A DNA stretch of 64,000 nucleotides from Gammaproteobacteria bacterium Gsub (lineage in GTDB: Bacteria > Pseudomonadota > Gammaproteobacteria > PS1 > Pseudothioglobaceae): the NCBI GenBank assembly GCA_002007405.1, contig JYIN01000003.1, forward strand, positions 1-64,000, given 5' to 3'. How positions within the stretch are numbered: position 1 is the first letter of the stretch; every line of letters starts with the position of its first letter. The position numbers and the translations under genes were made by a program. Positions 1 through 64,000 of this stretch are shown here, one piece after another. The notes under the pieces were generated by a model. That model worked only from the letters and a program-made list of their open reading frames with translations. It was not told where the DNA came from and made no database searches.

Positions 1-64
1 ATTTTAGGCACCGAGTTAAATCATCGGGGCGGTTTAAAGTAGGGATGATTAGGGTGGTTTGCAT
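1..64 (-). CDS. Glycosyltransferase family 2, N-terminal fragment (runs off the window)
   Basis: An ATG at 64 to 62 on the minus strand opens a frame that stays open to the window edge. It reads MQTTLIIPTLNRPDDLTRCL, the typical first beta strand of GT-A fold family 2 glycosyltransferases (hydrophobic strand, then PTxNRxxxL). Only about 21 residues are visible, so the sugar donor and acceptor cannot be guessed. The start lies 3 bases beyond the stop of the preceding gene, so the two are probably cotranscribed in a surface glycan cluster that continues to the left. Confidence 0.6.
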   Translation of the reverse strand, partial: MQTTLIIPTLNRPDDLTRCLK

Positions 65-67
65 GGT

Positions 68-1045
68 TTATTTGTTCCAAACTGATAATTTTATCGGGTG
101 TACATACAGCATATTTTTAGGAAAATCTTTTATTAAATCGGGTAGATTATTTTGGAATTTTTTATGTAATGACGGCACTCTTTCTTCTGGTACTTGATAA
201 CCAGTATTCTCATGCTGGACAATATGAGCATCCATCAACACCAATGCAGTGGGAATGGCAATCTCAGCAAACAAATTGGCTGCAGAAAATACGCCGCAAT
301 AATAACCAAATTCTTCAATCTTGGCACTTGAGACAATCACAATATCACTATAACCACAAGCAAGCGGATAATCAATAGTGTAATTATGGCGTCTATTCCG
401 CTGCCAATATTGAAACACGCGATAGAATAAGCCAAACAGAACATAACCTATCTTCTGGGTAAAATTTAAAAATTTTATGTTTTGGCTAAATTTATTAAAA
501 TATTCGCGGATGACTTGGAGATACGCTGATTTGATTTTTTTCTTAAAATGCTTGGTTTGTAGATTGTGGTTTTTAAATAATTGCACTGCCTCATCATAGG
601 TAGGCAGGTTTTTTAATTCCTCTAAACCCTTTTTACTTCTTAAATCAGGAAATTCATAAGCCCAAGGGTTCCACTGAAACCACAGTATTTCCCGATTATT
701 TTCATCTACTAAATTTTTGATTTTGTGTAGATAACAATCATCCCCACTCAATTTAAAAAAATCTTGATAATTGTCTTCATCAATGGCAGGGTTTAACAAA
801 AGATCATCAGCAATAAAGAGGTAATGGCTGATATTTTTTTGATAATAATCTTTTAAACCTTGGGCAATATAGCCCTGAAAATAATAAGAATTGTCATAAA
901 CCGCGCTTACATTTTCTTTATTCCCTTGATAAAAAGGCATTAAATGATGAATATGGCTAAATCTTTGTTGATAGATTTTTTCAATAATGGCGATGTTTTT
1001 AGGGTATTTGTGATTGTAGATTACAACTAATAGGGGTTTTTGCAT
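68..1045 (-). CDS. Putative glycan biosynthesis protein, glycosyltransferase-like
   Basis: A 325-residue protein without signal peptide or clear membrane span. It opens with a hydrophobic strand (KPLLVVIYNHKY) and near residue 90 has HYLFIADDLLLNP, a strand ending in two aspartates that resembles the metal and nucleotide-sugar site of GT-A glycosyltransferases. Residues 200-260 are rich in aromatic and basic residues. I do not recognise a specific family. Its partner is the family 2 glycosyltransferase starting 3 bases downstream, so a role in polysaccharide or lipopolysaccharide assembly is inferred from context. The function call is weak, but the frame is long and looks like a real gene. 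Confidence 0.55.
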   Translation of the reverse strand: MQKPLLVVIYNHKYPKNIAIIEKIYQQRFSHIHHLMPFYQGNKENVSAVYDNSYYFQGYIAQGLKDYYQKNISHYLFIADDLLLNPAIDEDNYQDFFKLSGDDCYLHKIKNLVDENNREILWFQWNPWAYEFPDLRSKKGLEELKNLPTYDEAVQLFKNHNLQTKHFKKKIKSAYLQVIREYFNKFSQNIKFLNFTQKIGYVLFGLFYRVFQYWQRNRRHNYTIDYPLACGYSDIVIVSSAKIEEFGYYCGVFSAANLFAEIAIPTALVLMDAHIVQHENTGYQVPEERVPSLHKKFQNNLPDLIKDFPKNMLYVHPIKLSVWNK

Positions 1046-1224
1046 GTCAAGCCTTTAAAATTTACTAGATTTAAGATTTTGCTATCTTTTGTGTGTAGAA
1101 CGCTATTTATTTGGGTCTTAGCTATGGGCGACTCTTTTCTAAAATTTTCAGGCAAAAATTTTAGATAAATTTTGCCCTCTATTATTAAACCTAACTCACA
1201 TTCTTTAAGGTGTAATTTAAACAT
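1027..1224 (-). CDS. Small hypothetical protein
   Basis: A frame of about 65 codons that overlaps the start of the downstream glycan gene by 19 bases. The longest frame starts at 1236, but the AAGGA motif touches that ATG, while the ATG at 1224 lies 12 bases after it. The product (MFKLHLKECELGLIIEGKIY and onward) is basic and has no motif I know. It could be a leader peptide coupled to translation of the downstream gene, a degraded gene, or chance in AT-rich DNA. Confidence 0.3.
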   Translation of the reverse strand: MFKLHLKECELGLIIEGKIYLKFLPENFRKESPIAKTQINSVLHTKDSKILNLVNFKGLTCKNPY

Positions 1225-1236
1225 ATTTTTATTCAT

Positions 1237-1489
1237 TCCTTAAAATTTTTACCAATCTAGTTTTAACATATCCAAAAACGATTCAAGTTACCCTTAATCT
1301 GATAATGCAAAAAATACCAAAGATATTGGAAAATTAGCATTGTTATTTAGTGCAAAAAATAGCATTGTTATAAATAAAAACAGATCACATTAAAGTATTG
1401 ATGATTTTATGTTTTAGATTTTTTCTTGTAGATGAAAATTTTAATATTACCAAAAATAACAGTAATGATACAATCTGGTTTTTTTTATT
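1237..1489. other. AT-rich intergenic region with short direct repeats
   Basis: No convincing frame on either strand. Two 12-base direct repeats (TAGCATTGTTAT) lie at 1335-1346 and 1360-1371, and an 11-base sequence (TGCAAAAAATA) occurs at 1306-1316 and 1351-1361, giving an interleaved pattern. The region holds divergent promoters for the small frame to the left and the tRNA to the right. I see no terminator hairpin or known operator. Confidence 0.5.
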
Positions 1490-1495
1490 TATAAT
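1466..1495 (+). promoter_or_regulatory. Probable sigma-70 promoter of the tRNA gene
   Basis: A perfect -10 hexamer TATAAT lies at 1490-1495. The best -35 candidate is TGATAC at 1466-1471, 18 bases upstream and a weak match. Transcription would begin within a base or two of the mature tRNA 5' end at 1502, leaving little or no leader, which is unusual for a tRNA. Confidence 0.4.
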
Positions 1496-1501
1496 AGTCC
1501 T

Positions 1502-1579
1502 GTCGCGTTCGTCTAGGCTGGCCCAGGACCCCAGAATTTTATTCTGGTAACAAGAGTTCAAATCTCTTACGCGACGCCA
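1502..1579 (+). tRNA. tRNA with Glu-type body and UUU (Lys) anticodon
   Basis: All four arms fold cleanly: acceptor GTCGCGT/ACGCGAC, D stem GTCT/GGAC, anticodon stem CCAGA/TCTGG, T stem AAGAG/CTCTT with loop TTCAAAT, discriminator G and an encoded CCA. The anticodon loop is ATTTTAT, so the anticodon reads UUU, which decodes lysine. The rest resembles bacterial tRNA-Glu: TCGTCTAG after the acceptor, GCCCAGGAC in the D arm, a TAAC variable loop and G73. Bacterial tRNA-Lys normally has a GCTC/GAGC D stem and A73. Relative to E. coli tRNA-Glu the D loop is two bases longer and position 36 is U instead of C. It sits 21 bases before rluD. The gene is structurally intact; its amino acid is uncertain. 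Confidence 0.85.
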
Positions 1580-1600
1580 AAAATTCTCGTATATCTTTGT

Positions 1601-2545
1601 ATGAATACATTAAATATTATTATTCCCAACCGATTGATTGGGCAACGCGTTGATGTTGCAATAGCAACTATGTTACCTGATTATTCGCGTTCTAAAATTA
1701 CCGCATGGCTACATTCTAATCAAGCTGTGGCTAACAAAAAACCCTTAAAACCTAAGACAAAAATAACAGGTGGCGAGGTGATAACATTAACCATTAAAAA
1801 CGAAAAAATCAACACTTGGCGGGCGGAAAATATCCCTCTAAACATAATTTTTGCAGACGACGATATTATTGTCATTAACAAACCTGCTGGCTTGGTTACC
1901 CACCCAGGTGCGGGCAATTCAAGTGGCACTTTGGCAAATGCTTTGCTATATTTTGATCCCAATTTGGCTAATTTAGACCGCGCTGGCATTGTCCATAGGT
2001 TGGATAAAAATACCTCAGGTTTGCTGGTGGTGGCGCGCAGTAAATTGGCACAAAAAAACCTGAGCGAACAATTACAAGCCCACCAAATTTCGCGCCAATA
2101 TTGTGCTATTATCTACGGACACATGATTTCTGGTGGTAGCATTGATGCCCCAATTGGACGCGACCCCAGAGACCGAACCAAACAAGCGGTGGTTGAGTCA
2201 GGCAAACCAGCGCTGACCCATTATCGTATTATTGAGCGTTTTGCCCATCATACCCATATCAAAGTTATTTTAAAAACAGGACGCACTCACCAAATCCGAG
2301 TTCATCTCTCTCACATCGGCTACCCTCTAATTGCCGATACTACATACGGCGGCAAGATTCGTTTCCCCAAAGGCGCACATAAAAATCTAAAATACACCTT
2401 GAAAAATTTCAAACGCCAAGCCCTACATGCCCAAAAACTCAGCCTCAGCCATCCAATATCAGACATAAAAATGTCATGGACAGTCCCCTTACCAAATGAT
2501 ATGCAAACCCTTCTCAAATCTTGTAAAGAATATGATATTTCCTAA
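1601..2545 (+). CDS. rluD: Ribosomal large subunit pseudouridine synthase D
   Basis: 314 residues, the usual length. RluD makes pseudouridines 1911, 1915 and 1917 in helix 69 of 23S rRNA and helps late 50S assembly. An S4 RNA-binding domain covers about residues 1-75 (RLIGQRVDVAIATMLPDYSR). The catalytic motif HRLDKNTSGLL follows, with the nucleophile at Asp135. The late motif GRTHQIRVHL is typical of the RluA/RluC/RluD group. The S4 domain and the pgeF gene overlapping its 3' end match the rluD-pgeF order common in gammaproteobacteria, which favours RluD over RluA or RluC. No clear Shine-Dalgarno sequence precedes the ATG. Confidence 0.93.
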   Translation: MNTLNIIIPNRLIGQRVDVAIATMLPDYSRSKITAWLHSNQAVANKKPLKPKTKITGGEVITLTIKNEKINTWRAENIPLNIIFADDDIIVINKPAGLVTHPGAGNSSGTLANALLYFDPNLANLDRAGIVHRLDKNTSGLLVVARSKLAQKNLSEQLQAHQISRQYCAIIYGHMISGGSIDAPIGRDPRDRTKQAVVESGKPALTHYRIIERFAHHTHIKVILKTGRTHQIRVHLSHIGYPLIADTTYGGKIRFPKGAHKNLKYTLKNFKRQALHAQKLSLSHPISDIKMSWTVPLPNDMQTLLKSCKEYDIS

Positions 2546-3233
2546 AAATGTTAAATACCTCACCACCCCAAGATATTTATCGGGCGGTGCCAGCACTGGT
2601 AATTACGCCAATTTTAATTTAGCCACTTACACGGGTGATGATAAGAATGCGGTTAATGCCAACCGCGCTTTGCTTAAGCAGCATTTTAACCTACCCATAG
2701 AACCAAAATGGATAACCCAAACCCATTCTCATATTTGTTTAGATGCCAGTAGTAGCGAGTGTGTCGGAGACGCAGTAGTTACCACAAAAAAACACACGCC
2801 CTGTGCAATAATGACTGCAGATTGTTTGCCGATTTTCGCCGCCAATACAACAGCCACCAAAGTGGGCATTGCTCATGCAGGCTGGCAGGGGATTCTCAAT
2901 GGGGTGATTGAATCTTTTATTAGTCAATTTAAAGCGGGTGATTTACAGATTCATTTTGGTGCCGCGATTTCTCAGCCTAATTTGATAATTGACACTCAAA
3001 TATATACCCAATTTATTAACAAAAATCCAAAACTTGCGAACGCCTTCACCTCTGAGGACGGTAAATATCAACTAAATATCTACCAAGCTGCCCAAATTAT
3101 TCTTAACAATCTAGGGGTTAAATCCATCACTGGTGGTGGTGAATGCACCTTCGCCCAAGCAAATAAATATTTTTCTTACCGCCGAGACGGCGCTAAATCA
3201 GGGCGTATGGCACACCTCATCTGGCTTGAATAG
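2532..3233 (+). CDS. pgeF: Peptidoglycan editing factor / multicopper-type polyphenol oxidoreductase
   Basis: A 233-residue protein of the YfiH/LACC1/PgeF family, called laccase-domain proteins. In E. coli PgeF keeps UDP-MurNAc from receiving L-serine in place of L-alanine, and family members also act on purine nucleosides. Metal-site motifs are visible: TQTHSH, MTADCLPI and AHAGWQG, holding the conserved His-Cys-His set. The frame could open at 2496, but the family N-terminus (MIFPKNVKYLTTPRYLSGG) fits the ATG at 2532, which overlaps the rluD stop by 14 bases and suggests coupled translation. It ends with the typical SYRRDGxxSGRMAHLIWL. Confidence 0.9.
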   Translation: MIFPKNVKYLTTPRYLSGGASTGNYANFNLATYTGDDKNAVNANRALLKQHFNLPIEPKWITQTHSHICLDASSSECVGDAVVTTKKHTPCAIMTADCLPIFAANTTATKVGIAHAGWQGILNGVIESFISQFKAGDLQIHFGAAISQPNLIIDTQIYTQFINKNPKLANAFTSEDGKYQLNIYQAAQIILNNLGVKSITGGGECTFAQANKYFSYRRDGAKSGRMAHLIWLE

Positions 3234-3526
3234 ACGGCAAACAGAAAACGCAATAAAACAAGCAAAACCAACCCACACCCGCTATTCATTAGCATCCAAA
3301 ATCTTACTTTACTGCACAGTAAAAAAGCCTTCTACGATGAGATGTAGCGAAGCCAAGCTTATTTTGGAGATTGGGGGGGAGCGGCAAGACGCCCATCACT
3401 TATTCTCATACAGACGATAAGTATAATAATTACATAACGGGAATGCTAAATAAAAAAATAACCCACAATCATCCCTGAGGGGGCGAAACCCAAAGCCTAA
3501 GCCACAAAAAACACCTCACTCAATTA
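3234..3526. other. Intergenic region between convergent genes
   Basis: The 3' ends of pgeF and the S24-like gene face each other across this stretch. A short plus-strand frame continues from inside pgeF to 3420, but its composition is that of read-through. A perfect inverted repeat TTTACTG/CAGTAAA with a two-base loop lies near 3307-3323 and is followed by A residues on the plus strand, so it would work as a weak terminator only for minus-strand transcription. Nothing else is recognised. Confidence 0.5.
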
Positions 3527-3946
3527 TTATTTCGGCGCTTTATTCTCTTTATCTTTTACCTTGCCACTGATGTTAAAATCCATCACCATAGTGGTTTTAT
3601 TCAAATGATAATAATGCAGTGGCTTTTGCCTGCGTTGTTTTTGTTGCACCACACAGCCCAACATTTCAAATTCGCCAAGCAATTCTATATCGTCATACTT
3701 AGTATTCAAACTCACTAAAAATTTCCGCCCGCCACGCTCTAAATATTGGCGAAAATACAACTCATTTTCAAACCGTACAATAATATAAGCGTGGTTGTGA
3801 ATTGCCATCCCAGGGTCGATAATAATAATGCAGTTTTCGCTAAACTCTGGCTGCATATAATCTCCCAAATTTTGCAAAGCAAACGGCTCAGAGTTAGTGG
3901 CACAACTGCTTTCAAATAATTCTTTTGAGGTTTCTAAATCTGACAT
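3527..3946 (-). CDS. S24/LexA-like fold protein lacking the catalytic dyad
   Basis: A 139-residue protein. The stretch from about residue 18 to 105 follows the peptidase S24 (LexA C-terminal) plan: PFALQNLGDYMQPEF, then IIIIDPGMAIHNHAYIIVRF, then ELYFRQYLERGGRKFLVSLN. In active LexA or UmuD relatives the first motif is GDSMxP with the nucleophilic serine and the later strand carries the catalytic lysine (VKRL). Here the serine position is Tyr30 and the lysine position appears to be Gln. There is no N-terminal helix-turn-helix. The start is the ATG at 3946, which overlaps the mutM stop by 13 bases; the upstream in-frame TTG at 3955 is less likely. A binding or scaffold role is possible, but function is unknown. 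Confidence 0.65.
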   Translation of the reverse strand: MSDLETSKELFESSCATNSEPFALQNLGDYMQPEFSENCIIIIDPGMAIHNHAYIIVRFENELYFRQYLERGGRKFLVSLNTKYDDIELLGEFEMLGCVVQQKQRRQKPLHYYHLNKTTMVMDFNISGKVKDKENKAPK

Positions 3947-4743
3947 TGGGGGCAATAAAATGTGGCGCGTTGGTTTTGGGTAATCCGTGTTATTTTACCA
4001 TTGCAAATAAAGCAAGGTTTATTTTCACGCCCATACACATACAAATCCTGTGCAAAATAGCCGGGTGTGCCATCAATTTTGGTAAAATCTTGTAGTGTTG
4101 TACCACCTGCTAAAATCGCCTCACTCAGTGTGCTTTTAATATTTTGGGTTAATAACTGATAACATTTCTTTGTCACCTTACCCGCTGGTCGGCGTGGGTC
4201 AATCCTAGATTTAAACAAACTCTCGCAAGCATAAATATTTCCCACGCCGACCACCACCTTGCTATTCATAATAAACGCCTTAATGGCCAAGTGTTTTTTG
4301 CGTGACTTAGTATATAAATAATTCGCATCAAACTCATCTTCTAAAGGCTCTACCCCCAAATTATCCAGTAGTGGATGTATGCCATTGGTCGAGAACAACA
4401 CCGCACCAAACCGCCGTGGGTCATTCAAACGCATACTTTTCCCATTTTCAAACACCAGCTCAAAATGATCATGTTTTTGTAATTCAACATTGCGATTAAC
4501 CACTCTAATTGACCCACTCATGCCTAAATGGATAATCAATATACCCACCTCAAATTCTATCAATAAATATTTCCCCCGCCGACCAACACCACATACCACC
4601 TGCCTTGCAAGTGTTGTGTTAAGATGAGTGGGTATTGCCCAACGCAGATTATCTCGCCATAAATACACCGCATCCACTACTTGCCCGACAATAAGTAGCA
4701 ACAGCCCATTTTTACTGGTTTCAACCTCGGGTAATTCAGGCAT
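3934..4743 (-). CDS. mutM: Formamidopyrimidine-DNA glycosylase
   Basis: 269 residues. MutM removes 8-oxoguanine and formamidopyrimidines and cuts the DNA backbone by beta,delta elimination. The start at 4743 gives MPELPEVET, where Pro2 is the catalytic nucleophile and Glu3 the acid; the longer frame from 4755 would bury Pro2 and is rejected. The beta-hairpin lysine lies in GRRGKYLLIE. The helix-two-turn-helix region reads VGVGNIYACESLF. A C-terminal zinc finger has the spacing C-x2-C-x16-C-x2-C (CFIC to CPQC). The S24-like gene overlaps its 3' end. All catalytic elements are present. Confidence 0.95.
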   Translation of the reverse strand: MPELPEVETSKNGLLLLIVGQVVDAVYLWRDNLRWAIPTHLNTTLARQVVCGVGRRGKYLLIEFEVGILIIHLGMSGSIRVVNRNVELQKHDHFELVFENGKSMRLNDPRRFGAVLFSTNGIHPLLDNLGVEPLEDEFDANYLYTKSRKKHLAIKAFIMNSKVVVGVGNIYACESLFKSRIDPRRPAGKVTKKCYQLLTQNIKSTLSEAILAGGTTLQDFTKIDGTPGYFAQDLYVYGRENKPCFICNGKITRITQNQRATFYCPQCQI

Positions 4744-4811
4744 TAAAAAAGGCAAACATCAAACTAAAAATACCTATTATAATAACTAACTTTTATAACC
4801 CTTGGAGAAAA

Positions 4812-5378
4812 ATGAGCTTTATCAATTCAGTAAAAGGTAAAATTTTAATTGGTTTTATCTTAGCAGTGATAGTTGTGATAGCAACCCAAATGCAAAACCA
4901 TTACGCCCTGACCGTATGGCTACATGTCTTAGCAGGCATTGTTTGGATTGGCTTACTGTATTATTTCAATTTTGTCCAAACCCCAGCAATGGCAGCTATT
5001 TTAAAAGATGAGCAAAGCCCTACAATTATCAGCCAATACATTGCCCCTTCAGCACTATTGTGGTTTCGCATGGCAGCTGCCACCACTTGGATTTTGGGCT
5101 TAATATTATTAGCTTTACAAGGTCGTGGTATGGGTGGCATTCTCAATGCCTTTATTTTTGCACCAGGAGATTTAATCATCGGTATTGGTACTTGGATGGG
5201 CACTATTATGGCATTTAATGTTTGGTTTATCATCTGGCCAAACCAGCAAAAAATTCTCGGTATCAAATCCGCATCAGACAGCGAAATTGCAACAGCCAAG
5301 AAAAACGCTGCTCTGGCATCATCCATCAATGTCATTTTATCCGTTCCTATGCTCTTGACCATGGTTGCTTGGCATTAA
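4812..5378 (+). CDS. PuuD-like integral membrane protein (urate oxidase N-terminal domain)
   Basis: 188 residues with four or five hydrophobic segments (about 10-27, 33-52, 80-103, 115-140, 168-186). Conserved patterns match the membrane domain of bacterial urate hydroxylase PuuD: HVLAGIVWIGLLYYFNFVQ, SALLWFRMAAATTWILG, GTIMAFNVWFIIWPNQQ and INVILSVPMLLTMVAWH. Full PuuD carries a C-terminal cytochrome c domain, which is absent here. Stand-alone membrane domains of this type are common in marine bacteria and their function is not settled, so urate oxidation should not be assumed. Conserved His38 could bind haem. A GGAG motif precedes the ATG and a terminator follows the stop. Confidence 0.7.
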   Translation: MSFINSVKGKILIGFILAVIVVIATQMQNHYALTVWLHVLAGIVWIGLLYYFNFVQTPAMAAILKDEQSPTIISQYIAPSALLWFRMAAATTWILGLILLALQGRGMGGILNAFIFAPGDLIIGIGTWMGTIMAFNVWFIIWPNQQKILGIKSASDSEIATAKKNAALASSINVILSVPMLLTMVAWH

Positions 5379-5400
5379 GTTCTTACCTAACCACTAAAAG

Positions 5401-5427
5401 CCGAGGCAAAAGTCTTCGGTTTTTTTA
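5401..5427 (+). terminator. Rho-independent terminator after the PuuD-like gene
   Basis: The sequence CCGAGGC-AAAA-GTCTTCGG forms a stem of about six base pairs including one G-U pair, followed at once by a run of seven T residues. It begins 22 bases after the stop of the membrane protein gene. Confidence 0.7.
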
Positions 5428-5824
5428 TCTAAAAAAACTTTGTATAATTATAAATAATCATCAAAACATCACCTCTCACCTACTTATTCTTGCGCAGTAA
5501 AATTCGACTTAAAGTCTGTATGAAACAATGCTCAACTTTTTGTCTTACGGTGGCAGCACCTCCCTAAACCCACAATAAAGTAGCAACAGCAAAATGGTTG
5601 TCTTCTCTACGCCTTGCCTAAGCAGTGTTTTATGTGAGTTTAGGTAGATTTTGAATGCCATGTTGTTTTTGCCTATTTTATGGTTTGGGGGAAAAGCCCA
5701 CAATTTTTAAAAAATGTTGTGATAAAAGACACAAAGCGTCTCACAAAAATATTTTTATAAAAAAAAAATAATAATGCTTTTTTATAGGTATACTGACAGT
5801 CTTAAATTATTCTTGGAGGAATGT
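5428..5824. other. Intergenic region upstream of the LolA-like gene
   Basis: About 400 AT-rich bases with no convincing frame. The right end carries a possible -10 box TATACT at 5789-5794 without a clear -35, then a strong ribosome-binding site GGAGG at 5815-5819. The short inverted pair AGAC/GTCT near 5725-5740 is not followed by a T run. I recognise no riboswitch or mobile-element remnant. Confidence 0.5.
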
Positions 5825-6775
5825 ATGAAATCTATAACTTTATCAGTTGCATTTGCAACTAGCCTTGTAACAGGTATTTCGGTAGCAACAGTATCTAAAA
5901 ATCTAGCTTATCCAACAGGTGCTGTATCAGCAAATGAGTTGGCAGCACAAACTTATTTTGTTAATCATTTTTACAGTTTTAATAATTATGGGATTGGCAA
6001 AAATGGTCAAGATATCACTGCACTTATTCTTCGGGATAAAGGCTCAGACCCACTCACATTGACCTTAGAGCGTTATCTTAATAACGCCCCTACAGCCAAA
6101 GGCGTCAATGCACAGGATTTAGCAGTTTTCCGCTCTGGAAAACTCAAAGGCACAGGAATGTTAATTACCGATTTTACTCAAGAAGGTAAATCCCAAGCTT
6201 ATGAAATCTACATTCCCTCAATTCGCAAAGTGCGGCGTTTTGCCCAGCCTGCGCGTGATGATGCTTGGGGTGGGTCAGATTTTACCTTCGGTGATGTTAC
6301 CCTGCGCAAACCTAAACATGAACGGCATGAGTTATTGGGTGAGGCAAAGTTCTCAGGCTGTTTAGAGATAATGAAGAACATTAAACGCAACAAACATACC
6401 CAAAATGCAGATATCAAAGCCGATTGTTCGGTCAATGGGAAAATGGTGTATAAACTCAAATCAAGCACTAAAGATGTTAATTGGTGGTATGACCATCGCA
6501 TCAGTTATATTGATAAAAAAACCTTTGCAGATTACCGTACCGAATATTTCAAAGATGGAAAACATATCAAAACCATTGATAGAAGCTGGATCTCAGCAGG
6601 TTTAAAAGATCCACGCTCAAGTTATTGGGGGTATTGGTATGGCAAGGATTTAGTTACTGGGCATGAAAGTTTAGCATTTATTCCAGCCAGTGTCAGTAAG
6701 GTTAATAATCAATATAAAAAGCGGAATTTATGGTCTACCAAAACCCTAAGAAGAATTCCTAAATCTATTAAATAA
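5825..6775 (+). CDS. LolA-like outer-membrane lipoprotein-sorting protein
   Basis: 316 residues starting at the ATG at 5825, which has GGAGG five bases upstream and opens a signal peptide (MKSITLSVAFATSLVTGISV). The frame could begin at 5774 but that start has no ribosome-binding site. The body matches the LolA-like family annotated as outer membrane lipoprotein-sorting protein: a central stretch of the form YEIYIPSIRKVRRF, then DDAWGGSDFTFGD. Such periplasmic proteins are often encoded beside DUF1302 or MMPL-type genes and are thought to move lipids or hydrophobic compounds across the periplasm. Here the DUF1302 gene follows 31 bases later. The cargo is unknown and no RND permease gene is adjacent. 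Confidence 0.75.
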   Translation: MKSITLSVAFATSLVTGISVATVSKNLAYPTGAVSANELAAQTYFVNHFYSFNNYGIGKNGQDITALILRDKGSDPLTLTLERYLNNAPTAKGVNAQDLAVFRSGKLKGTGMLITDFTQEGKSQAYEIYIPSIRKVRRFAQPARDDAWGGSDFTFGDVTLRKPKHERHELLGEAKFSGCLEIMKNIKRNKHTQNADIKADCSVNGKMVYKLKSSTKDVNWWYDHRISYIDKKTFADYRTEYFKDGKHIKTIDRSWISAGLKDPRSSYWGYWYGKDLVTGHESLAFIPASVSKVNNQYKKRNLWSTKTLRRIPKSIK

Positions 6776-6806
6776 CTGTAATAAAACTCACAAAAAGGAG
6801 AGAAAA

Positions 6807-9155
6807 ATGAAAAAACAAAACCTAAAGCTATTGACTTTATCAGTAATATTTGCCAGCTCAACGGCATTTGCTGAGGTCGAGGTAACTGGCGAGCTGATTT
6901 ATGAAAACGCCTCTTTTACCGAATCAGGCACCAGCACTGGGGATGAAAAATCACACGGCAATCAGTCGTTTAAAAACCAATTAGAAGTTAAAGTATTCGT
7001 TGATGGGGAGATTGATGACTATAACAGTTATCATGTTGAACTAAAGGCTTTTCGCGATGGCAAGGCTGTGGACGACTATGATGAAAACGAACAATACACC
7101 CAACGCGATTTTTTGCGTGAGGCCTACATTGACAGCGATGTTGGCAACTGGTCAATCCGCACTGGCAAACAACAAGTGGTTTGGGGCACAGCTGACGGGA
7201 TTAAACTCTTAGACCTTATCAACCCCACTGATTATTCTGAGGTTAATCAAAACTCACCTGAAGATGCACGGATTAGCACTTGGATGATCAATGCGGAAAC
7301 TGATTTAGAAAACGGGGGTAATTTTCAAGCGATAGTCTCACAACCGCGGGAGAATATTTTTGCTGGACTTAATCGGGATATTGATACTTCGGTTAGGGCA
7401 AATGGTCAAGCAAATTTTAGGGGTATTCCCGATGTTATTGGTCAAGGGCATAATCAAGGACACGCCTTTATTTTTAAAGGGGTTGATACCATTACCGGTG
7501 CAAAAAATGGGTTTTTAAATATTGCCCCTGATTTGGGCTCAGTCGCTGCGGGATTTGGTGCTGGATTTGTGCCACTTTTTGATCCACTTACTAGAGAAGT
7601 TATTACGCAAGGAGAAGGAGGGGTATCAGGTTTAAATAATATTGACCCTAGATATACTGACCCTAACTTGGGCGTTATTGACGGTAACAATGCTCAGGAT
7701 AGATTTAATGCCATACTCACTAATTTTACAGTTGGTGCTTTTACCAGTGGTTTTACTTTAGCCCAGTTGGATGGCGGGTTTAGACAAGCGCAAGTGGATA
7801 ATAGTTTAGTCGGAGATACTAATAGTGATGATAATATTGATGCTCAAGATGCACTCGGCTTTGCTGATACTTATTTTGGGGTTAATGTTGCTAACCAAGC
7901 CTGTCAAGATATAAGATACAATCCAGGATTTGGTGATGGAACAGCTCCGCATATGGGAGCTGGTACTAATGAAAATTGCCAAAATCTATTTTCTCAATTT
8001 GACCCCAGCACTGGTGAAATCACAGGTAGCCAAGCCGTAGTTGCAAGTGCTACTAATGCTATTTTTAACGATAACAGTAATGCTTTCACTGGAGAAGCGG
8101 TATTAAATGGTTTTGGCGCTCAATATGCCAGTAATCTTTCATCATTTGGTGATGGCAAACGCGACTCTGCTTTTGAATATATGACAGGGGCGTCATTTAG
8201 AACTTTTGATACTTTTGTCAATGCTAAGTCTCAATATATTTTTGATATGCCAGATAATGCCGATGCTAACCTTGCTTTCCGTTGGAAAGACAACACTGAA
8301 AAGGGTTTAAATTATTCGCTTAATTATTCTTATAACTACGATACCAATCCAGTGATTGATCTCTCATGGCGTAATGATATGGGTGAAATACTAACTAAAA
8401 GTGTTGTTGATGTAACTACAACTATTGCAACACCAGGTGGTAATCAAGTATTAGAGGGGCAACATATTGAATTAACCGATAGTCAAAATAGACAATATGG
8501 CGGTTCATACGCAACAAATACTTATAATGCTTCAGCAATTTTAACTTTTGAGCAAACCTTAGAAAGAGCACATAATATCGGCGCCTCTTTGGATTATGCC
8601 CTTGATACCAAAGCCTTAGGTCCGGTGGTGCTTCGTGCCGAGGGTCTGTATCAAAAAGATGTATATTCACCAATTATTGATTTGGATTTACTCTCTATTG
8701 GTGATTTGACTGATGCCTTAGTTATGACCCCAGGTGATCGTTTTAAATATGTGCTCGGTGTCGATATTACGGTTTTTACCAATATGCTGGTCTCAACCCA
8801 GTTTATTCAGGATAGGAACTTGGATTTTATTGATAGTGGCAATAAATACACCGCTGATTTTGCCTCTATGCACCTCACTAATGGGTTATTAAAGGCTGAG
8901 AAAAATAAAAACTTTGTTTCTTTGTTTTTATCAAAGCCATTTGGCTCTAATCAAGAGCATCGCTGGAATAATATTATCATTTTTGAAGACCAAGGTGATG
9001 GCGGCTATTGGAATCGCCTAGATATGGAATATTCAATTAACGATGATTTTCAATTCACCGCAGAATACAATAGATATTGGGGTGAAGAAAATTCTCAGTT
9101 TGGGCAGTTGGCAGACTCATCTAATGTACAAGTTGGGGTTAAATATTCTTTTTAA
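6807..9155 (+). CDS. DUF1302 family outer-membrane beta-barrel protein
   Basis: 782 residues preceded by AAGGAGAG. A signal peptide of about 22 residues ends at AFA. DUF1302 features follow: SIRTGKQQVVWGTADGIKLL and LDLINPTDYSE near residues 115-145. The C-terminal half consists of alternating strands and ends in VQVGVKYSF, with the terminal phenylalanine of outer-membrane barrels recognised by the Bam machinery. Around residues 335-360 is an EF-hand or dockerin-like loop (GDTNSDDNIDAQDAL) that could bind calcium, probably in an extracellular loop. It pairs with the LolA-like gene upstream. Transport of a hydrophobic substrate is inferred from family context only. Confidence 0.8.
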   Translation: MKKQNLKLLTLSVIFASSTAFAEVEVTGELIYENASFTESGTSTGDEKSHGNQSFKNQLEVKVFVDGEIDDYNSYHVELKAFRDGKAVDDYDENEQYTQRDFLREAYIDSDVGNWSIRTGKQQVVWGTADGIKLLDLINPTDYSEVNQNSPEDARISTWMINAETDLENGGNFQAIVSQPRENIFAGLNRDIDTSVRANGQANFRGIPDVIGQGHNQGHAFIFKGVDTITGAKNGFLNIAPDLGSVAAGFGAGFVPLFDPLTREVITQGEGGVSGLNNIDPRYTDPNLGVIDGNNAQDRFNAILTNFTVGAFTSGFTLAQLDGGFRQAQVDNSLVGDTNSDDNIDAQDALGFADTYFGVNVANQACQDIRYNPGFGDGTAPHMGAGTNENCQNLFSQFDPSTGEITGSQAVVASATNAIFNDNSNAFTGEAVLNGFGAQYASNLSSFGDGKRDSAFEYMTGASFRTFDTFVNAKSQYIFDMPDNADANLAFRWKDNTEKGLNYSLNYSYNYDTNPVIDLSWRNDMGEILTKSVVDVTTTIATPGGNQVLEGQHIELTDSQNRQYGGSYATNTYNASAILTFEQTLERAHNIGASLDYALDTKALGPVVLRAEGLYQKDVYSPIIDLDLLSIGDLTDALVMTPGDRFKYVLGVDITVFTNMLVSTQFIQDRNLDFIDSGNKYTADFASMHLTNGLLKAEKNKNFVSLFLSKPFGSNQEHRWNNIIIFEDQGDGGYWNRLDMEYSINDDFQFTAEYNRYWGEENSQFGQLADSSNVQVGVKYSF

Positions 9156-9228
9156 ATTTTTAAGTTTTTAAGTTTTTGCTGGGTAATGGCTGTTAAAATT
9201 TAATTATCAAGCAAAATACTTAAAAATT

Positions 9229-10347
9229 GTGCATAGCCTACTCAGAAATAAATACCAAAATATCCTCTTAAAAGGCGACATCAAAATAAACGGTAGCAGG
9301 ACCTGGGATATACAACTGCACAATGAAAAACTCTGGAATAGAGTTTTGTTTCGTGGATCGCTTGGGCTCGGTGAGGCTTATATGCACGGCTGGTATGATG
9401 TTGAGGATTTGAGTGAGTTTTTTTACCGCTTAACGCGTTTTGTTCTGCCCAGTTATCAAGATGGTGGTTTCCGCCAGATTAGTACCAAGTTAGCAACGGT
9501 GCTTTTTAATGTTCAAAATATTAAAAATTCATTTAAAGTTGGAAGACGCCATTATGATATTGGCAATGATTTATATCAAAGTATGCTGGGCAGTAGCATG
9601 GCTTATACCTGCGGTTATTGGAAGGGAGTGGATTCATTAGATGCTGCACAAATTAGAAAATTCCGCTTAATTGGTGAAAAATTAAAACTCAAGCCAGGTA
9701 TGCGGGTGCTGGATATTGGCTGCGGTTTTGGTAGTGCGATGGCGTTTTTTTCTAAAGAATATGGCGTTGAAGTGCTGGGGGTTACGGTATCAAAAAAACA
9801 AGCACAATATATTAGAAAATATTATCAAAATTTACCCATTCGCGTGAAGGTGCAAGATTATCGCCTGACTGAAGGCAAATTTGATCGGATTTATTCAATT
9901 GGGATGTTTGAGCATGTGGGTTATAAAAATTATAAAACCTATATGCAAACTTGCTGGCGCTTACTAACCAATGACGGGCTGGCGTTATTGCATACGATTG
10001 GCAATAATATTTCGGTAAAGCACACCAACGCTTGGGTTGAAAAATATATTTTTCCTAATTCCATGTTGCCGTCTCTTAGTCAAATTGCCTGTAGTGCAGA
10101 ATCGGTCTTTATCATTGAAGATGTGCAAAACTTTGGCTATGATTATTATCAAACGCTACTTGCCTGGGATAAGAACTTTACTGCTAATTGGTCACACCTA
10201 TCCGCTAACTACAGTGATATTTTTTATCGCATGTGGCGCTATTATTTGCTTTCTTGTGCGGGGGCATTTAAAGCTAGGGATATGCAATTATTCCAAATTG
10301 TGATGTCCGTTAATGGTGTTGAGGGCAGATATGACAGCCCTAGATAG
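9229..10347 (+). CDS. cfa: Cyclopropane-fatty-acyl-phospholipid synthase
   Basis: 372 residues, close to the E. coli enzyme (382). It transfers a methylene group from S-adenosylmethionine to cis double bonds of membrane phospholipid acyl chains at the inner membrane. An N-terminal lipid-binding part contains LGLGEAYMHGWYDVEDL. The SAM-binding motif VLDIGCGFGSA lies near residues 157-167, preceded by RRHYDIGNDLYQ, and IGMFEHVGYKNYKTY carries the active-site Glu-His. The start is a GTG at 9229 without a strong ribosome-binding site. The gene converges with pheA, leaving only 8 bases between the stops. Confidence 0.92.
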   Translation: MHSLLRNKYQNILLKGDIKINGSRTWDIQLHNEKLWNRVLFRGSLGLGEAYMHGWYDVEDLSEFFYRLTRFVLPSYQDGGFRQISTKLATVLFNVQNIKNSFKVGRRHYDIGNDLYQSMLGSSMAYTCGYWKGVDSLDAAQIRKFRLIGEKLKLKPGMRVLDIGCGFGSAMAFFSKEYGVEVLGVTVSKKQAQYIRKYYQNLPIRVKVQDYRLTEGKFDRIYSIGMFEHVGYKNYKTYMQTCWRLLTNDGLALLHTIGNNISVKHTNAWVEKYIFPNSMLPSLSQIACSAESVFIIEDVQNFGYDYYQTLLAWDKNFTANWSHLSANYSDIFYRMWRYYLLSCAGAFKARDMQLFQIVMSVNGVEGRYDSPR

Positions 10348-10355
10348 TGCCCAGT

Positions 10356-11432
10356 TTATAAAATTGCAACTGGGTAGGAGCCTAACACTTGAAGTTTTAG
10401 AGATTTTTCCCCTACCGATAATAATGCTTGTTTGAGTGGCTTTTCTTGTTGGTGACCTTGAGCATCAATTAGAAATAAATATTCCCACTTAACTCCAGGG
10501 ATTGGATGTTTAGCAACTTGCAAGAGGTTAATATTTTGTTTTTTAAACGGGATAAGAATATCAAGTAAAGCACCAGACTCATGTTTGGTTACTACTAAAA
10601 TAGAAGTTTTATCATTGCCTGAGGGTGGCACTTCTTCCTTGCCCACTACCAAAAATCGGGTAATGTTGCCGGCTTTGTCTTCAATATTTTTTGCCACCCT
10701 CTCAAGCCCGTACAAATTCAATGCCGAAGTAGAGGCAATGGCGGCTGCATTCGTCTCATCTTTTACCAGCCGTGCTGCCAAAGCATTTGAGGCAACTGCC
10801 TTTAATTCGGTGTTTGGATAATGATTACGAAGCCAGCGCCAGCACTGTTCAAGCGCTTGTTGATGAGCATAAATCAGCTTAATTTCTCGGGATTGGTCTG
10901 CCATCATCAGTTGATGATGGATTGGGATTTCAACCTCACCACAAATTTTTAACGACTGTGAATACAACATATCAACAGTTGTGCCAACTACTCCATTGGA
11001 CGAGTTTTCAATCGGCACCACACCGTAGTGGGCGTTGCCTTTTTCAACTTGATGAAAAATCTCATCAATACTAGCACAATCTAAAGTCAAGACCCCATGA
11101 CCAAAGTGCTTGAGTGCGGCTTCTTGCGTAAATGTGCCCTCAGGTCCTAAATAAGCAATTTTAAGCGGCTGCTCAAGTGCTAAGCAAGCGGACATAATCT
11201 CACGGAAAATATGTGCCATGTCTTGGTTTTTTATTAAACTTTTATTACGCTTAATAATTGAGCGTAACACTTGGGCTTCACGCTCAGGGCGGTAGAAAAT
11301 ATGAGTGCTTATTGTTTGTTTTTTTATCTCAGCGATGGCGTTTGCCAGCTCGGCACGCGCGCCAATCAGTCGCTGGATTTTTTTATCCAGTGTATCAATC
11401 TCAGCTCTTAGTTCGGCCAGGGTTTTATTCAC
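10356..11432 (-). CDS. pheA: Bifunctional chorismate mutase / prephenate dehydratase
   Basis: 358 residues. It converts chorismate to prephenate and then phenylpyruvate for phenylalanine synthesis. The AroQ-type mutase domain covers about residues 1-90 (LRAEIDTLDKKIQRLIGAR), the dehydratase domain about 93-275 (IAYLGPEGTFTQEAALKHFG; SNGVVGTTVDML; NITRFLVVG), and an ACT domain about 280-358. In the ACT domain the GAL motif is present (ESGALLDIL), but the phenylalanine-binding ESRP motif is replaced by AKHP, so feedback inhibition may be weakened. It is the last gene of serC-serA-pheA, starting 1 base after the serA stop. Confidence 0.93.
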   Translation of the reverse strand: MNKTLAELRAEIDTLDKKIQRLIGARAELANAIAEIKKQTISTHIFYRPEREAQVLRSIIKRNKSLIKNQDMAHIFREIMSACLALEQPLKIAYLGPEGTFTQEAALKHFGHGVLTLDCASIDEIFHQVEKGNAHYGVVPIENSSNGVVGTTVDMLYSQSLKICGEVEIPIHHQLMMADQSREIKLIYAHQQALEQCWRWLRNHYPNTELKAVASNALAARLVKDETNAAAIASTSALNLYGLERVAKNIEDKAGNITRFLVVGKEEVPPSGNDKTSILVVTKHESGALLDILIPFKKQNINLLQVAKHPIPGVKWEYLFLIDAQGHQQEKPLKQALLSVGEKSLKLQVLGSYPVAIL

Positions 11433-11433
11433 T

Positions 11434-12591
11434 TTAAATACCTCGAACGGTTAATACACCATCAATTTTTTCTAAGTTGTCAATAAGTGTGGTAGAAACA
11501 TCACTGTCAATATCAGCCAAAGTATAGGCCACTTCATCTCTTGATTTATTTAACATATCAACAATATTAGTATTTGAATTTGCAATTATGGTGGAAATTT
11601 GACCCACCATATTGGGAATATTTTTGTGTGTAATTGCCAAACGCGCACGCCCAGCTCGTGGCATTTTTACCTCTGGAAAGTTTACCGAATTGATGATATT
11701 ACCATTTTCTAGATAATCACGCACTTGATTGACCACCATAACCGCACAGTTATCTTCTGCCTCAACAGTAGATGCGCCTAAATGTGGCAAGGCGATTACT
11801 TGCGGATGATTTTTCTTCTCATCAATTGGAAAATCAGTTATATAATATTTGACATGCCCAGCCTCAAGTGCAACCATCAAGGCATCTTCATCAACGATTC
11901 CGTCACGGGCAAAATTAAGAATAGTAGCCCCCTGTGGTAATAAGGCAATACGCGTTTCATTAAGCAGATTTTTAGTATTCTCTACCAACGGCACATGAAA
12001 TGAGACAAAATCACTTTGAGAAAATAAATCATCCATACTTAATGCTTGCTCCACCCCCGAGGTTAGTTTCCAAGCACTTTTAATGGTAATACTAGGATCA
12101 AAGCCAATAACATTCATGCCCAGTGCGTGAGCAGCGTTTGCACAAGCAACACCAATCGCACCTAGACCAACAATGCCGAGTGTTTTCCCCGGTAATTCTG
12201 AGCCAGCGTAATTTTTCTTGCCTTCTTCCACAGTGGCTTTTAAATTGTCCAACGCTAAGTTTTTAACATAATCCCAAGCTTGGCAAATGTTGCGACTAGC
12301 AAGTAGCATAGAAGAAATTACCAATTCTTTGACTGCATTGGCGTTGGCACCAGGGGCATTAAATACCACTATCCCTTTTGCACTCATTCTGGCTAATGGA
12401 ATATTATTAACGCCCGCACCAGCACGACCAACCACTTTGAGATTATTGCCAATCTCATAGTCCAACATTTTAGCACTGCGTACTAAAATTGCATCAGGAT
12501 TGACTACATTAAAAGAAATTTTATATTTATTCTCAGGTAGTTTTTTTAAACCCACTGCTGAGATATTATTTAGGGTTTGAACATTTAACAT
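11434..12591 (-). CDS. serA: D-3-phosphoglycerate dehydrogenase
   Basis: 385 residues. It oxidises 3-phosphoglycerate to phosphohydroxypyruvate, the first step of serine synthesis. The substrate-binding domain has VVGRAGAGVNNIPL, the Rossmann domain GKTLGIVGLGAIGVACANAA, and the catalytic region NFARDGIVDEDAL followed by LPHLGASTVEAEDN with the catalytic histidine. A C-terminal ACT domain (about 315-385) is the likely serine sensor. The length suits the shorter bacterial type without the intervening domain. It overlaps the serC stop by one base, so the three genes form one transcript. Confidence 0.93.
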   Translation of the reverse strand: MLNVQTLNNISAVGLKKLPENKYKISFNVVNPDAILVRSAKMLDYEIGNNLKVVGRAGAGVNNIPLARMSAKGIVVFNAPGANANAVKELVISSMLLASRNICQAWDYVKNLALDNLKATVEEGKKNYAGSELPGKTLGIVGLGAIGVACANAAHALGMNVIGFDPSITIKSAWKLTSGVEQALSMDDLFSQSDFVSFHVPLVENTKNLLNETRIALLPQGATILNFARDGIVDEDALMVALEAGHVKYYITDFPIDEKKNHPQVIALPHLGASTVEAEDNCAVMVVNQVRDYLENGNIINSVNFPEVKMPRAGRARLAITHKNIPNMVGQISTIIANSNTNIVDMLNKSRDEVAYTLADIDSDVSTTLIDNLEKIDGVLTVRGI

Positions 12592-13670
12592 TAGGCATTT
12601 TCCTTTTCAAATGCTTGCATAAAATTAACCAGGGAATCAACCCCTGCTTCAGGCATAGCGTTATATATACTAGCGCGCATACCACCCACTGAACGATGAC
12701 CTTTTAAGGTGATGAGGTTTTGGGCTGCGGCTTTTTCTAAAAATAAGTTGTTTAGTTTTTCGTCTGCCAACAAAAAAGGCACATTCATGCGCGAACGGTA
12801 TTTTTTTGTCACTGGGTTTGAATAAAAATCAGATTCATCAATCATTTTATAAAGTTTTTGTGCTTTAATTTGGTTAATCTTTTCCATAGCTCCGATACCT
12901 CCCTTAGCCTTTAACCATTCAAACATCCGGGATGCCACATACCAAGGATAAGTGGCTGGGGTGTTATACATAGAATCATTATTTGCCTGAGTTGCATAAT
13001 CAAATAATATCGGCTGTTGAGCAAGTGGAGCACCGATTAAATCCTGTCGAACAATCACAACAGTTAAACCCGAGATGCCAATATTTTTTTGCGCACCTGC
13101 GTAAATCACCCCAAATTTTGCTACCTCAATCTCGCGTGATAGAATGTTTGAGGACATATCTGCCACCAGCGGCATCTCAACTTCGGGAATATAATCAAAT
13201 TCTAAACCAGCGATGGTCTCGTTTGGCGTGTAGTGTAAATAAGCACCGTCAGAGTCAATCTTCCAATTTGAAAAATCCTCAATATCAGTATATTTATTAT
13301 CTGTACTGTTGGTGCAAATATTCACTTCACAATAACGCCGTCCCTCGGTAATGGCTTTTTTTGACCAATGCCCGGTGTGGACATAATTGGCTTTAGTTTT
13401 GCCTCTGAGTAAGTTAATCGGTACCATCGAAAATTGTGCTGATGCCCCACCTTGTAAAAACAATACTTTGTAATTATCGGGAATTTTCATCAGCTCGCGC
13501 AAATCGCGTTCGCATTTTTGTGCCAAAGCCATAAAATCAACCCCACGGTGCGAGATTTCCATCACCGATGCTCGAGCATTACTATATTCTAATAACTCAC
13601 TGTGCATTTTCTCTAAAACTGCACGCGGCAACATCGCTGGACCCGCACTAAAATTATAAATTTGATTCAT
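12591..13670 (-). CDS. serC: Phosphoserine aminotransferase
   Basis: About 359 residues. It transfers the amino group of glutamate to phosphohydroxypyruvate, the second step of serine synthesis, with pyridoxal phosphate; it also serves pyridoxal phosphate synthesis in many bacteria. The N-terminus MNQIYNFSAGPAMLP is diagnostic and sets the start at 13670, just after a strong AAGGAGG. The PLP lysine lies in YAGAQKNIG. Other conserved parts are VLFLQGGASAQFS and VGGMRASIYNA. It is the first gene of serC-serA-pheA, similar to the serC-pheA grouping of pseudomonads, and is transcribed away from the cobalamin riboswitch. Confidence 0.94.
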   Translation of the reverse strand: MNQIYNFSAGPAMLPRAVLEKMHSELLEYSNARASVMEISHRGVDFMALAQKCERDLRELMKIPDNYKVLFLQGGASAQFSMVPINLLRGKTKANYVHTGHWSKKAITEGRRYCEVNICTNSTDNKYTDIEDFSNWKIDSDGAYLHYTPNETIAGLEFDYIPEVEMPLVADMSSNILSREIEVAKFGVIYAGAQKNIGISGLTVVIVRQDLIGAPLAQQPILFDYATQANNDSMYNTPATYPWYVASRMFEWLKAKGGIGAMEKINQIKAQKLYKMIDESDFYSNPVTKKYRSRMNVPFLLADEKLNNLFLEKAAAQNLITLKGHRSVGGMRASIYNAMPEAGVDSLVNFMQAFEKENA

Positions 13671-13706
13671 TCCTCCTTCCAACTGTTAAAACTTAGACGA
13701 TTTTAC

Positions 13707-13736
13707 CTGACACAGCAACTTAGACAATGATATAAT
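13707..13736 (+). promoter_or_regulatory. Sigma-70 promoter of the btuB operon
   Basis: CTGACA at 13707-13712 and TATAAT at 13731-13736, separated by 18 bases, form a good promoter. The expected start near 13743 lies just upstream of the riboswitch core. Confidence 0.65.
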
Positions 13737-13749
13737 AACCACTGTTTTG

Positions 13750-13915
13750 AGTCACTGGAAGTTGGCGTCATTCCAACACTGCCCTCGCAACGGTATAGTC
13801 CGATACATATTCAAAATGTAAATACTAACAACTACGATGGGTAGTCGGTTATCGTGAAGTGCGTTCGCACAACACTTTTTCCTGTTGTCCATTTTTATAA
13901 TTTATAAATGGAGAG
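13750..13915 (+). promoter_or_regulatory. Cobalamin (B12) riboswitch with a hairpin over the ribosome-binding site
   Basis: The core from 13757 has the order expected of the Cobalamin family: GGAA, a stem GTTGG/CCAAC, then CTGCCCTCGCAACGGTATAG and GTCCGAT, followed by variable stems including GTGC-GTTC-GCAC. It lies directly upstream of a BtuB-type receptor gene, the classical target. At 13888-13912 TCCATTT pairs with AAATGGA, and the 3' arm takes in the first bases of the GGAGAG ribosome-binding site (13910-13915). This points to translational control, with cobalamin binding reducing expression of btuB and the genes behind it. The family call rests on conserved boxes read by eye. Confidence 0.82.
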
Positions 13916-13920
13916 CCATC

Positions 13921-15720
13921 ATGGAACTTAAAAAACTAACCTTAACTGCCACAATCTCTGCGTTTATTTTTTCTGCCGCGACCAATGCAACACTGGGACC
14001 AATCCCCATCACCCTAAACACCGAATACCGCACCAATACGCCTGTTGTGGGTTCGATTGCATCAACGATTGAATTAACGAGCGATGATATTGTGGCAAGT
14101 GGGGCAAATTCGTTTTTAGAACTTTTAGCAACCTTACCATCGCTTAATTTATTTAATGCACATGGCAATGTCCCCTCTTTATTTATCAGAGGATCGGAAA
14201 GCAGACACACTCTATTATTGATTGATGGTGTTAAAACCCATGATATCGCCAGCCCAGATGGCGGTGTTTTTCGCACCTTAGAAAACATCCCGCTTGCCCA
14301 AATTGAAAGTGTAGAAATTATTAAAGGTCCCTATTCATCTTTATATGGATCGGGCGCAATTGGCGGGGTGATTCAAGTTTTTACTAAAAAAGGCGAGGAA
14401 AATGAGCAATATAGCAATATTAAAATAAATGCCAGTAGCCACAATACTCGGCAGTTGAATTTTAGCACGGGGGCTCATAGTAACAAAGGATTTATAAATT
14501 TTAATGGTGGCAAATATAAAACTAATGGCATCTCTGCAAGAAAAGATAATAGCGAAGATGATGGGGCTAATAGCCGCTCATTTGGTTTTAAAATTGGTTA
14601 TGATTTTAGTAAAAAAACCACTGCTGTTATTGGTTATTTGAAATCCAAAAGTAATACTGAATATGATGATGATTTTGGCATTTTAGATAATAAATTTTGG
14701 TATCAAGATTTAGAAAATCTTAATATCAAATTTAATCATCAATTTAATCAGCAAATAAATAGTAAATTATCATTGAGTGAGATTAAACAAAATAGAGACT
14801 CTTTTACCGATGGTATGAGTGATGGTTTTAATAAAAAAAATTTTAAAACCAAAGATTTAACCTTACTTAACGATATTAAATTCAATAATGCGCTTTTAAA
14901 TATCGGCATATCAAAAATTAAAGAGAGTAATATTACTGATAATCAATCACTTTCAAATAAAGATATTTTCGCTCAATGGCAAAAAAATATTGCCAGTATT
15001 GATGTAAATATGGGGGTGCGTTTTATTGATCATAGTGGGTTTGGTAATGAGACGATTTATAATCTGGGGGTGGCAAAGGCTTTTAATAATGGTATTAGAT
15101 TAACTGGTGCTTATGGGAGTGCATTTAATGCCCCGAGTCTTTATCAGTTATTTGATGCCACCAATGGCAATTCAGACTTAGAGCCAGAAACTGCTAAAAA
15201 TATAGAAATAGGCATAGAAAAACAATATAATTGGGGTTCATCAAATATTAGGTTTTATAAAAATGAAGTTAAAAACCTCATTGATGCAAAAGACCGCGCT
15301 AATTTTGATTATTCTTATATCAATAAAAATAAACTAAAAATAAACGGTATTGAATTATCCGCACAAACTTTTATTAAGGGCTATCTTATTGATTTTAGTC
15401 ATAATTATGTCAAAAGTGAATTGAATAATAGTGGCAAACAACAAGCAAGACGACCTAAAAACACAACTAATTTAACCTTTAAAAAGCAATATGATAAATT
15501 TAATTCAAGTTTGCAAATCATTAAAAAATCTTCCAGCATTGATGGTAAAAATACTTTAGGTGGCTATACTTTGGTTAATTTATCAACACAATACCGCTAC
15601 CACAAACAAAGCAAAATATCATTGTATGTTAATAATGCACTTGATAAAGACTATGTGCTAGCAAGTGGCTATAATCAGTTCGGCAGAACTTTTAATTTGG
15701 GGCTGACTTATGATTTTTAA
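13921..15720 (+). CDS. btuB: TonB-dependent vitamin B12 receptor
   Basis: 599 residues starting at the ATG after GGAGAG. A signal peptide (MELKKLTLTATISAFIFS, cut near residue 23) is followed by a TonB-dependent plug domain: SFLELLATLPSLNLF, PSLFIRGSESRHTLLLIDGV, IESVEIIKGPYSSLYGSGAI with GGVIQVFTK. A 22-strand-type barrel follows and ends in NLGLTYDF with terminal phenylalanine. The length equals that of BtuB (about 600). The cobalamin riboswitch upstream and the BtuM-like and cobO genes downstream point to corrinoid uptake across the outer membrane. TonB, ExbB and ExbD are not encoded in this window. Confidence 0.88.
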   Translation: MELKKLTLTATISAFIFSAATNATLGPIPITLNTEYRTNTPVVGSIASTIELTSDDIVASGANSFLELLATLPSLNLFNAHGNVPSLFIRGSESRHTLLLIDGVKTHDIASPDGGVFRTLENIPLAQIESVEIIKGPYSSLYGSGAIGGVIQVFTKKGEENEQYSNIKINASSHNTRQLNFSTGAHSNKGFINFNGGKYKTNGISARKDNSEDDGANSRSFGFKIGYDFSKKTTAVIGYLKSKSNTEYDDDFGILDNKFWYQDLENLNIKFNHQFNQQINSKLSLSEIKQNRDSFTDGMSDGFNKKNFKTKDLTLLNDIKFNNALLNIGISKIKESNITDNQSLSNKDIFAQWQKNIASIDVNMGVRFIDHSGFGNETIYNLGVAKAFNNGIRLTGAYGSAFNAPSLYQLFDATNGNSDLEPETAKNIEIGIEKQYNWGSSNIRFYKNEVKNLIDAKDRANFDYSYINKNKLKINGIELSAQTFIKGYLIDFSHNYVKSELNNSGKQQARRPKNTTNLTFKKQYDKFNSSLQIIKKSSSIDGKNTLGGYTLVNLSTQYRYHKQSKISLYVNNALDKDYVLASGYNQFGRTFNLGLTYDF

Positions 15721-15775
15721 ATCAAGGAAAATGAGTAGTAATTGATTATAATAAAACCATTTTCTGAGCATAATT

Positions 15776-16345
15776 ATGGCAAATCAAATCAACCAAATAA
15801 AAACCCTCTTGGCAGTTTTTATACTGCTACTTTTAGTGATTGCCACCCGAGGTCATGCTAACTGGCTATCATCTTGGGTGCATTTGCCTGATTTTACAAT
15901 TCCTGCTTTGTTGATTGCTGGGGTATATTTTCGCTCATTTTCGGTGGCATTTATCATCATTGTAACCGCAGTTTTAATTGATAATTATGCAATTATTTAT
16001 GATGGCATGAGTGCAAATTGCATCACCCCAGGCTATGGTATTTTGCTATTGAGTTATTATTTTGTATTTTGGTCAGGTCAATTTTTAACAAGCTTGGCGG
16101 TTGATAAAAATATTATTAAAAATGCTCTGATTGTGGTTTTAATCGTGTTATTTCAATGGTTGCTAGCAACACTGGGTTATTACGCATTTACTGCCTCAAC
16201 TTGGGCAAAATTCCCCGCTTATGCACAACATTGGTTGCCAATGGAGGTTTTTTGGGTGTTGTCTTGGGTGTTGGCAGTGGCTGTTGTTTTTACTTTGGCG
16301 CCCCGCCTTATCCCTTTTTTGAGTCTCCAAAAAAGTGGCAGATGA
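15776..16345 (+). CDS. btuM: BtuM-like cobalamin transporter (solitary ECF S component)
   Basis: 189 residues with about six hydrophobic segments and no soluble domain, as expected of an ECF-type substrate-binding subunit. BtuM of Thiobacillus denitrificans takes up cobalamin without a dedicated ATPase module, and a cysteine (Cys80 there) ligates the cobalt. Here Cys82 sits in MSANCITPGYG, at nearly the same position, just after the second or third helix. Its place between btuB and cobO under a B12 riboswitch supports the assignment. Homology is inferred from size, topology, the cysteine and context. The alternative is an unrelated membrane protein of the B12 regulon. cobO overlaps its 3' end by 11 bases. 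Confidence 0.65.
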   Translation: MANQINQIKTLLAVFILLLLVIATRGHANWLSSWVHLPDFTIPALLIAGVYFRSFSVAFIIIVTAVLIDNYAIIYDGMSANCITPGYGILLLSYYFVFWSGQFLTSLAVDKNIIKNALIVVLIVLFQWLLATLGYYAFTASTWAKFPAYAQHWLPMEVFWVLSWVLAVAVVFTLAPRLIPFLSLQKSGR

Positions 16346-16928
16346 GGGTTACAAACGCCGAATGCAGCGTAAAAAAATACACATTGATAAAAACATATTA
16401 ACGGCTGATATTGACAAAGGTATTATCATTTTGCTCACTGGCAATGGCAAGGGTAAATCTTCCTCAGCACTGGGCATGGTTTGCCGAGCGCTTGGTTATG
16501 GAATGCAAATTGGCATTGCTAAATTTTTAAAAGGTAAACAAACAACAGGGGAGGATATTTTTCTTAGCAAACAGCCAAATGTGCAAATTGCTGCTATGAA
16601 AACTGGCTTTACTTGGGAGACACAAGACAAAATCCTAGATACCAAAATGGCGCTTGAGACTTGGGATAAAGCGGAAAAATATCTAAATGATAAATCAATT
16701 GGTTTGGTGGTATTAGATGAGCTGACTTATATGTTGAATTATAAATACCTCAATAAAGAAAAAATTATAAATGTTCTAATGAATCGCCCTAAAAATCAGC
16801 ATGTGGTAATAACTGGCAGGGCAGCCGACCAAGATTTGATAGACATTGCTGACACGGTAAGTGAAATTAAAGATGTAAAACACGCCTTTAGGGCAAACAT
16901 TAAAGCCCAAAAAGGCATTGATTTATAA
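16335..16928 (+). CDS. cobO: Cob(I)yrinic acid a,c-diamide / cobalamin adenosyltransferase, CobA type
   Basis: 197 residues. It transfers the 5'-deoxyadenosyl group of ATP to cob(I)alamin or corrinoid precursors, giving the coenzyme form. The Walker A-type motif is GNGKGKSSSALGM near residue 35, followed by RALGYGMQIGIAKFLKG and VVLDELTYMLNY. The GTG start at 16335 gives MADEGYKRRMQRKK, similar to the N-terminus of E. coli BtuR. It overlaps the BtuM-like gene, so uptake and adenosylation are cotranscribed. BtuR and CobO are the same family; in a scavenging unit the salvage role is more likely than a step of de novo synthesis. Confidence 0.92.
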   Translation: MADEGYKRRMQRKKIHIDKNILTADIDKGIIILLTGNGKGKSSSALGMVCRALGYGMQIGIAKFLKGKQTTGEDIFLSKQPNVQIAAMKTGFTWETQDKILDTKMALETWDKAEKYLNDKSIGLVVLDELTYMLNYKYLNKEKIINVLMNRPKNQHVVITGRAADQDLIDIADTVSEIKDVKHAFRANIKAQKGIDL

Positions 16929-16935
16929 ATCCAAG

Positions 16936-18297
16936 TTAAGTGTTTTCTAACACATATTGTAAGGCTTGATTAAGATACTCAACACCAATAACGCGCATTC
17001 CTTTTAATGGTTTTTTAGGTTTGTTGGCGTCTGCTACTATGGCAACTTTAAAACCATGTTTTTGCGCCTCAGATAAGCGCTCAGCTCCATTATAAACGGG
17101 GCGGACTTCACCAGTTAGCCCGACTTCGCCAAAAGCTATCCAATCTCTAGGAATAATTTTGTCTCTTAGGCTTGAGACAATGGTTAGTATCACTACTAAA
17201 TCTGATGCAGTCTCATTGACCCTAACACCACCCACCACATTTACAAATACATCTTGGTCATGGGTTGCGATACTACCATGTCGATGCAAAACTGCCAATT
17301 GCAAAGACAAGCGATTTTGCTCTAAACCAACACACACGCGTTTAGGGTTGCCATTAGCATAATCCACCAAGGCTTGAATTTCAACCAGTAGCGGTTTGCT
17401 CGCCTCACGCACTACCATCACCATTGATCCGGGCGCTGGCTTGGTTTGATTAGACAGAAAAATAGCCGAAGGATTTTCTACCTGCTTAAGTCCAACCTCG
17501 CTCATAGCAAATACGCTGATTTCATTCACTGCACCAAAACGATTTTTTACCGCACGGATAATGCGATAACGACCGCCCGCATCTCCCTCAAAATACAACA
17601 CCGTATCAACCATATGTTCTAAAACTCTAGGACCTGCCAATGCCCCGCCTTTGGTAACATGCCCAATCATCAATAAAATAGTATGGGTTTGTTTGGCAAA
17701 TTGGCTCAGCTGAGCAGCACAATCGCGCACCTGTGTTATCGACCCTGGGGCCGAAGGTAGGGCGCTCGTTGCCATGGTTTGAATTGAATCAATCACAATG
17801 ACTTTAGGTTGTATTTGCTTACCTAGTTGGATAATTTTTTCTAAATGTGTCTCACTGAGTAATAAAACATCTTCCTTGATGCCTAAACGCGTCGCCCTAT
17901 CACTGATTTGCTCGGCTGATTCCTCTCCGCTGACATACAACACAGGGTTGGTTTTATTGATGTTTGCCACTGCTTGCAAAATCAAGGTTGATTTACCCAC
18001 CCCCGGATCGCCTCCAATCAGCACTACACAACCCTCAATTAAACCACCGCCTAAGGTACGATCTAACTCACTAAGCCCAGTTGAGAGTTTATTTCTATTT
18101 TGAGTTTTAATAGCACACAAGTTTTGGATTTTTGCAGCAGGCAGGTCTTGTAAACTCTCTGGTTGGGTTACCCCAGCTGGGGATAAGACAACTTCTTCTA
18201 CAGTATTCCAAGCTCTACATTCCAGACATTGCCCCGCCCATTGTGGATGATTTGTTCCACATTCAATGCAAACAAATCCAATCTTAGTTTTCGTCAT
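16936..18297 (-). CDS. radA: DNA repair protein RadA
   Basis: 453 residues. RadA is a RecA-like ATPase that promotes branch migration of recombination intermediates. An N-terminal zinc finger (CIECGTNHPQWAGQCLEC) is followed by Walker A GGDPGVGKSTL near residue 95, the RadA-specific KNRFG motif (RAVKNRFGAVNE) near 250, and a Lon-like C-terminal domain (VNVVGGVRVNETASDL; FGEVGLTGEVRPV). Length and all three domains are normal. It converges with cobO, with 7 bases between the stops. It is separated from glyA upstream by 31 bases and could share its transcript. Confidence 0.95.
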   Translation of the reverse strand: MTKTKIGFVCIECGTNHPQWAGQCLECRAWNTVEEVVLSPAGVTQPESLQDLPAAKIQNLCAIKTQNRNKLSTGLSELDRTLGGGLIEGCVVLIGGDPGVGKSTLILQAVANINKTNPVLYVSGEESAEQISDRATRLGIKEDVLLLSETHLEKIIQLGKQIQPKVIVIDSIQTMATSALPSAPGSITQVRDCAAQLSQFAKQTHTILLMIGHVTKGGALAGPRVLEHMVDTVLYFEGDAGGRYRIIRAVKNRFGAVNEISVFAMSEVGLKQVENPSAIFLSNQTKPAPGSMVMVVREASKPLLVEIQALVDYANGNPKRVCVGLEQNRLSLQLAVLHRHGSIATHDQDVFVNVVGGVRVNETASDLVVILTIVSSLRDKIIPRDWIAFGEVGLTGEVRPVYNGAERLSEAQKHGFKVAIVADANKPKKPLKGMRVIGVEYLNQALQYVLENT

Positions 18298-18328
18298 TTT
18301 GTATCAAGCTGGCAAAATGAGCGCATAA

Positions 18329-19582
18329 CTATTCATAAACGGGGTATTTGGCACATAAATTAGCCACTTTGTCTCTAACCTCGTTAATCTTATTTTGATT
18401 GTTTAAATCATCGCAAATGTCACACATCCAAGATGCTAAATTATGGCAGTCTTTCTCATCAAAACCGCGTGTGGTTATTGCTGGTGTGCCGATGCGAATG
18501 CCGCTGGTAATAAAAGGCGATTGTGGGTCATTTGGCACCGCATTCATATTAACGGTAATATGGGCACTACCTAAAGCGAAATCCACTGCTTTGCCAGTCA
18601 GGCCCTGGTTGATAAAACTGACTAAAAATAGATGGTCATCAGTGCCACCTGAGACCACATCAAAACCGCGTTCAATAAAAGTATTTGCCATCACCTGGGC
18701 ATTAATTTTTACCTGTTTTTGATAAATTTTATAATCTGGACTCATCGCCTCTTTAAACGCAACTGCTTTAGCAGCAATCACATGCATCAGGGGGCCGCCT
18801 TGAATACCAGGGAAAATCGCAGCATTTAGTTTTTTTTCAATTGCTGTATTTGCTTTTGCTAAAATCAAACCGCCGCGAGGACCACGCAGTGTTTTGTGTG
18901 TTGTGGTAGTGGTAACATCGGCAATTGCCACTGGGGATGGGTATTCACCCACTGCCACCAAACCAGCCACATGCGCCATATCCACCATTAAATATGCCCC
19001 GATACCATCAGCAATTTGGCGAAAACGCTGCCAATCAACCACCCGTGAATAGGCAGAAAAACCGGCAATCACCATTTTAGGTTGGTGTGTTTTTGCCAAA
19101 TGCTCGACCTCATCATAATCAATCTCACCTGTCTTTGAATTTAAACCATATTGAACTGCGTTAAAATTCTTACCCGAAAACGAAGGTGCTGCACCATGGG
19201 TTAGATGCCCACCATGTGCTAAACTCATACCCAAAATAGTATCGCCTGGCAATAACAAAGCCTGAAAAACTGCTGCGTTTGCTTGAGAACCAGAGTGCGG
19301 CTGCACATTAGCATAATCTGCTTGAAACAAAGCTTTTGCCCTATCAATTGCTAATTGTTCAATGGTATCCACATACTCACAACCGCCATAATAACGCTTG
19401 TTAGGGTAGCCTTCAGCATATTTATTAGTCAGTTGCGACCCTTGCGCTTCCATTACCGCTGGTGAGGTGTAATTCTCACTGGCAATCAGTTCAATATGCG
19501 CCTCTTGGCGCACCTCTTCTTTATTAATTGCATCCGCAATTTGGGTATCAACAGTGTTTAAATTTTGAGATTTTTTGAACAT
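18329..19582 (-). CDS. glyA: Serine hydroxymethyltransferase
   Basis: 417 residues, equal to the E. coli enzyme. It interconverts serine and glycine while loading one-carbon units on tetrahydrofolate. The PLP lysine lies in [14 protein letters not shown] near residue 229; other conserved parts are [20 protein letters not shown] and [13 protein letters not shown]. The frame is open upstream to 19696, but that extension would translate the tRNA-Pro gene and is rejected. The ATG at 19582 has AAGGA seven to eight bases upstream. With serC and serA in this window, serine-to-one-carbon flow is well covered. Confidence 0.95.
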
Positions 19583-19613
19583 TTTTAATCCTTGTTTATC
19601 TATAAAAAACTGA

Positions 19614-19687
19614 TCGGGACGACAGGATTTGAACCTGTGACCGCCACACCCCCAGCGTGGTGCGCTACCAAACTGCGCTACGCCCCG
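19614..19687 (-). tRNA. tRNA-Pro (anticodon GGG)
   Basis: Acceptor CGGGGCG/CGTCCCG, D arm GCGC/GCGC, anticodon stem CCACG/TGTGG with loop CTGGGGG, T stem ACAGG/CCTGT with loop TTCGAAT and discriminator A. The anticodon GGG reads CCC and CCU. No CCA is encoded (the next bases are TCA), unlike the other three tRNAs in this window. The first 10 bases at its 5' end overlap the 3' end of the moeB/thiF-type gene, whose TAG stop lies inside the acceptor and D-arm junction. Confidence 0.93.
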
Positions 19688-20424
19688 TTGGTGCAAATTT
19701 TACAATATTTATCTTTGCTGATTTTAATACTTCTAAAAGTTAAATCCAATATATCAATCAATAACAACTTGCCTAGTAATTGCTCGCCTAAATTCAACAG
19801 CACTTTAATTGCTTGCGTTGCTTGTAGCGATCCGACTATCCCGGCTACTGGGGCCAATATACCATTTTCTGTGCAATTTTCATCAACCTCACCTTGCGCT
19901 GAATACAAGCATTGATAACAAGGTTGACCCGCCTCATAACCTTGAAATACAGATAATTGCCCTTCAAAACGAATCACTGCAGCAGAAACTAAGGGTGTTT
20001 TTTGGCTGACACACACTCGGTTGATTGCAAAACGCGACTCAAAATTGTCAGTACCATCGAGCACAACATCGGCTTTTTTTATCCAATTTGACAAATTATT
20101 CTGCGTTAGGTTTTTAATCGTTGTAACTTTAATATTTGGGTTAATGGCAGCTATCTTTGTCTTCGCTGAATCAACTTTATAACGACCAATATCATCGCTG
20201 TTGTGAATGATTTGGCGCTGGAGATTAGAAATCTCAACTTGGTCAAAATCTGCGATGATAAGATGCCCAATCCCAGATGCTGCCAGATACATTGCACTAG
20301 GAGATCCAAGTCCACCTATACCAATGAGTAACAGGGTTGAATTAAGCAGGGTTTTTTGCCCTTCTACGCCAATATTTGGCAACATAATTTGACGCGAATA
20401 TCTGAGTAATTCTTGGTTGTTCAT
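19678..20424 (-). CDS. Molybdopterin-synthase / ThiS adenylyltransferase (MoeB/ThiF family)
   Basis: 248 residues. Enzymes of this E1-like family adenylate the C-terminal glycine of a small sulfur carrier (MoaD or ThiS). The N-terminal [19 protein letters not shown] and nucleotide loop [19 protein letters not shown] are typical, followed by the arginine finger region ISNLQRQI and [13 protein letters not shown]. Zinc cysteines occur as CYQC and CKIC. MoeB and ThiF cannot be separated by sequence alone here; neither moaD nor thiS is adjacent. The stop lies inside tRNA-Pro. msrA upstream overlaps by four bases, so the two share a transcript. Confidence 0.85.
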
Positions 20425-20912
20425 TGTTTAAAATATTTAGCCAATTTGGGGGCAATTAACATTTGGCAATAAGATTGGTTTGGATTGTTATTAAAATAAT
20501 TTTGATGATAGTCTTCTGCTTTGTAAAATTGGGCTAACTGGGTTACTTCAGTAACAATGTGGCTACCTAATTTTTGGATAAATTGTTGTGCTTGTTGCTG
20601 TTGCATTTTGTTGGTATAAAACACGGCTGAGCGATATTGAGTGCCGTAGTCGTTGCCTTGTTGATTGCGTGTGGTGGCATCATGGGTTGCAAAAAATACC
20701 GTTAATAATTGAGTAAAAGAAACCTGGGATTCGTCAAACTCGATTTTCACCGCCTCGGCATGACCTGTAGCACCGGTGCAAATATCTTGATAGGTAGGGT
20801 TTGGGGTAGTGCCGTTACAATAACCAGAAACTACACGCCTCACACCTTCTACACGCTGAAAAACAGCCTCAACACACCAAAAACATCCACCAGCAAAATA
20901 TGCAGTTTGCAT
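20421..20912 (-). CDS. msrA: Peptide methionine sulfoxide reductase A
   Basis: 163 residues. It reduces the S form of methionine sulfoxide in proteins and free methionine sulfoxide. The catalytic motif GGCFWCVEAVF lies at the N-terminus with Cys11 as nucleophile, followed by GYCNGTTPNPTYQDI with a second cysteine, TGHAEAVKIEFD and YGTQYRSAVFY. The short N-terminus is that of the compact bacterial form. No msrB is fused or adjacent. It is the first gene of a two-gene unit with the MoeB/ThiF gene. Confidence 0.93.
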   Translation of the reverse strand: MQTAYFAGGCFWCVEAVFQRVEGVRRVVSGYCNGTTPNPTYQDICTGATGHAEAVKIEFDESQVSFTQLLTVFFATHDATTRNQQGNDYGTQYRSAVFYTNKMQQQQAQQFIQKLGSHIVTEVTQLAQFYKAEDYHQNYFNNNPNQSYCQMLIAPKLAKYFKQ

Positions 20913-20961
20913 GTATCATACTCATCAATAAAAAAGTATCAGTATAGCCTACACAAAACCT

Positions 20962-21273
20962 ATGTATCAAATTAGTTTTTATGTGCCTGAAGCAGACTTA
21001 GAAATCGTCAAAAATGCGATGTTTGATGCGGGTGCGGGTAAATTTAACAATTATAAAAATTGTGCTTGGCAAACAATTGGCATGGGGCAGTTTAAACCTA
21101 TAGATAACGCCAACCCTACGATCGGTGTGTTGGACAAGCTTGAAACCGTTGAAGAATATAAAGTGGAAATACTTTGTGCGGATAATGATATTAATGCGGT
21201 AATCAAGGCAATGAAATTTGCCCATCCTTATGAAGAAGTGGCATTTTGTGTTATCAAACTACAACAAATATAG
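20962..21273 (+). CDS. YqfO/NIF3-like small protein
   Basis: 103 residues matching the CutA-like insert domain of NIF3/YqfO proteins as a stand-alone unit: MYQISFYVPEADLEIVKNAM, FDAGAGKFNNYKNCAWQT and the C-terminal HPYEEVAFCV. The HPYEEVA signature is diagnostic. Stand-alone members are widespread in gammaproteobacteria and their biochemical role is not established; a metal or ligand sensor role has been suggested from the CutA-like fold. It is divergent from msrA with a 49-base spacer. Confidence 0.8.
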   Translation: MYQISFYVPEADLEIVKNAMFDAGAGKFNNYKNCAWQTIGMGQFKPIDNANPTIGVLDKLETVEEYKVEILCADNDINAVIKAMKFAHPYEEVAFCVIKLQQI

Positions 21274-21327
21274 GTCTCGTGGATAATATCATGCTTATAA
21301 CAAGTTTTTTTTATTTGGGTTATAAAT

Positions 21328-21798
21328 ATGCTTAAAAAACTGATTGAATTTTTACAAAATAACTATCCAGATTCTAATATTAACGATTATTTAGATGCCA
21401 AATATTTGCACCTCAGCGACTTACAACTTAAACAAATTGCAAATGCTTTAGAGGCGGGCAAATTAAAAATTAAGCCAGCCTCAAGTTGTAGTGCTCAGCA
21501 TTTTATTTTTCACTTCGGCAACACCTTGATTTTGGTGCAAAAAGACAACAGCAACTCAACAGTGGCTTATCAGGCAGAGCTTTGTTGGGAGACGGATTTT
21601 TTAGCCATTCACTCCACTAGAAATAAAGGCAAGGGCTTTTATTTCATCGCCTTTGAATTTGATGATGATTATCAAACAACGCTAAAATCAACCGATAAAT
21701 CTTTAGACGACCAGGTTAGAAATGAGGCACAAAACCAAGCATTGATTGATAAAGCCATGCCGATTCTAAAGGGCTTTATGAGCGCCATTGCAAAATAA
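21328..21798 (+). CDS. Hypothetical protein, unknown family
   Basis: 156 residues, soluble, no signal peptide. It starts with a predicted helical stretch (MLKKLIEFLQNNYPDSNIND), a mixed centre (HFIFHFGNTLILVQKD) and an acidic region with aromatic residues (FYFIAFEFDDDYQTTLKS). Base composition resembles its neighbours. It follows the YqfO-like gene after 54 bases and converges with ihfA, the stops lying 4 bases apart. I do not recognise the family. Confidence 0.6.
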   Translation: MLKKLIEFLQNNYPDSNINDYLDAKYLHLSDLQLKQIANALEAGKLKIKPASSCSAQHFIFHFGNTLILVQKDNSNSTVAYQAELCWETDFLAIHSTRNKGKGFYFIAFEFDDDYQTTLKSTDKSLDDQVRNEAQNQALIDKAMPILKGFMSAIAK

Positions 21799-21802
21799 TT
21801 TA

Positions 21803-22087
21803 TTACCTTAACTGGATTGTTTTTTTGAGTTTTGGTCCAGCTTTAAAAGTAACCACTCTTCTTGCACAAATTTCAACGGCTTCGCCGGTTTTTGGGTTTC
21901 TACCTGGTCTAGCAGATTTTTCTCTGAGGATAAAATTACCAAAACCTGAAAGTTTTACCGTCTCACCTTGGGCGAGTGTGGCTTGGATAATGGTAAAAAA
22001 ATCATTAGTAATGGCTAAGGCTTGGTTATAACTTATATCCATTGCCTCGACTAGGTTATCAGCAATGTCTTTTTTAGTAATTGACAT
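21803..22087 (-). CDS. ihfA: Integration host factor subunit alpha
   Basis: About 94 residues of the bacterial DNABII family. IHF-alpha pairs with IHF-beta to bend DNA sharply. Conserved parts are MSITKKDIADNLVEAM, ETVKLSGFGNFILREKSARP and GRNPKTGEAVEICARRVVTF, where RNPKTGE is the DNA-intercalating arm. The IHF-alpha spacing and its position right after pheT, as in E. coli, decide against HU. Two ATGs stand in tandem; the second (22087) is better spaced from GGAG. Confidence 0.93.
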   Translation of the reverse strand: MSITKKDIADNLVEAMDISYNQALAITNDFFTIIQATLAQGETVKLSGFGNFILREKSARPGRNPKTGEAVEICARRVVTFKAGPKLKKTIQLR

Positions 22088-22091
22088 CATC

Positions 22092-25932
<3,841 letters not shown>

Positions 25933-25978
25933 ACAAACCCCTTAATCTAAAAAGCAAAACATGCTTTAATTTTAACAG

Positions 25979-26335
25979 TTATTTTAAGGCTTTTTTTGCT
26001 TGTTCAGCAATTTTTGCAAATCCCGCTTTATCAAAAATCGCAATATCAGATAAAACTTTACGGTCAATTTTAATCCCAGCTTTATTCATACCGTCAATCA
26101 TTTTTGAATAACTCAAACCATTGAGTCGCGCCTGTGCATTGATACGCACAATCCATAATCTGCGAAACTGACGGCGTTTTTGACGGCGGTCACGGTAGGC
26201 ATACTGACCTGCTTTGATAACTGCTTGTTTGGCAACACGATAAACTTTTGAGCGCGCCCCATAATAACCCTTTGCCTTTTTTAAAATTTTCTTGTGTTTG
26301 GCGTGCGCTTTAACACTTCTGGATGCTCTTGCCAT
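25979..26335 (-). CDS. rplT: 50S ribosomal protein L20
   Basis: 118 residues, the usual length. L20 binds 23S rRNA early in 50S assembly and in E. coli represses translation of rpmI-rplT. The basic N-terminus ([18 protein letters not shown]) and the conserved [18 protein letters not shown] and [14 protein letters not shown] are diagnostic. It lies 14 bases after rpmI. I did not identify an L20 operator mimic. Confidence 0.97.
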
Positions 26336-26349
26336 TTTTATTCTCCTAT

Positions 26350-26547
26350 TTAACTGTAAGGTAGCATTTTACGAACCATCGGCATATCCACTTTCTCAAT
26401 GCTATCTGGTGCGCGTAAATTACGCTTTCTAGAAGTGCTTTTTTTGGTCAAAATATGACGCAAGTGAGAGTGTTTACATTTATAACTGCCACTGGCAGTT
26501 TTTTTGAAGCGCTTAGCAGCGCCTCTATTGGTTTTTAACTTTGGCAT
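26350..26547 (-). CDS. rpmI: 50S ribosomal protein L35
   Basis: 65 residues: [20 protein letters not shown] at the start and [18 protein letters not shown] at the end, both diagnostic of L35. Two ATG codons stand in tandem; the second (26547) is seven bases from AGGAG and gives the family N-terminus. It is the middle gene of infC-rpmI-rplT. Confidence 0.97.
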
Positions 26548-26601
26548 CATTTACTCCTTTTTAGCCCTATCAGACTTTTTTATTACAGGCTTTATCAAGC
26601 C

Positions 26602-27132
26602 CTACTTCTTTTTTGATTTGGGTGCCAGCATCATGCCCAGCTGACGACCCTCCATTTTTGCCTTTTGTTCTACATTGGCAAATTCTTCTGTGTCTGTCTC
26701 AATTCTATTTAACATTTCTATACCCAGCTCTCGGTGTTGCATTTCACGACCGCGAAACCAAATACTGACCTTAACTTTATCCCCATTATTTAAAAATTTT
26801 ACTAAATTCCTAAATTTAATTTGGTAATCACTCTCTTCTGTACTGGGGCGATACTTAATAGTTTTGACGGTGGTTTTTTTTTGCTTCTTCTTAACATCAC
26901 TAAGTTGTTTTTTTTGTTCATATTGAAACTTACCAAAATCCATAATCTTACAAACAGGGGGGCGGGCATTGGGTGAGACTTCTACTAAATCTAATCCAGA
27001 ATTTATTGCCATCTGCTGTGCTTTATCTGTGTTAATAACGCCGACTTGTTCACCTTTGGTGTTAATCAAGCGTACTTTTGGTACATTGATATAATGATTG
27101 ATACGAATGGTTTTATTTGTTTTTTTAATAAT
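26602..27132 (-). CDS. infC: Translation initiation factor IF-3, starting at ATT
   Basis: About 176 residues. IF-3 keeps 30S subunits free and proofreads the initiator tRNA and start codon. The central DFGKFQYEQKKQ linker, KTIKYRPSTEESDYQIKFRN and IWFRGREMQHRELGIEML are diagnostic. Starting at the first ATG-like codon (TTG at 27069) would remove the conserved N-terminus. The frame continues upstream through RINHYINVPKVRLINTKGE to a TGA stop, and the only start candidates there are two ATT codons at 27132 and 27129. GGAG at 27143-27140 lies 7 bases before the first. An AUU start is the hallmark of infC in E. coli and the basis of IF-3 autoregulation. Confidence 0.9.
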   Translation of the reverse strand: MIKKTNKTIRINHYINVPKVRLINTKGEQVGVINTDKAQQMAINSGLDLVEVSPNARPPVCKIMDFGKFQYEQKKQLSDVKKKQKKTTVKTIKYRPSTEESDYQIKFRNLVKFLNNGDKVKVSIWFRGREMQHRELGIEMLNRIETDTEEFANVEQKAKMEGRQLGMMLAPKSKKK

Positions 27133-27136
27133 TCAG

Positions 27137-29029
27137 TTACTCCGTTGTTACTAATTTTACAAAGGTCTCAAGTGGCATTGTTCCTAAATCTTTGCCGCCC
27201 CTTTGTCTTACAGATATTTGCCGGTTTTCTACCTCCTTATCGCCAACCACTAAAATATATGGGCAATGTTGTTGGGAATGCTCGCGTATTTTAAAGCCTA
27301 TTTTCTCATTTCGCAAGTCTGAGATAACCCTGAGCCCTTGTTTTTTTAATTTTTTCTCAATTATTGTGGCAAAATCAAGTTGTTTTTCGGAAATATTTAA
27401 AATAACTGCCTGAATCGGTGCTAACCATGTGGGTAACGCCCCTGCATAATGCTCAATCAAAATCCCCACAAATCGCTCAATTGAACCAACAATAGCACGG
27501 TGCAACATCACTGGTGTTTGTTTTGACCCGTCTTTTGCAATATAGTGTGCATTTAAACGCTCAGGCATGGAAAAATCTACTTGTAGAGTACCGCATTGCC
27601 ATTCGCGTTGCAGGCAATCTTTTAATACAAATTCAATTTTTGGTCCATAAAACGCCCCTTCACCTGCTTGCAATTCCCAAGAGATGCCTTTTACATTTAA
27701 CGCCTTTTTTAGAGCGGATTCTGCCTTATCCCAAACTGCATCAGAGCCGACTCGTTTTTGCGGGCGGTCAGAGAATTTAATGGCTATATCCTCAAAACCA
27801 AAGTGTTGATATACTTTAAAAGTCAGATCAATAAACGCGGCTACCTCATCTTGAATTTGTGTATCTATACAAAAAATATGTCCATCATCTTGGACAAAAT
27901 TACGCACCCGCATAATACCGTGCAAAGTCCCTGATGGCTCATTACGATGACATGAGCCAAACTCAGCCAAACGCAGTGGTAAATCCCGATACGATTTCAA
28001 ACCTTGATTGTAAATTTGAACATGTGCGGGGCAATTCATCGGCTTGATAGCATACTCGCGATGCTCACTACCGGTAACAAACATCGCCTCAGAAAATTTA
28101 TCCCAATGCCCTGATTTTTGCCAAAGACTTTTGTCAATAAGTTGTGGCGTATGTACCTCTTGATAGTCGTTATCTATAAAAATATCACGCATAAATTGCT
28201 TAACTATTTGATACAAAACCCAGCCTTTTTGGTGCCAAAAAACCATGCCGGGAGATTCTTCTTGGAGATGGAATAAACTCTGCTTTTTGCCAATTTTGCG
28301 ATGGTCACGACGCTCAGCCTCTTGCAATCTATGCAAATATTTTTCCAAATCATCTTTGTTTGCCCAAGCAGTGCCATACACTCGCTGTAACATTTCATTA
28401 TTGTTATCACCACGCCAATACGCCCCTGCCAATTTCATCAATTTAAAAGCTTTAAGGTGACGAGTTGAAGGCACATGCGGTCCCCGGCATAAATCAATAA
28501 AATCACCCTGTTGATATAAAGACAGCGGTTCATTTTTTGGAATTGAGGCAATAATTTCTGCCTTATAATGCTCACCTTTTGCCTGAAAAAATGCAACCGC
28601 TGCATCACGCTCCATTTCAATGCGTTCAATTTTAAGATTTTGCTTAACCAACTTGTACATGTTTTTCTCAATTTTGCCAAGGTCTGCCTCAGAAAAACCA
28701 TTTTTGTAAGCAAAATCATAATAAAAACCATCCTCAATCACTGGACCAATAGTCACTTGTGCATTGGGATAAAGCATTTGCGTGGCTTGTGCCAACAGGT
28801 GTGCTGTAGAATGACGAATAATCTCAAGCCCTGCCGCATCTTGATCGGTAACGATTGCCAATTTTGCATCCACATCAAGTAAGTGTGCGGTATCTACCAA
28901 TTTGCCGTCCACCTCAGCCGCAAGCGCCATTTTTGCCAAGCTGGGGCTGATTGATTTTGCCACTTCTATAACGCTAACTACACTATCAAAAGTCTTTTGG
29001 GCACCATCTGGGAAGGTGATTATCGGCAT
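27137..29029 (-). CDS. thrS: Threonyl-tRNA synthetase
   Basis: 630 residues, close to E. coli (642). An N-terminal TGS domain ([14 protein letters not shown]) and the zinc-dependent editing domain ([31 protein letters not shown]) are followed by the class II core: [40 protein letters not shown] and the C-terminal anticodon domain ([14 protein letters not shown]). It is the first gene of the seven-gene translation operon. Its end contains the ribosome-binding site of infC. No T-box or clear operator was seen in the 110 bases upstream. Confidence 0.97.
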
Positions 29030-29122
29030 CTTAAAATTATCAAAATAAAAACGGGCATTTTACTTGAGTGATGATCGGATTTGACTGCCAATTCGGTAAA
29101 ATCTCCCATCTTGCCAATCATC

Positions 29123-29142
29123 CATAATTATGCAAAGGTCTC
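29123..29142. repeat. Half copy of the palindromic repeat
   Basis: The 20 bases CATAATTATGCAAAGGTCTC repeat one half plus centre of the palindrome at 43401-43430. The opposite arm is missing. It abuts the lpxC stop codon. See the full copy for description. Confidence 0.7.
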
Positions 29143-30053
29143 TACAAAAAGTTTTGCCAATCTTCGGAATAGAATTGAATGGGGGAATTTTCACTTTCGA
29201 AAGTTTCAATAGACCAAGTGTTGGGTTGGTCAAGAATGGCTGATAATAATTGGTCGTTTAGTAAGTGCCCAGTTTTATAGCCTTGATAATGACCAATTAG
29301 ATTGCCACCCAACAAGTATAAATCACCGACGATGTCTAATATTTTGTGTTTAACAAATTCATTTTGGTAACGCATACCGTCTTCATTTAAAACATCGTTA
29401 TCACTGAGGGCAATAGCGTTATCCATGCTAGCGCCTAAGGCAAGATTTTGCCGTTGCATCGTTTCTAAATCTTTCATATAGCCAAAGGTTCGGGCACGAG
29501 AAATTTCTTTTAAATAAGATTGCTGAGCAAAATCAATACTTAACTTTTGCCCACTTTCTTTGACTTTTTTGTGCTCAAAGTCAATCTCAAGTGTCACTTT
29601 AAAGCCTTCATAAGGCGATACTTGTGCCCACGAATCGCCATGTTTTATTTTTACTGGTTCGTTGATAACAAAAAATCGCTTGTGTGCCTCTTGTTCTTCA
29701 ATGCCAGCGGATTGCACTAAAAAAATAAAAGGCGCCGATGAACCATCCATAATTGGCACTTCAAAGGAATCCAACTCTACCAAAATATTATCAATACCCA
29801 GCGCCGCAAAAGCACTCATTAAATGTTCAACGGTTGATACTTTTACTCCTTGATTTTCTAAACTGGTAGAAAGCACCACTTCATTGACAAAGGCATTGTG
29901 AGCTCTAACTAACTTGCCACCTACATCCATACGCCTAAAAACCACACCATAGTCGACTTCAGCAGGAATCAAGGTCATATTGATAATATCACCACTGTGG
30001 ATACCAACGCCACGGGCTTTGACAGATTTTTTAATGGTTCTTTGTTTAATCAT
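29142..30053 (-). CDS. lpxC: UDP-3-O-acyl-N-acetylglucosamine deacetylase
   Basis: 303 residues, near the E. coli length. It performs the committed step of lipid A synthesis. Zinc ligands are visible: His in [16 protein letters not shown] near residue 78 and the late motif [16 protein letters not shown] with its His and Asp; [11 protein letters not shown] is also conserved. It follows ftsA by 9 bases. In most gammaproteobacteria ftsZ lies between ftsA and lpxC; here it does not. The gene shows that lipid A is made. Confidence 0.96.
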
Positions 30054-30062
30054 AAAACCGCA

Positions 30063-31298
30063 TTAAAACTTAAATTTCTGTTTAATTTTACCGAAAATAT
30101 TATCATTTTTGTCTGTTCGTAAGCCGACAAAGTCAGATGTAGCAGGCTCAAATAATAACAAACCCAACGCACAACCATAGATGGGGTCTAAAATACCAAT
30201 TTCTGCGGTGATTTTTTGGGTATTAACGCGCCCTAATTGGCTTCTTATTTTAAAAAAACTCAACGATAACGCCTCACAACCCTTAATTTTGCTTGCACCA
30301 CCTGTTAAAACAAAGCCTGATTTTAATGAGCGATGCAAATTTTTGAATTTTAAGTCCTGTTGAATTAATGTAAATAAGGACAGATAAGATTGTTCAATCA
30401 CCTCAAGCAAAGATTGATGCGATAAATAGCAATACTGCCCATGGGCATCATTTATTTGTTGAAATTTGATAAGCCTATCTTTGTGAATTGAGCCACTTTG
30501 TGCATTACCATATTCTAACTTTAGATACTCCGCCTGTGCAAATGAGGTATTAAATGCGTTAGCAATGGCTTCGGTAATTTGATCCCCAGCCACTTGAAAG
30601 ACGGCACTATGAGTAATACTGCCTTGGGTAAAAACCGATATATTACTCACCCCTGAGCCGATATCAATTAGGCAAATACCACTATCTTTTTCAGCTTGGG
30701 TAATATAAGCCTCGCTACTCGCCATAGAGCTGAGTACAATATTTGATAAACCCAAACCACTCTTACGAATACTTTGTTCAACCGCATCAACATATTGGTT
30801 AGACACCGTTACAATATACATATTAACACCCAATGTTGTCGCCTGCTGACCGATCGGCTGCTCCACCACAGTGCCTTGATGAGTAATAGGGTCTTTATCC
30901 AAGGTGTAACAATTGGGGGTGCTACTGATCACTTGTTTATTCATGGGTGTTGGCACTGCACAAGCGGTTTTAACCGCTTCATTGATATCTTGTTTGGTAA
31001 CTTTATCCGCCTTTACAAAAATTTGGCCCTCACGACTAATGGCAGTCAAATTTTCATCAGAAATATTAACACTGACATTATGAAAATTAGTGTTGCAGCT
31101 CAAACGCGCCGCCTCAGCCACTTTTTTAATCGCCTCACTACACTTTTCAGTATCAACCACCACGCCTTTTTCTACCCCCAAAGAGTTACCTTGTGCATGA
31201 CCAAATACACTTAGTTTTCCATTGACTTCCTCGGCCAGCAAAACCGCAATTTTATAACTGCCAATATCAATACTTACAATAAAATTATTGTCTGCCAT
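30063..31298 (-). CDS. ftsA: Cell division protein FtsA
   Basis: 411 residues of the actin-like family. FtsA tethers FtsZ filaments to the membrane. The nucleotide site parts are SIDIGSYKIAVLLAEE at the start, ICLIDIGSGVSNISVF near residue 205 and GFVLTGGASKIKGCEAL near 335. The C-terminus NIFGKIKQKFKF is a short amphipathic basic helix matching the membrane-targeting tail of FtsA. The start overlaps the dusA stop by 14 bases. ftsQ is not upstream and ftsZ is not downstream, so the usual ftsQ-ftsA-ftsZ order is broken at both sides while FtsA itself looks intact. Confidence 0.95.
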   Translation of the reverse strand: MADNNFIVSIDIGSYKIAVLLAEEVNGKLSVFGHAQGNSLGVEKGVVVDTEKCSEAIKKVAEAARLSCNTNFHNVSVNISDENLTAISREGQIFVKADKVTKQDINEAVKTACAVPTPMNKQVISSTPNCYTLDKDPITHQGTVVEQPIGQQATTLGVNMYIVTVSNQYVDAVEQSIRKSGLGLSNIVLSSMASSEAYITQAEKDSGICLIDIGSGVSNISVFTQGSITHSAVFQVAGDQITEAIANAFNTSFAQAEYLKLEYGNAQSGSIHKDRLIKFQQINDAHGQYCYLSHQSLLEVIEQSYLSLFTLIQQDLKFKNLHRSLKSGFVLTGGASKIKGCEALSLSFFKIRSQLGRVNTQKITAEIGILDPIYGCALGLLLFEPATSDFVGLRTDKNDNIFGKIKQKFKF

Positions 31299-32259
31299 CG
31301 GGATTCTTTTTTTCTAACGCAATAAAATCTAGCCATTCCTGCAAATGCCTAAGTTCAAGTGCCCTCCCACTGAGTAGGCGACGAAACTTTTTAGCATGCG
31401 CCTGCCCGTGATACAAGCCCAAAATGTGCCTTGTCATTGAGTGAATCCGCACCCCTAAATTGACTTGATTTTTTATATATTCAACAAAGTTTGATAATAC
31501 TTCCTCACGACTTGGGATGGGTAAATTTTGCTGATAAATTTGTCTATCCACAGCTGCCAACAAATAAGGCTGATGATAAATCGCCCGCCCTAACATCACG
31601 CCATCTACTTTTTTTAAATGAGAACTCGCCTGCGCTAATGTTGTAATACCACCGTTAATCCCAATATTGAGCTGTGGAAAATCACGCTTTATTTGATACA
31701 CCCAATCATAATTCAGTGCTGGCACACTGCGATTTTCTTTGGGGCTAAGCCCTTTTAACCAAGCTTTTCGTGCATGAATAATAAAGTGCTTACAGCCTTT
31801 TGCTTTTACTTGGGTAATAAAACCAGCCAATGCTTGGTAATCTTCCATCTCATCAACACCAATCCGTGACTTTACACTAATCGGCAAATCACTTGCTTTT
31901 TGCATCATCTCAACACAGCGTCCAACCACCTCAGGCATGTTCATCAAACAAGCACCAAAACTGCCGGATTGCACTCTATCAGAGGGACAACCCACATTGA
32001 TATTTATCTCATCATAACCCCAATCTTTTGCAATTTTCGCACACTTGGCCATCTCCTTTGGGTCGCTACCGCCTAGTTGCAGCACTAATGGCTTTTCATC
32101 TTGATGATAATCCAGCAGGTGGTTCTTATTGCCATATAAAATAGCTTTAGTAGTTATCATTTCAGTCCAAAGTTGGGTTTTTTTTGACAACAGCCGATAA
32201 AAATACCGACAATGTTTATCAGTCCAATCCATCATCGGTGCCACACTAAACTTAGACAT
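31285..32259 (-). CDS. dusA: tRNA-dihydrouridine(20/20a) synthase
   Basis: 324 residues, a flavoenzyme that reduces uridine 20 (and 20a) in the tRNA D loop. N-terminal FSVAPMMDWTDKHCRYFYRL is the FMN-binding start, the catalytic cysteine lies in ININVGCPSDRVQSGSFGAC, and LGLYHGQAHAKKFRRLLS near the C-terminus is typical of DusA rather than DusB or DusC. It overlaps ftsA by 14 bases and is preceded by the VOC gene at 15 bases, so the minus-strand genes from 32642 to 29142 may be one operon. Confidence 0.94.
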   Translation of the reverse strand: MSKFSVAPMMDWTDKHCRYFYRLLSKKTQLWTEMITTKAILYGNKNHLLDYHQDEKPLVLQLGGSDPKEMAKCAKIAKDWGYDEININVGCPSDRVQSGSFGACLMNMPEVVGRCVEMMQKASDLPISVKSRIGVDEMEDYQALAGFITQVKAKGCKHFIIHARKAWLKGLSPKENRSVPALNYDWVYQIKRDFPQLNIGINGGITTLAQASSHLKKVDGVMLGRAIYHQPYLLAAVDRQIYQQNLPIPSREEVLSNFVEYIKNQVNLGVRIHSMTRHILGLYHGQAHAKKFRRLLSGRALELRHLQEWLDFIALEKKNPDGRQ

Positions 32260-32273
32260 CCAATTGTGTCGAG

Positions 32274-32642
32274 TTAAACGCTTGTGGTGTTTTTATCTGA
32301 CCAGACTGCAAATTCGTTGCCACTAGGCTCTGTAAAATGAAAACGACGACCACCCGGAAATGAAAAAATGGGTTTTACAACAATGCCACCAGCTTTTATT
32401 ATTTTTTCTTGGGTGGCTTCAAGATCATTGCTGTAAAACACAATTAATGCTGCACCGTTGTTTGTTGAAGACGATAAATTAGACTTAAAAAAACCACCAT
32501 TTACGCCTTGGTTTAAGAATGCTGAATATTCTGAGCCAAAATCTTGAAATTCCCATTCAAAAACTTGATTAAAGAAATTTTTTGTTACTGATAAATTTTT
32601 TGCGGGTAATTCAATGTAGTTTATTTTCTCGTGTTTATTCAT
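32274..32642 (-). CDS. VOC superfamily (glyoxalase-like) protein
   Basis: 122 residues with two beta-alpha-beta-beta-beta modules: INYIELPAKNLSVTKNFFNQ then ALIVFYSNDLEATQEKIIKA, ending with FTEPSGNEFAVWSD. The aspartate-free first ligand position and GNEFAVW end resemble the small bleomycin-resistance or glyoxalase-like proteins of unknown substrate. Metal ligands cannot be assigned with confidence. No pathway partner is adjacent. Confidence 0.8.
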   Translation of the reverse strand: MNKHEKINYIELPAKNLSVTKNFFNQVFEWEFQDFGSEYSAFLNQGVNGGFFKSNLSSSTNNGAALIVFYSNDLEATQEKIIKAGGIVVKPIFSFPGGRRFHFTEPSGNEFAVWSDKNTTSV

Positions 32643-32777
32643 GTTGTTTTTTTGTTTATAGGATGATTCATTAAGATTTTTTAGTATGCTGGATTGTTTT
32701 GCATCTATTTTATTTACAGTGTTGATTTTATCATGATTTATTTGTTTTTGAACTTATGTAGTTAGTAAAATAAACGG

Positions 32778-33500
32778 ATGGAAACACAAATTTTTAAAGA
32801 AAAAACCTATACTTTAGAAATTCTCTACCACATTGGCGCATTGGAGGATTCCATCCATTTTATCTTTGACCATCAAACAAAAACTTGTGCCATTATTGAC
32901 CCGGCTTGGGAGGCGGATTTGTTTATTAAAATTGTTACTGATAAAGGTTATAAACTCACCGATATCTGGCTCACCCATTGGCATTTTGACCATACCAATG
33001 CAGTGGATGAATTAGTGGAAAAAACGCATGCTAAAGTTAGTGTGGGGATTAACGAAGTTTCGTATTTACAAATTAATACCCATCCCACAACGCTTAAACA
33101 TAATGAGACGATTTTCATCGGCAATACAGCTGCCAAAATTATCAACACCCCAGGGCATAGTGCAGGCAGTATTTGTTATTTGTTGGCAGGGCATTTAATT
33201 GCGGGGGATACTTTGTTTGTGTATGGTGCGGGACATTGTTCGTTGCCAGGGGGCAATATTTGCGAACTGTTCCACTCGTTGCAAAAACTCAAACAAATTG
33301 ATGATGATATTATTTTATGTTGTGGACATGATTATGGTAGTAAAAAAGTCAGCACTATGGGGGAACAAAAACGCGACAATGCGTTTTTGCTGATTGATAA
33401 AGAATCCGATTTTGTCAATTATGTTCAAGGCATGCAATATGGCACTATCTCTTATCCAACTACGCCTATGACCTACTCTCAAATCATGGCAATGTTATGA
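32778..33500 (+). CDS. Metallo-beta-lactamase fold hydrolase, glyoxalase II-like
   Basis: 240 residues. The zinc motif is THWHFDHTNA near residues 72-81 (HxHxDH), with further ligands in NTPGHSAGSICY, AGDTLFV and the late CCGHDYGS. This set is that of hydroxyacylglutathione hydrolases (GloB). The C-terminal part differs from classical GloB, so persulfide dioxygenase or another thioester hydrolase remain possible; iron-type dioxygenases use the same ligands. It starts a plus-strand operon and overlaps nadD by 4 bases. Confidence 0.8.
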   Translation: METQIFKEKTYTLEILYHIGALEDSIHFIFDHQTKTCAIIDPAWEADLFIKIVTDKGYKLTDIWLTHWHFDHTNAVDELVEKTHAKVSVGINEVSYLQINTHPTTLKHNETIFIGNTAAKIINTPGHSAGSICYLLAGHLIAGDTLFVYGAGHCSLPGGNICELFHSLQKLKQIDDDIILCCGHDYGSKKVSTMGEQKRDNAFLLIDKESDFVNYVQGMQYGTISYPTTPMTYSQIMAML

Positions 33501-34048
33501 TTGGTTTTTTAGGAGGTGCGTTTGATCCTGTGCATTATGGACACTTAAATAATGCACGATTGATTAAAAAAGAATTAAATTTAGAGCAACTTTTTCTCAT
33601 GCCATGCAAGATACCAGTGCATAAAAATATGCCGCTTTTTTCCAGCCAAGCGCGTTTGGATATGCTGAACTTATCCCTAAAAGAGTTTAATGAACTGCGA
33701 ATTGACACTCGCGAAATTGAGCAAGACTCCCCTTCTTATACTATTGATTCACTTAAACAAATTAAGCAGGAATATCCTGATAAATCTATTTTTTTGATTA
33801 TGGGTAGTGATAGTTTTGCCACCTTAGAAACTTGGAAGGATTATCAATTATTGACCAAACTTTCCCAAATTGTGGTATTGCCACGAAGTAAAAATAGTAG
33901 GCAACATAAAGCCTGTTCTACGATTTATTTTGCGAAAACACCACTGGTTGATATATCCAGCACACAGATTCGCAATAAAATACGCACTCATCAAGATTTG
34001 TCGGGATTGATGCCCGATAATGTGATTCAATATATACAACAATTATGA
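33497..34048 (+). CDS. nadD: Nicotinate-nucleotide adenylyltransferase
   Basis: 183 residues, somewhat short (E. coli 213). It adenylates nicotinate mononucleotide in NAD synthesis. The N-terminal GFLGGAFDPVHYGHL carries the HxGH nucleotidyltransferase motif, and VDISSTQIRNKIR matches the ISSTxIR motif. FLIMGSDSFATLETWKDY is conserved. It overlaps the upstream hydrolase and downstream rsfS by 4 bases each. The nadD-rsfS-rlmH order is conserved in many bacteria. Confidence 0.95.
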   Translation: MIGFLGGAFDPVHYGHLNNARLIKKELNLEQLFLMPCKIPVHKNMPLFSSQARLDMLNLSLKEFNELRIDTREIEQDSPSYTIDSLKQIKQEYPDKSIFLIMGSDSFATLETWKDYQLLTKLSQIVVLPRSKNSRQHKACSTIYFAKTPLVDISSTQIRNKIRTHQDLSGLMPDNVIQYIQQL

Positions 34049-34371
34049 ACTTGGAAGCACAACTAGAGATAATTACTAACACTTTAGAAGAATCAAAAGC
34101 TGTGGATACTATCAGCTTGAGGGTATTGGCACAAAGTGCGGATATTGAAGCCATTGTGGTTACTACGGGTCGTTCCGCTCAGCATATTCGTGGGCTGAGT
34201 AATAATGTCAAAAATGAGGCCAAACGCCTGGGAATGAGGGTAATAGGTGTTGAAGGTTTAGAGGTGGGAGATTGGGTATTGATTGATTTAGTTGAAGTAG
34301 TGGTGCATATTATGAATGAAGATGCGCGTGCATTCTACAAGTTAGAAAAACTTTGGAACAATGAGAATTAA
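34045..34371 (+). CDS. rsfS: Ribosomal silencing factor RsfS
   Basis: 108 residues. RsfS binds L14 on the 50S subunit and blocks subunit joining when nutrients are low. Conserved parts are VVTTGRSAQHIRGLSNNV, GVEGLEVGDWVLIDLVEVVV and the end DARAFYKLEKLW. It starts inside the last codons of nadD, and rlmH overlaps it by 11 bases. Confidence 0.96.
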   Translation: MNLEAQLEIITNTLEESKAVDTISLRVLAQSADIEAIVVTTGRSAQHIRGLSNNVKNEAKRLGMRVIGVEGLEVGDWVLIDLVEVVVHIMNEDARAFYKLEKLWNNEN

Positions 34372-34828
34372 CCTAATTGCTATTGGCAAGAAAATGCCTG
34401 ATTGGATACAAACTGGCATCAATCATTATCAAAAACAACTGCCGACTGCGCTTAATTTTAATCTCATCGCCCTTGATGCCCAAAAACGCAAAGCTAATAA
34501 TATTGAACAAATTAAAACCCTTGAGGGAGAATTGCTGATAAATGCCGCACAAGGGACAAACTTAATCATTGCTTTAGATGAAAAAGGTCAACAGCACACA
34601 ACCAAAACCCTTGCTAGAATAATGGTAAACTGGCAACAAAATGGTGATAATGTAGCGTTATTGATTGGTGGTGTGGATGGATTATCTCTGCAATGCAAAC
34701 AAAAAGCACACAAAGTTTGGGGTTTATCAAATTTAACACTACCACATTCAATGGTAAGATTATTGGCAGTTGAACAAATTTACCGCGCCTATTCGCTACT
34801 TAACAATCACCCTTATCATCGGCAATAA
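34361..34828 (+). CDS. rlmH: 23S rRNA (pseudouridine1915-N3)-methyltransferase
   Basis: 155 residues, as in E. coli. A SPOUT-fold methyltransferase acting on helix 69 of 23S rRNA. LLIGGVDGLSLQCKQKAHKV and LTLPHSMVRLLAVEQIYRAY form the knotted SAM site. Its substrate pseudouridine 1915 is made by RluD, also encoded in this window at 1.6 kb. Confidence 0.96.
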   Translation: MRINLIAIGKKMPDWIQTGINHYQKQLPTALNFNLIALDAQKRKANNIEQIKTLEGELLINAAQGTNLIIALDEKGQQHTTKTLARIMVNWQQNGDNVALLIGGVDGLSLQCKQKAHKVWGLSNLTLPHSMVRLLAVEQIYRAYSLLNNHPYHRQ

Positions 34829-34849
34829 CTTTACAAAACGGGAGACAAT

Positions 34850-35509
34850 ATGAAATTAGAATTGGTTAGCTTTAAACTTTGCCCTTTTGTGCAATACGCT
34901 GTTATTATTTTAAAGCAACAAAAAATTGACTATAACATCACTTTTATCAATCTGATGACACCACCGGATTGGTTTTTGAAAATCTCACCAACAGGACAAG
35001 TGCCTTTGCTAAAAGCAGATGGGGAAATTATTTTTGAATCCAGCGTTATTGGCGAATTTGCTAACGACATATCAACAACCGACCTACATCCAACCGACCC
35101 AATACAAAAAGCAAAAAATCGCGCATGGATTGCCTTTTCAGCATCGTTATTTGATACTTTATTTAAAATAATTACCGCTGATAAAACAGGCTACACCGAA
35201 GCCAGAAACGCACTGTTTGCAAAACTAGAAAAAATAGAGGCGGTTAAAGGAGATGAAATATTTTTTAACGGTAGCGACTTTGCGATTATTGATGCAGCTT
35301 TTGCACCTATGTTTATGCGCCTTAATTGGATTAATAAATTTAGCAACAATGCACTCTCAATTCAAAAATTTAGCAAATTAAGCGCTTGGAGTACGGCAAT
35401 TCTATCTGTTAATGCGGTTAAAAACTCTGTGGAAGAGGGATTAGACGATGTTTATTATTCCAACATTGAAACCCGTAAGGGTTATTTATCAACTTTGTTA
35501 GTTGAGTAA
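34850..35509 (+). CDS. Glutathione S-transferase family protein
   Basis: 219 residues. The thioredoxin-like N-terminal domain opens with LELVSFKLCPFVQYAVIIL, where LCPF is the active-site type of omega and beta-like GSTs, and continues with NLMTPPDWFLKISPTGQVPL, the cis-proline motif, then FESSVIGEFAND. An all-helical C-terminal domain follows from about residue 85. It has its own GGGAG ribosome-binding site 21 bases after rlmH. The substrate is not known; stringent-starvation SspA is less likely because of the CPF motif. Confidence 0.85.
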   Translation: MKLELVSFKLCPFVQYAVIILKQQKIDYNITFINLMTPPDWFLKISPTGQVPLLKADGEIIFESSVIGEFANDISTTDLHPTDPIQKAKNRAWIAFSASLFDTLFKIITADKTGYTEARNALFAKLEKIEAVKGDEIFFNGSDFAIIDAAFAPMFMRLNWINKFSNNALSIQKFSKLSAWSTAILSVNAVKNSVEEGLDDVYYSNIETRKGYLSTLLVE

Positions 35510-35530
35510 AAAAGAAAAACTAAGGGTTGC

Positions 35531-35878
35531 TCAAATGATATTGAGTATATTTTCAGGTGGGCGACCAATTGCCACGCCTTTGTTAGTTTTGACAATTGGA
35601 CGCTCAATAAGTATTGGATTATCTATCATGGCTTGGATTAAATCAGCTTCGCTAAGGGATTTATTATCCAAATTCTGTGCTTTGTAGGGGGCTTCAGATG
35701 TGCGCATCAACGACCTTGCATCTATTTTTAATGCACTGATTAGGGCTTTTATCTCACCTGCTGTTGGTGGAGTTTCTAGATATTTAATTATTTCAAAATC
35801 CACACCATTTTCTTTTAAAATAGCCAAAGTTGCCCTAGATTTACTGCATCTAGCATTATGATAGATAATATTATTCAC
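35531..35878 (-). CDS. arsC: Arsenate reductase (glutaredoxin), ArsC family
   Basis: 115 residues. IIYHNARCSKSRATLAILKE has the catalytic cysteine at position 10 and RPIVKTNKGVAIGRPPENIL is the signature end of ArsC (the E. coli plasmid type using glutaredoxin). Close relatives such as YfgD have the same motifs, so arsenate activity is likely but not proven. There is no ars operon around it. It is divergent from the TlpA-like gene with only about 6 bases between starts. Confidence 0.88.
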   Translation of the reverse strand: MNNIIYHNARCSKSRATLAILKENGVDFEIIKYLETPPTAGEIKALISALKIDARSLMRTSEAPYKAQNLDNKSLSEADLIQAMIDNPILIERPIVKTNKGVAIGRPPENILNII

Positions 35879-35884
35879 AAGAGT

Positions 35885-36409
35885 ATGCTAAAAAAAACAC
35901 TTATTATACCCATAGCACTGTTGTTGTTTTTTACAATCAGCCCCGCCCAAGCAATGAGTTTTGAAAGTATTGTTCATTCTGCTAAAAATCTTTGGAAAAA
36001 ACAACCGACCTTGCCTGATTTTTCGCTTACAGATACTAAGGGCAATATTCACACCGATGAAACCAGCAAAGGAAAATATTTGTTGGTGAATTTTTGGGCG
36101 ACATGGTGTCCGCCATGTTTAAAAGAAATTCCTGCTTTTGTAGAGTTTTACGAAAAACATGCAGATAAATTACAAATACTGGGTTTAGATTTTGAAGATG
36201 CTAACCGAGAAAAAATTGCTGATTTTTCTGATACTTTTTTAATCAACTATCCGATTATATTATTTACTGAAGAAAATGCAACCCAATTTAAGAATTTTGG
36301 CGAAATTGTGGGCATGCCAACCACCTACATTTATAACCCAGAAGGCAAGTTGATAGACCTACATATGGGTGAGATGGATATTAAAACTTTAGAAAAGTTG
36401 ATTTTATAG
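35885..36409 (+). CDS. TlpA-like periplasmic thioredoxin
   Basis: 174 residues. A signal peptide or anchor (MLKKTLIIPIALLLFFTISP, cleavage near AQA) is followed by a thioredoxin fold with active site FWATWCPPCLKEIP near residue 76 and the cis-proline GMPTTYIYNPEG. CPPC is usual for TlpA, ResA and CcmG reductants. The longer frame from 35858 would overlap arsC and lacks a better ribosome-binding site. Candidate roles are cytochrome c maturation or periplasmic disulfide reduction; the window contains no ccm genes to decide. Confidence 0.85.
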   Translation: MLKKTLIIPIALLLFFTISPAQAMSFESIVHSAKNLWKKQPTLPDFSLTDTKGNIHTDETSKGKYLLVNFWATWCPPCLKEIPAFVEFYEKHADKLQILGLDFEDANREKIADFSDTFLINYPIILFTEENATQFKNFGEIVGMPTTYIYNPEGKLIDLHMGEMDIKTLEKLIL

Positions 36410-37360
36410 CCAAGTTTTAAATTCATTGTTTTCATCACGCACCAATTTTGGCACTAAATAACCACTGAGGTTTTTTTTAAGTTGCCGATGTAACATGACT
36501 GCACGCTCGTCACTAAGTAGAAAATGCTCAGCACCATCTACTTTATCCAACAGATGTAGATAATAAGGCAAGATTCCCAAAGCAAATAGACCCAAGCTGA
36601 GATCGGTCAATGCTTGCAGTGTATCATTCACCCCTTTTAATAAAACCGACTGATTTAACAAGGTGAGGTTGTTTAATTTTTTAATCGTACGGGCAAATGC
36701 CACACTCATCTCATTGGCATGGTTGATATGCAAGACCAGTACTATGCTCAGATGGGTATTATTTAAAATGTTAATCAACTGCTGGGTAATTCTGCTGGGA
36801 GTCGCCACCGCACTCCGCGTGTGAATACGCAGAGTTTTAATGTGGGGAATCTGAGCAATTTTACTAATCAAGATTTGTAGTTTTTCATCACTCAAACTCA
36901 AAGGGTCGCCGCCACTTAATATCACTTCGTCAATAGTAGCATGTGCGTGAATATAATCTTTAATCGCTGACCAGTTACTAAGCGCGTTATGACGAGCATA
37001 ATCAAAATTTTGCCGAAAACAATATTGACAATGAATGGCACAAACTTGAGAAGCAATCAATAATACGCGGTTAGGATATTTATGAATAAGCCCAGCTACA
37101 GGTGAAAACTTGCCGTCCATCAGCGGTTCAGTTGAAAAGCCCGAAACATTGGACCTGGTTACGGTATTAAATTTCTTGGTTGGGGGTAGGATTTGCCTTA
37201 GTAGTGGGTCATTAGGGTTATTTTTATCAATTAATTTGGCAAATTCTAAGGGGATTTTTATTGAAAAAGTAGTATCTTTGAACGCCTGAGTTTGGAAAAA
37301 ATCATTGCTACTTGTGGCATCTTTTAAGGTATTCCTTAAATGATACTGCCAATTATTCAT
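36404..37360 (-). CDS. epmB: EF-P beta-lysylation protein, lysine 2,3-aminomutase family
   Basis: 318 residues. EpmB converts L-alpha-lysine to R-beta-lysine for attachment to elongation factor P by EpmA. The radical SAM cluster motif is CAIHCQYCFRQNFDY. PLP and lysine-binding parts include DEVILSGGDPLSLSDEKL and RIHTRSAVATPSRIT; the C-terminal LHLLDKVDGAEHFLL is conserved. The length is that of EpmB rather than the longer KamA. efp and epmA are not in this window. It overlaps the stop of the TlpA-like gene by 6 bases tail to tail. Confidence 0.92.
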   Translation of the reverse strand: MNNWQYHLRNTLKDATSSNDFFQTQAFKDTTFSIKIPLEFAKLIDKNNPNDPLLRQILPPTKKFNTVTRSNVSGFSTEPLMDGKFSPVAGLIHKYPNRVLLIASQVCAIHCQYCFRQNFDYARHNALSNWSAIKDYIHAHATIDEVILSGGDPLSLSDEKLQILISKIAQIPHIKTLRIHTRSAVATPSRITQQLINILNNTHLSIVLVLHINHANEMSVAFARTIKKLNNLTLLNQSVLLKGVNDTLQALTDLSLGLFALGILPYYLHLLDKVDGAEHFLLSDERAVMLHRQLKKNLSGYLVPKLVRDENNEFKTWL

Positions 37361-37380
37361 CTACTATCCGCCTAACATGA

Positions 37381-37404
37381 AAAAGCCCCATTGACGGGGC
37401 TTTT
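37381..37404 (-). terminator. Strong hairpin terminator, bidirectional shape
   Basis: AAAAGCCCC and GGGGCTTTT pair perfectly around the loop ATTGAC. T runs follow on both strands. On the minus strand it lies 25 bases after the stop of the small acidic protein gene and 21 bases before the epmB start, so it separates these two transcripts. Confidence 0.85.
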
Positions 37405-37428
37405 AAAATTATCTTAATAAGGGGAGAA

Positions 37429-37614
37429 TTAACAAAAATTGGCAAAATTTGCATCGGTTTTTTCTTTGCCATCTTTGTAGCCTGCCTCCCATTCATCGGT
37501 AATTCTTTGTTCTTCTATCTCGGGATTATTTAAAAAACCAGCAACCCAACCTTGAATGTAGTTGTCATTTACGCCCATTTCCTCCATTTTTTTCACACTT
37601 TCATAGTAAGTCAC
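37429..37614 (-). CDS. Small acidic protein with RMF-like layout
   Basis: 61 residues starting at GTG, seven bases after a strong AAGGAG, and followed by a perfect terminator, so expression as a single-gene unit is likely. The sequence has two similar aromatic-glycine segments, YIQGWVAGFLNNP and DEWEAGYKDGKE, separated by about 12 residues. Ribosome modulation factor has a comparable order (GYQAG then WLGGW), but RMF is basic and this protein is acidic. It ends in a lone cysteine (FANFC). The RMF link is a pattern resemblance only. Confidence 0.7.
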   Translation of the reverse strand: MTYYESVKKMEEMGVNDNYIQGWVAGFLNNPEIEEQRITDEWEAGYKDGKEKTDANFANFC

Positions 37615-37741
37615 GGTCGTTCTCCTTAATTTTTTATAATAATAATGTTTATAATTCTATACTCTTAAACCAAGTCAATTAGCCGATATAAGAGAAAGGT
37701 AATATTATAACCATTTCCAATCAATAAATAACAAAAAAAAT

Positions 37742-39902
37742 ATGAATTTATCTGAAATAATTAACGGATTAAATGACAAACAAAGTCAATCAGTAACTTT
37801 AGATAAACCCCAAAATACTTTTATACTGGCGGGTGCTGGGAGCGGTAAAACCCGAGTTTTGACACATCGGATTGCTTATTTAGTTACCCAAAAAAATATT
37901 CATACCGATGCTATTTTGGCAGTTACTTTTAGCAATAAAGCATCCCTTGAAATGCGTGAGCGCCTCAGCATGTTATTAAGACGCCCGATTGAAGGCATGT
38001 GGGTTGGCACTTTTCATAGTTTGGCACACCGTCTATTACGCACCCACTTTGCTGAGGCTAATCTCAGCCGCCAATTCCAAATTCTTGACCAGCAAGACCA
38101 GTCCCAAATTATTAAACGCTTAATGAGGAAAAATCAAATTGACGAATCCAAATACCCTGTGGGTAAAATCCAATGGTTTATCAACCAACAAAAAGACTCG
38201 GCTATCTGCCCAAAAGATATTGATACAGACCATAACTATTTTGTTAAACAAAGTGTGGCAATCTTTGAGGGCTACGAGGCACATTGCCAGGCAAATGACT
38301 TGGTTGATTTTGCTGAACTATTGGTGCGTAGTTATACATTATTAAAAAATAATGACGAGTTATTATCACATTATCAAAAGTCTTTTACACATATATTGGT
38401 GGATGAATTTCAAGACACTAATAGCATTCAATATCAGTGGATTAAATTACTCTCATCAGCGGAAAATCAAGTATTTTTTGTTGGCGATGACGACCAATCT
38501 ATCTACGGTTGGCGGGGAGCAAAAATTGAGAATATTCAAGAATTAGAAGTTGATTTCCGACCACTGACGACCATTCGTCTTGAGCAAAATTATCGCTCTA
38601 CTGGTAATATCCTAAGTGCTGCAAATGCACTGATTAGCCATAATTCTAAGCGTATGGGAAAATCGCTATGGACTGATTCTGGCGATGGTGCATTGATTGA
38701 TATGTTATGAGGCACGCAATGAGATTGATGAGGCAGATTTTGTGGTTCGCAGTATTCAAAACCATATTAACACTGGCATCTCACCAAGTGAATGTGCAAT
38801 TCTATACCGCACAAACGCGCAGTCTAGAATCTTTGAAGAACGGCTGAATAAATACAAAATTTCTTATATTATTTACGGTGGAGTGCGATTTTTTGAACGC
38901 GCCGAAATTAAAAATGCCATCAGCTACTTGCGATTGATAGAAAATAACGCTGATAATGTCGCTTTTGAGCGGGTGGTAAATTTTCCAAGGCGCGGTATCG
39001 GCAATACCACCATTGAAAAAATCAGGGCAAATGCTGGACAACACTACACCAGTTTATTCCAAGCAGCCAATAACATTGCCCCAACACTAAGCACGCGTGC
39101 TGCAAATGCACTGAGCAGTTTTTTACGCTTAATTGAACAAATGGCTGATGATACAAAACATTTAAATTTAAGTGAAAAAGTGGCACATCTAATCAAAGCA
39201 TCGGGTCTTATTCAACATTATAAAAATGATAAAACACTGAATAAAAAAGAAAATCTTGAAGAGCTTATCTCTGCTGCCAAGCACTACAATCATAAAAAAG
39301 ATGTTGATATGACTGAAACAATGGGCTTTATCACTCTAGCTTCGCTTGATTCTAATTTTGATACCAGCGCCGTGGATAATAATCAAAATGTGCAATTAAT
39401 GACTATTCATTCTGCTAAAGGACTAGAATTCCCCTATGTGTTTTTGGTGGGCATGGAAGAGGATTTATTCCCCTCAAGGCAAAGCAAAGACGAGTCGCAT
39501 TTATTGGATGAAGAAAGGCGACTGTGTTATGTGGGCATGACCCGGGCGATGAGAAAACTCAGCCTATCTTTTGCCAGTAAACGCTTTTTGCACGGACGAC
39601 TACTATATACTTATCCTTCGCGTTTTTTAAGGGAAATTCCGCAAAAATACACCCACGCTATTCAACAAAAATTCGCTGTAACAGCGCAAAATTACAACAA
39701 CAATGATATTTATAACCTAGGCATTAAACCCCAAAAAAAAGGGCAATTATCAATCGGTACTAGCGTTAAACACGCTAAATTTGGCTTTGGCACGGTGCTA
39801 AATTTTGAGGGCAGTGGCGAGTCTGCCAGAGTGCAGATCAAATTCGCCCGTGCCGGCACCAAATGGCTCATTAGTGCGTATGCCAATTTAGAATTTATCT
39901 AA
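37742..39902 (+). pseudogene. uvrD: UvrD/Rep-type DNA helicase split by a frameshift
   Basis: The first frame (37742-38710, 322 codons) holds Q motif and motifs I-III: FILAGAGSGKTRVLTHR, VTFSNKASLEMRERL, VDEFQDTNSIQYQW, VGDDDQSIYGWRGA and LEQNYRST. It stops at ...GDGALIDML. The second frame (38697-39902) continues with YEARNEIDEADFVV and motifs V-VI: MTIHSAKGLEFPYVFLVGME and RRLCYVGMTRAMRKL, then a UvrD-type C-terminal segment. Aligned to E. coli UvrD, removal of a single T in ATGTTATGAG near 38704-38706 restores one frame of normal length. It is either a pseudogene, an assembly error or a recent mutation. All motifs on both sides are intact. Confidence 0.85.
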
Positions 39903-39918
39903 AAAACAAACTTGCTGG

Positions 39919-40197
39919 TTAATTCAAGGTCTTTTTCAAATCATCAACTGAGATGTTTTGCACGCTTTGCTCGTCAGTATAAACTGGCTTCATCTTGGTG
40001 TGTTTGTTATCTTTTTTCTCAATTTCTATTTGTCTGCTGCTCACCACATCCAAGCAATCAGTCATCATTTTTTGTGTCGCTACTGATAATGGATGTCGCA
40101 ATCCGGGCTTGGTCATGGTGTCTTTTGCCACCGCAATTAAGGTCTTGCGCACTGCATTTAATAAGCGTAATTCAAAATCTGAGCTGGGGTTTGTCAT
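39919..40197 (-). CDS. Conserved gammaproteobacterial hypothetical protein
   Basis: 92 residues: SDFELRLLNAVRKTLIAVAK followed by TMTKPGLRHPLSVATQ and DCLDVVSSRQIEIE. This pattern (helical start, then PGxRHPLS and a DCLxxxSxRE helix) is known from small proteins in pseudomonads and relatives, sometimes labelled as segregation and condensation protein A on weak grounds. The function is unknown. It overlaps the nagZ stop by 4 bases and is the last gene of the five-gene recycling operon. Confidence 0.7.
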   Translation of the reverse strand: MTNPSSDFELRLLNAVRKTLIAVAKDTMTKPGLRHPLSVATQKMMTDCLDVVSSRQIEIEKKDNKHTKMKPVYTDEQSVQNISVDDLKKTLN

Positions 40198-41168
40198 AAC
40201 AAATCTTCAATAATTTTTAAATGCGTCATTTTATCAAATTTCTGGTTCTTAATGCCTCTCATTAAATGTAGTTTTTCACTGCCGCGCCAGTTATTATCAA
40301 TCACCTGATTAAGCAACTCAGGGTGATTACAAATTAGCACCATATCATGGCCATTGTCTAATGTGGCTTGGACTCGCTGAGTAATATCACGAATAAAACA
40401 CGCCCCTTGCATAGACAAATCATCACTAAAAATAACCCCCTGAAAGCCTAAATCCTGACGCAAAATATCAACCCATTTTTTAGAAAAGCCCACAGGCTTT
40501 TTATCCACCTGAGGATAGAGAATATGTGCTGACATCACTGCATCTAACAAACCTTTGGCAATCAAATCTTTAAAACAACACATATCGTATTCTATCTGCG
40601 CCATTGGGCGATTATCTACGGGCAAATCAAAGTGTGAATCTGTTGCTACATAACCATGTCCAGGAAAATGTTTCCCCACGCACTTCATCCCCGCCTCATG
40701 CATTCCTGTTACCAACGCCGTGGCTAGTTCAACTACCACGCTGGGTTTGGCGGCAAAGGAGCGGTCGCCAATTACTTTGGAATTGCCATAATCCAAATCT
40801 AGTACTGGGGCAAAAGAAAAATCCATACCAATGGCTAACAACTCTGCTGCTAAAATCCAACCGCAAGAAAAGGCTTGTTTACAAGCTTTCTCTGGATTTT
40901 TAGCATATGCTTTGCCCAATTCTGCCATCGCTGGCAGGTGGGTGAAACCTTGCTTAAAACGCTGCACTCTGCCACCTTCGTGATCTACAGCAAGTAATAA
41001 ATCGGGGTTAATTTTGCGAATTGAGGCAACTAAAGCCTTAATTTGATTGATGTTTTTATAATTTCTAGCAAACAAAATCACCCCACCGATTGAAGGTTTG
41101 GCGAGCCGAGTTTTTTCAGTGTCGGTGAGCACCCAACCCGACACATCCATCATAATTGCCCCTATCAT
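40194..41168 (-). CDS. nagZ: Beta-N-acetylhexosaminidase NagZ
   Basis: 324 residues of glycoside hydrolase family 3. In the cytoplasm NagZ removes GlcNAc from GlcNAc-anhydroMurNAc peptides. The start GAIMMDVSGWVL, the substrate stretch LLLAVDHEGGRVQRFKQGF, the histidine loop VGKHFPGHGYVATDSHFDLP and the nucleophile region VIFSDDLSMQGA are all visible. It overlaps ampG upstream by 4 bases, which places the permease for its substrate next to it. Confidence 0.95.
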   Translation of the reverse strand: MIGAIMMDVSGWVLTDTEKTRLAKPSIGGVILFARNYKNINQIKALVASIRKINPDLLLAVDHEGGRVQRFKQGFTHLPAMAELGKAYAKNPEKACKQAFSCGWILAAELLAIGMDFSFAPVLDLDYGNSKVIGDRSFAAKPSVVVELATALVTGMHEAGMKCVGKHFPGHGYVATDSHFDLPVDNRPMAQIEYDMCCFKDLIAKGLLDAVMSAHILYPQVDKKPVGFSKKWVDILRQDLGFQGVIFSDDLSMQGACFIRDITQRVQATLDNGHDMVLICNHPELLNQVIDNNWRGSEKLHLMRGIKNQKFDKMTHLKIIEDLL

Positions 41169-42520
41169 ATAAACAAGTATCTAAATTTTTTGCCAATCCA
41201 AAATAGCATCAATAAACTAGGGACTACCATCAATGCGGTAATAGCGAAAAATACTGCCCAATCCCCGCCTAGAAATACCACCCAATCAAGCCCTTTTAAA
41301 TTATCTACTAATAAGCCACTACTACTGGCAAATAAGGTGCGTCCAAAATTGCCCGCTGATGCCATCAATGCATATTGGGTAGCAGTATAGGCACGATTAG
41401 TCAAATGCGAAATAAACGCCACAAAAGCAACGGTTGAGAATGCAGCGGTAAAATTATCCAATAAAATAGCAGTAATAAAAATCCTAGTATCTGCACCCAT
41501 AATTGCCATAAAACTAAACATCAAATTTGTCCCCGCCATTGCAATACCGCTGATCATTAAACCCCGTACTAAGCCGTAATGTACGGTAATCATACTGGCA
41601 GAAATGGAAAAAATCACGGTCAAAGTTGAACCCACCAGTTTGGAATAAGTGGCAATTTCACTATCGCTAAAACCAATATCTTTATAAAAAACTAACGACA
41701 TTCTGCCTAAAAACGCCTCACCAACTTTAAAAAACATAATGAAAAATAAAATCACTAAAGCAGCTTTACCGAAACGGCTAAAAAAATCTCTTAACGGCTC
41801 AACAACGGTGGTTAAAACCCAGCTACTAGTGCGTTGCCATAAATCATGCCCGCCTAATAAATCTTCATATTTTCTTTGGGCTTTTTCTTGTATTTTGTCT
41901 CTATTGCTTTGTGGCTCATATAACCACAGTGTATTAAACATAAAACCAACAACACAAAGTGACATCAACAAATAAACCTCGTCCCAAGTGTTGCCAAAAT
42001 CAGACAAATACAAAGCAACTGCACCTAAAAATCCATACCCAACCCACCAGCCAGAGGTCGCCATTGCTGCTGTTGCTGGGAGTTTGTTTTTTTCCTCTAA
42101 ATCCATAACATCAATGCGATAGGCATCAATCACAACATCTTGGGTGCTAGAGACAACCGCAACAGAAAGTGCCAACAAACTCACCCAAATAAGATGTTGT
42201 GCTGGATTGGTAAATGAAATTAACACAATCAACACAAACAATAAACTTTGTAATAATAACAACCAAGATCTGCGCTGACCAAAGCGTTTGCTAAGCCATG
42301 GGATTTTAACCCTATCCAAGAGCGGCGCCCACATCCAATTGACTGAATAAACTGCAAATATTGAACCAAAAAATCCAATAGCAGTGCGTGTAAGCCCTGC
42401 ATCTTTGAGCCATAAAGTCATTGCCGATCCGATAATCACCCACGGAAAACCACTGGCAATACCGTTTAGGAAGATAAACAACATTCTCCTGTCAAGGTAG
42501 ACTGCTAATAATTTAGCCAT
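41165..42520 (-). CDS. ampG: AmpG-type muropeptide permease (MFS)
   Basis: 451 residues with 12 or more membrane segments. AmpG imports anhydro-muropeptides from the periplasm. The N-terminal LFIFLNGIASGFPWVIIGSA with LTLWLKDAG-like continuation, WMWAPLLDRVKIPWLSKRFG and SSTQDVVIDAYRIDVM are AmpG signatures. nagZ overlaps its end and the rhodanese gene ends 1 base before its start, so import and hydrolysis are on one message. Confidence 0.9.
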   Translation of the reverse strand: MAKLLAVYLDRRMLFIFLNGIASGFPWVIIGSAMTLWLKDAGLTRTAIGFFGSIFAVYSVNWMWAPLLDRVKIPWLSKRFGQRRSWLLLLQSLLFVLIVLISFTNPAQHLIWVSLLALSVAVVSSTQDVVIDAYRIDVMDLEEKNKLPATAAMATSGWWVGYGFLGAVALYLSDFGNTWDEVYLLMSLCVVGFMFNTLWLYEPQSNRDKIQEKAQRKYEDLLGGHDLWQRTSSWVLTTVVEPLRDFFSRFGKAALVILFFIMFFKVGEAFLGRMSLVFYKDIGFSDSEIATYSKLVGSTLTVIFSISASMITVHYGLVRGLMISGIAMAGTNLMFSFMAIMGADTRIFITAILLDNFTAAFSTVAFVAFISHLTNRAYTATQYALMASAGNFGRTLFASSSGLLVDNLKGLDWVVFLGGDWAVFFAITALMVVPSLLMLFWIGKKFRYLFI

Positions 42521-42922
42521 TTAAGATTGCTCCCAAGGCATGTCATCATAACGCCAGCCATTGATATTACCACGCTGCCTATTTTCATCTAAATCACCTT
42601 CAAAACCAGTAGTAACATGACCAACATTAGTAAAACCCTGTGCCATTAAACAATTTCCCGCATCCTTTGAGCGATGACCGCTACGGCAAATTAAAATAAT
42701 TTCACTGTTTTTATCAATTTGAAGACGCTCAAATGTAGCAATAAATTGCCCTTCATCAACTTGCCAATTCGGCATCTCTAACCAAGGAATAAAAATAGAA
42801 TTTGGCACCCGCCCCACAAATCTATTTTCTGCCCCACTTCTAACATCAACTAAAATTGCCCTAGTATTGGATTTTAGCTGTTCCCATGCTTGTTTTGGTG
42901 AATAAGATTTTAGTTTTATCAT
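42521..42922 (-). CDS. Rhodanese-like domain protein
   Basis: 133 residues, a single rhodanese domain. ILVDVRSGAENRFVGRVPNS is the first signature and IILICRSGHRSKDAGNCL has the active-site cysteine near residue 77 in a CRSGHRS loop, typical of small single-domain sulfurtransferases. It lacks a signal peptide, so it acts in the cytoplasm. Its place in a peptidoglycan recycling operon has no obvious meaning; sulfur transfer is expected in a sulfur oxidiser, but the partner is unknown. Confidence 0.88.
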   Translation of the reverse strand: MIKLKSYSPKQAWEQLKSNTRAILVDVRSGAENRFVGRVPNSIFIPWLEMPNWQVDEGQFIATFERLQIDKNSEIILICRSGHRSKDAGNCLMAQGFTNVGHVTTGFEGDLDENRQRGNINGWRYDDMPWEQS

Positions 42923-43359
42923 TGGATTAAAACTAGCTCGCCAACCTCAACTTGATTAAAAAGCTCAATCATATCAGTATTACCCATCCGAATACAGCCT
43001 TTTGAACCCACTTCGCCCAAAACAGTTGCCTCGGGTGTGCCGTGAATATAGATATAACGGATTTTAGTATTTTGGTTATGCGTATCAACTCCATCTAACC
43101 ACAAAATACGGGTTAGAATCCAATCCCTATCTGGATATTTTTTTGCCAAATTCTGTGAATAAATCTCACCCGTAGGTTCTCTACCCACTAAAACTGCACC
43201 TACCTCCAAACCAGCGCCAATTTTTTCAACAACCCTAAAATACCCACTCGGCGTGCAAAATGACCCTAGGGCATCACCCACACCATTTTTAGCCGTACTA
43301 ATAAGATAAGTTTTCCCTTGAAATTCAAGATCTTGGGTTTTGATATTGATTCTAATCAC
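42919..43359 (-). CDS. Cytoplasmic YkuD-domain protein, probable L,D-carboxypeptidase (ElsL-like)
   Basis: 146 residues. The YkuD catalytic motif is complete: His106 in YIYIHGTPE and Cys122 in EVGSKGCIRMG, with FCTPSGYFRV upstream. There is no signal peptide or membrane anchor, unlike periplasmic L,D-transpeptidases. Acinetobacter ElsL is a cytoplasmic YkuD enzyme that trims tetrapeptides during peptidoglycan recycling, and the present gene opens an operon with ampG and nagZ, so the same role is inferred. It starts at GTG; AAGGAAG lies 13 bases upstream. It overlaps the rhodanese gene by 4 bases. Confidence 0.8.
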   Translation of the reverse strand: MIRINIKTQDLEFQGKTYLISTAKNGVGDALGSFCTPSGYFRVVEKIGAGLEVGAVLVGREPTGEIYSQNLAKKYPDRDWILTRILWLDGVDTHNQNTKIRYIYIHGTPEATVLGEVGSKGCIRMGNTDMIELFNQVEVGELVLIQ

Positions 43360-43400
43360 AATATTACTTATGCTTCCTTAAGAATTTGTAAATATTTTTT

Positions 43401-43430
43401 GAGACCTTTGCATAATTATACAAAGGTCTC
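43401..43430. repeat. Palindromic repeat element, full copy
   Basis: Arms GAGACCTTTG and CAAAGGTCTC are perfect inverted repeats of 10 bases; the 10-base centre CATAATTATA is itself nearly symmetrical, so 28 of 30 bases can pair. No T run follows on either strand right after the arm, so it is not a standard terminator. A half copy lies at 29123-29142, a diverged copy at 62173-62213 and a fragment at 48164-48181. It sits between the tRNA-Ile2 gene and the YkuD gene. The arms resemble IS terminal repeats, but this is only an impression. Confidence 0.75.
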
Positions 43431-43453
43431 TCAGTTAAATTAATACTTTAAAA

Positions 43454-43530
43454 TGGTGGGCCTACTTGGACTTGAACCAAGGACCCATCGATTATGAGTC
43501 GATCGCTCTAACCAACTGAGCTATAGGCCC
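43454..43530 (-). tRNA. tRNA-Ile2 (anticodon CAU, lysidine type)
   Basis: Acceptor GGGCCTA/TAGGCCC with A73 and encoded CCA, D arm GCTC/GAGC, anticodon stem ATCGA/TCGAT, loop CTCATAA, T stem CTTGG/CCAAG. The CAU anticodon occurs in elongator Met, initiator Met and Ile2. The segment CGACTCATAATCG and the T loop TTCAAGT match E. coli tRNA-Ile2, whose C34 is changed to lysidine to read AUA. It is not the initiator: position 1-72 is a G-C pair. Elongator Met remains possible. Confidence 0.88.
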
Positions 43531-43543
43531 TTAAAAGGTTTTT

Positions 43544-45355
43544 TTACTCTAAGAAACTTTGCAGTTTATGTGCCCTAGATGGGTGCCTCAATTTGCGTAA
43601 TGCTTTGGATTCTATTTGCCGAATACGCTCACGGGTAACATCAAATTGACGCCCTACTTCTTCAAGCGTATGGTCGGTATTCATATCAATTCCAAAGCGC
43701 ATTTTTAATACCTTAGCCTCTCTAGGAGAGAGTTTGGCAAGTAGGTTACCTGTGGTTTCTCTAAGACTTTCCTTAGTGGTAATTTCTACTGGTGAATACA
43801 GACCTGCGTCTTCAATAAAATCACCAATGTTAGAATCTTCATCATCACCGACTGGGGTTTCCATTGATAGTGGTTCCTTGGCAATTTTTAAAATTTTAAT
43901 AATTTTATACTCTGGCAAGTCCATCGCAACTGCCAACTCTTCTGAGGATGCCTCGACTCCAGATTTTTGTAATAATTGGCGTCTCACGCGATTGAGTTTA
44001 TTAATAGTTTCAATCATATGCACAGGAATACGAATAGTGCGTGCTTGGTCAGCAATAGATCGGGTAATGGCCTGACGAATCCACCAAGTTGCATAGGTAG
44101 AAAACTTATAACCACGACGATATTCAAATTTATCAACCGCTTTCATTAGCCCAACATTGCCTTCTTGAATAAGGTCTAAAAATTGCAGGCCACGATTGGC
44201 GTATTTTTTAGCAATTGAGATAACCAAACGCAAGTTGGCCTCAATCATTTGTGATTTGGCTTTTTTAGCATTGCGATCACCACGGCGGTAGAGTTTGTTA
44301 AGCATTTTTAGCTCGGGTATTGTCAGCTGCATCTCCTCTTCGTATTCAAGCAGGTTTTTTTGTGCATAATAAATCTCATCTTTGCTGGTTGTCAATGCTT
44401 TGGCGACTTTATCATCTAATTTAGCGTCTTTTAACCAATCAAAATTGGTTTCATTATTGATAAATAATTTTAAAAATTGGGTGCGTTCCATACCTGCATA
44501 CAGACAGGAATTTTGAATGATTTTCTCTTGTTTTTTGACTTGTTTAATGCGTTTACAAATCATCTCCATCATTGTGCTAACTAATTTTGGTGCAAGGCGT
44601 AAATCGGATAAGTTGGTAGATAATTTTTTGCGTGCAATAACGGTTTTTTTATTGCGAAAACCATATTTCTCGTTAATTTTTTGATAATTCTTATAAGACT
44701 TTAAAATGGTATTAAACCGTGCATATACTTTGTCTTCATCTGGACCTGTGTATTCCATTTCTTCCATGTCTTCATATTCTTCTGTATCGTCAAGCTCTCC
44801 CGAATCAAAAGCTGCCTTTTTTTCTGCAAAATCCTGTGCATCACCCTGATAGCCAATAATCACATCAGTCATTTTGCATTTACCCTCTTCAAGACGCGCA
44901 TAAGCTTTAAAGAAGCAATTGGTGGTTTCTGGATACAGTGTAATAGCTTGCATAATTTCAAATACGCCAGCTTCAATTTCTTTAGCAATACGGATTTCAT
45001 CTTCTTGCTCTAATAAATCAACCACACCCATTTCACGCATATACATTCTCACTGGATCTGTTGTTCTGCCAAATTCTGAATCCAAGGCGGCAAGTGCAGC
45101 AATCGCTGCTTCGGCAGAGATAGATTGAGCTTTGGCGCCAGATTCAACCACCAAAGTATCGGCATCAGGCACTGTGTCGGATACAACAATGTTGAGTTCC
45201 TCTAAAATGCTAACAATAGGTTCAATTTGATCTTGTGTGAGTAAATCTTCTGGCAATAAGTCATTTAACTCGGCATAGGTCAAATAACCTCTATCTTTGC
45301 CAACCATGATGAGTTCTTGCAAAGCTTGTTTGTGTGTTTTAGCGGTAGATTTCAT
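43544..45355 (-). CDS. rpoD: RNA polymerase sigma factor RpoD (sigma-70)
   Basis: 603 residues (E. coli 613). Region 1.1 covers the first 80 residues, region 1.2 contains [20 protein letters not shown], a long acidic non-conserved insert ([18 protein letters not shown]) follows, region 2 holds [20 protein letters not shown] and [16 protein letters not shown], and region 4 [20 protein letters not shown]. This is the housekeeping sigma factor and agrees with the TATAAT-type boxes seen here. rpsU and dnaG, common neighbours, are absent. tRNA-Ile2 lies 13 bases downstream. Confidence 0.97.
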
Positions 45356-45439
45356 ACAATTGTATCGGTATTTTGTTGTCCAAAGAAAGGATTATACATA
45401 AATAGATCTTATAATTTAAAAAATCATAATCTTCTTTGA

Positions 45440-46402
45440 CTATTGATTGTCAGCAAAAATGGTGCTGATAGATTGCTCTTCGCTGATTCGTTTAATGACC
45501 TCTGCCAGTGTTGGGGCAATAGAAAGCTGCCTGATTTTTGTGCAATTTATAGCAGCTTTGGATAAAGGAATAGTGTTTGTAGTAACCAATTCATCAAGCT
45601 CAGAATTATTAATATTATCAATTGCATTACCAGACAAAATCGCATGTGTTGCGTAAGCCACAACGCGTTTTGCGCCTTTTTCTTTGAGAATACTTGCCGC
45701 TTGACATAGTGTGCCTGCGGTATCAACCATGTCATCAATTAAAATACAATCACGCCTTCCAACATCACCAATCACATTCATAATCTTTACCATATTTGGT
45801 GCAGGACGGCGTTTGTCAATAATTGCCAAATCAGCATCATTAATGCGTTTTGCAGCCGCACGAGCACGCACTACGCCGCCGACATCTGGGGAAACAACCA
45901 CAATATTGCTATAGTTTTTAGATAAAATATCTGTTACCAGCACGGGTTGTGCGTAAATATTATCAATTGGAATATTAAAAAAACCTTGGATTTGGTCAGC
46001 ATGTAAATCAACGGTTAATATCCTATCAACACCAGCTGCTTCAACCATTTTTGCCACAAGTTTTGCGGTAATCGGCACCCGCGTTAGGCGTGAGCGGCGG
46101 TCTTGTCTTGAATAGCCAAAATAAGGCACAACTGCAGTAATGCGTGCAGCAGATGAGCGTTTAAGCGCATCAACTGCCACTAGTAATTCCATCAGTGTTT
46201 GTGCAGTGGAAGGACCACAAGTTGGCTGAATAATAAATACATCACAACCACGCACATTTTCTAAAATCTCAACTTGGGATTCCCCATCACTAAATTGACC
46301 AATAAAGGCTTTGCCTTGTATAACATTAAGTTGAGAGATAATTTCGCCAGAAAGCTGGGGGTTAGCGTTACCGCTAAAAATTTTAATTTTGTCAAGCGAC
46401 AT
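45440..46402 (-). CDS. prs: Ribose-phosphate pyrophosphokinase
   Basis: 320 residues from the ATG at 46402, which gives [19 protein letters not shown]; the longer frame from 46432 is not needed. It makes PRPP from ribose 5-phosphate and ATP for purine, pyrimidine, NAD, His and Trp synthesis. Conserved parts are [17 protein letters not shown], the flexible loop nearby, [20 protein letters not shown] and the PRPP loop [15 protein letters not shown]. In many gammaproteobacteria ispE and a tRNA-Gln lie beside prs, as here. Confidence 0.97.
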
Positions 46403-46634
46403 AAACTCAAGCAGTGATAATGTGAATGCCAATTATACGCTGATAAAAAATAACATTGACAGACAAAATCACTAATTCAGAAAAATACATAAATTGATTT
46501 TTATCCAAGTATTTTTTCTTTTTACAAGGCAAATTTTAAAAATATACAAGATTTTAGTTATCCTAAAAGAGCGGATATTTTTAAAATTTAACGAAGTAAA
46601 AAAGGGCAGAAGATGTAACGGAAAAGTAAAAAAA

Positions 46635-46709
46635 TGGCTGGGCTGGCAGGATTTGAACCTGCGCATGACGGGATCAAAACCCGTTGCCTTACCGCTTGGC
46701 GACAGCCCA
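46635..46709 (-). tRNA. tRNA-Gln (anticodon UUG)
   Basis: Acceptor TGGGCTG/CAGCCCA with G73 and encoded CCA, D arm GCC-type (TCGCCAAGCGGTAAGGCA), anticodon stem ACGGG/CCCGT, loop TTTTGAT, T stem GCAGG/CCTGC. The body closely resembles E. coli tRNA-Gln. It lies between ispE and prs on the same strand, the common gammaproteobacterial order. Confidence 0.95.
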
Positions 46710-46729
46710 TTAGATACTCATCCAGCAAT

Positions 46730-47608
46730 CTATACAGGATGAATTGGCGAGGTGTTTAACGCTTTTGCGACAAAACCCGACCATTTTTTTGGTAGATTGT
46801 TAAGTGCTATCTGTGCATCCTTCTCATGTTTAAATTCTAAAAAAACACAGCTTCCAGTGCCCGTCATTCTTGGTTGATAGTGATAATTTTTAGCTGATTT
46901 TAGATAATTTAACGCTTCTAAAACCCCACTTTCTAACGCTATCGCCGCATCAAGACAATCATTATGCGGATTGTGTAACGCCGGGAAGTTTGCTATTTTC
47001 GCTATTCTTGGGGTTAGTGTCAATGCTTTATGTGAGAAAATTTTCTGAGTTGGGATGGGTTTATTGATTGAGACCACTAAAAAATAGTGTAGTGGCAGTG
47101 TTATTGGCGTTAGCATTTCGCCCACACCTTCTGCCCAAGCACTGTGTCCAGCAATAAAAATAGGTACATCAGCACCAAGTGTTAGCCCTATTTTAGTTAA
47201 TTGTTGTTGTGAGCATTGAGTTTGCCAAAGTTGATTTAGGGCAATTAATGCAACTGCTGCATTTGAGCTAGCACCACCGAGTCCGCTACCGATAGGAATG
47301 TTCTTAACCACTGCAATATTTGCCCCCTGTGTTGTGCCTGTTGCACGCTGCAATGCTTTGGCGGCTTTGATAATCAAATCTTGTTTTTCTGCCACGCCTT
47401 CGTTACCACTGGTTCGCTTGATAACCTTGTCATTATGAATATCAAAACGCAATTCATCACCATAATCCAATAATTGAAAAATGGTTTGTATGTTGTGATA
47501 ACCGTCCTCTCGCTTTGAATTAATATGCAAAAATAGGTTTATTTTTGCAGGCGAGTGCCAAATTTTAACTGTTGAGGCTACCTTTCTTTTGCGTAATTGT
47601 AGAGACAT
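46730..47608 (-). CDS. ispE: 4-diphosphocytidyl-2-C-methyl-D-erythritol kinase
   Basis: 292 residues of the GHMP kinase family. It phosphorylates CDP-methylerythritol in the MEP route to isoprenoids. WHSPAKINLFLHINSKREDG at the start and the ATP loop KNIPIGSGLGGASSNAAVAL near residue 95 are diagnostic; RMTGTGSCVFLEF is the third motif. lolB, a frequent upstream neighbour, is missing; the 590 bases upstream hold no gene I can name. Confidence 0.95.
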   Translation of the reverse strand: MSLQLRKRKVASTVKIWHSPAKINLFLHINSKREDGYHNIQTIFQLLDYGDELRFDIHNDKVIKRTSGNEGVAEKQDLIIKAAKALQRATGTTQGANIAVVKNIPIGSGLGGASSNAAVALIALNQLWQTQCSQQQLTKIGLTLGADVPIFIAGHSAWAEGVGEMLTPITLPLHYFLVVSINKPIPTQKIFSHKALTLTPRIAKIANFPALHNPHNDCLDAAIALESGVLEALNYLKSAKNYHYQPRMTGTGSCVFLEFKHEKDAQIALNNLPKKWSGFVAKALNTSPIHPV

Positions 47609-48202
47609 TTATAAGTTAAATATAATCCAATTTCACCAGTTCTTTTAAAACGAAGCGCAGTTATTAATGATTTTAATTGACCGTTGGGTTAATTTTAGTT
47701 GGTATGCTTGAATGGTGTTTAAACGGCAGTTTAATAAATAAATCATGGTTAATGAAGTAATTTTGGCAACAGTATGAATGCCCGTCTCATTGTAAAAATA
47801 TTGGCAAGGTTTTTGTAAGAAAGAAAATGATTTTAAATTCATCAATCATGCTTTTTAGCATTACTGAAAATATCGTTTAAATAAGTGTTAATTTTACAGG
47901 AAATAATAAGTTTGTATTTAAAGTAATGTGTATTGCATTTACATTTAATAATACACTTTTCAAAATTTTATTGATTGTTTTAGTAAGGCTTGTTAATGAA
48001 TTTTGTTGTTTTTTCATTAGGTAAATGGTATCTTTCTGGTTTAGTTAAATGGGTATGTTTTTTGCATTATCACTTTATTAGTTATCAGTTAAAAAAGAGG
48101 GTGGCTATTCCATTTTAGTGCACAAGAAGTGCTGCGTTTAGGATGTGGATTTAAGAGGGTTAAAATTATGCAAAAGTCTTGTTTAAAAAAATAATTTGCA
48201 AA
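47609..48202. other. Long AT-rich gene-poor region
   Basis: Nearly 600 bases without a convincing gene. A minus-strand frame at 47645-47845 (66 codons, starting MMNLKSFSFLQKPCQYF) has no ribosome-binding site and no known motif; it may be a remnant. A fragment of the palindromic repeat lies at 48164-48181. T-rich stretches dominate 47930-48100. The region may mark a past deletion next to ispE. Confidence 0.45.
48164..48181. repeat. Fragment of the palindromic repeat
   Basis: AATTATGCAAAAGTCTTG matches the right half of the palindrome at 43401-43430 with a G-to-A change and a changed last base. It lies just before the AlkB-like gene. Confidence 0.4.
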
Positions 48203-48946
48203 ATGAGTGATTTATTCGCCACGGAAAAAATCCCACCTTTTGAAATTCCTAAAAAAGAGGGGTATTCGTCAAAATGGAATGACAAATTAAAAGGTTTTGA
48301 TATAAAAATACCTCATGGAAAAATTCTTTATGCCGAGCATTTTTTTAATAAAAAAATCAGTGATAGAAGTATTGAATATTTTTTAGAAAACAACAGTAAC
48401 GATTGGCGGGTTGCCGATTGGCGAAATTTGGATAGAGAAAAATTGTCAAATGTTAGATTTAAAAATATTGATTGGCAACACGATAAATTAAAAATGTATG
48501 GCAAAGAGGTGTTTTTACCGAGGTACTCAGCGTGGTATGGTGATAAGCCTTATACTTATTCTGGTTTAACACTACAACCTAAGCCGTGGGATAAAAGGCT
48601 ATTGTATATTAAAAATGCGATTGATAAAATAGCCAAAGTCCGTTTTAATAGCGTGCTGATGAATTGGTATCGAGATGGCGAAGATTATATGAATTGGCAT
48701 GCTGATGATGAGCCAGAATTGGGCAAAAATCCAGTCATCGGTTCGGTTAATTTTGGTGAGATTCGGGATTTTATTATTAGAAAAAATGGCAGCTTAGAAA
48801 AAATAACAATACCTTTGAAGCACGGCACTTTGTTGGTGATGGGTGGGGAATTACAGCATTTTTGGCAACATTGCATACCCAAAAGGAAAAAATCAAAACA
48901 GGCACGGCTAAATTTAACTTTTAGGATTATCAATACAACTGATTAA
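48203..48946 (+). CDS. AlkB-like 2-oxoglutarate and iron-dependent dioxygenase
   Basis: 247 residues from the ATG at 48203 (the longest frame starts at a TTG at 48179). The fold motifs are those of AlkB homologues of the ALKBH2/3 type: YSGLTLQPKPWDKRL, NWYRDGEDYMNWHADDEPEL with the iron ligands of HxD, IGSVNFGEIRDFIIR, the distal histidine in GGELQHFWQHCIPK and the 2-oxoglutarate arginine in ARLNLTFRII. It should repair alkylated bases in DNA or RNA. No ada or other alkylation repair gene is adjacent, and no strong ribosome-binding site is visible. Confidence 0.88.
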   Translation: MSDLFATEKIPPFEIPKKEGYSSKWNDKLKGFDIKIPHGKILYAEHFFNKKISDRSIEYFLENNSNDWRVADWRNLDREKLSNVRFKNIDWQHDKLKMYGKEVFLPRYSAWYGDKPYTYSGLTLQPKPWDKRLLYIKNAIDKIAKVRFNSVLMNWYRDGEDYMNWHADDEPELGKNPVIGSVNFGEIRDFIIRKNGSLEKITIPLKHGTLLVMGGELQHFWQHCIPKRKKSKQARLNLTFRIINTTD

Positions 48947-48968
48947 CTGATTTTGGTTTTGGGTAAAA

Positions 48969-49988
48969 CTAACTTTTTTTTGTGGCCTGATCTAGACAGT
49001 ATGCAATTTCGCTAGCAGCATTGGGCTTGGCAAGTTTGAATGCGTTTTTTGACATTTGTGGTAGTTTTGGTTTGATGTTGAGCAGAATTTTTTCTAATTG
49101 TTTAATATTTAAATCTTTTTGTTCAATTAAGATGGCAGCGTTGTTGTTAGATAAAATTTTTCCGTTGTGGAATTGGTGGTTGTCAATTGCATGGGGTAGC
49201 GGGATTAGGATACTGGGGGTCGCAGAGAGCATCAGTTCTGAGATGGTCATTGCCCCAGCGCGGCACAACACTACATCGGCCCAAGCATAGGCGGCTTGCA
49301 TGTCAGTAATAAAAGCCTCAACCCTGAATACAGTATTTTTATATTGAGCACTTACCGTTGATAGATTTGCCTTACCCGTTTGGTGCCATATATTAATATC
49401 AAGATTTAGTTTCATTGCTGCCTCGTTAATCGGTTTTGCACCTAAGCTACCACCGATAATAAGTAAATTTAGTTTGTTACTATTGCTGGTTTTATTCAGT
49501 GCCGAAAAAAGCACGGGATTACCAACGGTAATCGCATTAGCAAGCGCACCCTCAAAGGCTTGAAAAGTTTGCCAAGCAATTTTTGATAAAATTTTATTGG
49601 TTGTACCAGCAATGGCATTTTGTTCATGAATCACCAGTGGAATACGCAACAACCACGCCACCACGCCACCGATACCAGAGGCAAACCCCCCCATACCGAG
49701 CGCTACATCAGGCTTTATTTTGATAAAAATTTTGAAAGTTTGCACAACAGCCAGTGTTAATAAAAAAGGTGCTTTCATCAAACTAAGAGCATTTTTGCCC
49801 CTCAATCCAACTGCACTGACTGTATGTAGGGTGATATTATATTTGGGCACAAGTTGATTTTCTATACCGTGATTTGTGCCCAACCAATGCAGTGTTATAT
49901 TATATTTTTTTAACGCATTGACAATAGCCAATGCAGGAAAAACATGCCCACCAGTGCCACCGGCCATAATAAGTATTTTCTTAGACAT
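48969..49988 (-). CDS. murG: Lipid II synthase MurG (GlcNAc transferase)
   Basis: About 339 residues from the ATG at 49988. It adds GlcNAc to lipid I on the inner face of the membrane. [20 protein letters not shown] is the first glycine loop, [15 protein letters not shown] the second, [14 protein letters not shown] and [15 protein letters not shown] follow, and [11 protein letters not shown] binds the nucleotide sugar. The start overlaps the ftsW stop by 8 bases, keeping the ftsW-murG order of the dcw cluster although other cluster genes are absent. Confidence 0.95.
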
Positions 49989-51114
49989 AATTTTGTTGTT
50001 TGTTATAAGTGGCGCGATTTTCCATGTCAATTCTAAGTATTAAAGCCAATGCTATTATTGAAAAAATCAGACTGCTACCACCATAACTAATTAATGGTAG
50101 AGTAAAACCTTTAATTGGCATTAAACCAAGATTCATCGCAATATTAACCCCTGTTTGCATGGCAAACCAAGAACACACCCCAAATGCCACATAAGAGCTG
50201 TATTTTCTACCGTGTTTGAGTGCCTCTCTACCAATATCAAAGCCTTTACCAATAATATAAGTAAAACAAAATAATACAAACAACATACCAATGATACCCA
50301 GCTCTTCGCCAATAATAGCAAATACCATATCAGTATGGGGCTCGGGTAATTTGGTATATTTTTGAATCCCAGCACCCAGCCCGGTGCCACTCCAATCCCC
50401 CCTAGCGATGCCGATTAATGCCTGTTTGGTTTGATGCACTTTATCACTATCATTGAGCCATAAATTGGTTTGCCAAAACTCAAACAAGCGTTTTGAACGC
50501 ACCGAATCAAACCAAATATAGACAACAGCTGCGATTAATATAGTCGCTATGGTAATTATTAATTCTTTGATAAATGTGCCTGCCACAAACAACATACTTA
50601 ATGCGGTGATGGTGATAATGATGGTGGCACCAAAGTCGGTTTCCAACATAGTTAAAATAGCAGATGAGGCAACAATCAACAAGGTTTTCCCTAACCCCTT
50701 CAAAGAGTTGGTCACTTGTTTTTCTTGGCGGATGAGAAAACCAGCCATAAATAAAATCATTGCCAATTTCATCATCTCGGAAGGTTGGAATTTAAACACC
50801 ACAAAATTAATCCAGCGCCTTGACCCATTAGCTTCGTGACCGATAGGGCTAGGTAAAAAAACAAGTGCCAATAAAACCAGACTCAAACCAAAAAACCATA
50901 CCGAGTATTTTTTAAAGAATGATATTGGTATTTTTAAAATGCTAAATCCAATGCTGATACCTAAAATGATAAAAAATCCCTGTTTGATGAAATAAGCATA
51001 ACTATTAAAATGTGCAAGTGAAGCTGAAAAAGATAAAATCCAGCCGAATATAATTAAAACCAAAATGGTGGTTAATAAATTTTTATTCGGATATTGTCCA
51101 GTTTTTTCAAACAC
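49981..51114 (-). CDS. ftsW: Septal peptidoglycan polymerase FtsW
   Basis: 377 residues with about ten membrane segments, SEDS family. FtsW polymerises lipid II at the division site together with Fts[35 protein letters not shown], the [20 protein letters not shown] motif and [20 protein letters not shown] are diagnostic. FtsW and RodA are similar; the murG overlap decides for FtsW. murD is not upstream and murC not downstream. Confidence 0.93.
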
Positions 51115-51215
51115 AAGTTTTACAGAGGTTTCTACGAATATTTTGGGTTAATGAAACTATATTTTAATTATTGTTATGGGATAATATCGCCTTTTTTATA
51201 CCAGTGCGCTGCGAG

Positions 51216-52808
51216 ATGATTTCTACCACTAATATCACCTTACAATTTGGTGAGAATCCTTTGTTTGAAAATGTCTCTATCAAGTTTTTTGATGGTAATT
51301 GTTATGGTTTGATTGGAGCGAATGGTTGCGGAAAATCAAGCTTTATGAAAATCTTAACGGGAAAATTAACACCAACCAGTGGTTCGGTGAGTATTAGCGA
51401 GGGCGAGCGTCTCGGCATTTTGCGTCAAGACCAGTTTGCTTTTGAAGCATATAGTGTGATTGATACCGTGATTATGGGGCATGAAAAACTTTGGAAAATT
51501 AAACAACAGCGCGACCATATTTACGCCTTGCCTAAAATGAGTGAGGCAAATGGCATCAAAGTTGCCGAGTTAGAAATGCAGTTTGCAGAAATGGGCGGCT
51601 ATATGGCAGAGTCTAGTGCCAGTGAATTATTATTGGGTTTGGACATTCCACAACAGCAACATTATGGCTTAATGAGTGAGATTGCCCCAGGCTGGAAATT
51701 GCGGGTTTTATTAGCACAAGCCCTGTTCTCAGACCCTGAAATCCTACTTCTTGACGAGCCAACCAATAATTTAGATATTAACTCAATCCACTGGTTAGAA
51801 GAAGTTTTGCACCAACGCAAAGCAACAATGGTGATTATCTCTCACGACCGCCATTTTTTAAACAGAGTTTGCACCCATATGTGTGATTTGGATTATGGCA
51901 CGATTAACACTTTCCCCGGTAATTATGACGAGTTTATGATTGCCTCAACTGCGATTATAGAAAAAATGCAAGCTGACAATGCCAAAAAAACAACTAAGAT
52001 TAAGGAACTCAAACATTTTGTCTCGCGCTTTTCCGCCAATGCTTCAAAATCTAGGCAAGCAACCAGTCGTCTGAAACAATTAGATAAAATCCAATTAAAC
52101 GACATCAAGCCCTCTTCAAGAGTCAGCCCTTATATTATTTTTGACCAAGCACAAAAATTACATAGAAATATTTTAGAGGTTGAGAATCTAGACAAAAATT
52201 TTGGTGATTTGGCTGTTTTAAAAGATATTAATTTTTTATTTGAAGCTGGCGATCGTGTTGCAATTATTGGAAAGAATGGCATCGGAAAAACCACTTTATT
52301 GCGTACCTTAGTCGGTGAGTTAGAAGCAGACCAAGGTAAGATTAAATGGAGTGAAAATGCACAGATTGGCTACTACGCTCAAGACCACAGCGCTGATTTT
52401 GAAAAAAATATGAGTGTTTTCGACTGGATGGCACAATTCAAAAATGAAAAAAATGACATTCAAACCATGCGTGCTGTGCTGGGCAGAATGCTGTTTGGAA
52501 AAAACGACATCAATAAAAATGTCAAATCACTCTCAGGTGGCGAACAAGGCCGAATGCTTTTCGGAAAGTTAATGCTACAAAAACCCAATGTATTAGTGAT
52601 GGATGAGCCTACCAACCACTTAGATATGGAATCTATTGAAGCACTAAATTTAGCTTTAGAAAATTACCAAGGTACATTAATTTTCGTCAGCCATGATAGA
52701 GAATTTGTATCAAGCCTTTCCACCAAAGTCATTGAACTAAAAAAAGACGGTATGCACCACTATTGTGGCAACTACGAAGACTACTTAAACAGCCAAAAAG
52801 TTATTTAA
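51216..52808 (+). CDS. ABC-F family ATPase, YbiT-like
   Basis: 530 residues with two ABC domains and no membrane part. Start at 51216 gives [20 protein letters not shown], as in YbiT; the longer frame from 51171 has no support. Walker A motifs are [14 protein letters not shown] and [14 protein letters not shown], signature motifs include [10 protein letters not shown], and Walker B motifs are [11 protein letters not shown] and [11 protein letters not shown]. The linker (about 235-300) is rich in charged residues. ABC-F proteins act on the ribosomal E site to rescue or regulate translation; the exact role of YbiT is not settled. Confidence 0.9.
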
Positions 52809-52893
52809 CAAAAGTGCTGCGCTATCTACTTATTAGACAAACTCCCCAGCAAAAACCAGCAAAAAAACACCATACAGGTAAGGAGTTGTAGGG

Positions 52894-54192
52894 TCAATTT
52901 TTTGTTGCAAATGCTTTTAATAGACCTGTGGCTTTATGCTTAGTTTCTGCTAATTCTCGCTCGGCAATAGAATCATGTACAACACCTGCACCTGCTCTAA
53001 AACTTAAACATTGGGCTTGTTGAACCATGGTGCGAATTAAAATATTAAAATCCATTTTTCCGTTGCTACTAATATAGCCTAAAGATCCGGTGTAGGCCTC
53101 ACGCGGCATTTGTTCGAGTTCAGAAATAATCTGCATACATCTGAGTTTTGGGCAGCCAGTAATCGTCCCCCCCGGAAATAAAGCAGATACCAAATCTTTA
53201 ATAGTCAAATTTTGTTTGAGTTTGCCTTTAATGTTAGAAACAATATGATGTACATAGGGATAGGTCTCTAAAGTCATGATTTCATTAACCTGCACACTGC
53301 CATACTCACATACTCTGCCCAAATCATTGCGCTCTAAATCCAATAACATAATATGTTCGGCCTGTTCTTTTGGATGGTTAATCAGCTGGGTTTTAAGTTG
53401 TTCGTCTCTAACACCTGTACCACGCGGATGTGTGCCCGCAATGGGTCTGGTTTCTATGTTGTTGCCATTAACACTAAATAGACGCTCAGGCGAAGAGGAA
53501 ATAATACTAAAATCGTCAAACTGTGCTAGGGCTGAAAATGGTGCAGGATTTGACCGTTTTAGCGCTTGATAAATTTGTGCTGGTGTGCTGGCATTATTAA
53601 GACAATAAGACCATTGCCTAGAAAGATTAACCTGAAATACATCCCCTGCTTTTATATAATCTTTAATTTTCCCTACTGCTGATAAAAACTTAACATCAGA
53701 CTCACAATTTAGGCTACCAGACAAATCCCCATTGGGCATGGTTGGTAAATTTTTAATATCATTACGAACTTGCTCAATTCTATTTTTATCATTATCCTCA
53801 TCATACAAATGGGTTTTTTCACTCACATGGTCCTTGATAATGGCACAAGGAATTTTAATGGCAATGGCAATGGGCAGATCGCTTAGGTGTGTAGTTTTAA
53901 ATAGAATGGGCTCTATTTGTGCAATCATCTCATACCCTAAATACACAAACCAGCCGCCAGTAAAAGGTAAATGACGAACATCATTATCAATCACAACATT
54001 TGCTGCCAATTCACTCAAAAAATCAAAATCAGCGAGATGATTAAGGATAATTTTTTGTTGTGGATAGGCAAATAGTATTGAATAACGATTGCTATTATTG
54101 TAATTAACACTCTCTAACAAAAATGGATAACGCACACTGTTTGAGTGGCATAGCGCATCTAAAGCAACATTAGGAATGGGTAGGGGTGTCAC
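52894..54192 (-). CDS. pabB: Aminodeoxychorismate synthase component I (TrpE/PabB family)
   Basis: 432 residues. PabB converts chorismate to aminodeoxychorismate for folate. Conserved catalytic parts are VFQVNLSRQW, SSSPERLF, HIMLLDLERNDLGRVC, PYVHHIVSNIKGKL and LFPGGTITGCPKLRCMQII. Length and the FPGGxITG motif favour PabB. However, the diagnostic PIKGT of E. coli PabB reads PIAGT here, as in anthranilate synthase TrpE, so the assignment keeps some doubt. It starts at GTG immediately after the cpoB stop and ends the tolB-pal-cpoB transcript. Confidence 0.8.
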   Translation of the reverse strand: MTPLPIPNVALDALCHSNSVRYPFLLESVNYNNSNRYSILFAYPQQKIILNHLADFDFLSELAANVVIDNDVRHLPFTGGWFVYLGYEMIAQIEPILFKTTHLSDLPIAIAIKIPCAIIKDHVSEKTHLYDEDNDKNRIEQVRNDIKNLPTMPNGDLSGSLNCESDVKFLSAVGKIKDYIKAGDVFQVNLSRQWSYCLNNASTPAQIYQALKRSNPAPFSALAQFDDFSIISSSPERLFSVNGNNIETRPIAGTHPRGTGVRDEQLKTQLINHPKEQAEHIMLLDLERNDLGRVCEYGSVQVNEIMTLETYPYVHHIVSNIKGKLKQNLTIKDLVSALFPGGTITGCPKLRCMQIISELEQMPREAYTGSLGYISSNGKMDFNILIRTMVQQAQCLSFRAGAGVVHDSIAERELAETKHKATGLLKAFATKN

Positions 54193-54903
54193 CTACTTTG
54201 CTTTAATCTTTTTGGATTTGACATCTGTTGCTAAATCAGCATCTTGGAGCTGTGTTAACAAAGCCTTAGCTTGGAAAATAGACTTATGCGTGGGAAATTT
54301 TTTAATCATTGTTGTAAGCAGTTGCATCGCTGCAGCATTGTCTTTTAATTGGTGCTGAATAAGTGCCAACTCATATAATGAAATGGCAAATTTATGATTG
54401 CTCGGGTAATTTTGTTGAAAATCAATAAAAGCTTGCTTACCACTTTGATAATCTCCCTTGAGTGTATAAGCCTTGCCTAACCAATAGTGGGTGTCGGCTG
54501 CGTGATTATTTTGAGGATAATTGGTAAGATAATTCAAAAATAAATCAATGGCTTGGGTGTATTGTTTGGTTAGCAACAAACTACGGGCGTTAGTGTAGGT
54601 CTCTCTAGCTTTCTTGTCCTCTTCTCTAATGCGCAGAACCGCTGCCTTAGTCGCACTGTCGGATTTTTTATATTCCAATAAACGAAACAATTCGGCAATT
54701 TTTTGTTGGTTTATTTTTTGTTGTTGCAGTAGTCGCTCAATATCATTTAGCAAGGTGCGATTTGCTTTTTCAAGACGCTTAATTTTAATGTGGTTTTGCT
54801 GGGCAATTTTTTCAACATCAAGCCCCTCAAGCGCAACCACATTTAATGACATCTGCCAAGTCAATAAGCCGACCAAAGCCGCTAAATTTAGATTTTTCAT
54901 CAA
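54193..54903 (-). CDS. cpoB: Cell division coordinator CpoB (YbgF)
   Basis: 236 residues. A signal peptide (MMKNLNLAALVGLLTWQMSL, cleavage near VVA) is followed by a coiled coil of about 45 residues (IKRLEKANRTLLNDIERLLQ) and tetratricopeptide repeats from about residue 100 (QYTQAIDLFLNYLTNYPQNN; YWLGKAYTLKGDY). CpoB links Tol-Pal to septal peptidoglycan synthesis. It lies 3 bases after pal, the standard order. The extra basic tail KSKKIKAK is unusual. Confidence 0.92.
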   Translation of the reverse strand: MMKNLNLAALVGLLTWQMSLNVVALEGLDVEKIAQQNHIKIKRLEKANRTLLNDIERLLQQQKINQQKIAELFRLLEYKKSDSATKAAVLRIREEDKKARETYTNARSLLLTKQYTQAIDLFLNYLTNYPQNNHAADTHYWLGKAYTLKGDYQSGKQAFIDFQQNYPSNHKFAISLYELALIQHQLKDNAAAMQLLTTMIKKFPTHKSIFQAKALLTQLQDADLATDVKSKKIKAK

Positions 54904-54906
54904 TAT

Positions 54907-55479
54907 TTATCGGTAAATAAATTCAACCCGCCTATTTTTTTTCCAACTGGTCTCATCATGACCTCCAGCAACTGGTTTTTCTTCGCCATAACTAACCACT
55001 TCAATCCTGCTACCCAGCCCTGTATATAGCCCCAATACTTCTTTAACACTAATGGCACGATTCTCACCTAAAGCCAAATTGTACTCACGGGTGCCGCGTT
55101 CATCTGCATGCCCTTCTAAGCGTAACTTAATTTCTGGGTTGTTGCGCATAAAGTTTGCATGTTTAATGATTTCTTGAGTGGCAGAGTCACTGATATCAAC
55201 CGCATCATAAGCAAAATACAAAGTAAATTGAGTATTACTGGCTTTTAATTCAGCAACTGCCTTTATCTCAGTGCTTGTTTCTACCCTGTTATTGTCTTTT
55301 TTAGATGTTGAATTCGCTAAATCACGCCAACCAAAATCACCTTTCTCGTATGCAATGGCATCGACCTTACTAGGTGCATCCCCCCTATCCTCAACCACCA
55401 CATCCTTCACCCCACTCGTACTTACACAAGCGTTTAATATTGTTAAAAGAGGCAATATAATAGCAATTTTTATTTTCAT
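54907..55479 (-). CDS. pal: Peptidoglycan-associated lipoprotein Pal
   Basis: 190 residues. The lipobox LNAC predicts lipidation at Cys18. An OmpA-like C-terminal domain (about 85-190) contains LRLEGHADERGTREYNLALG and ENRAISVKEVLG, the peptidoglycan-binding loop, ending WKKNRRVEFIYR. Pal tethers the outer membrane to the wall and binds TolB. GGAGAATAAG precedes the ATG. tolB lies 22 bases upstream. Confidence 0.95.
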   Translation of the reverse strand: MKIKIAIILPLLTILNACVSTSGVKDVVVEDRGDAPSKVDAIAYEKGDFGWRDLANSTSKKDNNRVETSTEIKAVAELKASNTQFTLYFAYDAVDISDSATQEIIKHANFMRNNPEIKLRLEGHADERGTREYNLALGENRAISVKEVLGLYTGLGSRIEVVSYGEEKPVAGGHDETSWKKNRRVEFIYR

Positions 55480-55501
55480 TCTTATTCTCCTGTTAATTAA
55501 A

Positions 55502-56803
55502 TTATTCTAAATAGCCAGACCAGTTCGGGTCACGCACCTCTCCAGTTTGAGAAGACAGTTCGTAAGAACGATTACCCTCAACCGAGACCACTGATAATAC
55601 ACCTTTAGAATTCTGATTGGTAGCAAAAATTACCATATTTCCATTGGGTGAAAAATGTGGCGATTCATCTAAAACATTGTTGGTCATAATGTATAAGTCT
55701 TTGGTTTTAATATCTAATAAAGCAATACGATAGTCATTACCCATTCGATGCACCATCAGCAGGCTTTTGCCATCAGGTGAAAAAACCGCCCTAGCATTAT
55801 AAGTGCCTACAAAAGTGATACGGTTGATTTTGCCTGTGGTGAGATTTTTAATATAAATTTGCACTTGCCCAGAACGATTTGATGTAAAAACAAGTCGTTG
55901 CCCGTCAGGAGAATAACTGGCTTCGGTGTCAATGCTGGTATTATAAGTAAGACGGGTGAGTTTTTTGGTAGATAAATCATAAGAATAAATATCTTTATTA
56001 CCGTTTTTAGACAATGTTAAAACTAAACTTTTACCATCTGGATGCCAACTTGGAGCCGAGGCAATGCCATCAAAACGGGGCAATTTTTCAATCTTACGAC
56101 GCACATAAGGATACCAAATAAACACTTCGGAATGCCCTTTTTGAAAGGAAACATAAGCAATTCTCTTATTCTCATACGCTCGGTCAGGCGACCAAGTGGG
56201 GGAGAGGATAGGGGCTTTTAGTTTGATACGACTTTTTACATTCTGTGCGTCTGAATCTGAAATATTCAGCTGATATTCTTTTTCACCTTCGGTATTGTTG
56301 TTAACAGTTACATAGGTCAGTAGTGTATTAAACGAGCCGCCCTCACCTAACAACGCTTCGTAAATATGGTCACTGAGTTGATGTGCCACTTTACGAAAAC
56401 CGCTTATATACACGCGAATACTTTTGCTAAAAAGGGTTTTATTGCTATAAACATCAAACAAGCGTACTGAGAGTTTATAAATTTTTTCACTTTGTTGCTC
56501 AATACTCCCTACTACAACTGCCTCAAGACCTCGTTGCCGCCAATAGAGCGCATCAATTTCCTCAAGTGGGTCAAGCAGCGTATCGGTAACAACAACATCA
56601 AAACGCCCTGATCGTTCTAAATCAGCTTGAATAATTTGAGTAATATCCTTATCTTGGGCATTCACACCACTCAATTGAAAGCGACTAATGGCGATAGGAA
56701 TAGGATTTTCGTCTTTTTTAGTTACCGTTATTTCCAAAACCGCACCTGCAGACATAGCGTTAATGGCAAATAATATAGCCAGCAATAACTTAATTTTATT
56801 CAT
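55502..56803 (-). CDS. tolB: Tol-Pal system beta-propeller protein TolB
   Basis: 433 residues. A signal peptide (about 21 residues, cleaved after SAGA) is followed by an N-terminal alpha/beta domain (PIAISRFQLSGVNAQDKDIT) and a six-bladed propeller with repeats such as WSPDRAYENKRIAYVSF, WHPDGKSLVLTLSKNGNKDI and YSPDGQRLVFTSNRSGQVQI. It overlaps the iscX stop by 8 bases. tolQ, tolR and tolA, which usually precede tolB, are absent here. Confidence 0.95.
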   Translation of the reverse strand: MNKIKLLLAILFAINAMSAGAVLEITVTKKDENPIPIAISRFQLSGVNAQDKDITQIIQADLERSGRFDVVVTDTLLDPLEEIDALYWRQRGLEAVVVGSIEQQSEKIYKLSVRLFDVYSNKTLFSKSIRVYISGFRKVAHQLSDHIYEALLGEGGSFNTLLTYVTVNNNTEGEKEYQLNISDSDAQNVKSRIKLKAPILSPTWSPDRAYENKRIAYVSFQKGHSEVFIWYPYVRRKIEKLPRFDGIASAPSWHPDGKSLVLTLSKNGNKDIYSYDLSTKKLTRLTYNTSIDTEASYSPDGQRLVFTSNRSGQVQIYIKNLTTGKINRITFVGTYNARAVFSPDGKSLLMVHRMGNDYRIALLDIKTKDLYIMTNNVLDESPHFSPNGNMVIFATNQNSKGVLSVVSVEGNRSYELSSQTGEVRDPNWSGYLE

Positions 56804-56993
56804 GCCTTTCTGCTATCCAGTGCATTTGAATGGCTTCAAGAATTTTTTCACCTGATTTATTTTCATCATCATCAAATTCTGCTAACTCAATCACCATTTT
56901 TTTAAGATTCACAAAATTTACCCAAGTTGGGTCAAAGTCAGGATAGGCTTCGTCTAACGCTATGGCAATATCTAAGGAATCAGTCCAATTCAT
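56796..56993 (-). CDS. iscX: Iron-sulfur cluster assembly modulator IscX
   Basis: 65 residues from the ATG at 56993 (MNWTDSLDIAIALDEAYPDF). The stretch DFDPTWVNFVNLKKMVIELA followed by EFDDDENKSGEKILEAIQ matches IscX (YfhJ), an acidic protein that binds IscS and tunes desulfurase activity. The long frame from 57083 would add 30 residues without homology. In E. coli iscX ends the isc operon after fdx; here it stands alone between spoT and tolB and its stop overlaps tolB. Confidence 0.9.
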   Translation of the reverse strand: MNWTDSLDIAIALDEAYPDFDPTWVNFVNLKKMVIELAEFDDDENKSGEKILEAIQMHWIAERHE

Positions 56994-57057
56994 CACAATC
57001 ACAAATAGGTAAAAAAATCTCTCAATTTTAATCAAAAAATCCCCCGTTTTGCAAAAA

Positions 57058-59157
57058 TTATACGCGGGAGACGGAGTGGACAAATTCTAAGCTTTTTATG
57101 GCATATAAAACTTCGTCAAGTTTAGTAACATTAGCCATACTAATCACTAAATTGAGCGCCTTCATTGCATGGTCTTTTTCTTCTACTTCCAAATGCTCAA
57201 TATTGATACCAAGTTTGGCGATGATATTAGCAATTGACGCCAGCATGCCACGGCGGTTTTCTACCTGCACTTTAATCAATACTTCAAATTCTTCATCTTC
57301 ATCGGCTTGCCAATCAATCTCTAACCATTGCTCGTTCTTTTGCTTGGCGTGGGTTAAATTACCACAATCAAACCGATGTATCACCAGCCCTTTATTGGTG
57401 GTTAATATGCCAGCTACTTTGTCGCCCGGAATTGGGTAACAACAATGTGCCACATTAATTGCCCGCCCCCGTGTTTGCTTAATATTGATGCTTTTAATCA
57501 GGTTCATATTACCCTTTGAGACAAGCTTGTTTAGCACCACCGATACCAATACCTCTGAGAGCCCAATTTTCATATACAATTCTGCTTTAGAGTCACACTT
57601 TAAATCTTGCAAACATGTTTGCCATTTATCTTCATCAATGGTTGTGCTATTGTTTTGATAATTCAGAGCGTTATTAAGTAAATATTCCCCTAATTGGATG
57701 AGTTCTGAGGTTGATTCTTGTTTTAATTTGCTCTTAATAGAAGATTTTGCCTTAGCAGTAACTGCAATTTGTAACCACGAAGGATGTGGCTTTGCCTTTT
57801 TATCAGTGATAATTTCAATCGTTTGACCAGAGATAAGCTCAGTTGAAATTTCAACCATGATTTGATCAACTTTAGCCTTTAAAGTCTGATTACCAATATT
57901 GGTATGAATGGCATAAGCAAAATCAAGTACCGTTGATTTATAAGGCAACTGAATAATATCACCTTGAGGGGTAAATACAAAAACTTCTGAGGGGAATAAA
58001 TCAGTCTTAGTTTCTTCTAAAAACTCTACTGAAGTGCCTGAATTTTTTTGAATATCAAGCAGAGATCCCAGCCAATTACTAGCCAATTCTTTGGTATTGG
58101 TAACATCACTTTTATAATGCCAATGTGCTGCAATGCCGTATTCGGATATAAAGTGCATATCGGTGGAGCGAATTTGCACTTCAATAAAAATCTTATTAGG
58201 ACCAAACAATACAGTATGCAACGACTGATAGCCATTTGATTTTGGCAATGCTACATAATCTTTAAATTTACCCGGCAGAGGTTTATATAAATTATGTACC
58301 ACGCCCAGTGCCTGATAACATTGTGCCACATCATCAACAATCACTCTAAACGCATACATATCTAATACTTGTGAAAATTTTAATTGTTTAAGTTTCATTT
58401 TTTTATAAATACTATAAGGTTGCTTTCTGCGACCTGTAATATCTGCTTTGTGTAAGTCTTCTTGCGTCAGCCGATTTTTAATTTCGCCTTGAATATGTTT
58501 AATAACTTTCCTACGATTGCCACATTGTTTGTTGATTTGGCGCATCAAAACCTTATAACGATAGGGGTAAATAATTTCAAAACATAAATTATCCAGCTCT
58601 ATCCTAATACTATTAAGACCCAAACGCCTAGCGATTGGTGCATGAATTTCAGTGGTTTCTTTGGCAATTCTAAGTTGTTTTTCTCGACTTATTGATTTTA
58701 AGGTGCGCATATTATGCAAGCGGTCAGCTAGCTTAATCATCATAACTCGCATATCGGTACTCATGGCGAGAAATAATTTTCTAAAATTTTGTGCTTGTTG
58801 ATCGGTTGTTGAATGAAATGCCAACCCAGTCAATTTTGATACGCCTTGAACAATATGTGCCACTTCTTCGCCAAAACCTTTTACAATGTCATCTTGAGTC
58901 AAGCCTGTGTCTTCAATACAATCGTGCAATAATGCTGCGGCAATGCAATAATAATCTAACTTTAACTCAGCTAAAATCATTGCTACATTTATCGGATGAA
59001 AAACATAAGCTTCGCCTGAGTGCCGATATTGCCCATCATGGGCAGTGGCAGCAACAATATAGGCTCGATAGATATTTTCAATCTGTTTTTTAGGCATGTA
59101 GGCATCCAACACCTTGCACAGATCGCTAATTAAGACTCGTTTTTCAAGCAAAGACAT
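57058..59157 (-). CDS. spoT: Bifunctional (p)ppGpp synthetase / hydrolase
   Basis: 699 residues from the ATG at 59157. The HD hydrolase domain is intact (HSGEAYVFHPINVAMIL; AALLHDCIEDTGLTQDDI; LADRLHNMRTLKS), and the synthetase domain has RKQPYSIYKKMKLKQLKFSQ, YRVIVDD-type VDMYAFRVIVDD and YQSLHTVLFG. TGS (SEVFVFTPQGDIIQLP), zinc-finger-like (AHCCYPIPGDKVAGI) and ACT domains follow. Preserved HDxxED identifies SpoT rather than RelA, whose hydrolase is dead. rpoZ and gmk are not adjacent. It is the first gene of a minus-strand group with iscX and tolB. Confidence 0.94.
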   Translation of the reverse strand: MSLLEKRVLISDLCKVLDAYMPKKQIENIYRAYIVAATAHDGQYRHSGEAYVFHPINVAMILAELKLDYYCIAAALLHDCIEDTGLTQDDIVKGFGEEVAHIVQGVSKLTGLAFHSTTDQQAQNFRKLFLAMSTDMRVMMIKLADRLHNMRTLKSISREKQLRIAKETTEIHAPIARRLGLNSIRIELDNLCFEIIYPYRYKVLMRQINKQCGNRRKVIKHIQGEIKNRLTQEDLHKADITGRRKQPYSIYKKMKLKQLKFSQVLDMYAFRVIVDDVAQCYQALGVVHNLYKPLPGKFKDYVALPKSNGYQSLHTVLFGPNKIFIEVQIRSTDMHFISEYGIAAHWHYKSDVTNTKELASNWLGSLLDIQKNSGTSVEFLEETKTDLFPSEVFVFTPQGDIIQLPYKSTVLDFAYAIHTNIGNQTLKAKVDQIMVEISTELISGQTIEIITDKKAKPHPSWLQIAVTAKAKSSIKSKLKQESTSELIQLGEYLLNNALNYQNNSTTIDEDKWQTCLQDLKCDSKAELYMKIGLSEVLVSVVLNKLVSKGNMNLIKSINIKQTRGRAINVAHCCYPIPGDKVAGILTTNKGLVIHRFDCGNLTHAKQKNEQWLEIDWQADEDEEFEVLIKVQVENRRGMLASIANIIAKLGINIEHLEVEEKDHAMKALNLVISMANVTKLDEVLYAIKSLEFVHSVSRV

Positions 59158-59291
59158 TTTAAGAAAACTAAATGCTGTGCTGGTAGAACGCCCAGCCACA
59201 TTTTAGGGTTAAATTAAGCACAAATCTCCATCATTATAATACAACCACACCAGTATAATGCTGAGTAATCTATACAAACCTATATACAATT

Positions 59292-60089
59292 ATGAACAAT
59301 CATCAAAACAACGCCCTACTTGACAAAAATATTACCAAACTCATTTTAACATTGTCTCTATTGCTAGGCGGGTGTTTTGGAAAAGAGGAAACTAAACGCG
59401 AAGCCATTACTAAGGGTTGGTCGCCGAAAATTTTTTTTGAACAAGCCAAATCAGAAACCTCAACTGGATCAATAGAAAAAGGCATTGAACTCTACGAACA
59501 ATTACAAGCCGCCTACCCTGGGTCTAAGTACGCTTTACAGGCAAAATTAGAGGTCGCTTACGCACTGTATAAAGATGAAGAATACGACCAAGCCATTGAT
59601 AATTTAAATAACTATATTAGACGCTACCCCGATCATTTTTCAACGCCGTATGCTTATTACCTACGCGGGATTATCTCAGAAGATAAATCTCGCTCAATCT
59701 TAGACGAATACATCACTGATAGTGCTCAACGTGATGTTAAATCAGTACGCGATGCCTTTAATTACTACTTGACATTAATTGAAAAATTCCCTAAAAGTGA
59801 ATATTCCGAAGAGGCCAAATCACGCCTAATTGAAATTAGAAATGTGCTCGCAAGACATGAATTGTTTGTGGCAATTTTCTACACCAAAAGAGGGGCTAAT
59901 ATCGCGGCAATAAACCGTGCTAAATTTATCATCGAAAAATATCCAAATACACCGTCTGTGCCAGCCGCACTACATTTGATGGCACATAACTATGATGTTA
60001 TTGACGCCAATATTCTATCAAAAGATGCTCGTCGCGTATTGAAAAAAAGCTACCCTTTATACGAGCCACATTATTCCTTAGACAATTAA
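59292..60089 (+). CDS. bamD: Outer membrane assembly lipoprotein BamD
   Basis: 265 residues. The signal peptide (KLILTLSLLLGGCFG) has lipobox LGGC. Five tetratricopeptide-like repeats follow (WSPKIFFEQAKSETSTGSIE; GIELYEQLQAAYPGSKYALQ; YDQAIDNLNNYIRRYPDHFS). The conserved RGIISEDKSRSILDEYITD and RHELFVAIFYTKRGANIAAI are specific to BamD (ComL). It works with BamA to insert barrel proteins such as the BtuB and DUF1302 proteins of this window. Its n-region is long (about 16 residues). Confidence 0.93.
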   Translation: MNNHQNNALLDKNITKLILTLSLLLGGCFGKEETKREAITKGWSPKIFFEQAKSETSTGSIEKGIELYEQLQAAYPGSKYALQAKLEVAYALYKDEEYDQAIDNLNNYIRRYPDHFSTPYAYYLRGIISEDKSRSILDEYITDSAQRDVKSVRDAFNYYLTLIEKFPKSEYSEEAKSRLIEIRNVLARHELFVAIFYTKRGANIAAINRAKFIIEKYPNTPSVPAALHLMAHNYDVIDANILSKDARRVLKKSYPLYEPHYSLDN

Positions 60090-60104
60090 ACTTGCCTCGT
60101 CTTA

Positions 60105-61259
60105 ATGAACACTAATGAGCGTTTTTTTGCACTTAAAATCTCATCAATTATGGCAATTCGAATGTTTGGGTTGTTTATGATTTTTCCACTGTTTTCAGTT
60201 TATGCCTTTCAATATACCAATACTACACCTTATTTAATCGGACTTGCCATCGGTATCTATGGACTTACTCAAGCATTATTACAAATCCCATTTGCCTATT
60301 TATCTGACCAAATTGGACGCAAGCCAATTCTGATTATTGGGCTTATTATTTTTTTTATTGGCAGTGTAGTGGCTGCCAATGCAACCGACATTACTCATGT
60401 AATAATGGGTAGAGCCTTGCAAGGTGGGGGCGCTATTTCTGCGGTTTTAATGGCGTTTTTGGCAGATTTTGTCTCCCCCCAACAGCGTGCCAAAGCCAAT
60501 GCTTTTGTAGGAATGCAAATCGGTATGGCGTTTATGTTGTCGCTATTAATGGGACCATTTATTGCTGTTAATCTGGGTATATCTGGGCTGTTTTGGGTAA
60601 TCGCTGGGCTGGCTATTATAGCGTTGGCAATTGTCATTACTTTGCCCCATATTAAACCCCAGATTCAATATAAAATCTGCGTTGTCAATATCAAACAGGT
60701 ATTAACTGCCAACCTATTGAGGTTGAATTTTAGTATCTTTACACTGCATTTGATTCTAACTTGCGCTTTTATTATCATACCTGTATTGTTGGTTGAAAAT
60801 AATATTATTGCAATTGACTTAAAAGACAACTGGAAGTTATATTTTCCAGTGATATTGCTGTCTTTTGTCGGCATGCTACCGATAATTATCTTAGCAGAAA
60901 AATATCACAAAACTAAACCCATGTTGCTTATAGCAATTTCAATCTTAATAATCAGCCAAATCCTGTTTTACCAAACGCTACTAAACTACACAACTTTTTT
61001 TATTCTACTGACTTTATTTTTCATTGCATTTAATGCTTTGGAGGCTATGCTACCTGCTTTAGTTTCCAAAACTGCCAACACTGAGAAACGCGGTTTGGCA
61101 ATGGGCTTTTATTCCACTGCACAATTTTTAGGAGCATTTGTTGGTGGCATTTTTGGCGGGTGGATTTACAACACACATGGTTTAAATAGTGTATTCTTAT
61201 TCACTGCATTTGTAACAATAATTTGGTGGTTGATTATGCTACTATCGTACAATAAATAA
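60105..61259 (+). CDS. MFS transporter, YajR-like
   Basis: 384 residues with 12 membrane segments. RMFGLFMIFPLFSVYAFQY at the start, the loop 2-3 motif YLSDQIGRKPILIIGL and GRALQGGGAISAVLMAFLAD are drug:proton antiporter features. Full YajR has a C-terminal cytoplasmic domain, which is missing here. It lies 19 bases before ssb; an MFS gene next to ssb is common in gammaproteobacteria, often with uvrA. The substrate is unknown. Confidence 0.85.
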   Translation: MNTNERFFALKISSIMAIRMFGLFMIFPLFSVYAFQYTNTTPYLIGLAIGIYGLTQALLQIPFAYLSDQIGRKPILIIGLIIFFIGSVVAANATDITHVIMGRALQGGGAISAVLMAFLADFVSPQQRAKANAFVGMQIGMAFMLSLLMGPFIAVNLGISGLFWVIAGLAIIALAIVITLPHIKPQIQYKICVVNIKQVLTANLLRLNFSIFTLHLILTCAFIIIPVLLVENNIIAIDLKDNWKLYFPVILLSFVGMLPIIILAEKYHKTKPMLLIAISILIISQILFYQTLLNYTTFFILLTLFFIAFNALEAMLPALVSKTANTEKRGLAMGFYSTAQFLGAFVGGIFGGWIYNTHGLNSVFLFTAFVTIIWWLIMLLSYNK

Positions 61260-61277
61260 AATCAGGAGGATAGAAAA

Positions 61278-61739
61278 ATGGCGGGAATAAATAAAGTAAT
61301 TTTGGTGGGTAATTTAGGTGCTGATGTAGAATTAAAATACACAAATGAAGGTAAAGCAGTTACATCATTATCAATAGCAACAAGTGAGAGTTGGAAAGAC
61401 AAAGCCACGGGTGAAAAAGTTGAAAAAACCGAGTGGCATCGGGTTAGCATTTTTGGCAAACTTGCAGAAATCGCAGGGCAATATCTACACAAAGGCTCTA
61501 AAGTTTATGTTGAGGGGCAGTTAAGAACTAGAAAATGGCAGGACAAAAATAATCAAGATAGATACACTACTGAGGTGATTGTTAGTGGTTTTAACAGCAC
61601 ACTACAGATGCTTGATCGCTTTGATAGCAATGCCCAAAAACCAACTGAACAAACACAACCTAAACAACCAGCAGAAGAAACCACCGACCCAATTGACCCA
61701 GTTGATAATTCAGACTTTGATGATGATATTCCGTTTTAA
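61278..61739 (+). CDS. ssb: Single-stranded DNA-binding protein
   Basis: 153 residues. The OB fold covers residues 1-112 ([60 protein letters not shown]), followed by a Gln/Pro/Thr-rich linker and the acidic tip DFDDDIPF that recruits repair enzymes. AGGAGG lies 8 bases before the ATG. Confidence 0.97.
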
Positions 61740-61754
61740 AAAAAAAATCACATT

Positions 61755-62159
61755 TTACGGTCTTTTTGTATCCCAATAATTAGCTTGATTAGCAATCACC
61801 CAACGCACCCCGCCCCTTGGATTTTCAACATCACCTTTGTATCTGGGAATAAGATGCACATGTAAATGTTTGATACTCTGCCCGGCCGCTTCGCCATTAT
61901 TGATGCCAATGTTATATCCATCTGGATAAAATTCCCTATCAAGCACTAGCTTAGCCTTTTGAATTGCTTCGGCAATCGCATTTTGCTCTGCTTTGCTAAT
62001 CTCAAAATAAGTGGCGACATGTCTTTTGGGAATAATCAAAGCATGTCCAGGAGAAGCTGGGTAAGAGTCTAAAAAAGTAATGCTTAAATCACATTCGTTA
62101 ATAATGCGCTCTTCGTGCAATTTGCAAAATGGACATTTTTTATCCATTTTTTTATCCAC
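61755..62159 (-). CDS. HIT family hydrolase
   Basis: 134 residues (130 if the second Met is used; MDKKMDKK is a short duplication). CPFCKLHEERIINECD is the zinc-binding start, YPASPGHALIIPKRHVATYF follows, and the histidine triad is HLHVHLIPR near residue 100. HIT proteins of this type cleave dinucleoside polyphosphates or nucleotide conjugates. It converges with ssb, 15 bases apart. Confidence 0.92.
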   Translation of the reverse strand: MDKKMDKKCPFCKLHEERIINECDLSITFLDSYPASPGHALIIPKRHVATYFEISKAEQNAIAEAIQKAKLVLDREFYPDGYNIGINNGEAAGQSIKHLHVHLIPRYKGDVENPRGGVRWVIANQANYWDTKRP

Positions 62160-62172
62160 TTTTCTGCTGATA

Positions 62173-62213
62173 AGAGACCTTTGTATGATTATTTATAATC
62201 ATGTAAAGGCCTT
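62173..62213. repeat. Diverged copy of the palindromic repeat
   Basis: AGAGACCTTTGTATGATTAT and the facing ATAATCATGTAAAGGCCT form an imperfect hairpin with G-U pairs and a two-base loop. The arms match those at 43401-43430, but the centre is longer. It lies just before the start of the HIT gene. Confidence 0.6.
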
Positions 62214-62215
62214 TA

Positions 62216-62247
62216 ATAAAAAAGCCAGTTTTATACTGGCTTTTTTA
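62216..62247 (-). terminator. Terminator of the sulfur globule protein gene
   Basis: AGCCAGT at 62223-62229 pairs with ACTGGCT at 62235-62241, flanked by an A run and a T run, so it can act in both directions. The minus-strand sulfur globule gene ends 19 bases away at 62266; the plus strand has no gene running into it. Confidence 0.85.
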
Positions 62248-62265
62248 TTAGTATCAAATCTGTCA

Positions 62266-62673
62266 TTATTTAGTATTTATTTGCTTGGAATCTGATTTTA
62301 CAGGCACTGGTACTGGACGATTGTAGCCATAATTACTCCAAGGCATATTCGACATATGACCAAAATCAGCATAAGGATTACGATTGTAGCCGTAACCACC
62401 CCAAGGCATATGACCATGGTGGCGACGATTGTAGTTTCTATATGGACCATAGCCATAGCCATATCTATTGTATCCATCATTGTCAAACTCATCTATCATA
62501 TTATCCATCTCTTGTGCATACCAATTTGGATCCCAATAATCATAAGGATTAAAACCAAAAATACCATTATCCTGATAATAACCATAGCCACTATTCCAAG
62601 GCGCATTATTGTTCCAAAAAGCATTGACACCCAAACTTACAGTAAATGCTACTATTACTAAGATTTTTTTCAT
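62266..62673 (-). CDS. Sulfur globule protein
   Basis: 135 residues from the ATG at 62673, which has GAGGTG seven bases upstream and opens a signal peptide (MKKILVIVAFTVSLGVNA). The mature protein is very rich in Gly, Tyr, Asn, Pro, Met and Trp: NNNAPWNSGYGYYQDNGIFG, RYGYGYGPYRNYNRR and two repeats of the MPWGGYGYNR / MPWSNYGYNR type. This low-complexity aromatic-glycine plan is that of the sulfur globule proteins of purple sulfur bacteria (CV1/CV2/CV3), which coat stored elemental sulfur in the periplasm. It has its own terminator. The best marker in this window for a sulfur-oxidising life. Confidence 0.85.
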   Translation of the reverse strand: MKKILVIVAFTVSLGVNAFWNNNAPWNSGYGYYQDNGIFGFNPYDYWDPNWYAQEMDNMIDEFDNDGYNRYGYGYGPYRNYNRRHHGHMPWGGYGYNRNPYADFGHMSNMPWSNYGYNRPVPVPVKSDSKQINTK

Positions 62674-62703
62674 TTTTTTCACCTCATTATCATTAATCAA
62701 CAT

Positions 62704-62938
62704 AAGAAACAGTCATTATAACCTAAACTTATATAAAAGCAAGGTTTTGTACCCACCCACAATACATTACACTTTTTTCTATATTTTTTCTCATTCATTT
62801 TTAATCAGTATTTGCCCAAATGAACATGCGCTCTTTTAGGGTCGGTATGCCAATGATAATCACTCTTTTTATTTTTAAAATTTAAAATTAAGGTGGGGTA
62901 TAAGTGTGAATTAAATGCAAGTTATTGATATTATTCGC
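62704..62938. other. Intergenic region between divergent genes
   Basis: About 235 AT-rich bases upstream of both the sulfur globule gene (minus strand) and the structured leader (plus strand). No frame is convincing. T-rich stretches occur at 62760-62800 and 62860-62885. Promoters for both directions must lie here, but only the right-hand -10 box is clear. Confidence 0.45.
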
Positions 62939-62944
62939 TATAAT
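62939..62944 (+). promoter_or_regulatory. -10 box upstream of the structured leader
   Basis: A perfect TATAAT at 62939-62944. The -35 region is poor (TGCAAG at 62917-62922, spacing 16), so an activator may be needed. Transcription would begin near 62951, exactly where the structured leader begins. Confidence 0.5.
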
Positions 62945-62950
62945 TTACCT

Positions 62951-63052
62951 ATTTGTTCCACAAAGCTAAGAAAACCTAGCTTGTGAGCTCAAGCATTAGA
63001 TGGCAAAAACCCTCTCCATCTTTGTGTTGTTTTTAAATAGAGGGGCTGGAGA
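62951..63052 (+). ncRNA. Candidate structured 5' leader (cis-regulatory RNA), no known family
   Basis: Several helices nest in about 70 bases: a closing stem CACAAAG (62959-62965) with CTTTGTG (63020-63026); AGCTA (62964-62968) with TAGCT (62977-62981); CTTG with CAAG (62980-62993); and AGATGG (62998-63003) with CCATCT (63016-63021). Some share bases at their edges, so they may be alternatives. The last hairpin loop has CCCTCT (63010-63015), perfectly complementary to AGAGGG (63039-63044), 3 bases before the CTGGAG ribosome-binding site at 63046-63051. TCTCC overlapping the loop can also pair with GGAGA of that site. This suggests translational control. It does not match the riboswitch families whose core boxes I know. 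Confidence 0.5.
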
Positions 63053-63057
63053 AAAAA

Positions 63058-63408
63058 ATGAAAGCCACAATAACCAGTTGGGTAATATTATCTACATTAA
63101 TCTTAACAGGTTGTAATACAACATCATCAGAAGTACAACCAGAATATGTAAGTTCATTTAAATACAAAAATTCATCTTGTGTAGAATTAGAAAATGAGCT
63201 ACTTGTTATAGAGCAAAGAACAACAGAAGCGGTTAATGAAGTAGACTCTAAAGCCATCTCCCAAGATACAAAATTGGCTCTTGGTTGGCTATTTTTTCCT
63301 TCATATTTTATTATTGATGACAACCAACCAGAAGCAAAAAAACTAGCGAAAATCAAGGGTGAGTACAGCGCATTAAAGGAGGCTATGAGATCAAAACATT
63401 GTGGTTAA
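63058..63408 (+). CDS. Small lipoprotein of unknown function
   Basis: 116 residues. The signal peptide MKATITSWVILSTLILTGCN has lipobox LTGC at Cys19. The mature part has a helical, charged stretch (SSCVELENELLVIEQRTTEA), a hydrophobic segment LALGWLFFPSYFII that may insert in a membrane, and a basic-acidic helix (QPEAKKLAKIKGEYSALKEA). Cys41 and Cys115 might form a disulfide. Similar small lipoproteins with this central FFPSYF-like segment occur in proteobacteria but have no assigned role. GGAG lies 6 bases before the ATG and the upstream leader is structured. Confidence 0.75.
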   Translation: MKATITSWVILSTLILTGCNTTSSEVQPEYVSSFKYKNSSCVELENELLVIEQRTTEAVNEVDSKAISQDTKLALGWLFFPSYFIIDDNQPEAKKLAKIKGEYSALKEAMRSKHCG

Positions 63409-63519
63409 TAAAGTAAAACTACTTCTTGAGTAGCGCTAAAGAACATATAAATAACCACTTAAAATAACCATTAACAAAACGGCTACGCCATGTCTTGCCT
63501 GTGGTCAAGTTCAAGTATG
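63409..63519. other. Spacer between convergent lipoprotein and argS genes
   Basis: About 110 bases without a frame. No perfect terminator hairpin is seen. Confidence 0.4.
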
Positions 63520-64000
63520 CTACATTTTATCAGGTGCGCCCACACCTAATAAATTCAAGCCGTTTGAGAGTATTTGCTTGATAGCGATAATCAAAGACAG
63601 GCGCGCCTGCCTTAATATTTTGTCTTTCACTAAAAATTCACTGTTATTGTAATAACTGTGAAAATCGCCTGCTAAATCACGCAAATAATATGCTAGAGTA
63701 TGTGGCTCATAATTGCACGCAGCATTTTGTAATACATCTTGATAACGATTGAGTTGTTTAACTAAATCGCATTCATACTGATTCTTTAGTAGTGTTAAAT
63801 CCGCTGTATATGGTTTATGTATTTGAGCTTTTTCTAACACTGAAAAAATCCGTGCATGGGCATATTGGATATAAAACACAGGATTTTCATTACTTTTAGA
63901 CTTTGCCAAATCCAAATCAAAATCCATATGTTGTTCTGATTTTCTAAGCACATAAAAAAAACGCGCTGCATCAATACCAACCTCACGACACAATTCTTGC
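63520..64000 (-). CDS. argS: Arginyl-tRNA synthetase, C-terminal part (runs off the window)
   Basis: The last 160 residues of the class I enzyme; the frame is open to the window edge, so the start lies to the right. [40 protein letters not shown] and [14 protein letters not shown] are conserved in the region after the catalytic domain, and the end ([20 protein letters not shown]) belongs to the DALR anticodon-binding domain with its usual final VxxPxxM. The truncation is caused by the window limit only. Confidence 0.95.

Follow-up and report, generated by a model that had tools for sequence, protein, structure and literature searches.

The tRNA gene at positions 1502-1579 (+) of the window, the 64,000-nucleotide stretch of the Gammaproteobacteria bacterium Gsub genome analyzed here (contig JYIN01000003.1, positions 1 to 64,000), almost certainly belongs to a conserved second lineage of tRNA-Glu genes in the family Pseudothioglobaceae, in which position 36 of the anticodon is free to vary. 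We refer to this gene as Glu2 and to the other tRNA-Glu of the family as Glu1. Our data are best explained if Glu2 is the native gammaproteobacterial tRNA-Glu, kept for a non-decoding function that is most likely the supply of HemA and tetrapyrrole synthesis, while Glu1 carries out translation, and on balance we consider this explanation probable. What can be read from the sequences themselves is a second tRNA lineage with a conserved body, a free position 36 and what appears to be its own promoter box, alongside a tRNA-Glu of a different type.

Glu2 of Gsub is an intact tRNA with a glutamate-type body, the anticodon UUU, G73 and an encoded CCA end. ARAGORN labeled the gene tRNA-Lys(TTT), with the anticodon at gene position 37 (window positions 1538-1540, + strand; alignment column 39), and Rfam model RF00005 matched positions 1502-1576 at 48.5 bits, the gathering threshold of the model being 29. 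The acceptor stem is GUCGCGU/ACGCGAC, the anticodon loop A32-U-UUU-A-U38, the variable loop UAAC and the D arm UCGUCUAG...GCCCAGGAC, which is of the glutamate type; the T stem is fully paired. By its body the gene fits tRNA-Glu in G1-C72, U2-A71, U11-A24, U13.G22, A46, the absence of base 47 (positions 46 and 47 having been assigned by hand), U34, U35 and A37, but carries U36 in place of C36. It shares the anticodon UUU with tRNA-Lys, but has neither A73 nor a Lys-type body, and it is identical to the genome's own tRNA-Lys(UUU) in 47 of 79 alignment columns as against 59 of 78 for its own tRNA-Glu(UUC). These results bear out the initial annotation, which had described an intact tRNA with a lysine anticodon on a glutamate-type D arm, variable loop and discriminator base, and had noted that a Lys-type body was absent. 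The 37 matches above the Rfam cut-off in the Gsub genome also include ordinary genes for tRNA-Lys(UUU), which has A73, and for tRNA-Glu(UUC), which is located beside tRNA-Ala(GGC), so that Glu2 is dispensable for reading either set of codons. Most other tRNA genes of Gsub encode their CCA end, but the tRNA-Pro(GGG) gene at window positions 19614-19687 (-) does not.

Comparison of the locus between relatives showed that window base 1540, which corresponds to tRNA position 36, is C in most orthologues. The nearest orthologues with anticodon UUC are 94-95% identical to Glu2 of Gsub, and the sister species of Gsub has UUC at this locus. The earlier suggestion of a glutamate tRNA whose C36 became U36 was thus borne out, since the orthologues, most of which lie just upstream of rluD, carry UUC. 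In the window an rluD-like pseudouridine synthase gene (PF00849; 1601-2545, +) starts 21 nt after the tRNA, and an rluD-like neighbor was found at most Glu2 loci outside one genus (g4). The commonest gene order in the family is tRNA-Ala(GGC), Glu1, Glu2, often followed by rluD; in Gsub, Glu2 with rluD behind it lies apart from the tRNA-Ala(GGC)-Glu1 pair. A TATAAT at positions 1490-1495 (+), 6 nt before the tRNA, is a probable -10 box; it is absent from the list returned by a generic promoter scan and was recognized by comparing relatives, 51 of 62 of which have a TAWAAT box 6-8 nt upstream of Glu2. Many genomes additionally show, on inspection by eye, a terminator-like stem followed by a T run in the interval from Glu1 to Glu2. 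Glu2 therefore appears, from this conserved -10 box, to have a promoter of its own. On the other side of the gene, near the contig edge, lies a 325-aa open reading frame (68-1045, -) that had no Pfam match.

The anticodon of Glu2 is UUC in most members of the family, UUU in Gsub and four other genomes (G009, G016, G020 and G022), UUA, an ochre anticodon, in two (G002 and G055) and UUG in one (G018). When mapped onto a GluRS protein tree of the family, position 36 changed independently at least six times, to U, A and G, while loop positions 32-35, 37 and 38 showed no change on the same tree. The probability that six loop changes would all fall at position 36 is 8.5e-6, assuming equal rates at the seven loop positions. 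Glu1, by comparison, keeps C36 in all 57 copies. The pattern of a Glu body with a base other than C36 was found in 8 of the 83 family genomes, and in 365 other gammaproteobacterial genomes it gave five matches, all with UUG, which we read as probably ordinary tRNA-Gln. A search of 84,980 species for the exact combination of Glu body and UUU, with a pattern that required a TAA variable loop (and so misses the g4 copies) and with near relatives of Gsub excluded, returned two matches, both of which were chance matches outside tRNA genes and were rejected.

One reading of this variation is that LysRS charges the UUU form with lysine, and likewise GlnRS the UUG form with glutamine, which would make Glu2 of Gsub a harmless extra tRNA-Lys. 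The anticodon UUU belongs to the LysRS determinant set (PMC9976931), no mistranslation would result, and the Lys anticodon is found in five genomes belonging to three lineages. This reading is nevertheless unlikely, as Glu2 carries G73 instead of A73 in a genome that already has an ordinary tRNA-Lys(UUU), the two UUA genomes match no sense amino acid, and the strict retention of the GluRS body determinants would be unexplained. For the glutamine part, Glu2 has neither of the acceptor-stem pairs U1-A72 and G2-C71 that serve as determinants for GlnRS. A plain conversion to lysine charging, one of three outcomes offered by the initial annotation, is likewise disfavored by the independent appearance of UUA and UUG in the same gene.

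A search of the 83 family genomes for Glu2 gave matches in 65, most of them clear orthologues and a few consisting of Glu1 only; 64 sequences were gathered, one of which (G029, a gamma-type tRNA-Glu) was excluded from later counts. In that genome a single gamma-type tRNA-Glu (L086) directly follows tRNA-Ala(GGC), with no Glu1/Glu2 pair there, an arrangement that is perhaps the ancestral state or perhaps a re-replacement. Some near-complete genomes appear to be without Glu2, which indicates that the gene is not indispensable. Mean pairwise identity among Glu2 genes is 91% as compared to 34-35% in their flanks, the stems are paired in 43-44 of the 44 distinct sequences, and compensatory changes occur in the acceptor and anticodon stems at pairs 4-69, 27-43 and 28-42. 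Taken together, these results argue that Glu2 is not decaying. The possibility that Glu2 is a redundant tRNA-Glu in neutral decay, a pseudogene on its way out, would be consistent with the existence of a second tRNA-Glu and with the genomes apparently lacking Glu2, but we give it little probability, since the conserved body, intact stems, compensatory changes and -10 box all stand against it, and decay would spare neither the stems nor loop positions 33-35 and 37, whereas in the loop only position 36 drifts. Several copies in another genus, g5 (L056, L057, L062 and L075), lack the encoded CCA that most of the family has and would need CCA addition.

All of the GluRS determinants listed above for Gsub, that is all except C36, are kept across the Glu2 lineage. 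The A32-U38 combination is present in 44 of 44 distinct Glu2 sequences, as against C32 or U32 in the twelve distinct types of gammaproteobacterial tRNA-Glu sampled. Additionally, Glu2 of the g4 clade and of two further genomes (G030 and G055) has an insertion in the T stem, which folds into a bulge flanked by pairs 51-63 and 52-62. T-stem pairs 49-65 to 51-63 set the affinity for EF-Tu (PMC8219837), and the bulge adjoins these pairs, although this argument against decoding is not directly applicable to the fully paired copy of Gsub.

The two tRNA-Glu genes of the family are of different types. Glu2 has the D arm and variable loop of the type in other gammaproteobacteria, while the D arm and variable loop of Glu1 (UAUCGGUUAGGAC...AAG) are of a type seen outside the class. 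Of 90 genomes sampled from the phylum but not from the class, 12 had the latter type, and we take these 12 to be Alphaproteobacteria following GTDB practice; none of the 29 other gammaproteobacteria of that sample had it. Over the full length, the mean identity of Glu1 was 0.80-0.81 to the outside type versus 0.72-0.73 to the gamma type, and that of Glu2 was 0.67-0.74 to the gamma type versus 0.62-0.69 to the outside type. ALA synthase was present in 11 of the 12 outside genomes with the Glu1 type, and hence their tRNA-Glu need not serve HemA. By sequence type, Glu1 may have been acquired horizontally, possibly from a phage or from bacteria of a different class. The type of the Gsub Glu1 (C1:90436-90507; relatives L032, L044 and others) also occurs in some phages of enterobacteria, with matches of up to 93% over 79% of the length. 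A phage origin of Glu2 was considered and rejected, as Glu2 had no phage match.

HemA was above the cut-off in 76 of the 83 family genomes and ALA synthase was above the family cut-off in none of the 83, indicating that the family makes 5-aminolevulinate (ALA) from Glu-tRNA. We propose that an incoming tRNA-Glu of foreign type, Glu1, took over translation but was unsuited to HemA (glutamyl-tRNA reductase), and that the native Glu2 was retained for this enzyme, which would supply ALA for tetrapyrroles. The determinants of the reductase include U8, the 13-22-46 triple and the 19-56 pair, all of which are kept in Glu2. According to this proposal Glu2 would be expressed and would receive glutamate from the single GluRS, which would recognize the tRNA body together with U34-U35-A37; Glu2 would then be kept away from EF-Tu and the ribosome and used by HemA. 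Being relieved of reading GAA and GAG, it would be free to drift at position 36, giving UUU in Gsub and UUA or UUG elsewhere. The link between Glu2 and HemA draws on metabolism and precedent rather than on physical or genomic association, and we regard a tetrapyrrole role as somewhat more probable than its alternatives combined. The evidence for leaving decoding would agree equally well with a Glu2 that donates glutamate to a different, non-HemA consumer without decoding, or that acts as a tRNA-like regulatory RNA; we consider this improbable, given that HemA is the one known non-translational consumer of Glu-tRNA detected across the family. A search of the 83 genomes for the lantibiotic dehydratase domain (PF04738) gave no match, with the control likewise giving none.

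The weak point of the HemA proposal is the predicted charging of the U36, A36 and G36 forms of Glu2 with glutamate, because C36 is a strong determinant for GluRS in E. coli (PMC9976931, which is also the source of the GluRS determinant list used here). The possibility of a second or anticodon-blind GluRS was rejected, since only two PF00749 proteins are present in the Gsub genome, and from their length and similarity we take these to be a GlnRS and a GluRS. Comparison of GluRS across the family found no residue common only to the genomes with an altered position 36. Arg358 of the Thermus GluRS is the residue that discriminates against tRNA-Gln.

If charged with glutamate and admitted to the ribosome, Glu2 could instead be an active missense or nonsense suppressor that reads Lys, Gln or stop codons, a form of adaptive mistranslation. 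Its body suits GluRS and the anticodon of the Gsub copy would pair with AAA and AAG. However, AAA makes up about 54 per 1000 codons in Gsub, and in the two genomes with UUA in Glu2, UAA terminates 51 of the 76 long ORFs that were sampled (G055) and 49 of the 74 (G002). Since UAA is the main stop in the UUA genomes, efficient ochre suppression by Glu2 is unlikely, and effective suppression of either kind would be ruinous; moreover, three different codon targets arose within one gene lineage. We therefore consider a working suppressor very improbable, and the missense suppression first suggested for this gene is disfavored by the independent UUA and UUG forms in relatives together with the use of UAA as main stop. 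Of the outcomes that the initial annotation had put forward, recruitment to another role is the one that best fits our data, and withdrawal of Glu2 from decoding is, in our view, quite likely. That base 1540 was misread or misassembled can be set aside as barely credible: although the species has a single assembly and our analysis is based on that assembly rather than on reads, a base other than C36 occurs in seven further assemblies, including three with U36 that make up a single clade, and the Gsub assembly, which consists of 14 contigs, is 100% complete.

The closest parallel to Glu2 as a tRNA for HemA is the plastid trnE of Balanophora, whose anticodon is non-canonical or absent and which is presumed to serve tetrapyrrole synthesis only (PMC13128298; also PMC10268348). 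In both, the GluRS body determinants are kept while the anticodon is released (in Glu2 by the changes at position 36 and none elsewhere), and in trnE the GluTR determinants are kept as well. The Pseudothioglobaceae have, in addition, another tRNA-Glu for translation (Glu1(UUC), present in Gsub and beside Glu2 in most relatives) and HemA without an ALA synthase over the cut-off. Balanophora differs in that trnE resides in the plastid of a parasitic plant that has lost nearly all tRNAs and has an aberrant cloverleaf, whereas Glu2 has an intact cloverleaf, is released only at position 36 and exists within a full bacterial tRNA set in which a second tRNA-Glu would translate. Coxiella burnetii, also a gammaproteobacterium and with a reduced genome, has a second tRNA-Glu (tRNA-Glu2, anticodon CUC) proposed to act mainly in heme synthesis, the deletion of which slows growth (PMC5423948). 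In Coxiella, however, it is the additional gene that was acquired, and this gene continues to read a codon for Glu, while in the family of Gsub the native copy appears specialized, the foreign-type copy would translate and the anticodon is no longer that of Glu. Acidithiobacillus ferrooxidans is likewise a chemolithotroph that divides Glu-tRNA between heme and protein synthesis (PMC4284751, PMC9976931), but it does so with two GluRS enzymes, in contrast to Gsub, which has one GluRS plus GlnRS and in which the anticodon of the tRNA drifts. Where tRNAs were gained through mutation of the anticodon among 319 surveyed bacteria, the amino acid stayed the same in all five cases (PMC4041420); Glu2 resembles these in being an existing tRNA gene mutated in the anticodon, but moves to Lys, Gln and ochre instead. 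Our literature search, which covered few subscription papers, yielded no account of anticodon drift in a bacterial tRNA-Glu and no paper combining Thioglobus and tRNA-Glu.

The division of Glu-tRNA between protein and tetrapyrrole synthesis is a long-standing question, and a family in which the two uses are seemingly split over two tRNA genes would be a clean natural experiment on the separate requirements of GluRS, EF-Tu and HemA. We see an even chance that the family swapped its translational tRNA-Glu for the type of ALA-synthase bacteria and turned the native one into a metabolic cofactor RNA outside the code, whose anticodon is in neutral drift among Lys, Gln and ochre forms. If so, Glu2 would be a tRNA outside plastids that left the genetic code yet stays a working substrate, and UUU in Gsub would be a snapshot of the drift at position 36. 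For annotation pipelines the gene is a warning, as from the anticodon alone it is annotated as tRNA-Lys in Gsub and as a suppressor or tRNA-Gln in relatives. A further tRNA-Lys(UUU) sequence of this genome, just past the window end (C4, approximately 65445-65510; L038), is a 3' fragment that lacks the 5' part but matches the ordinary tRNA-Lys of Gsub in its anticodon and T arms, and looks like an integration-site remnant.
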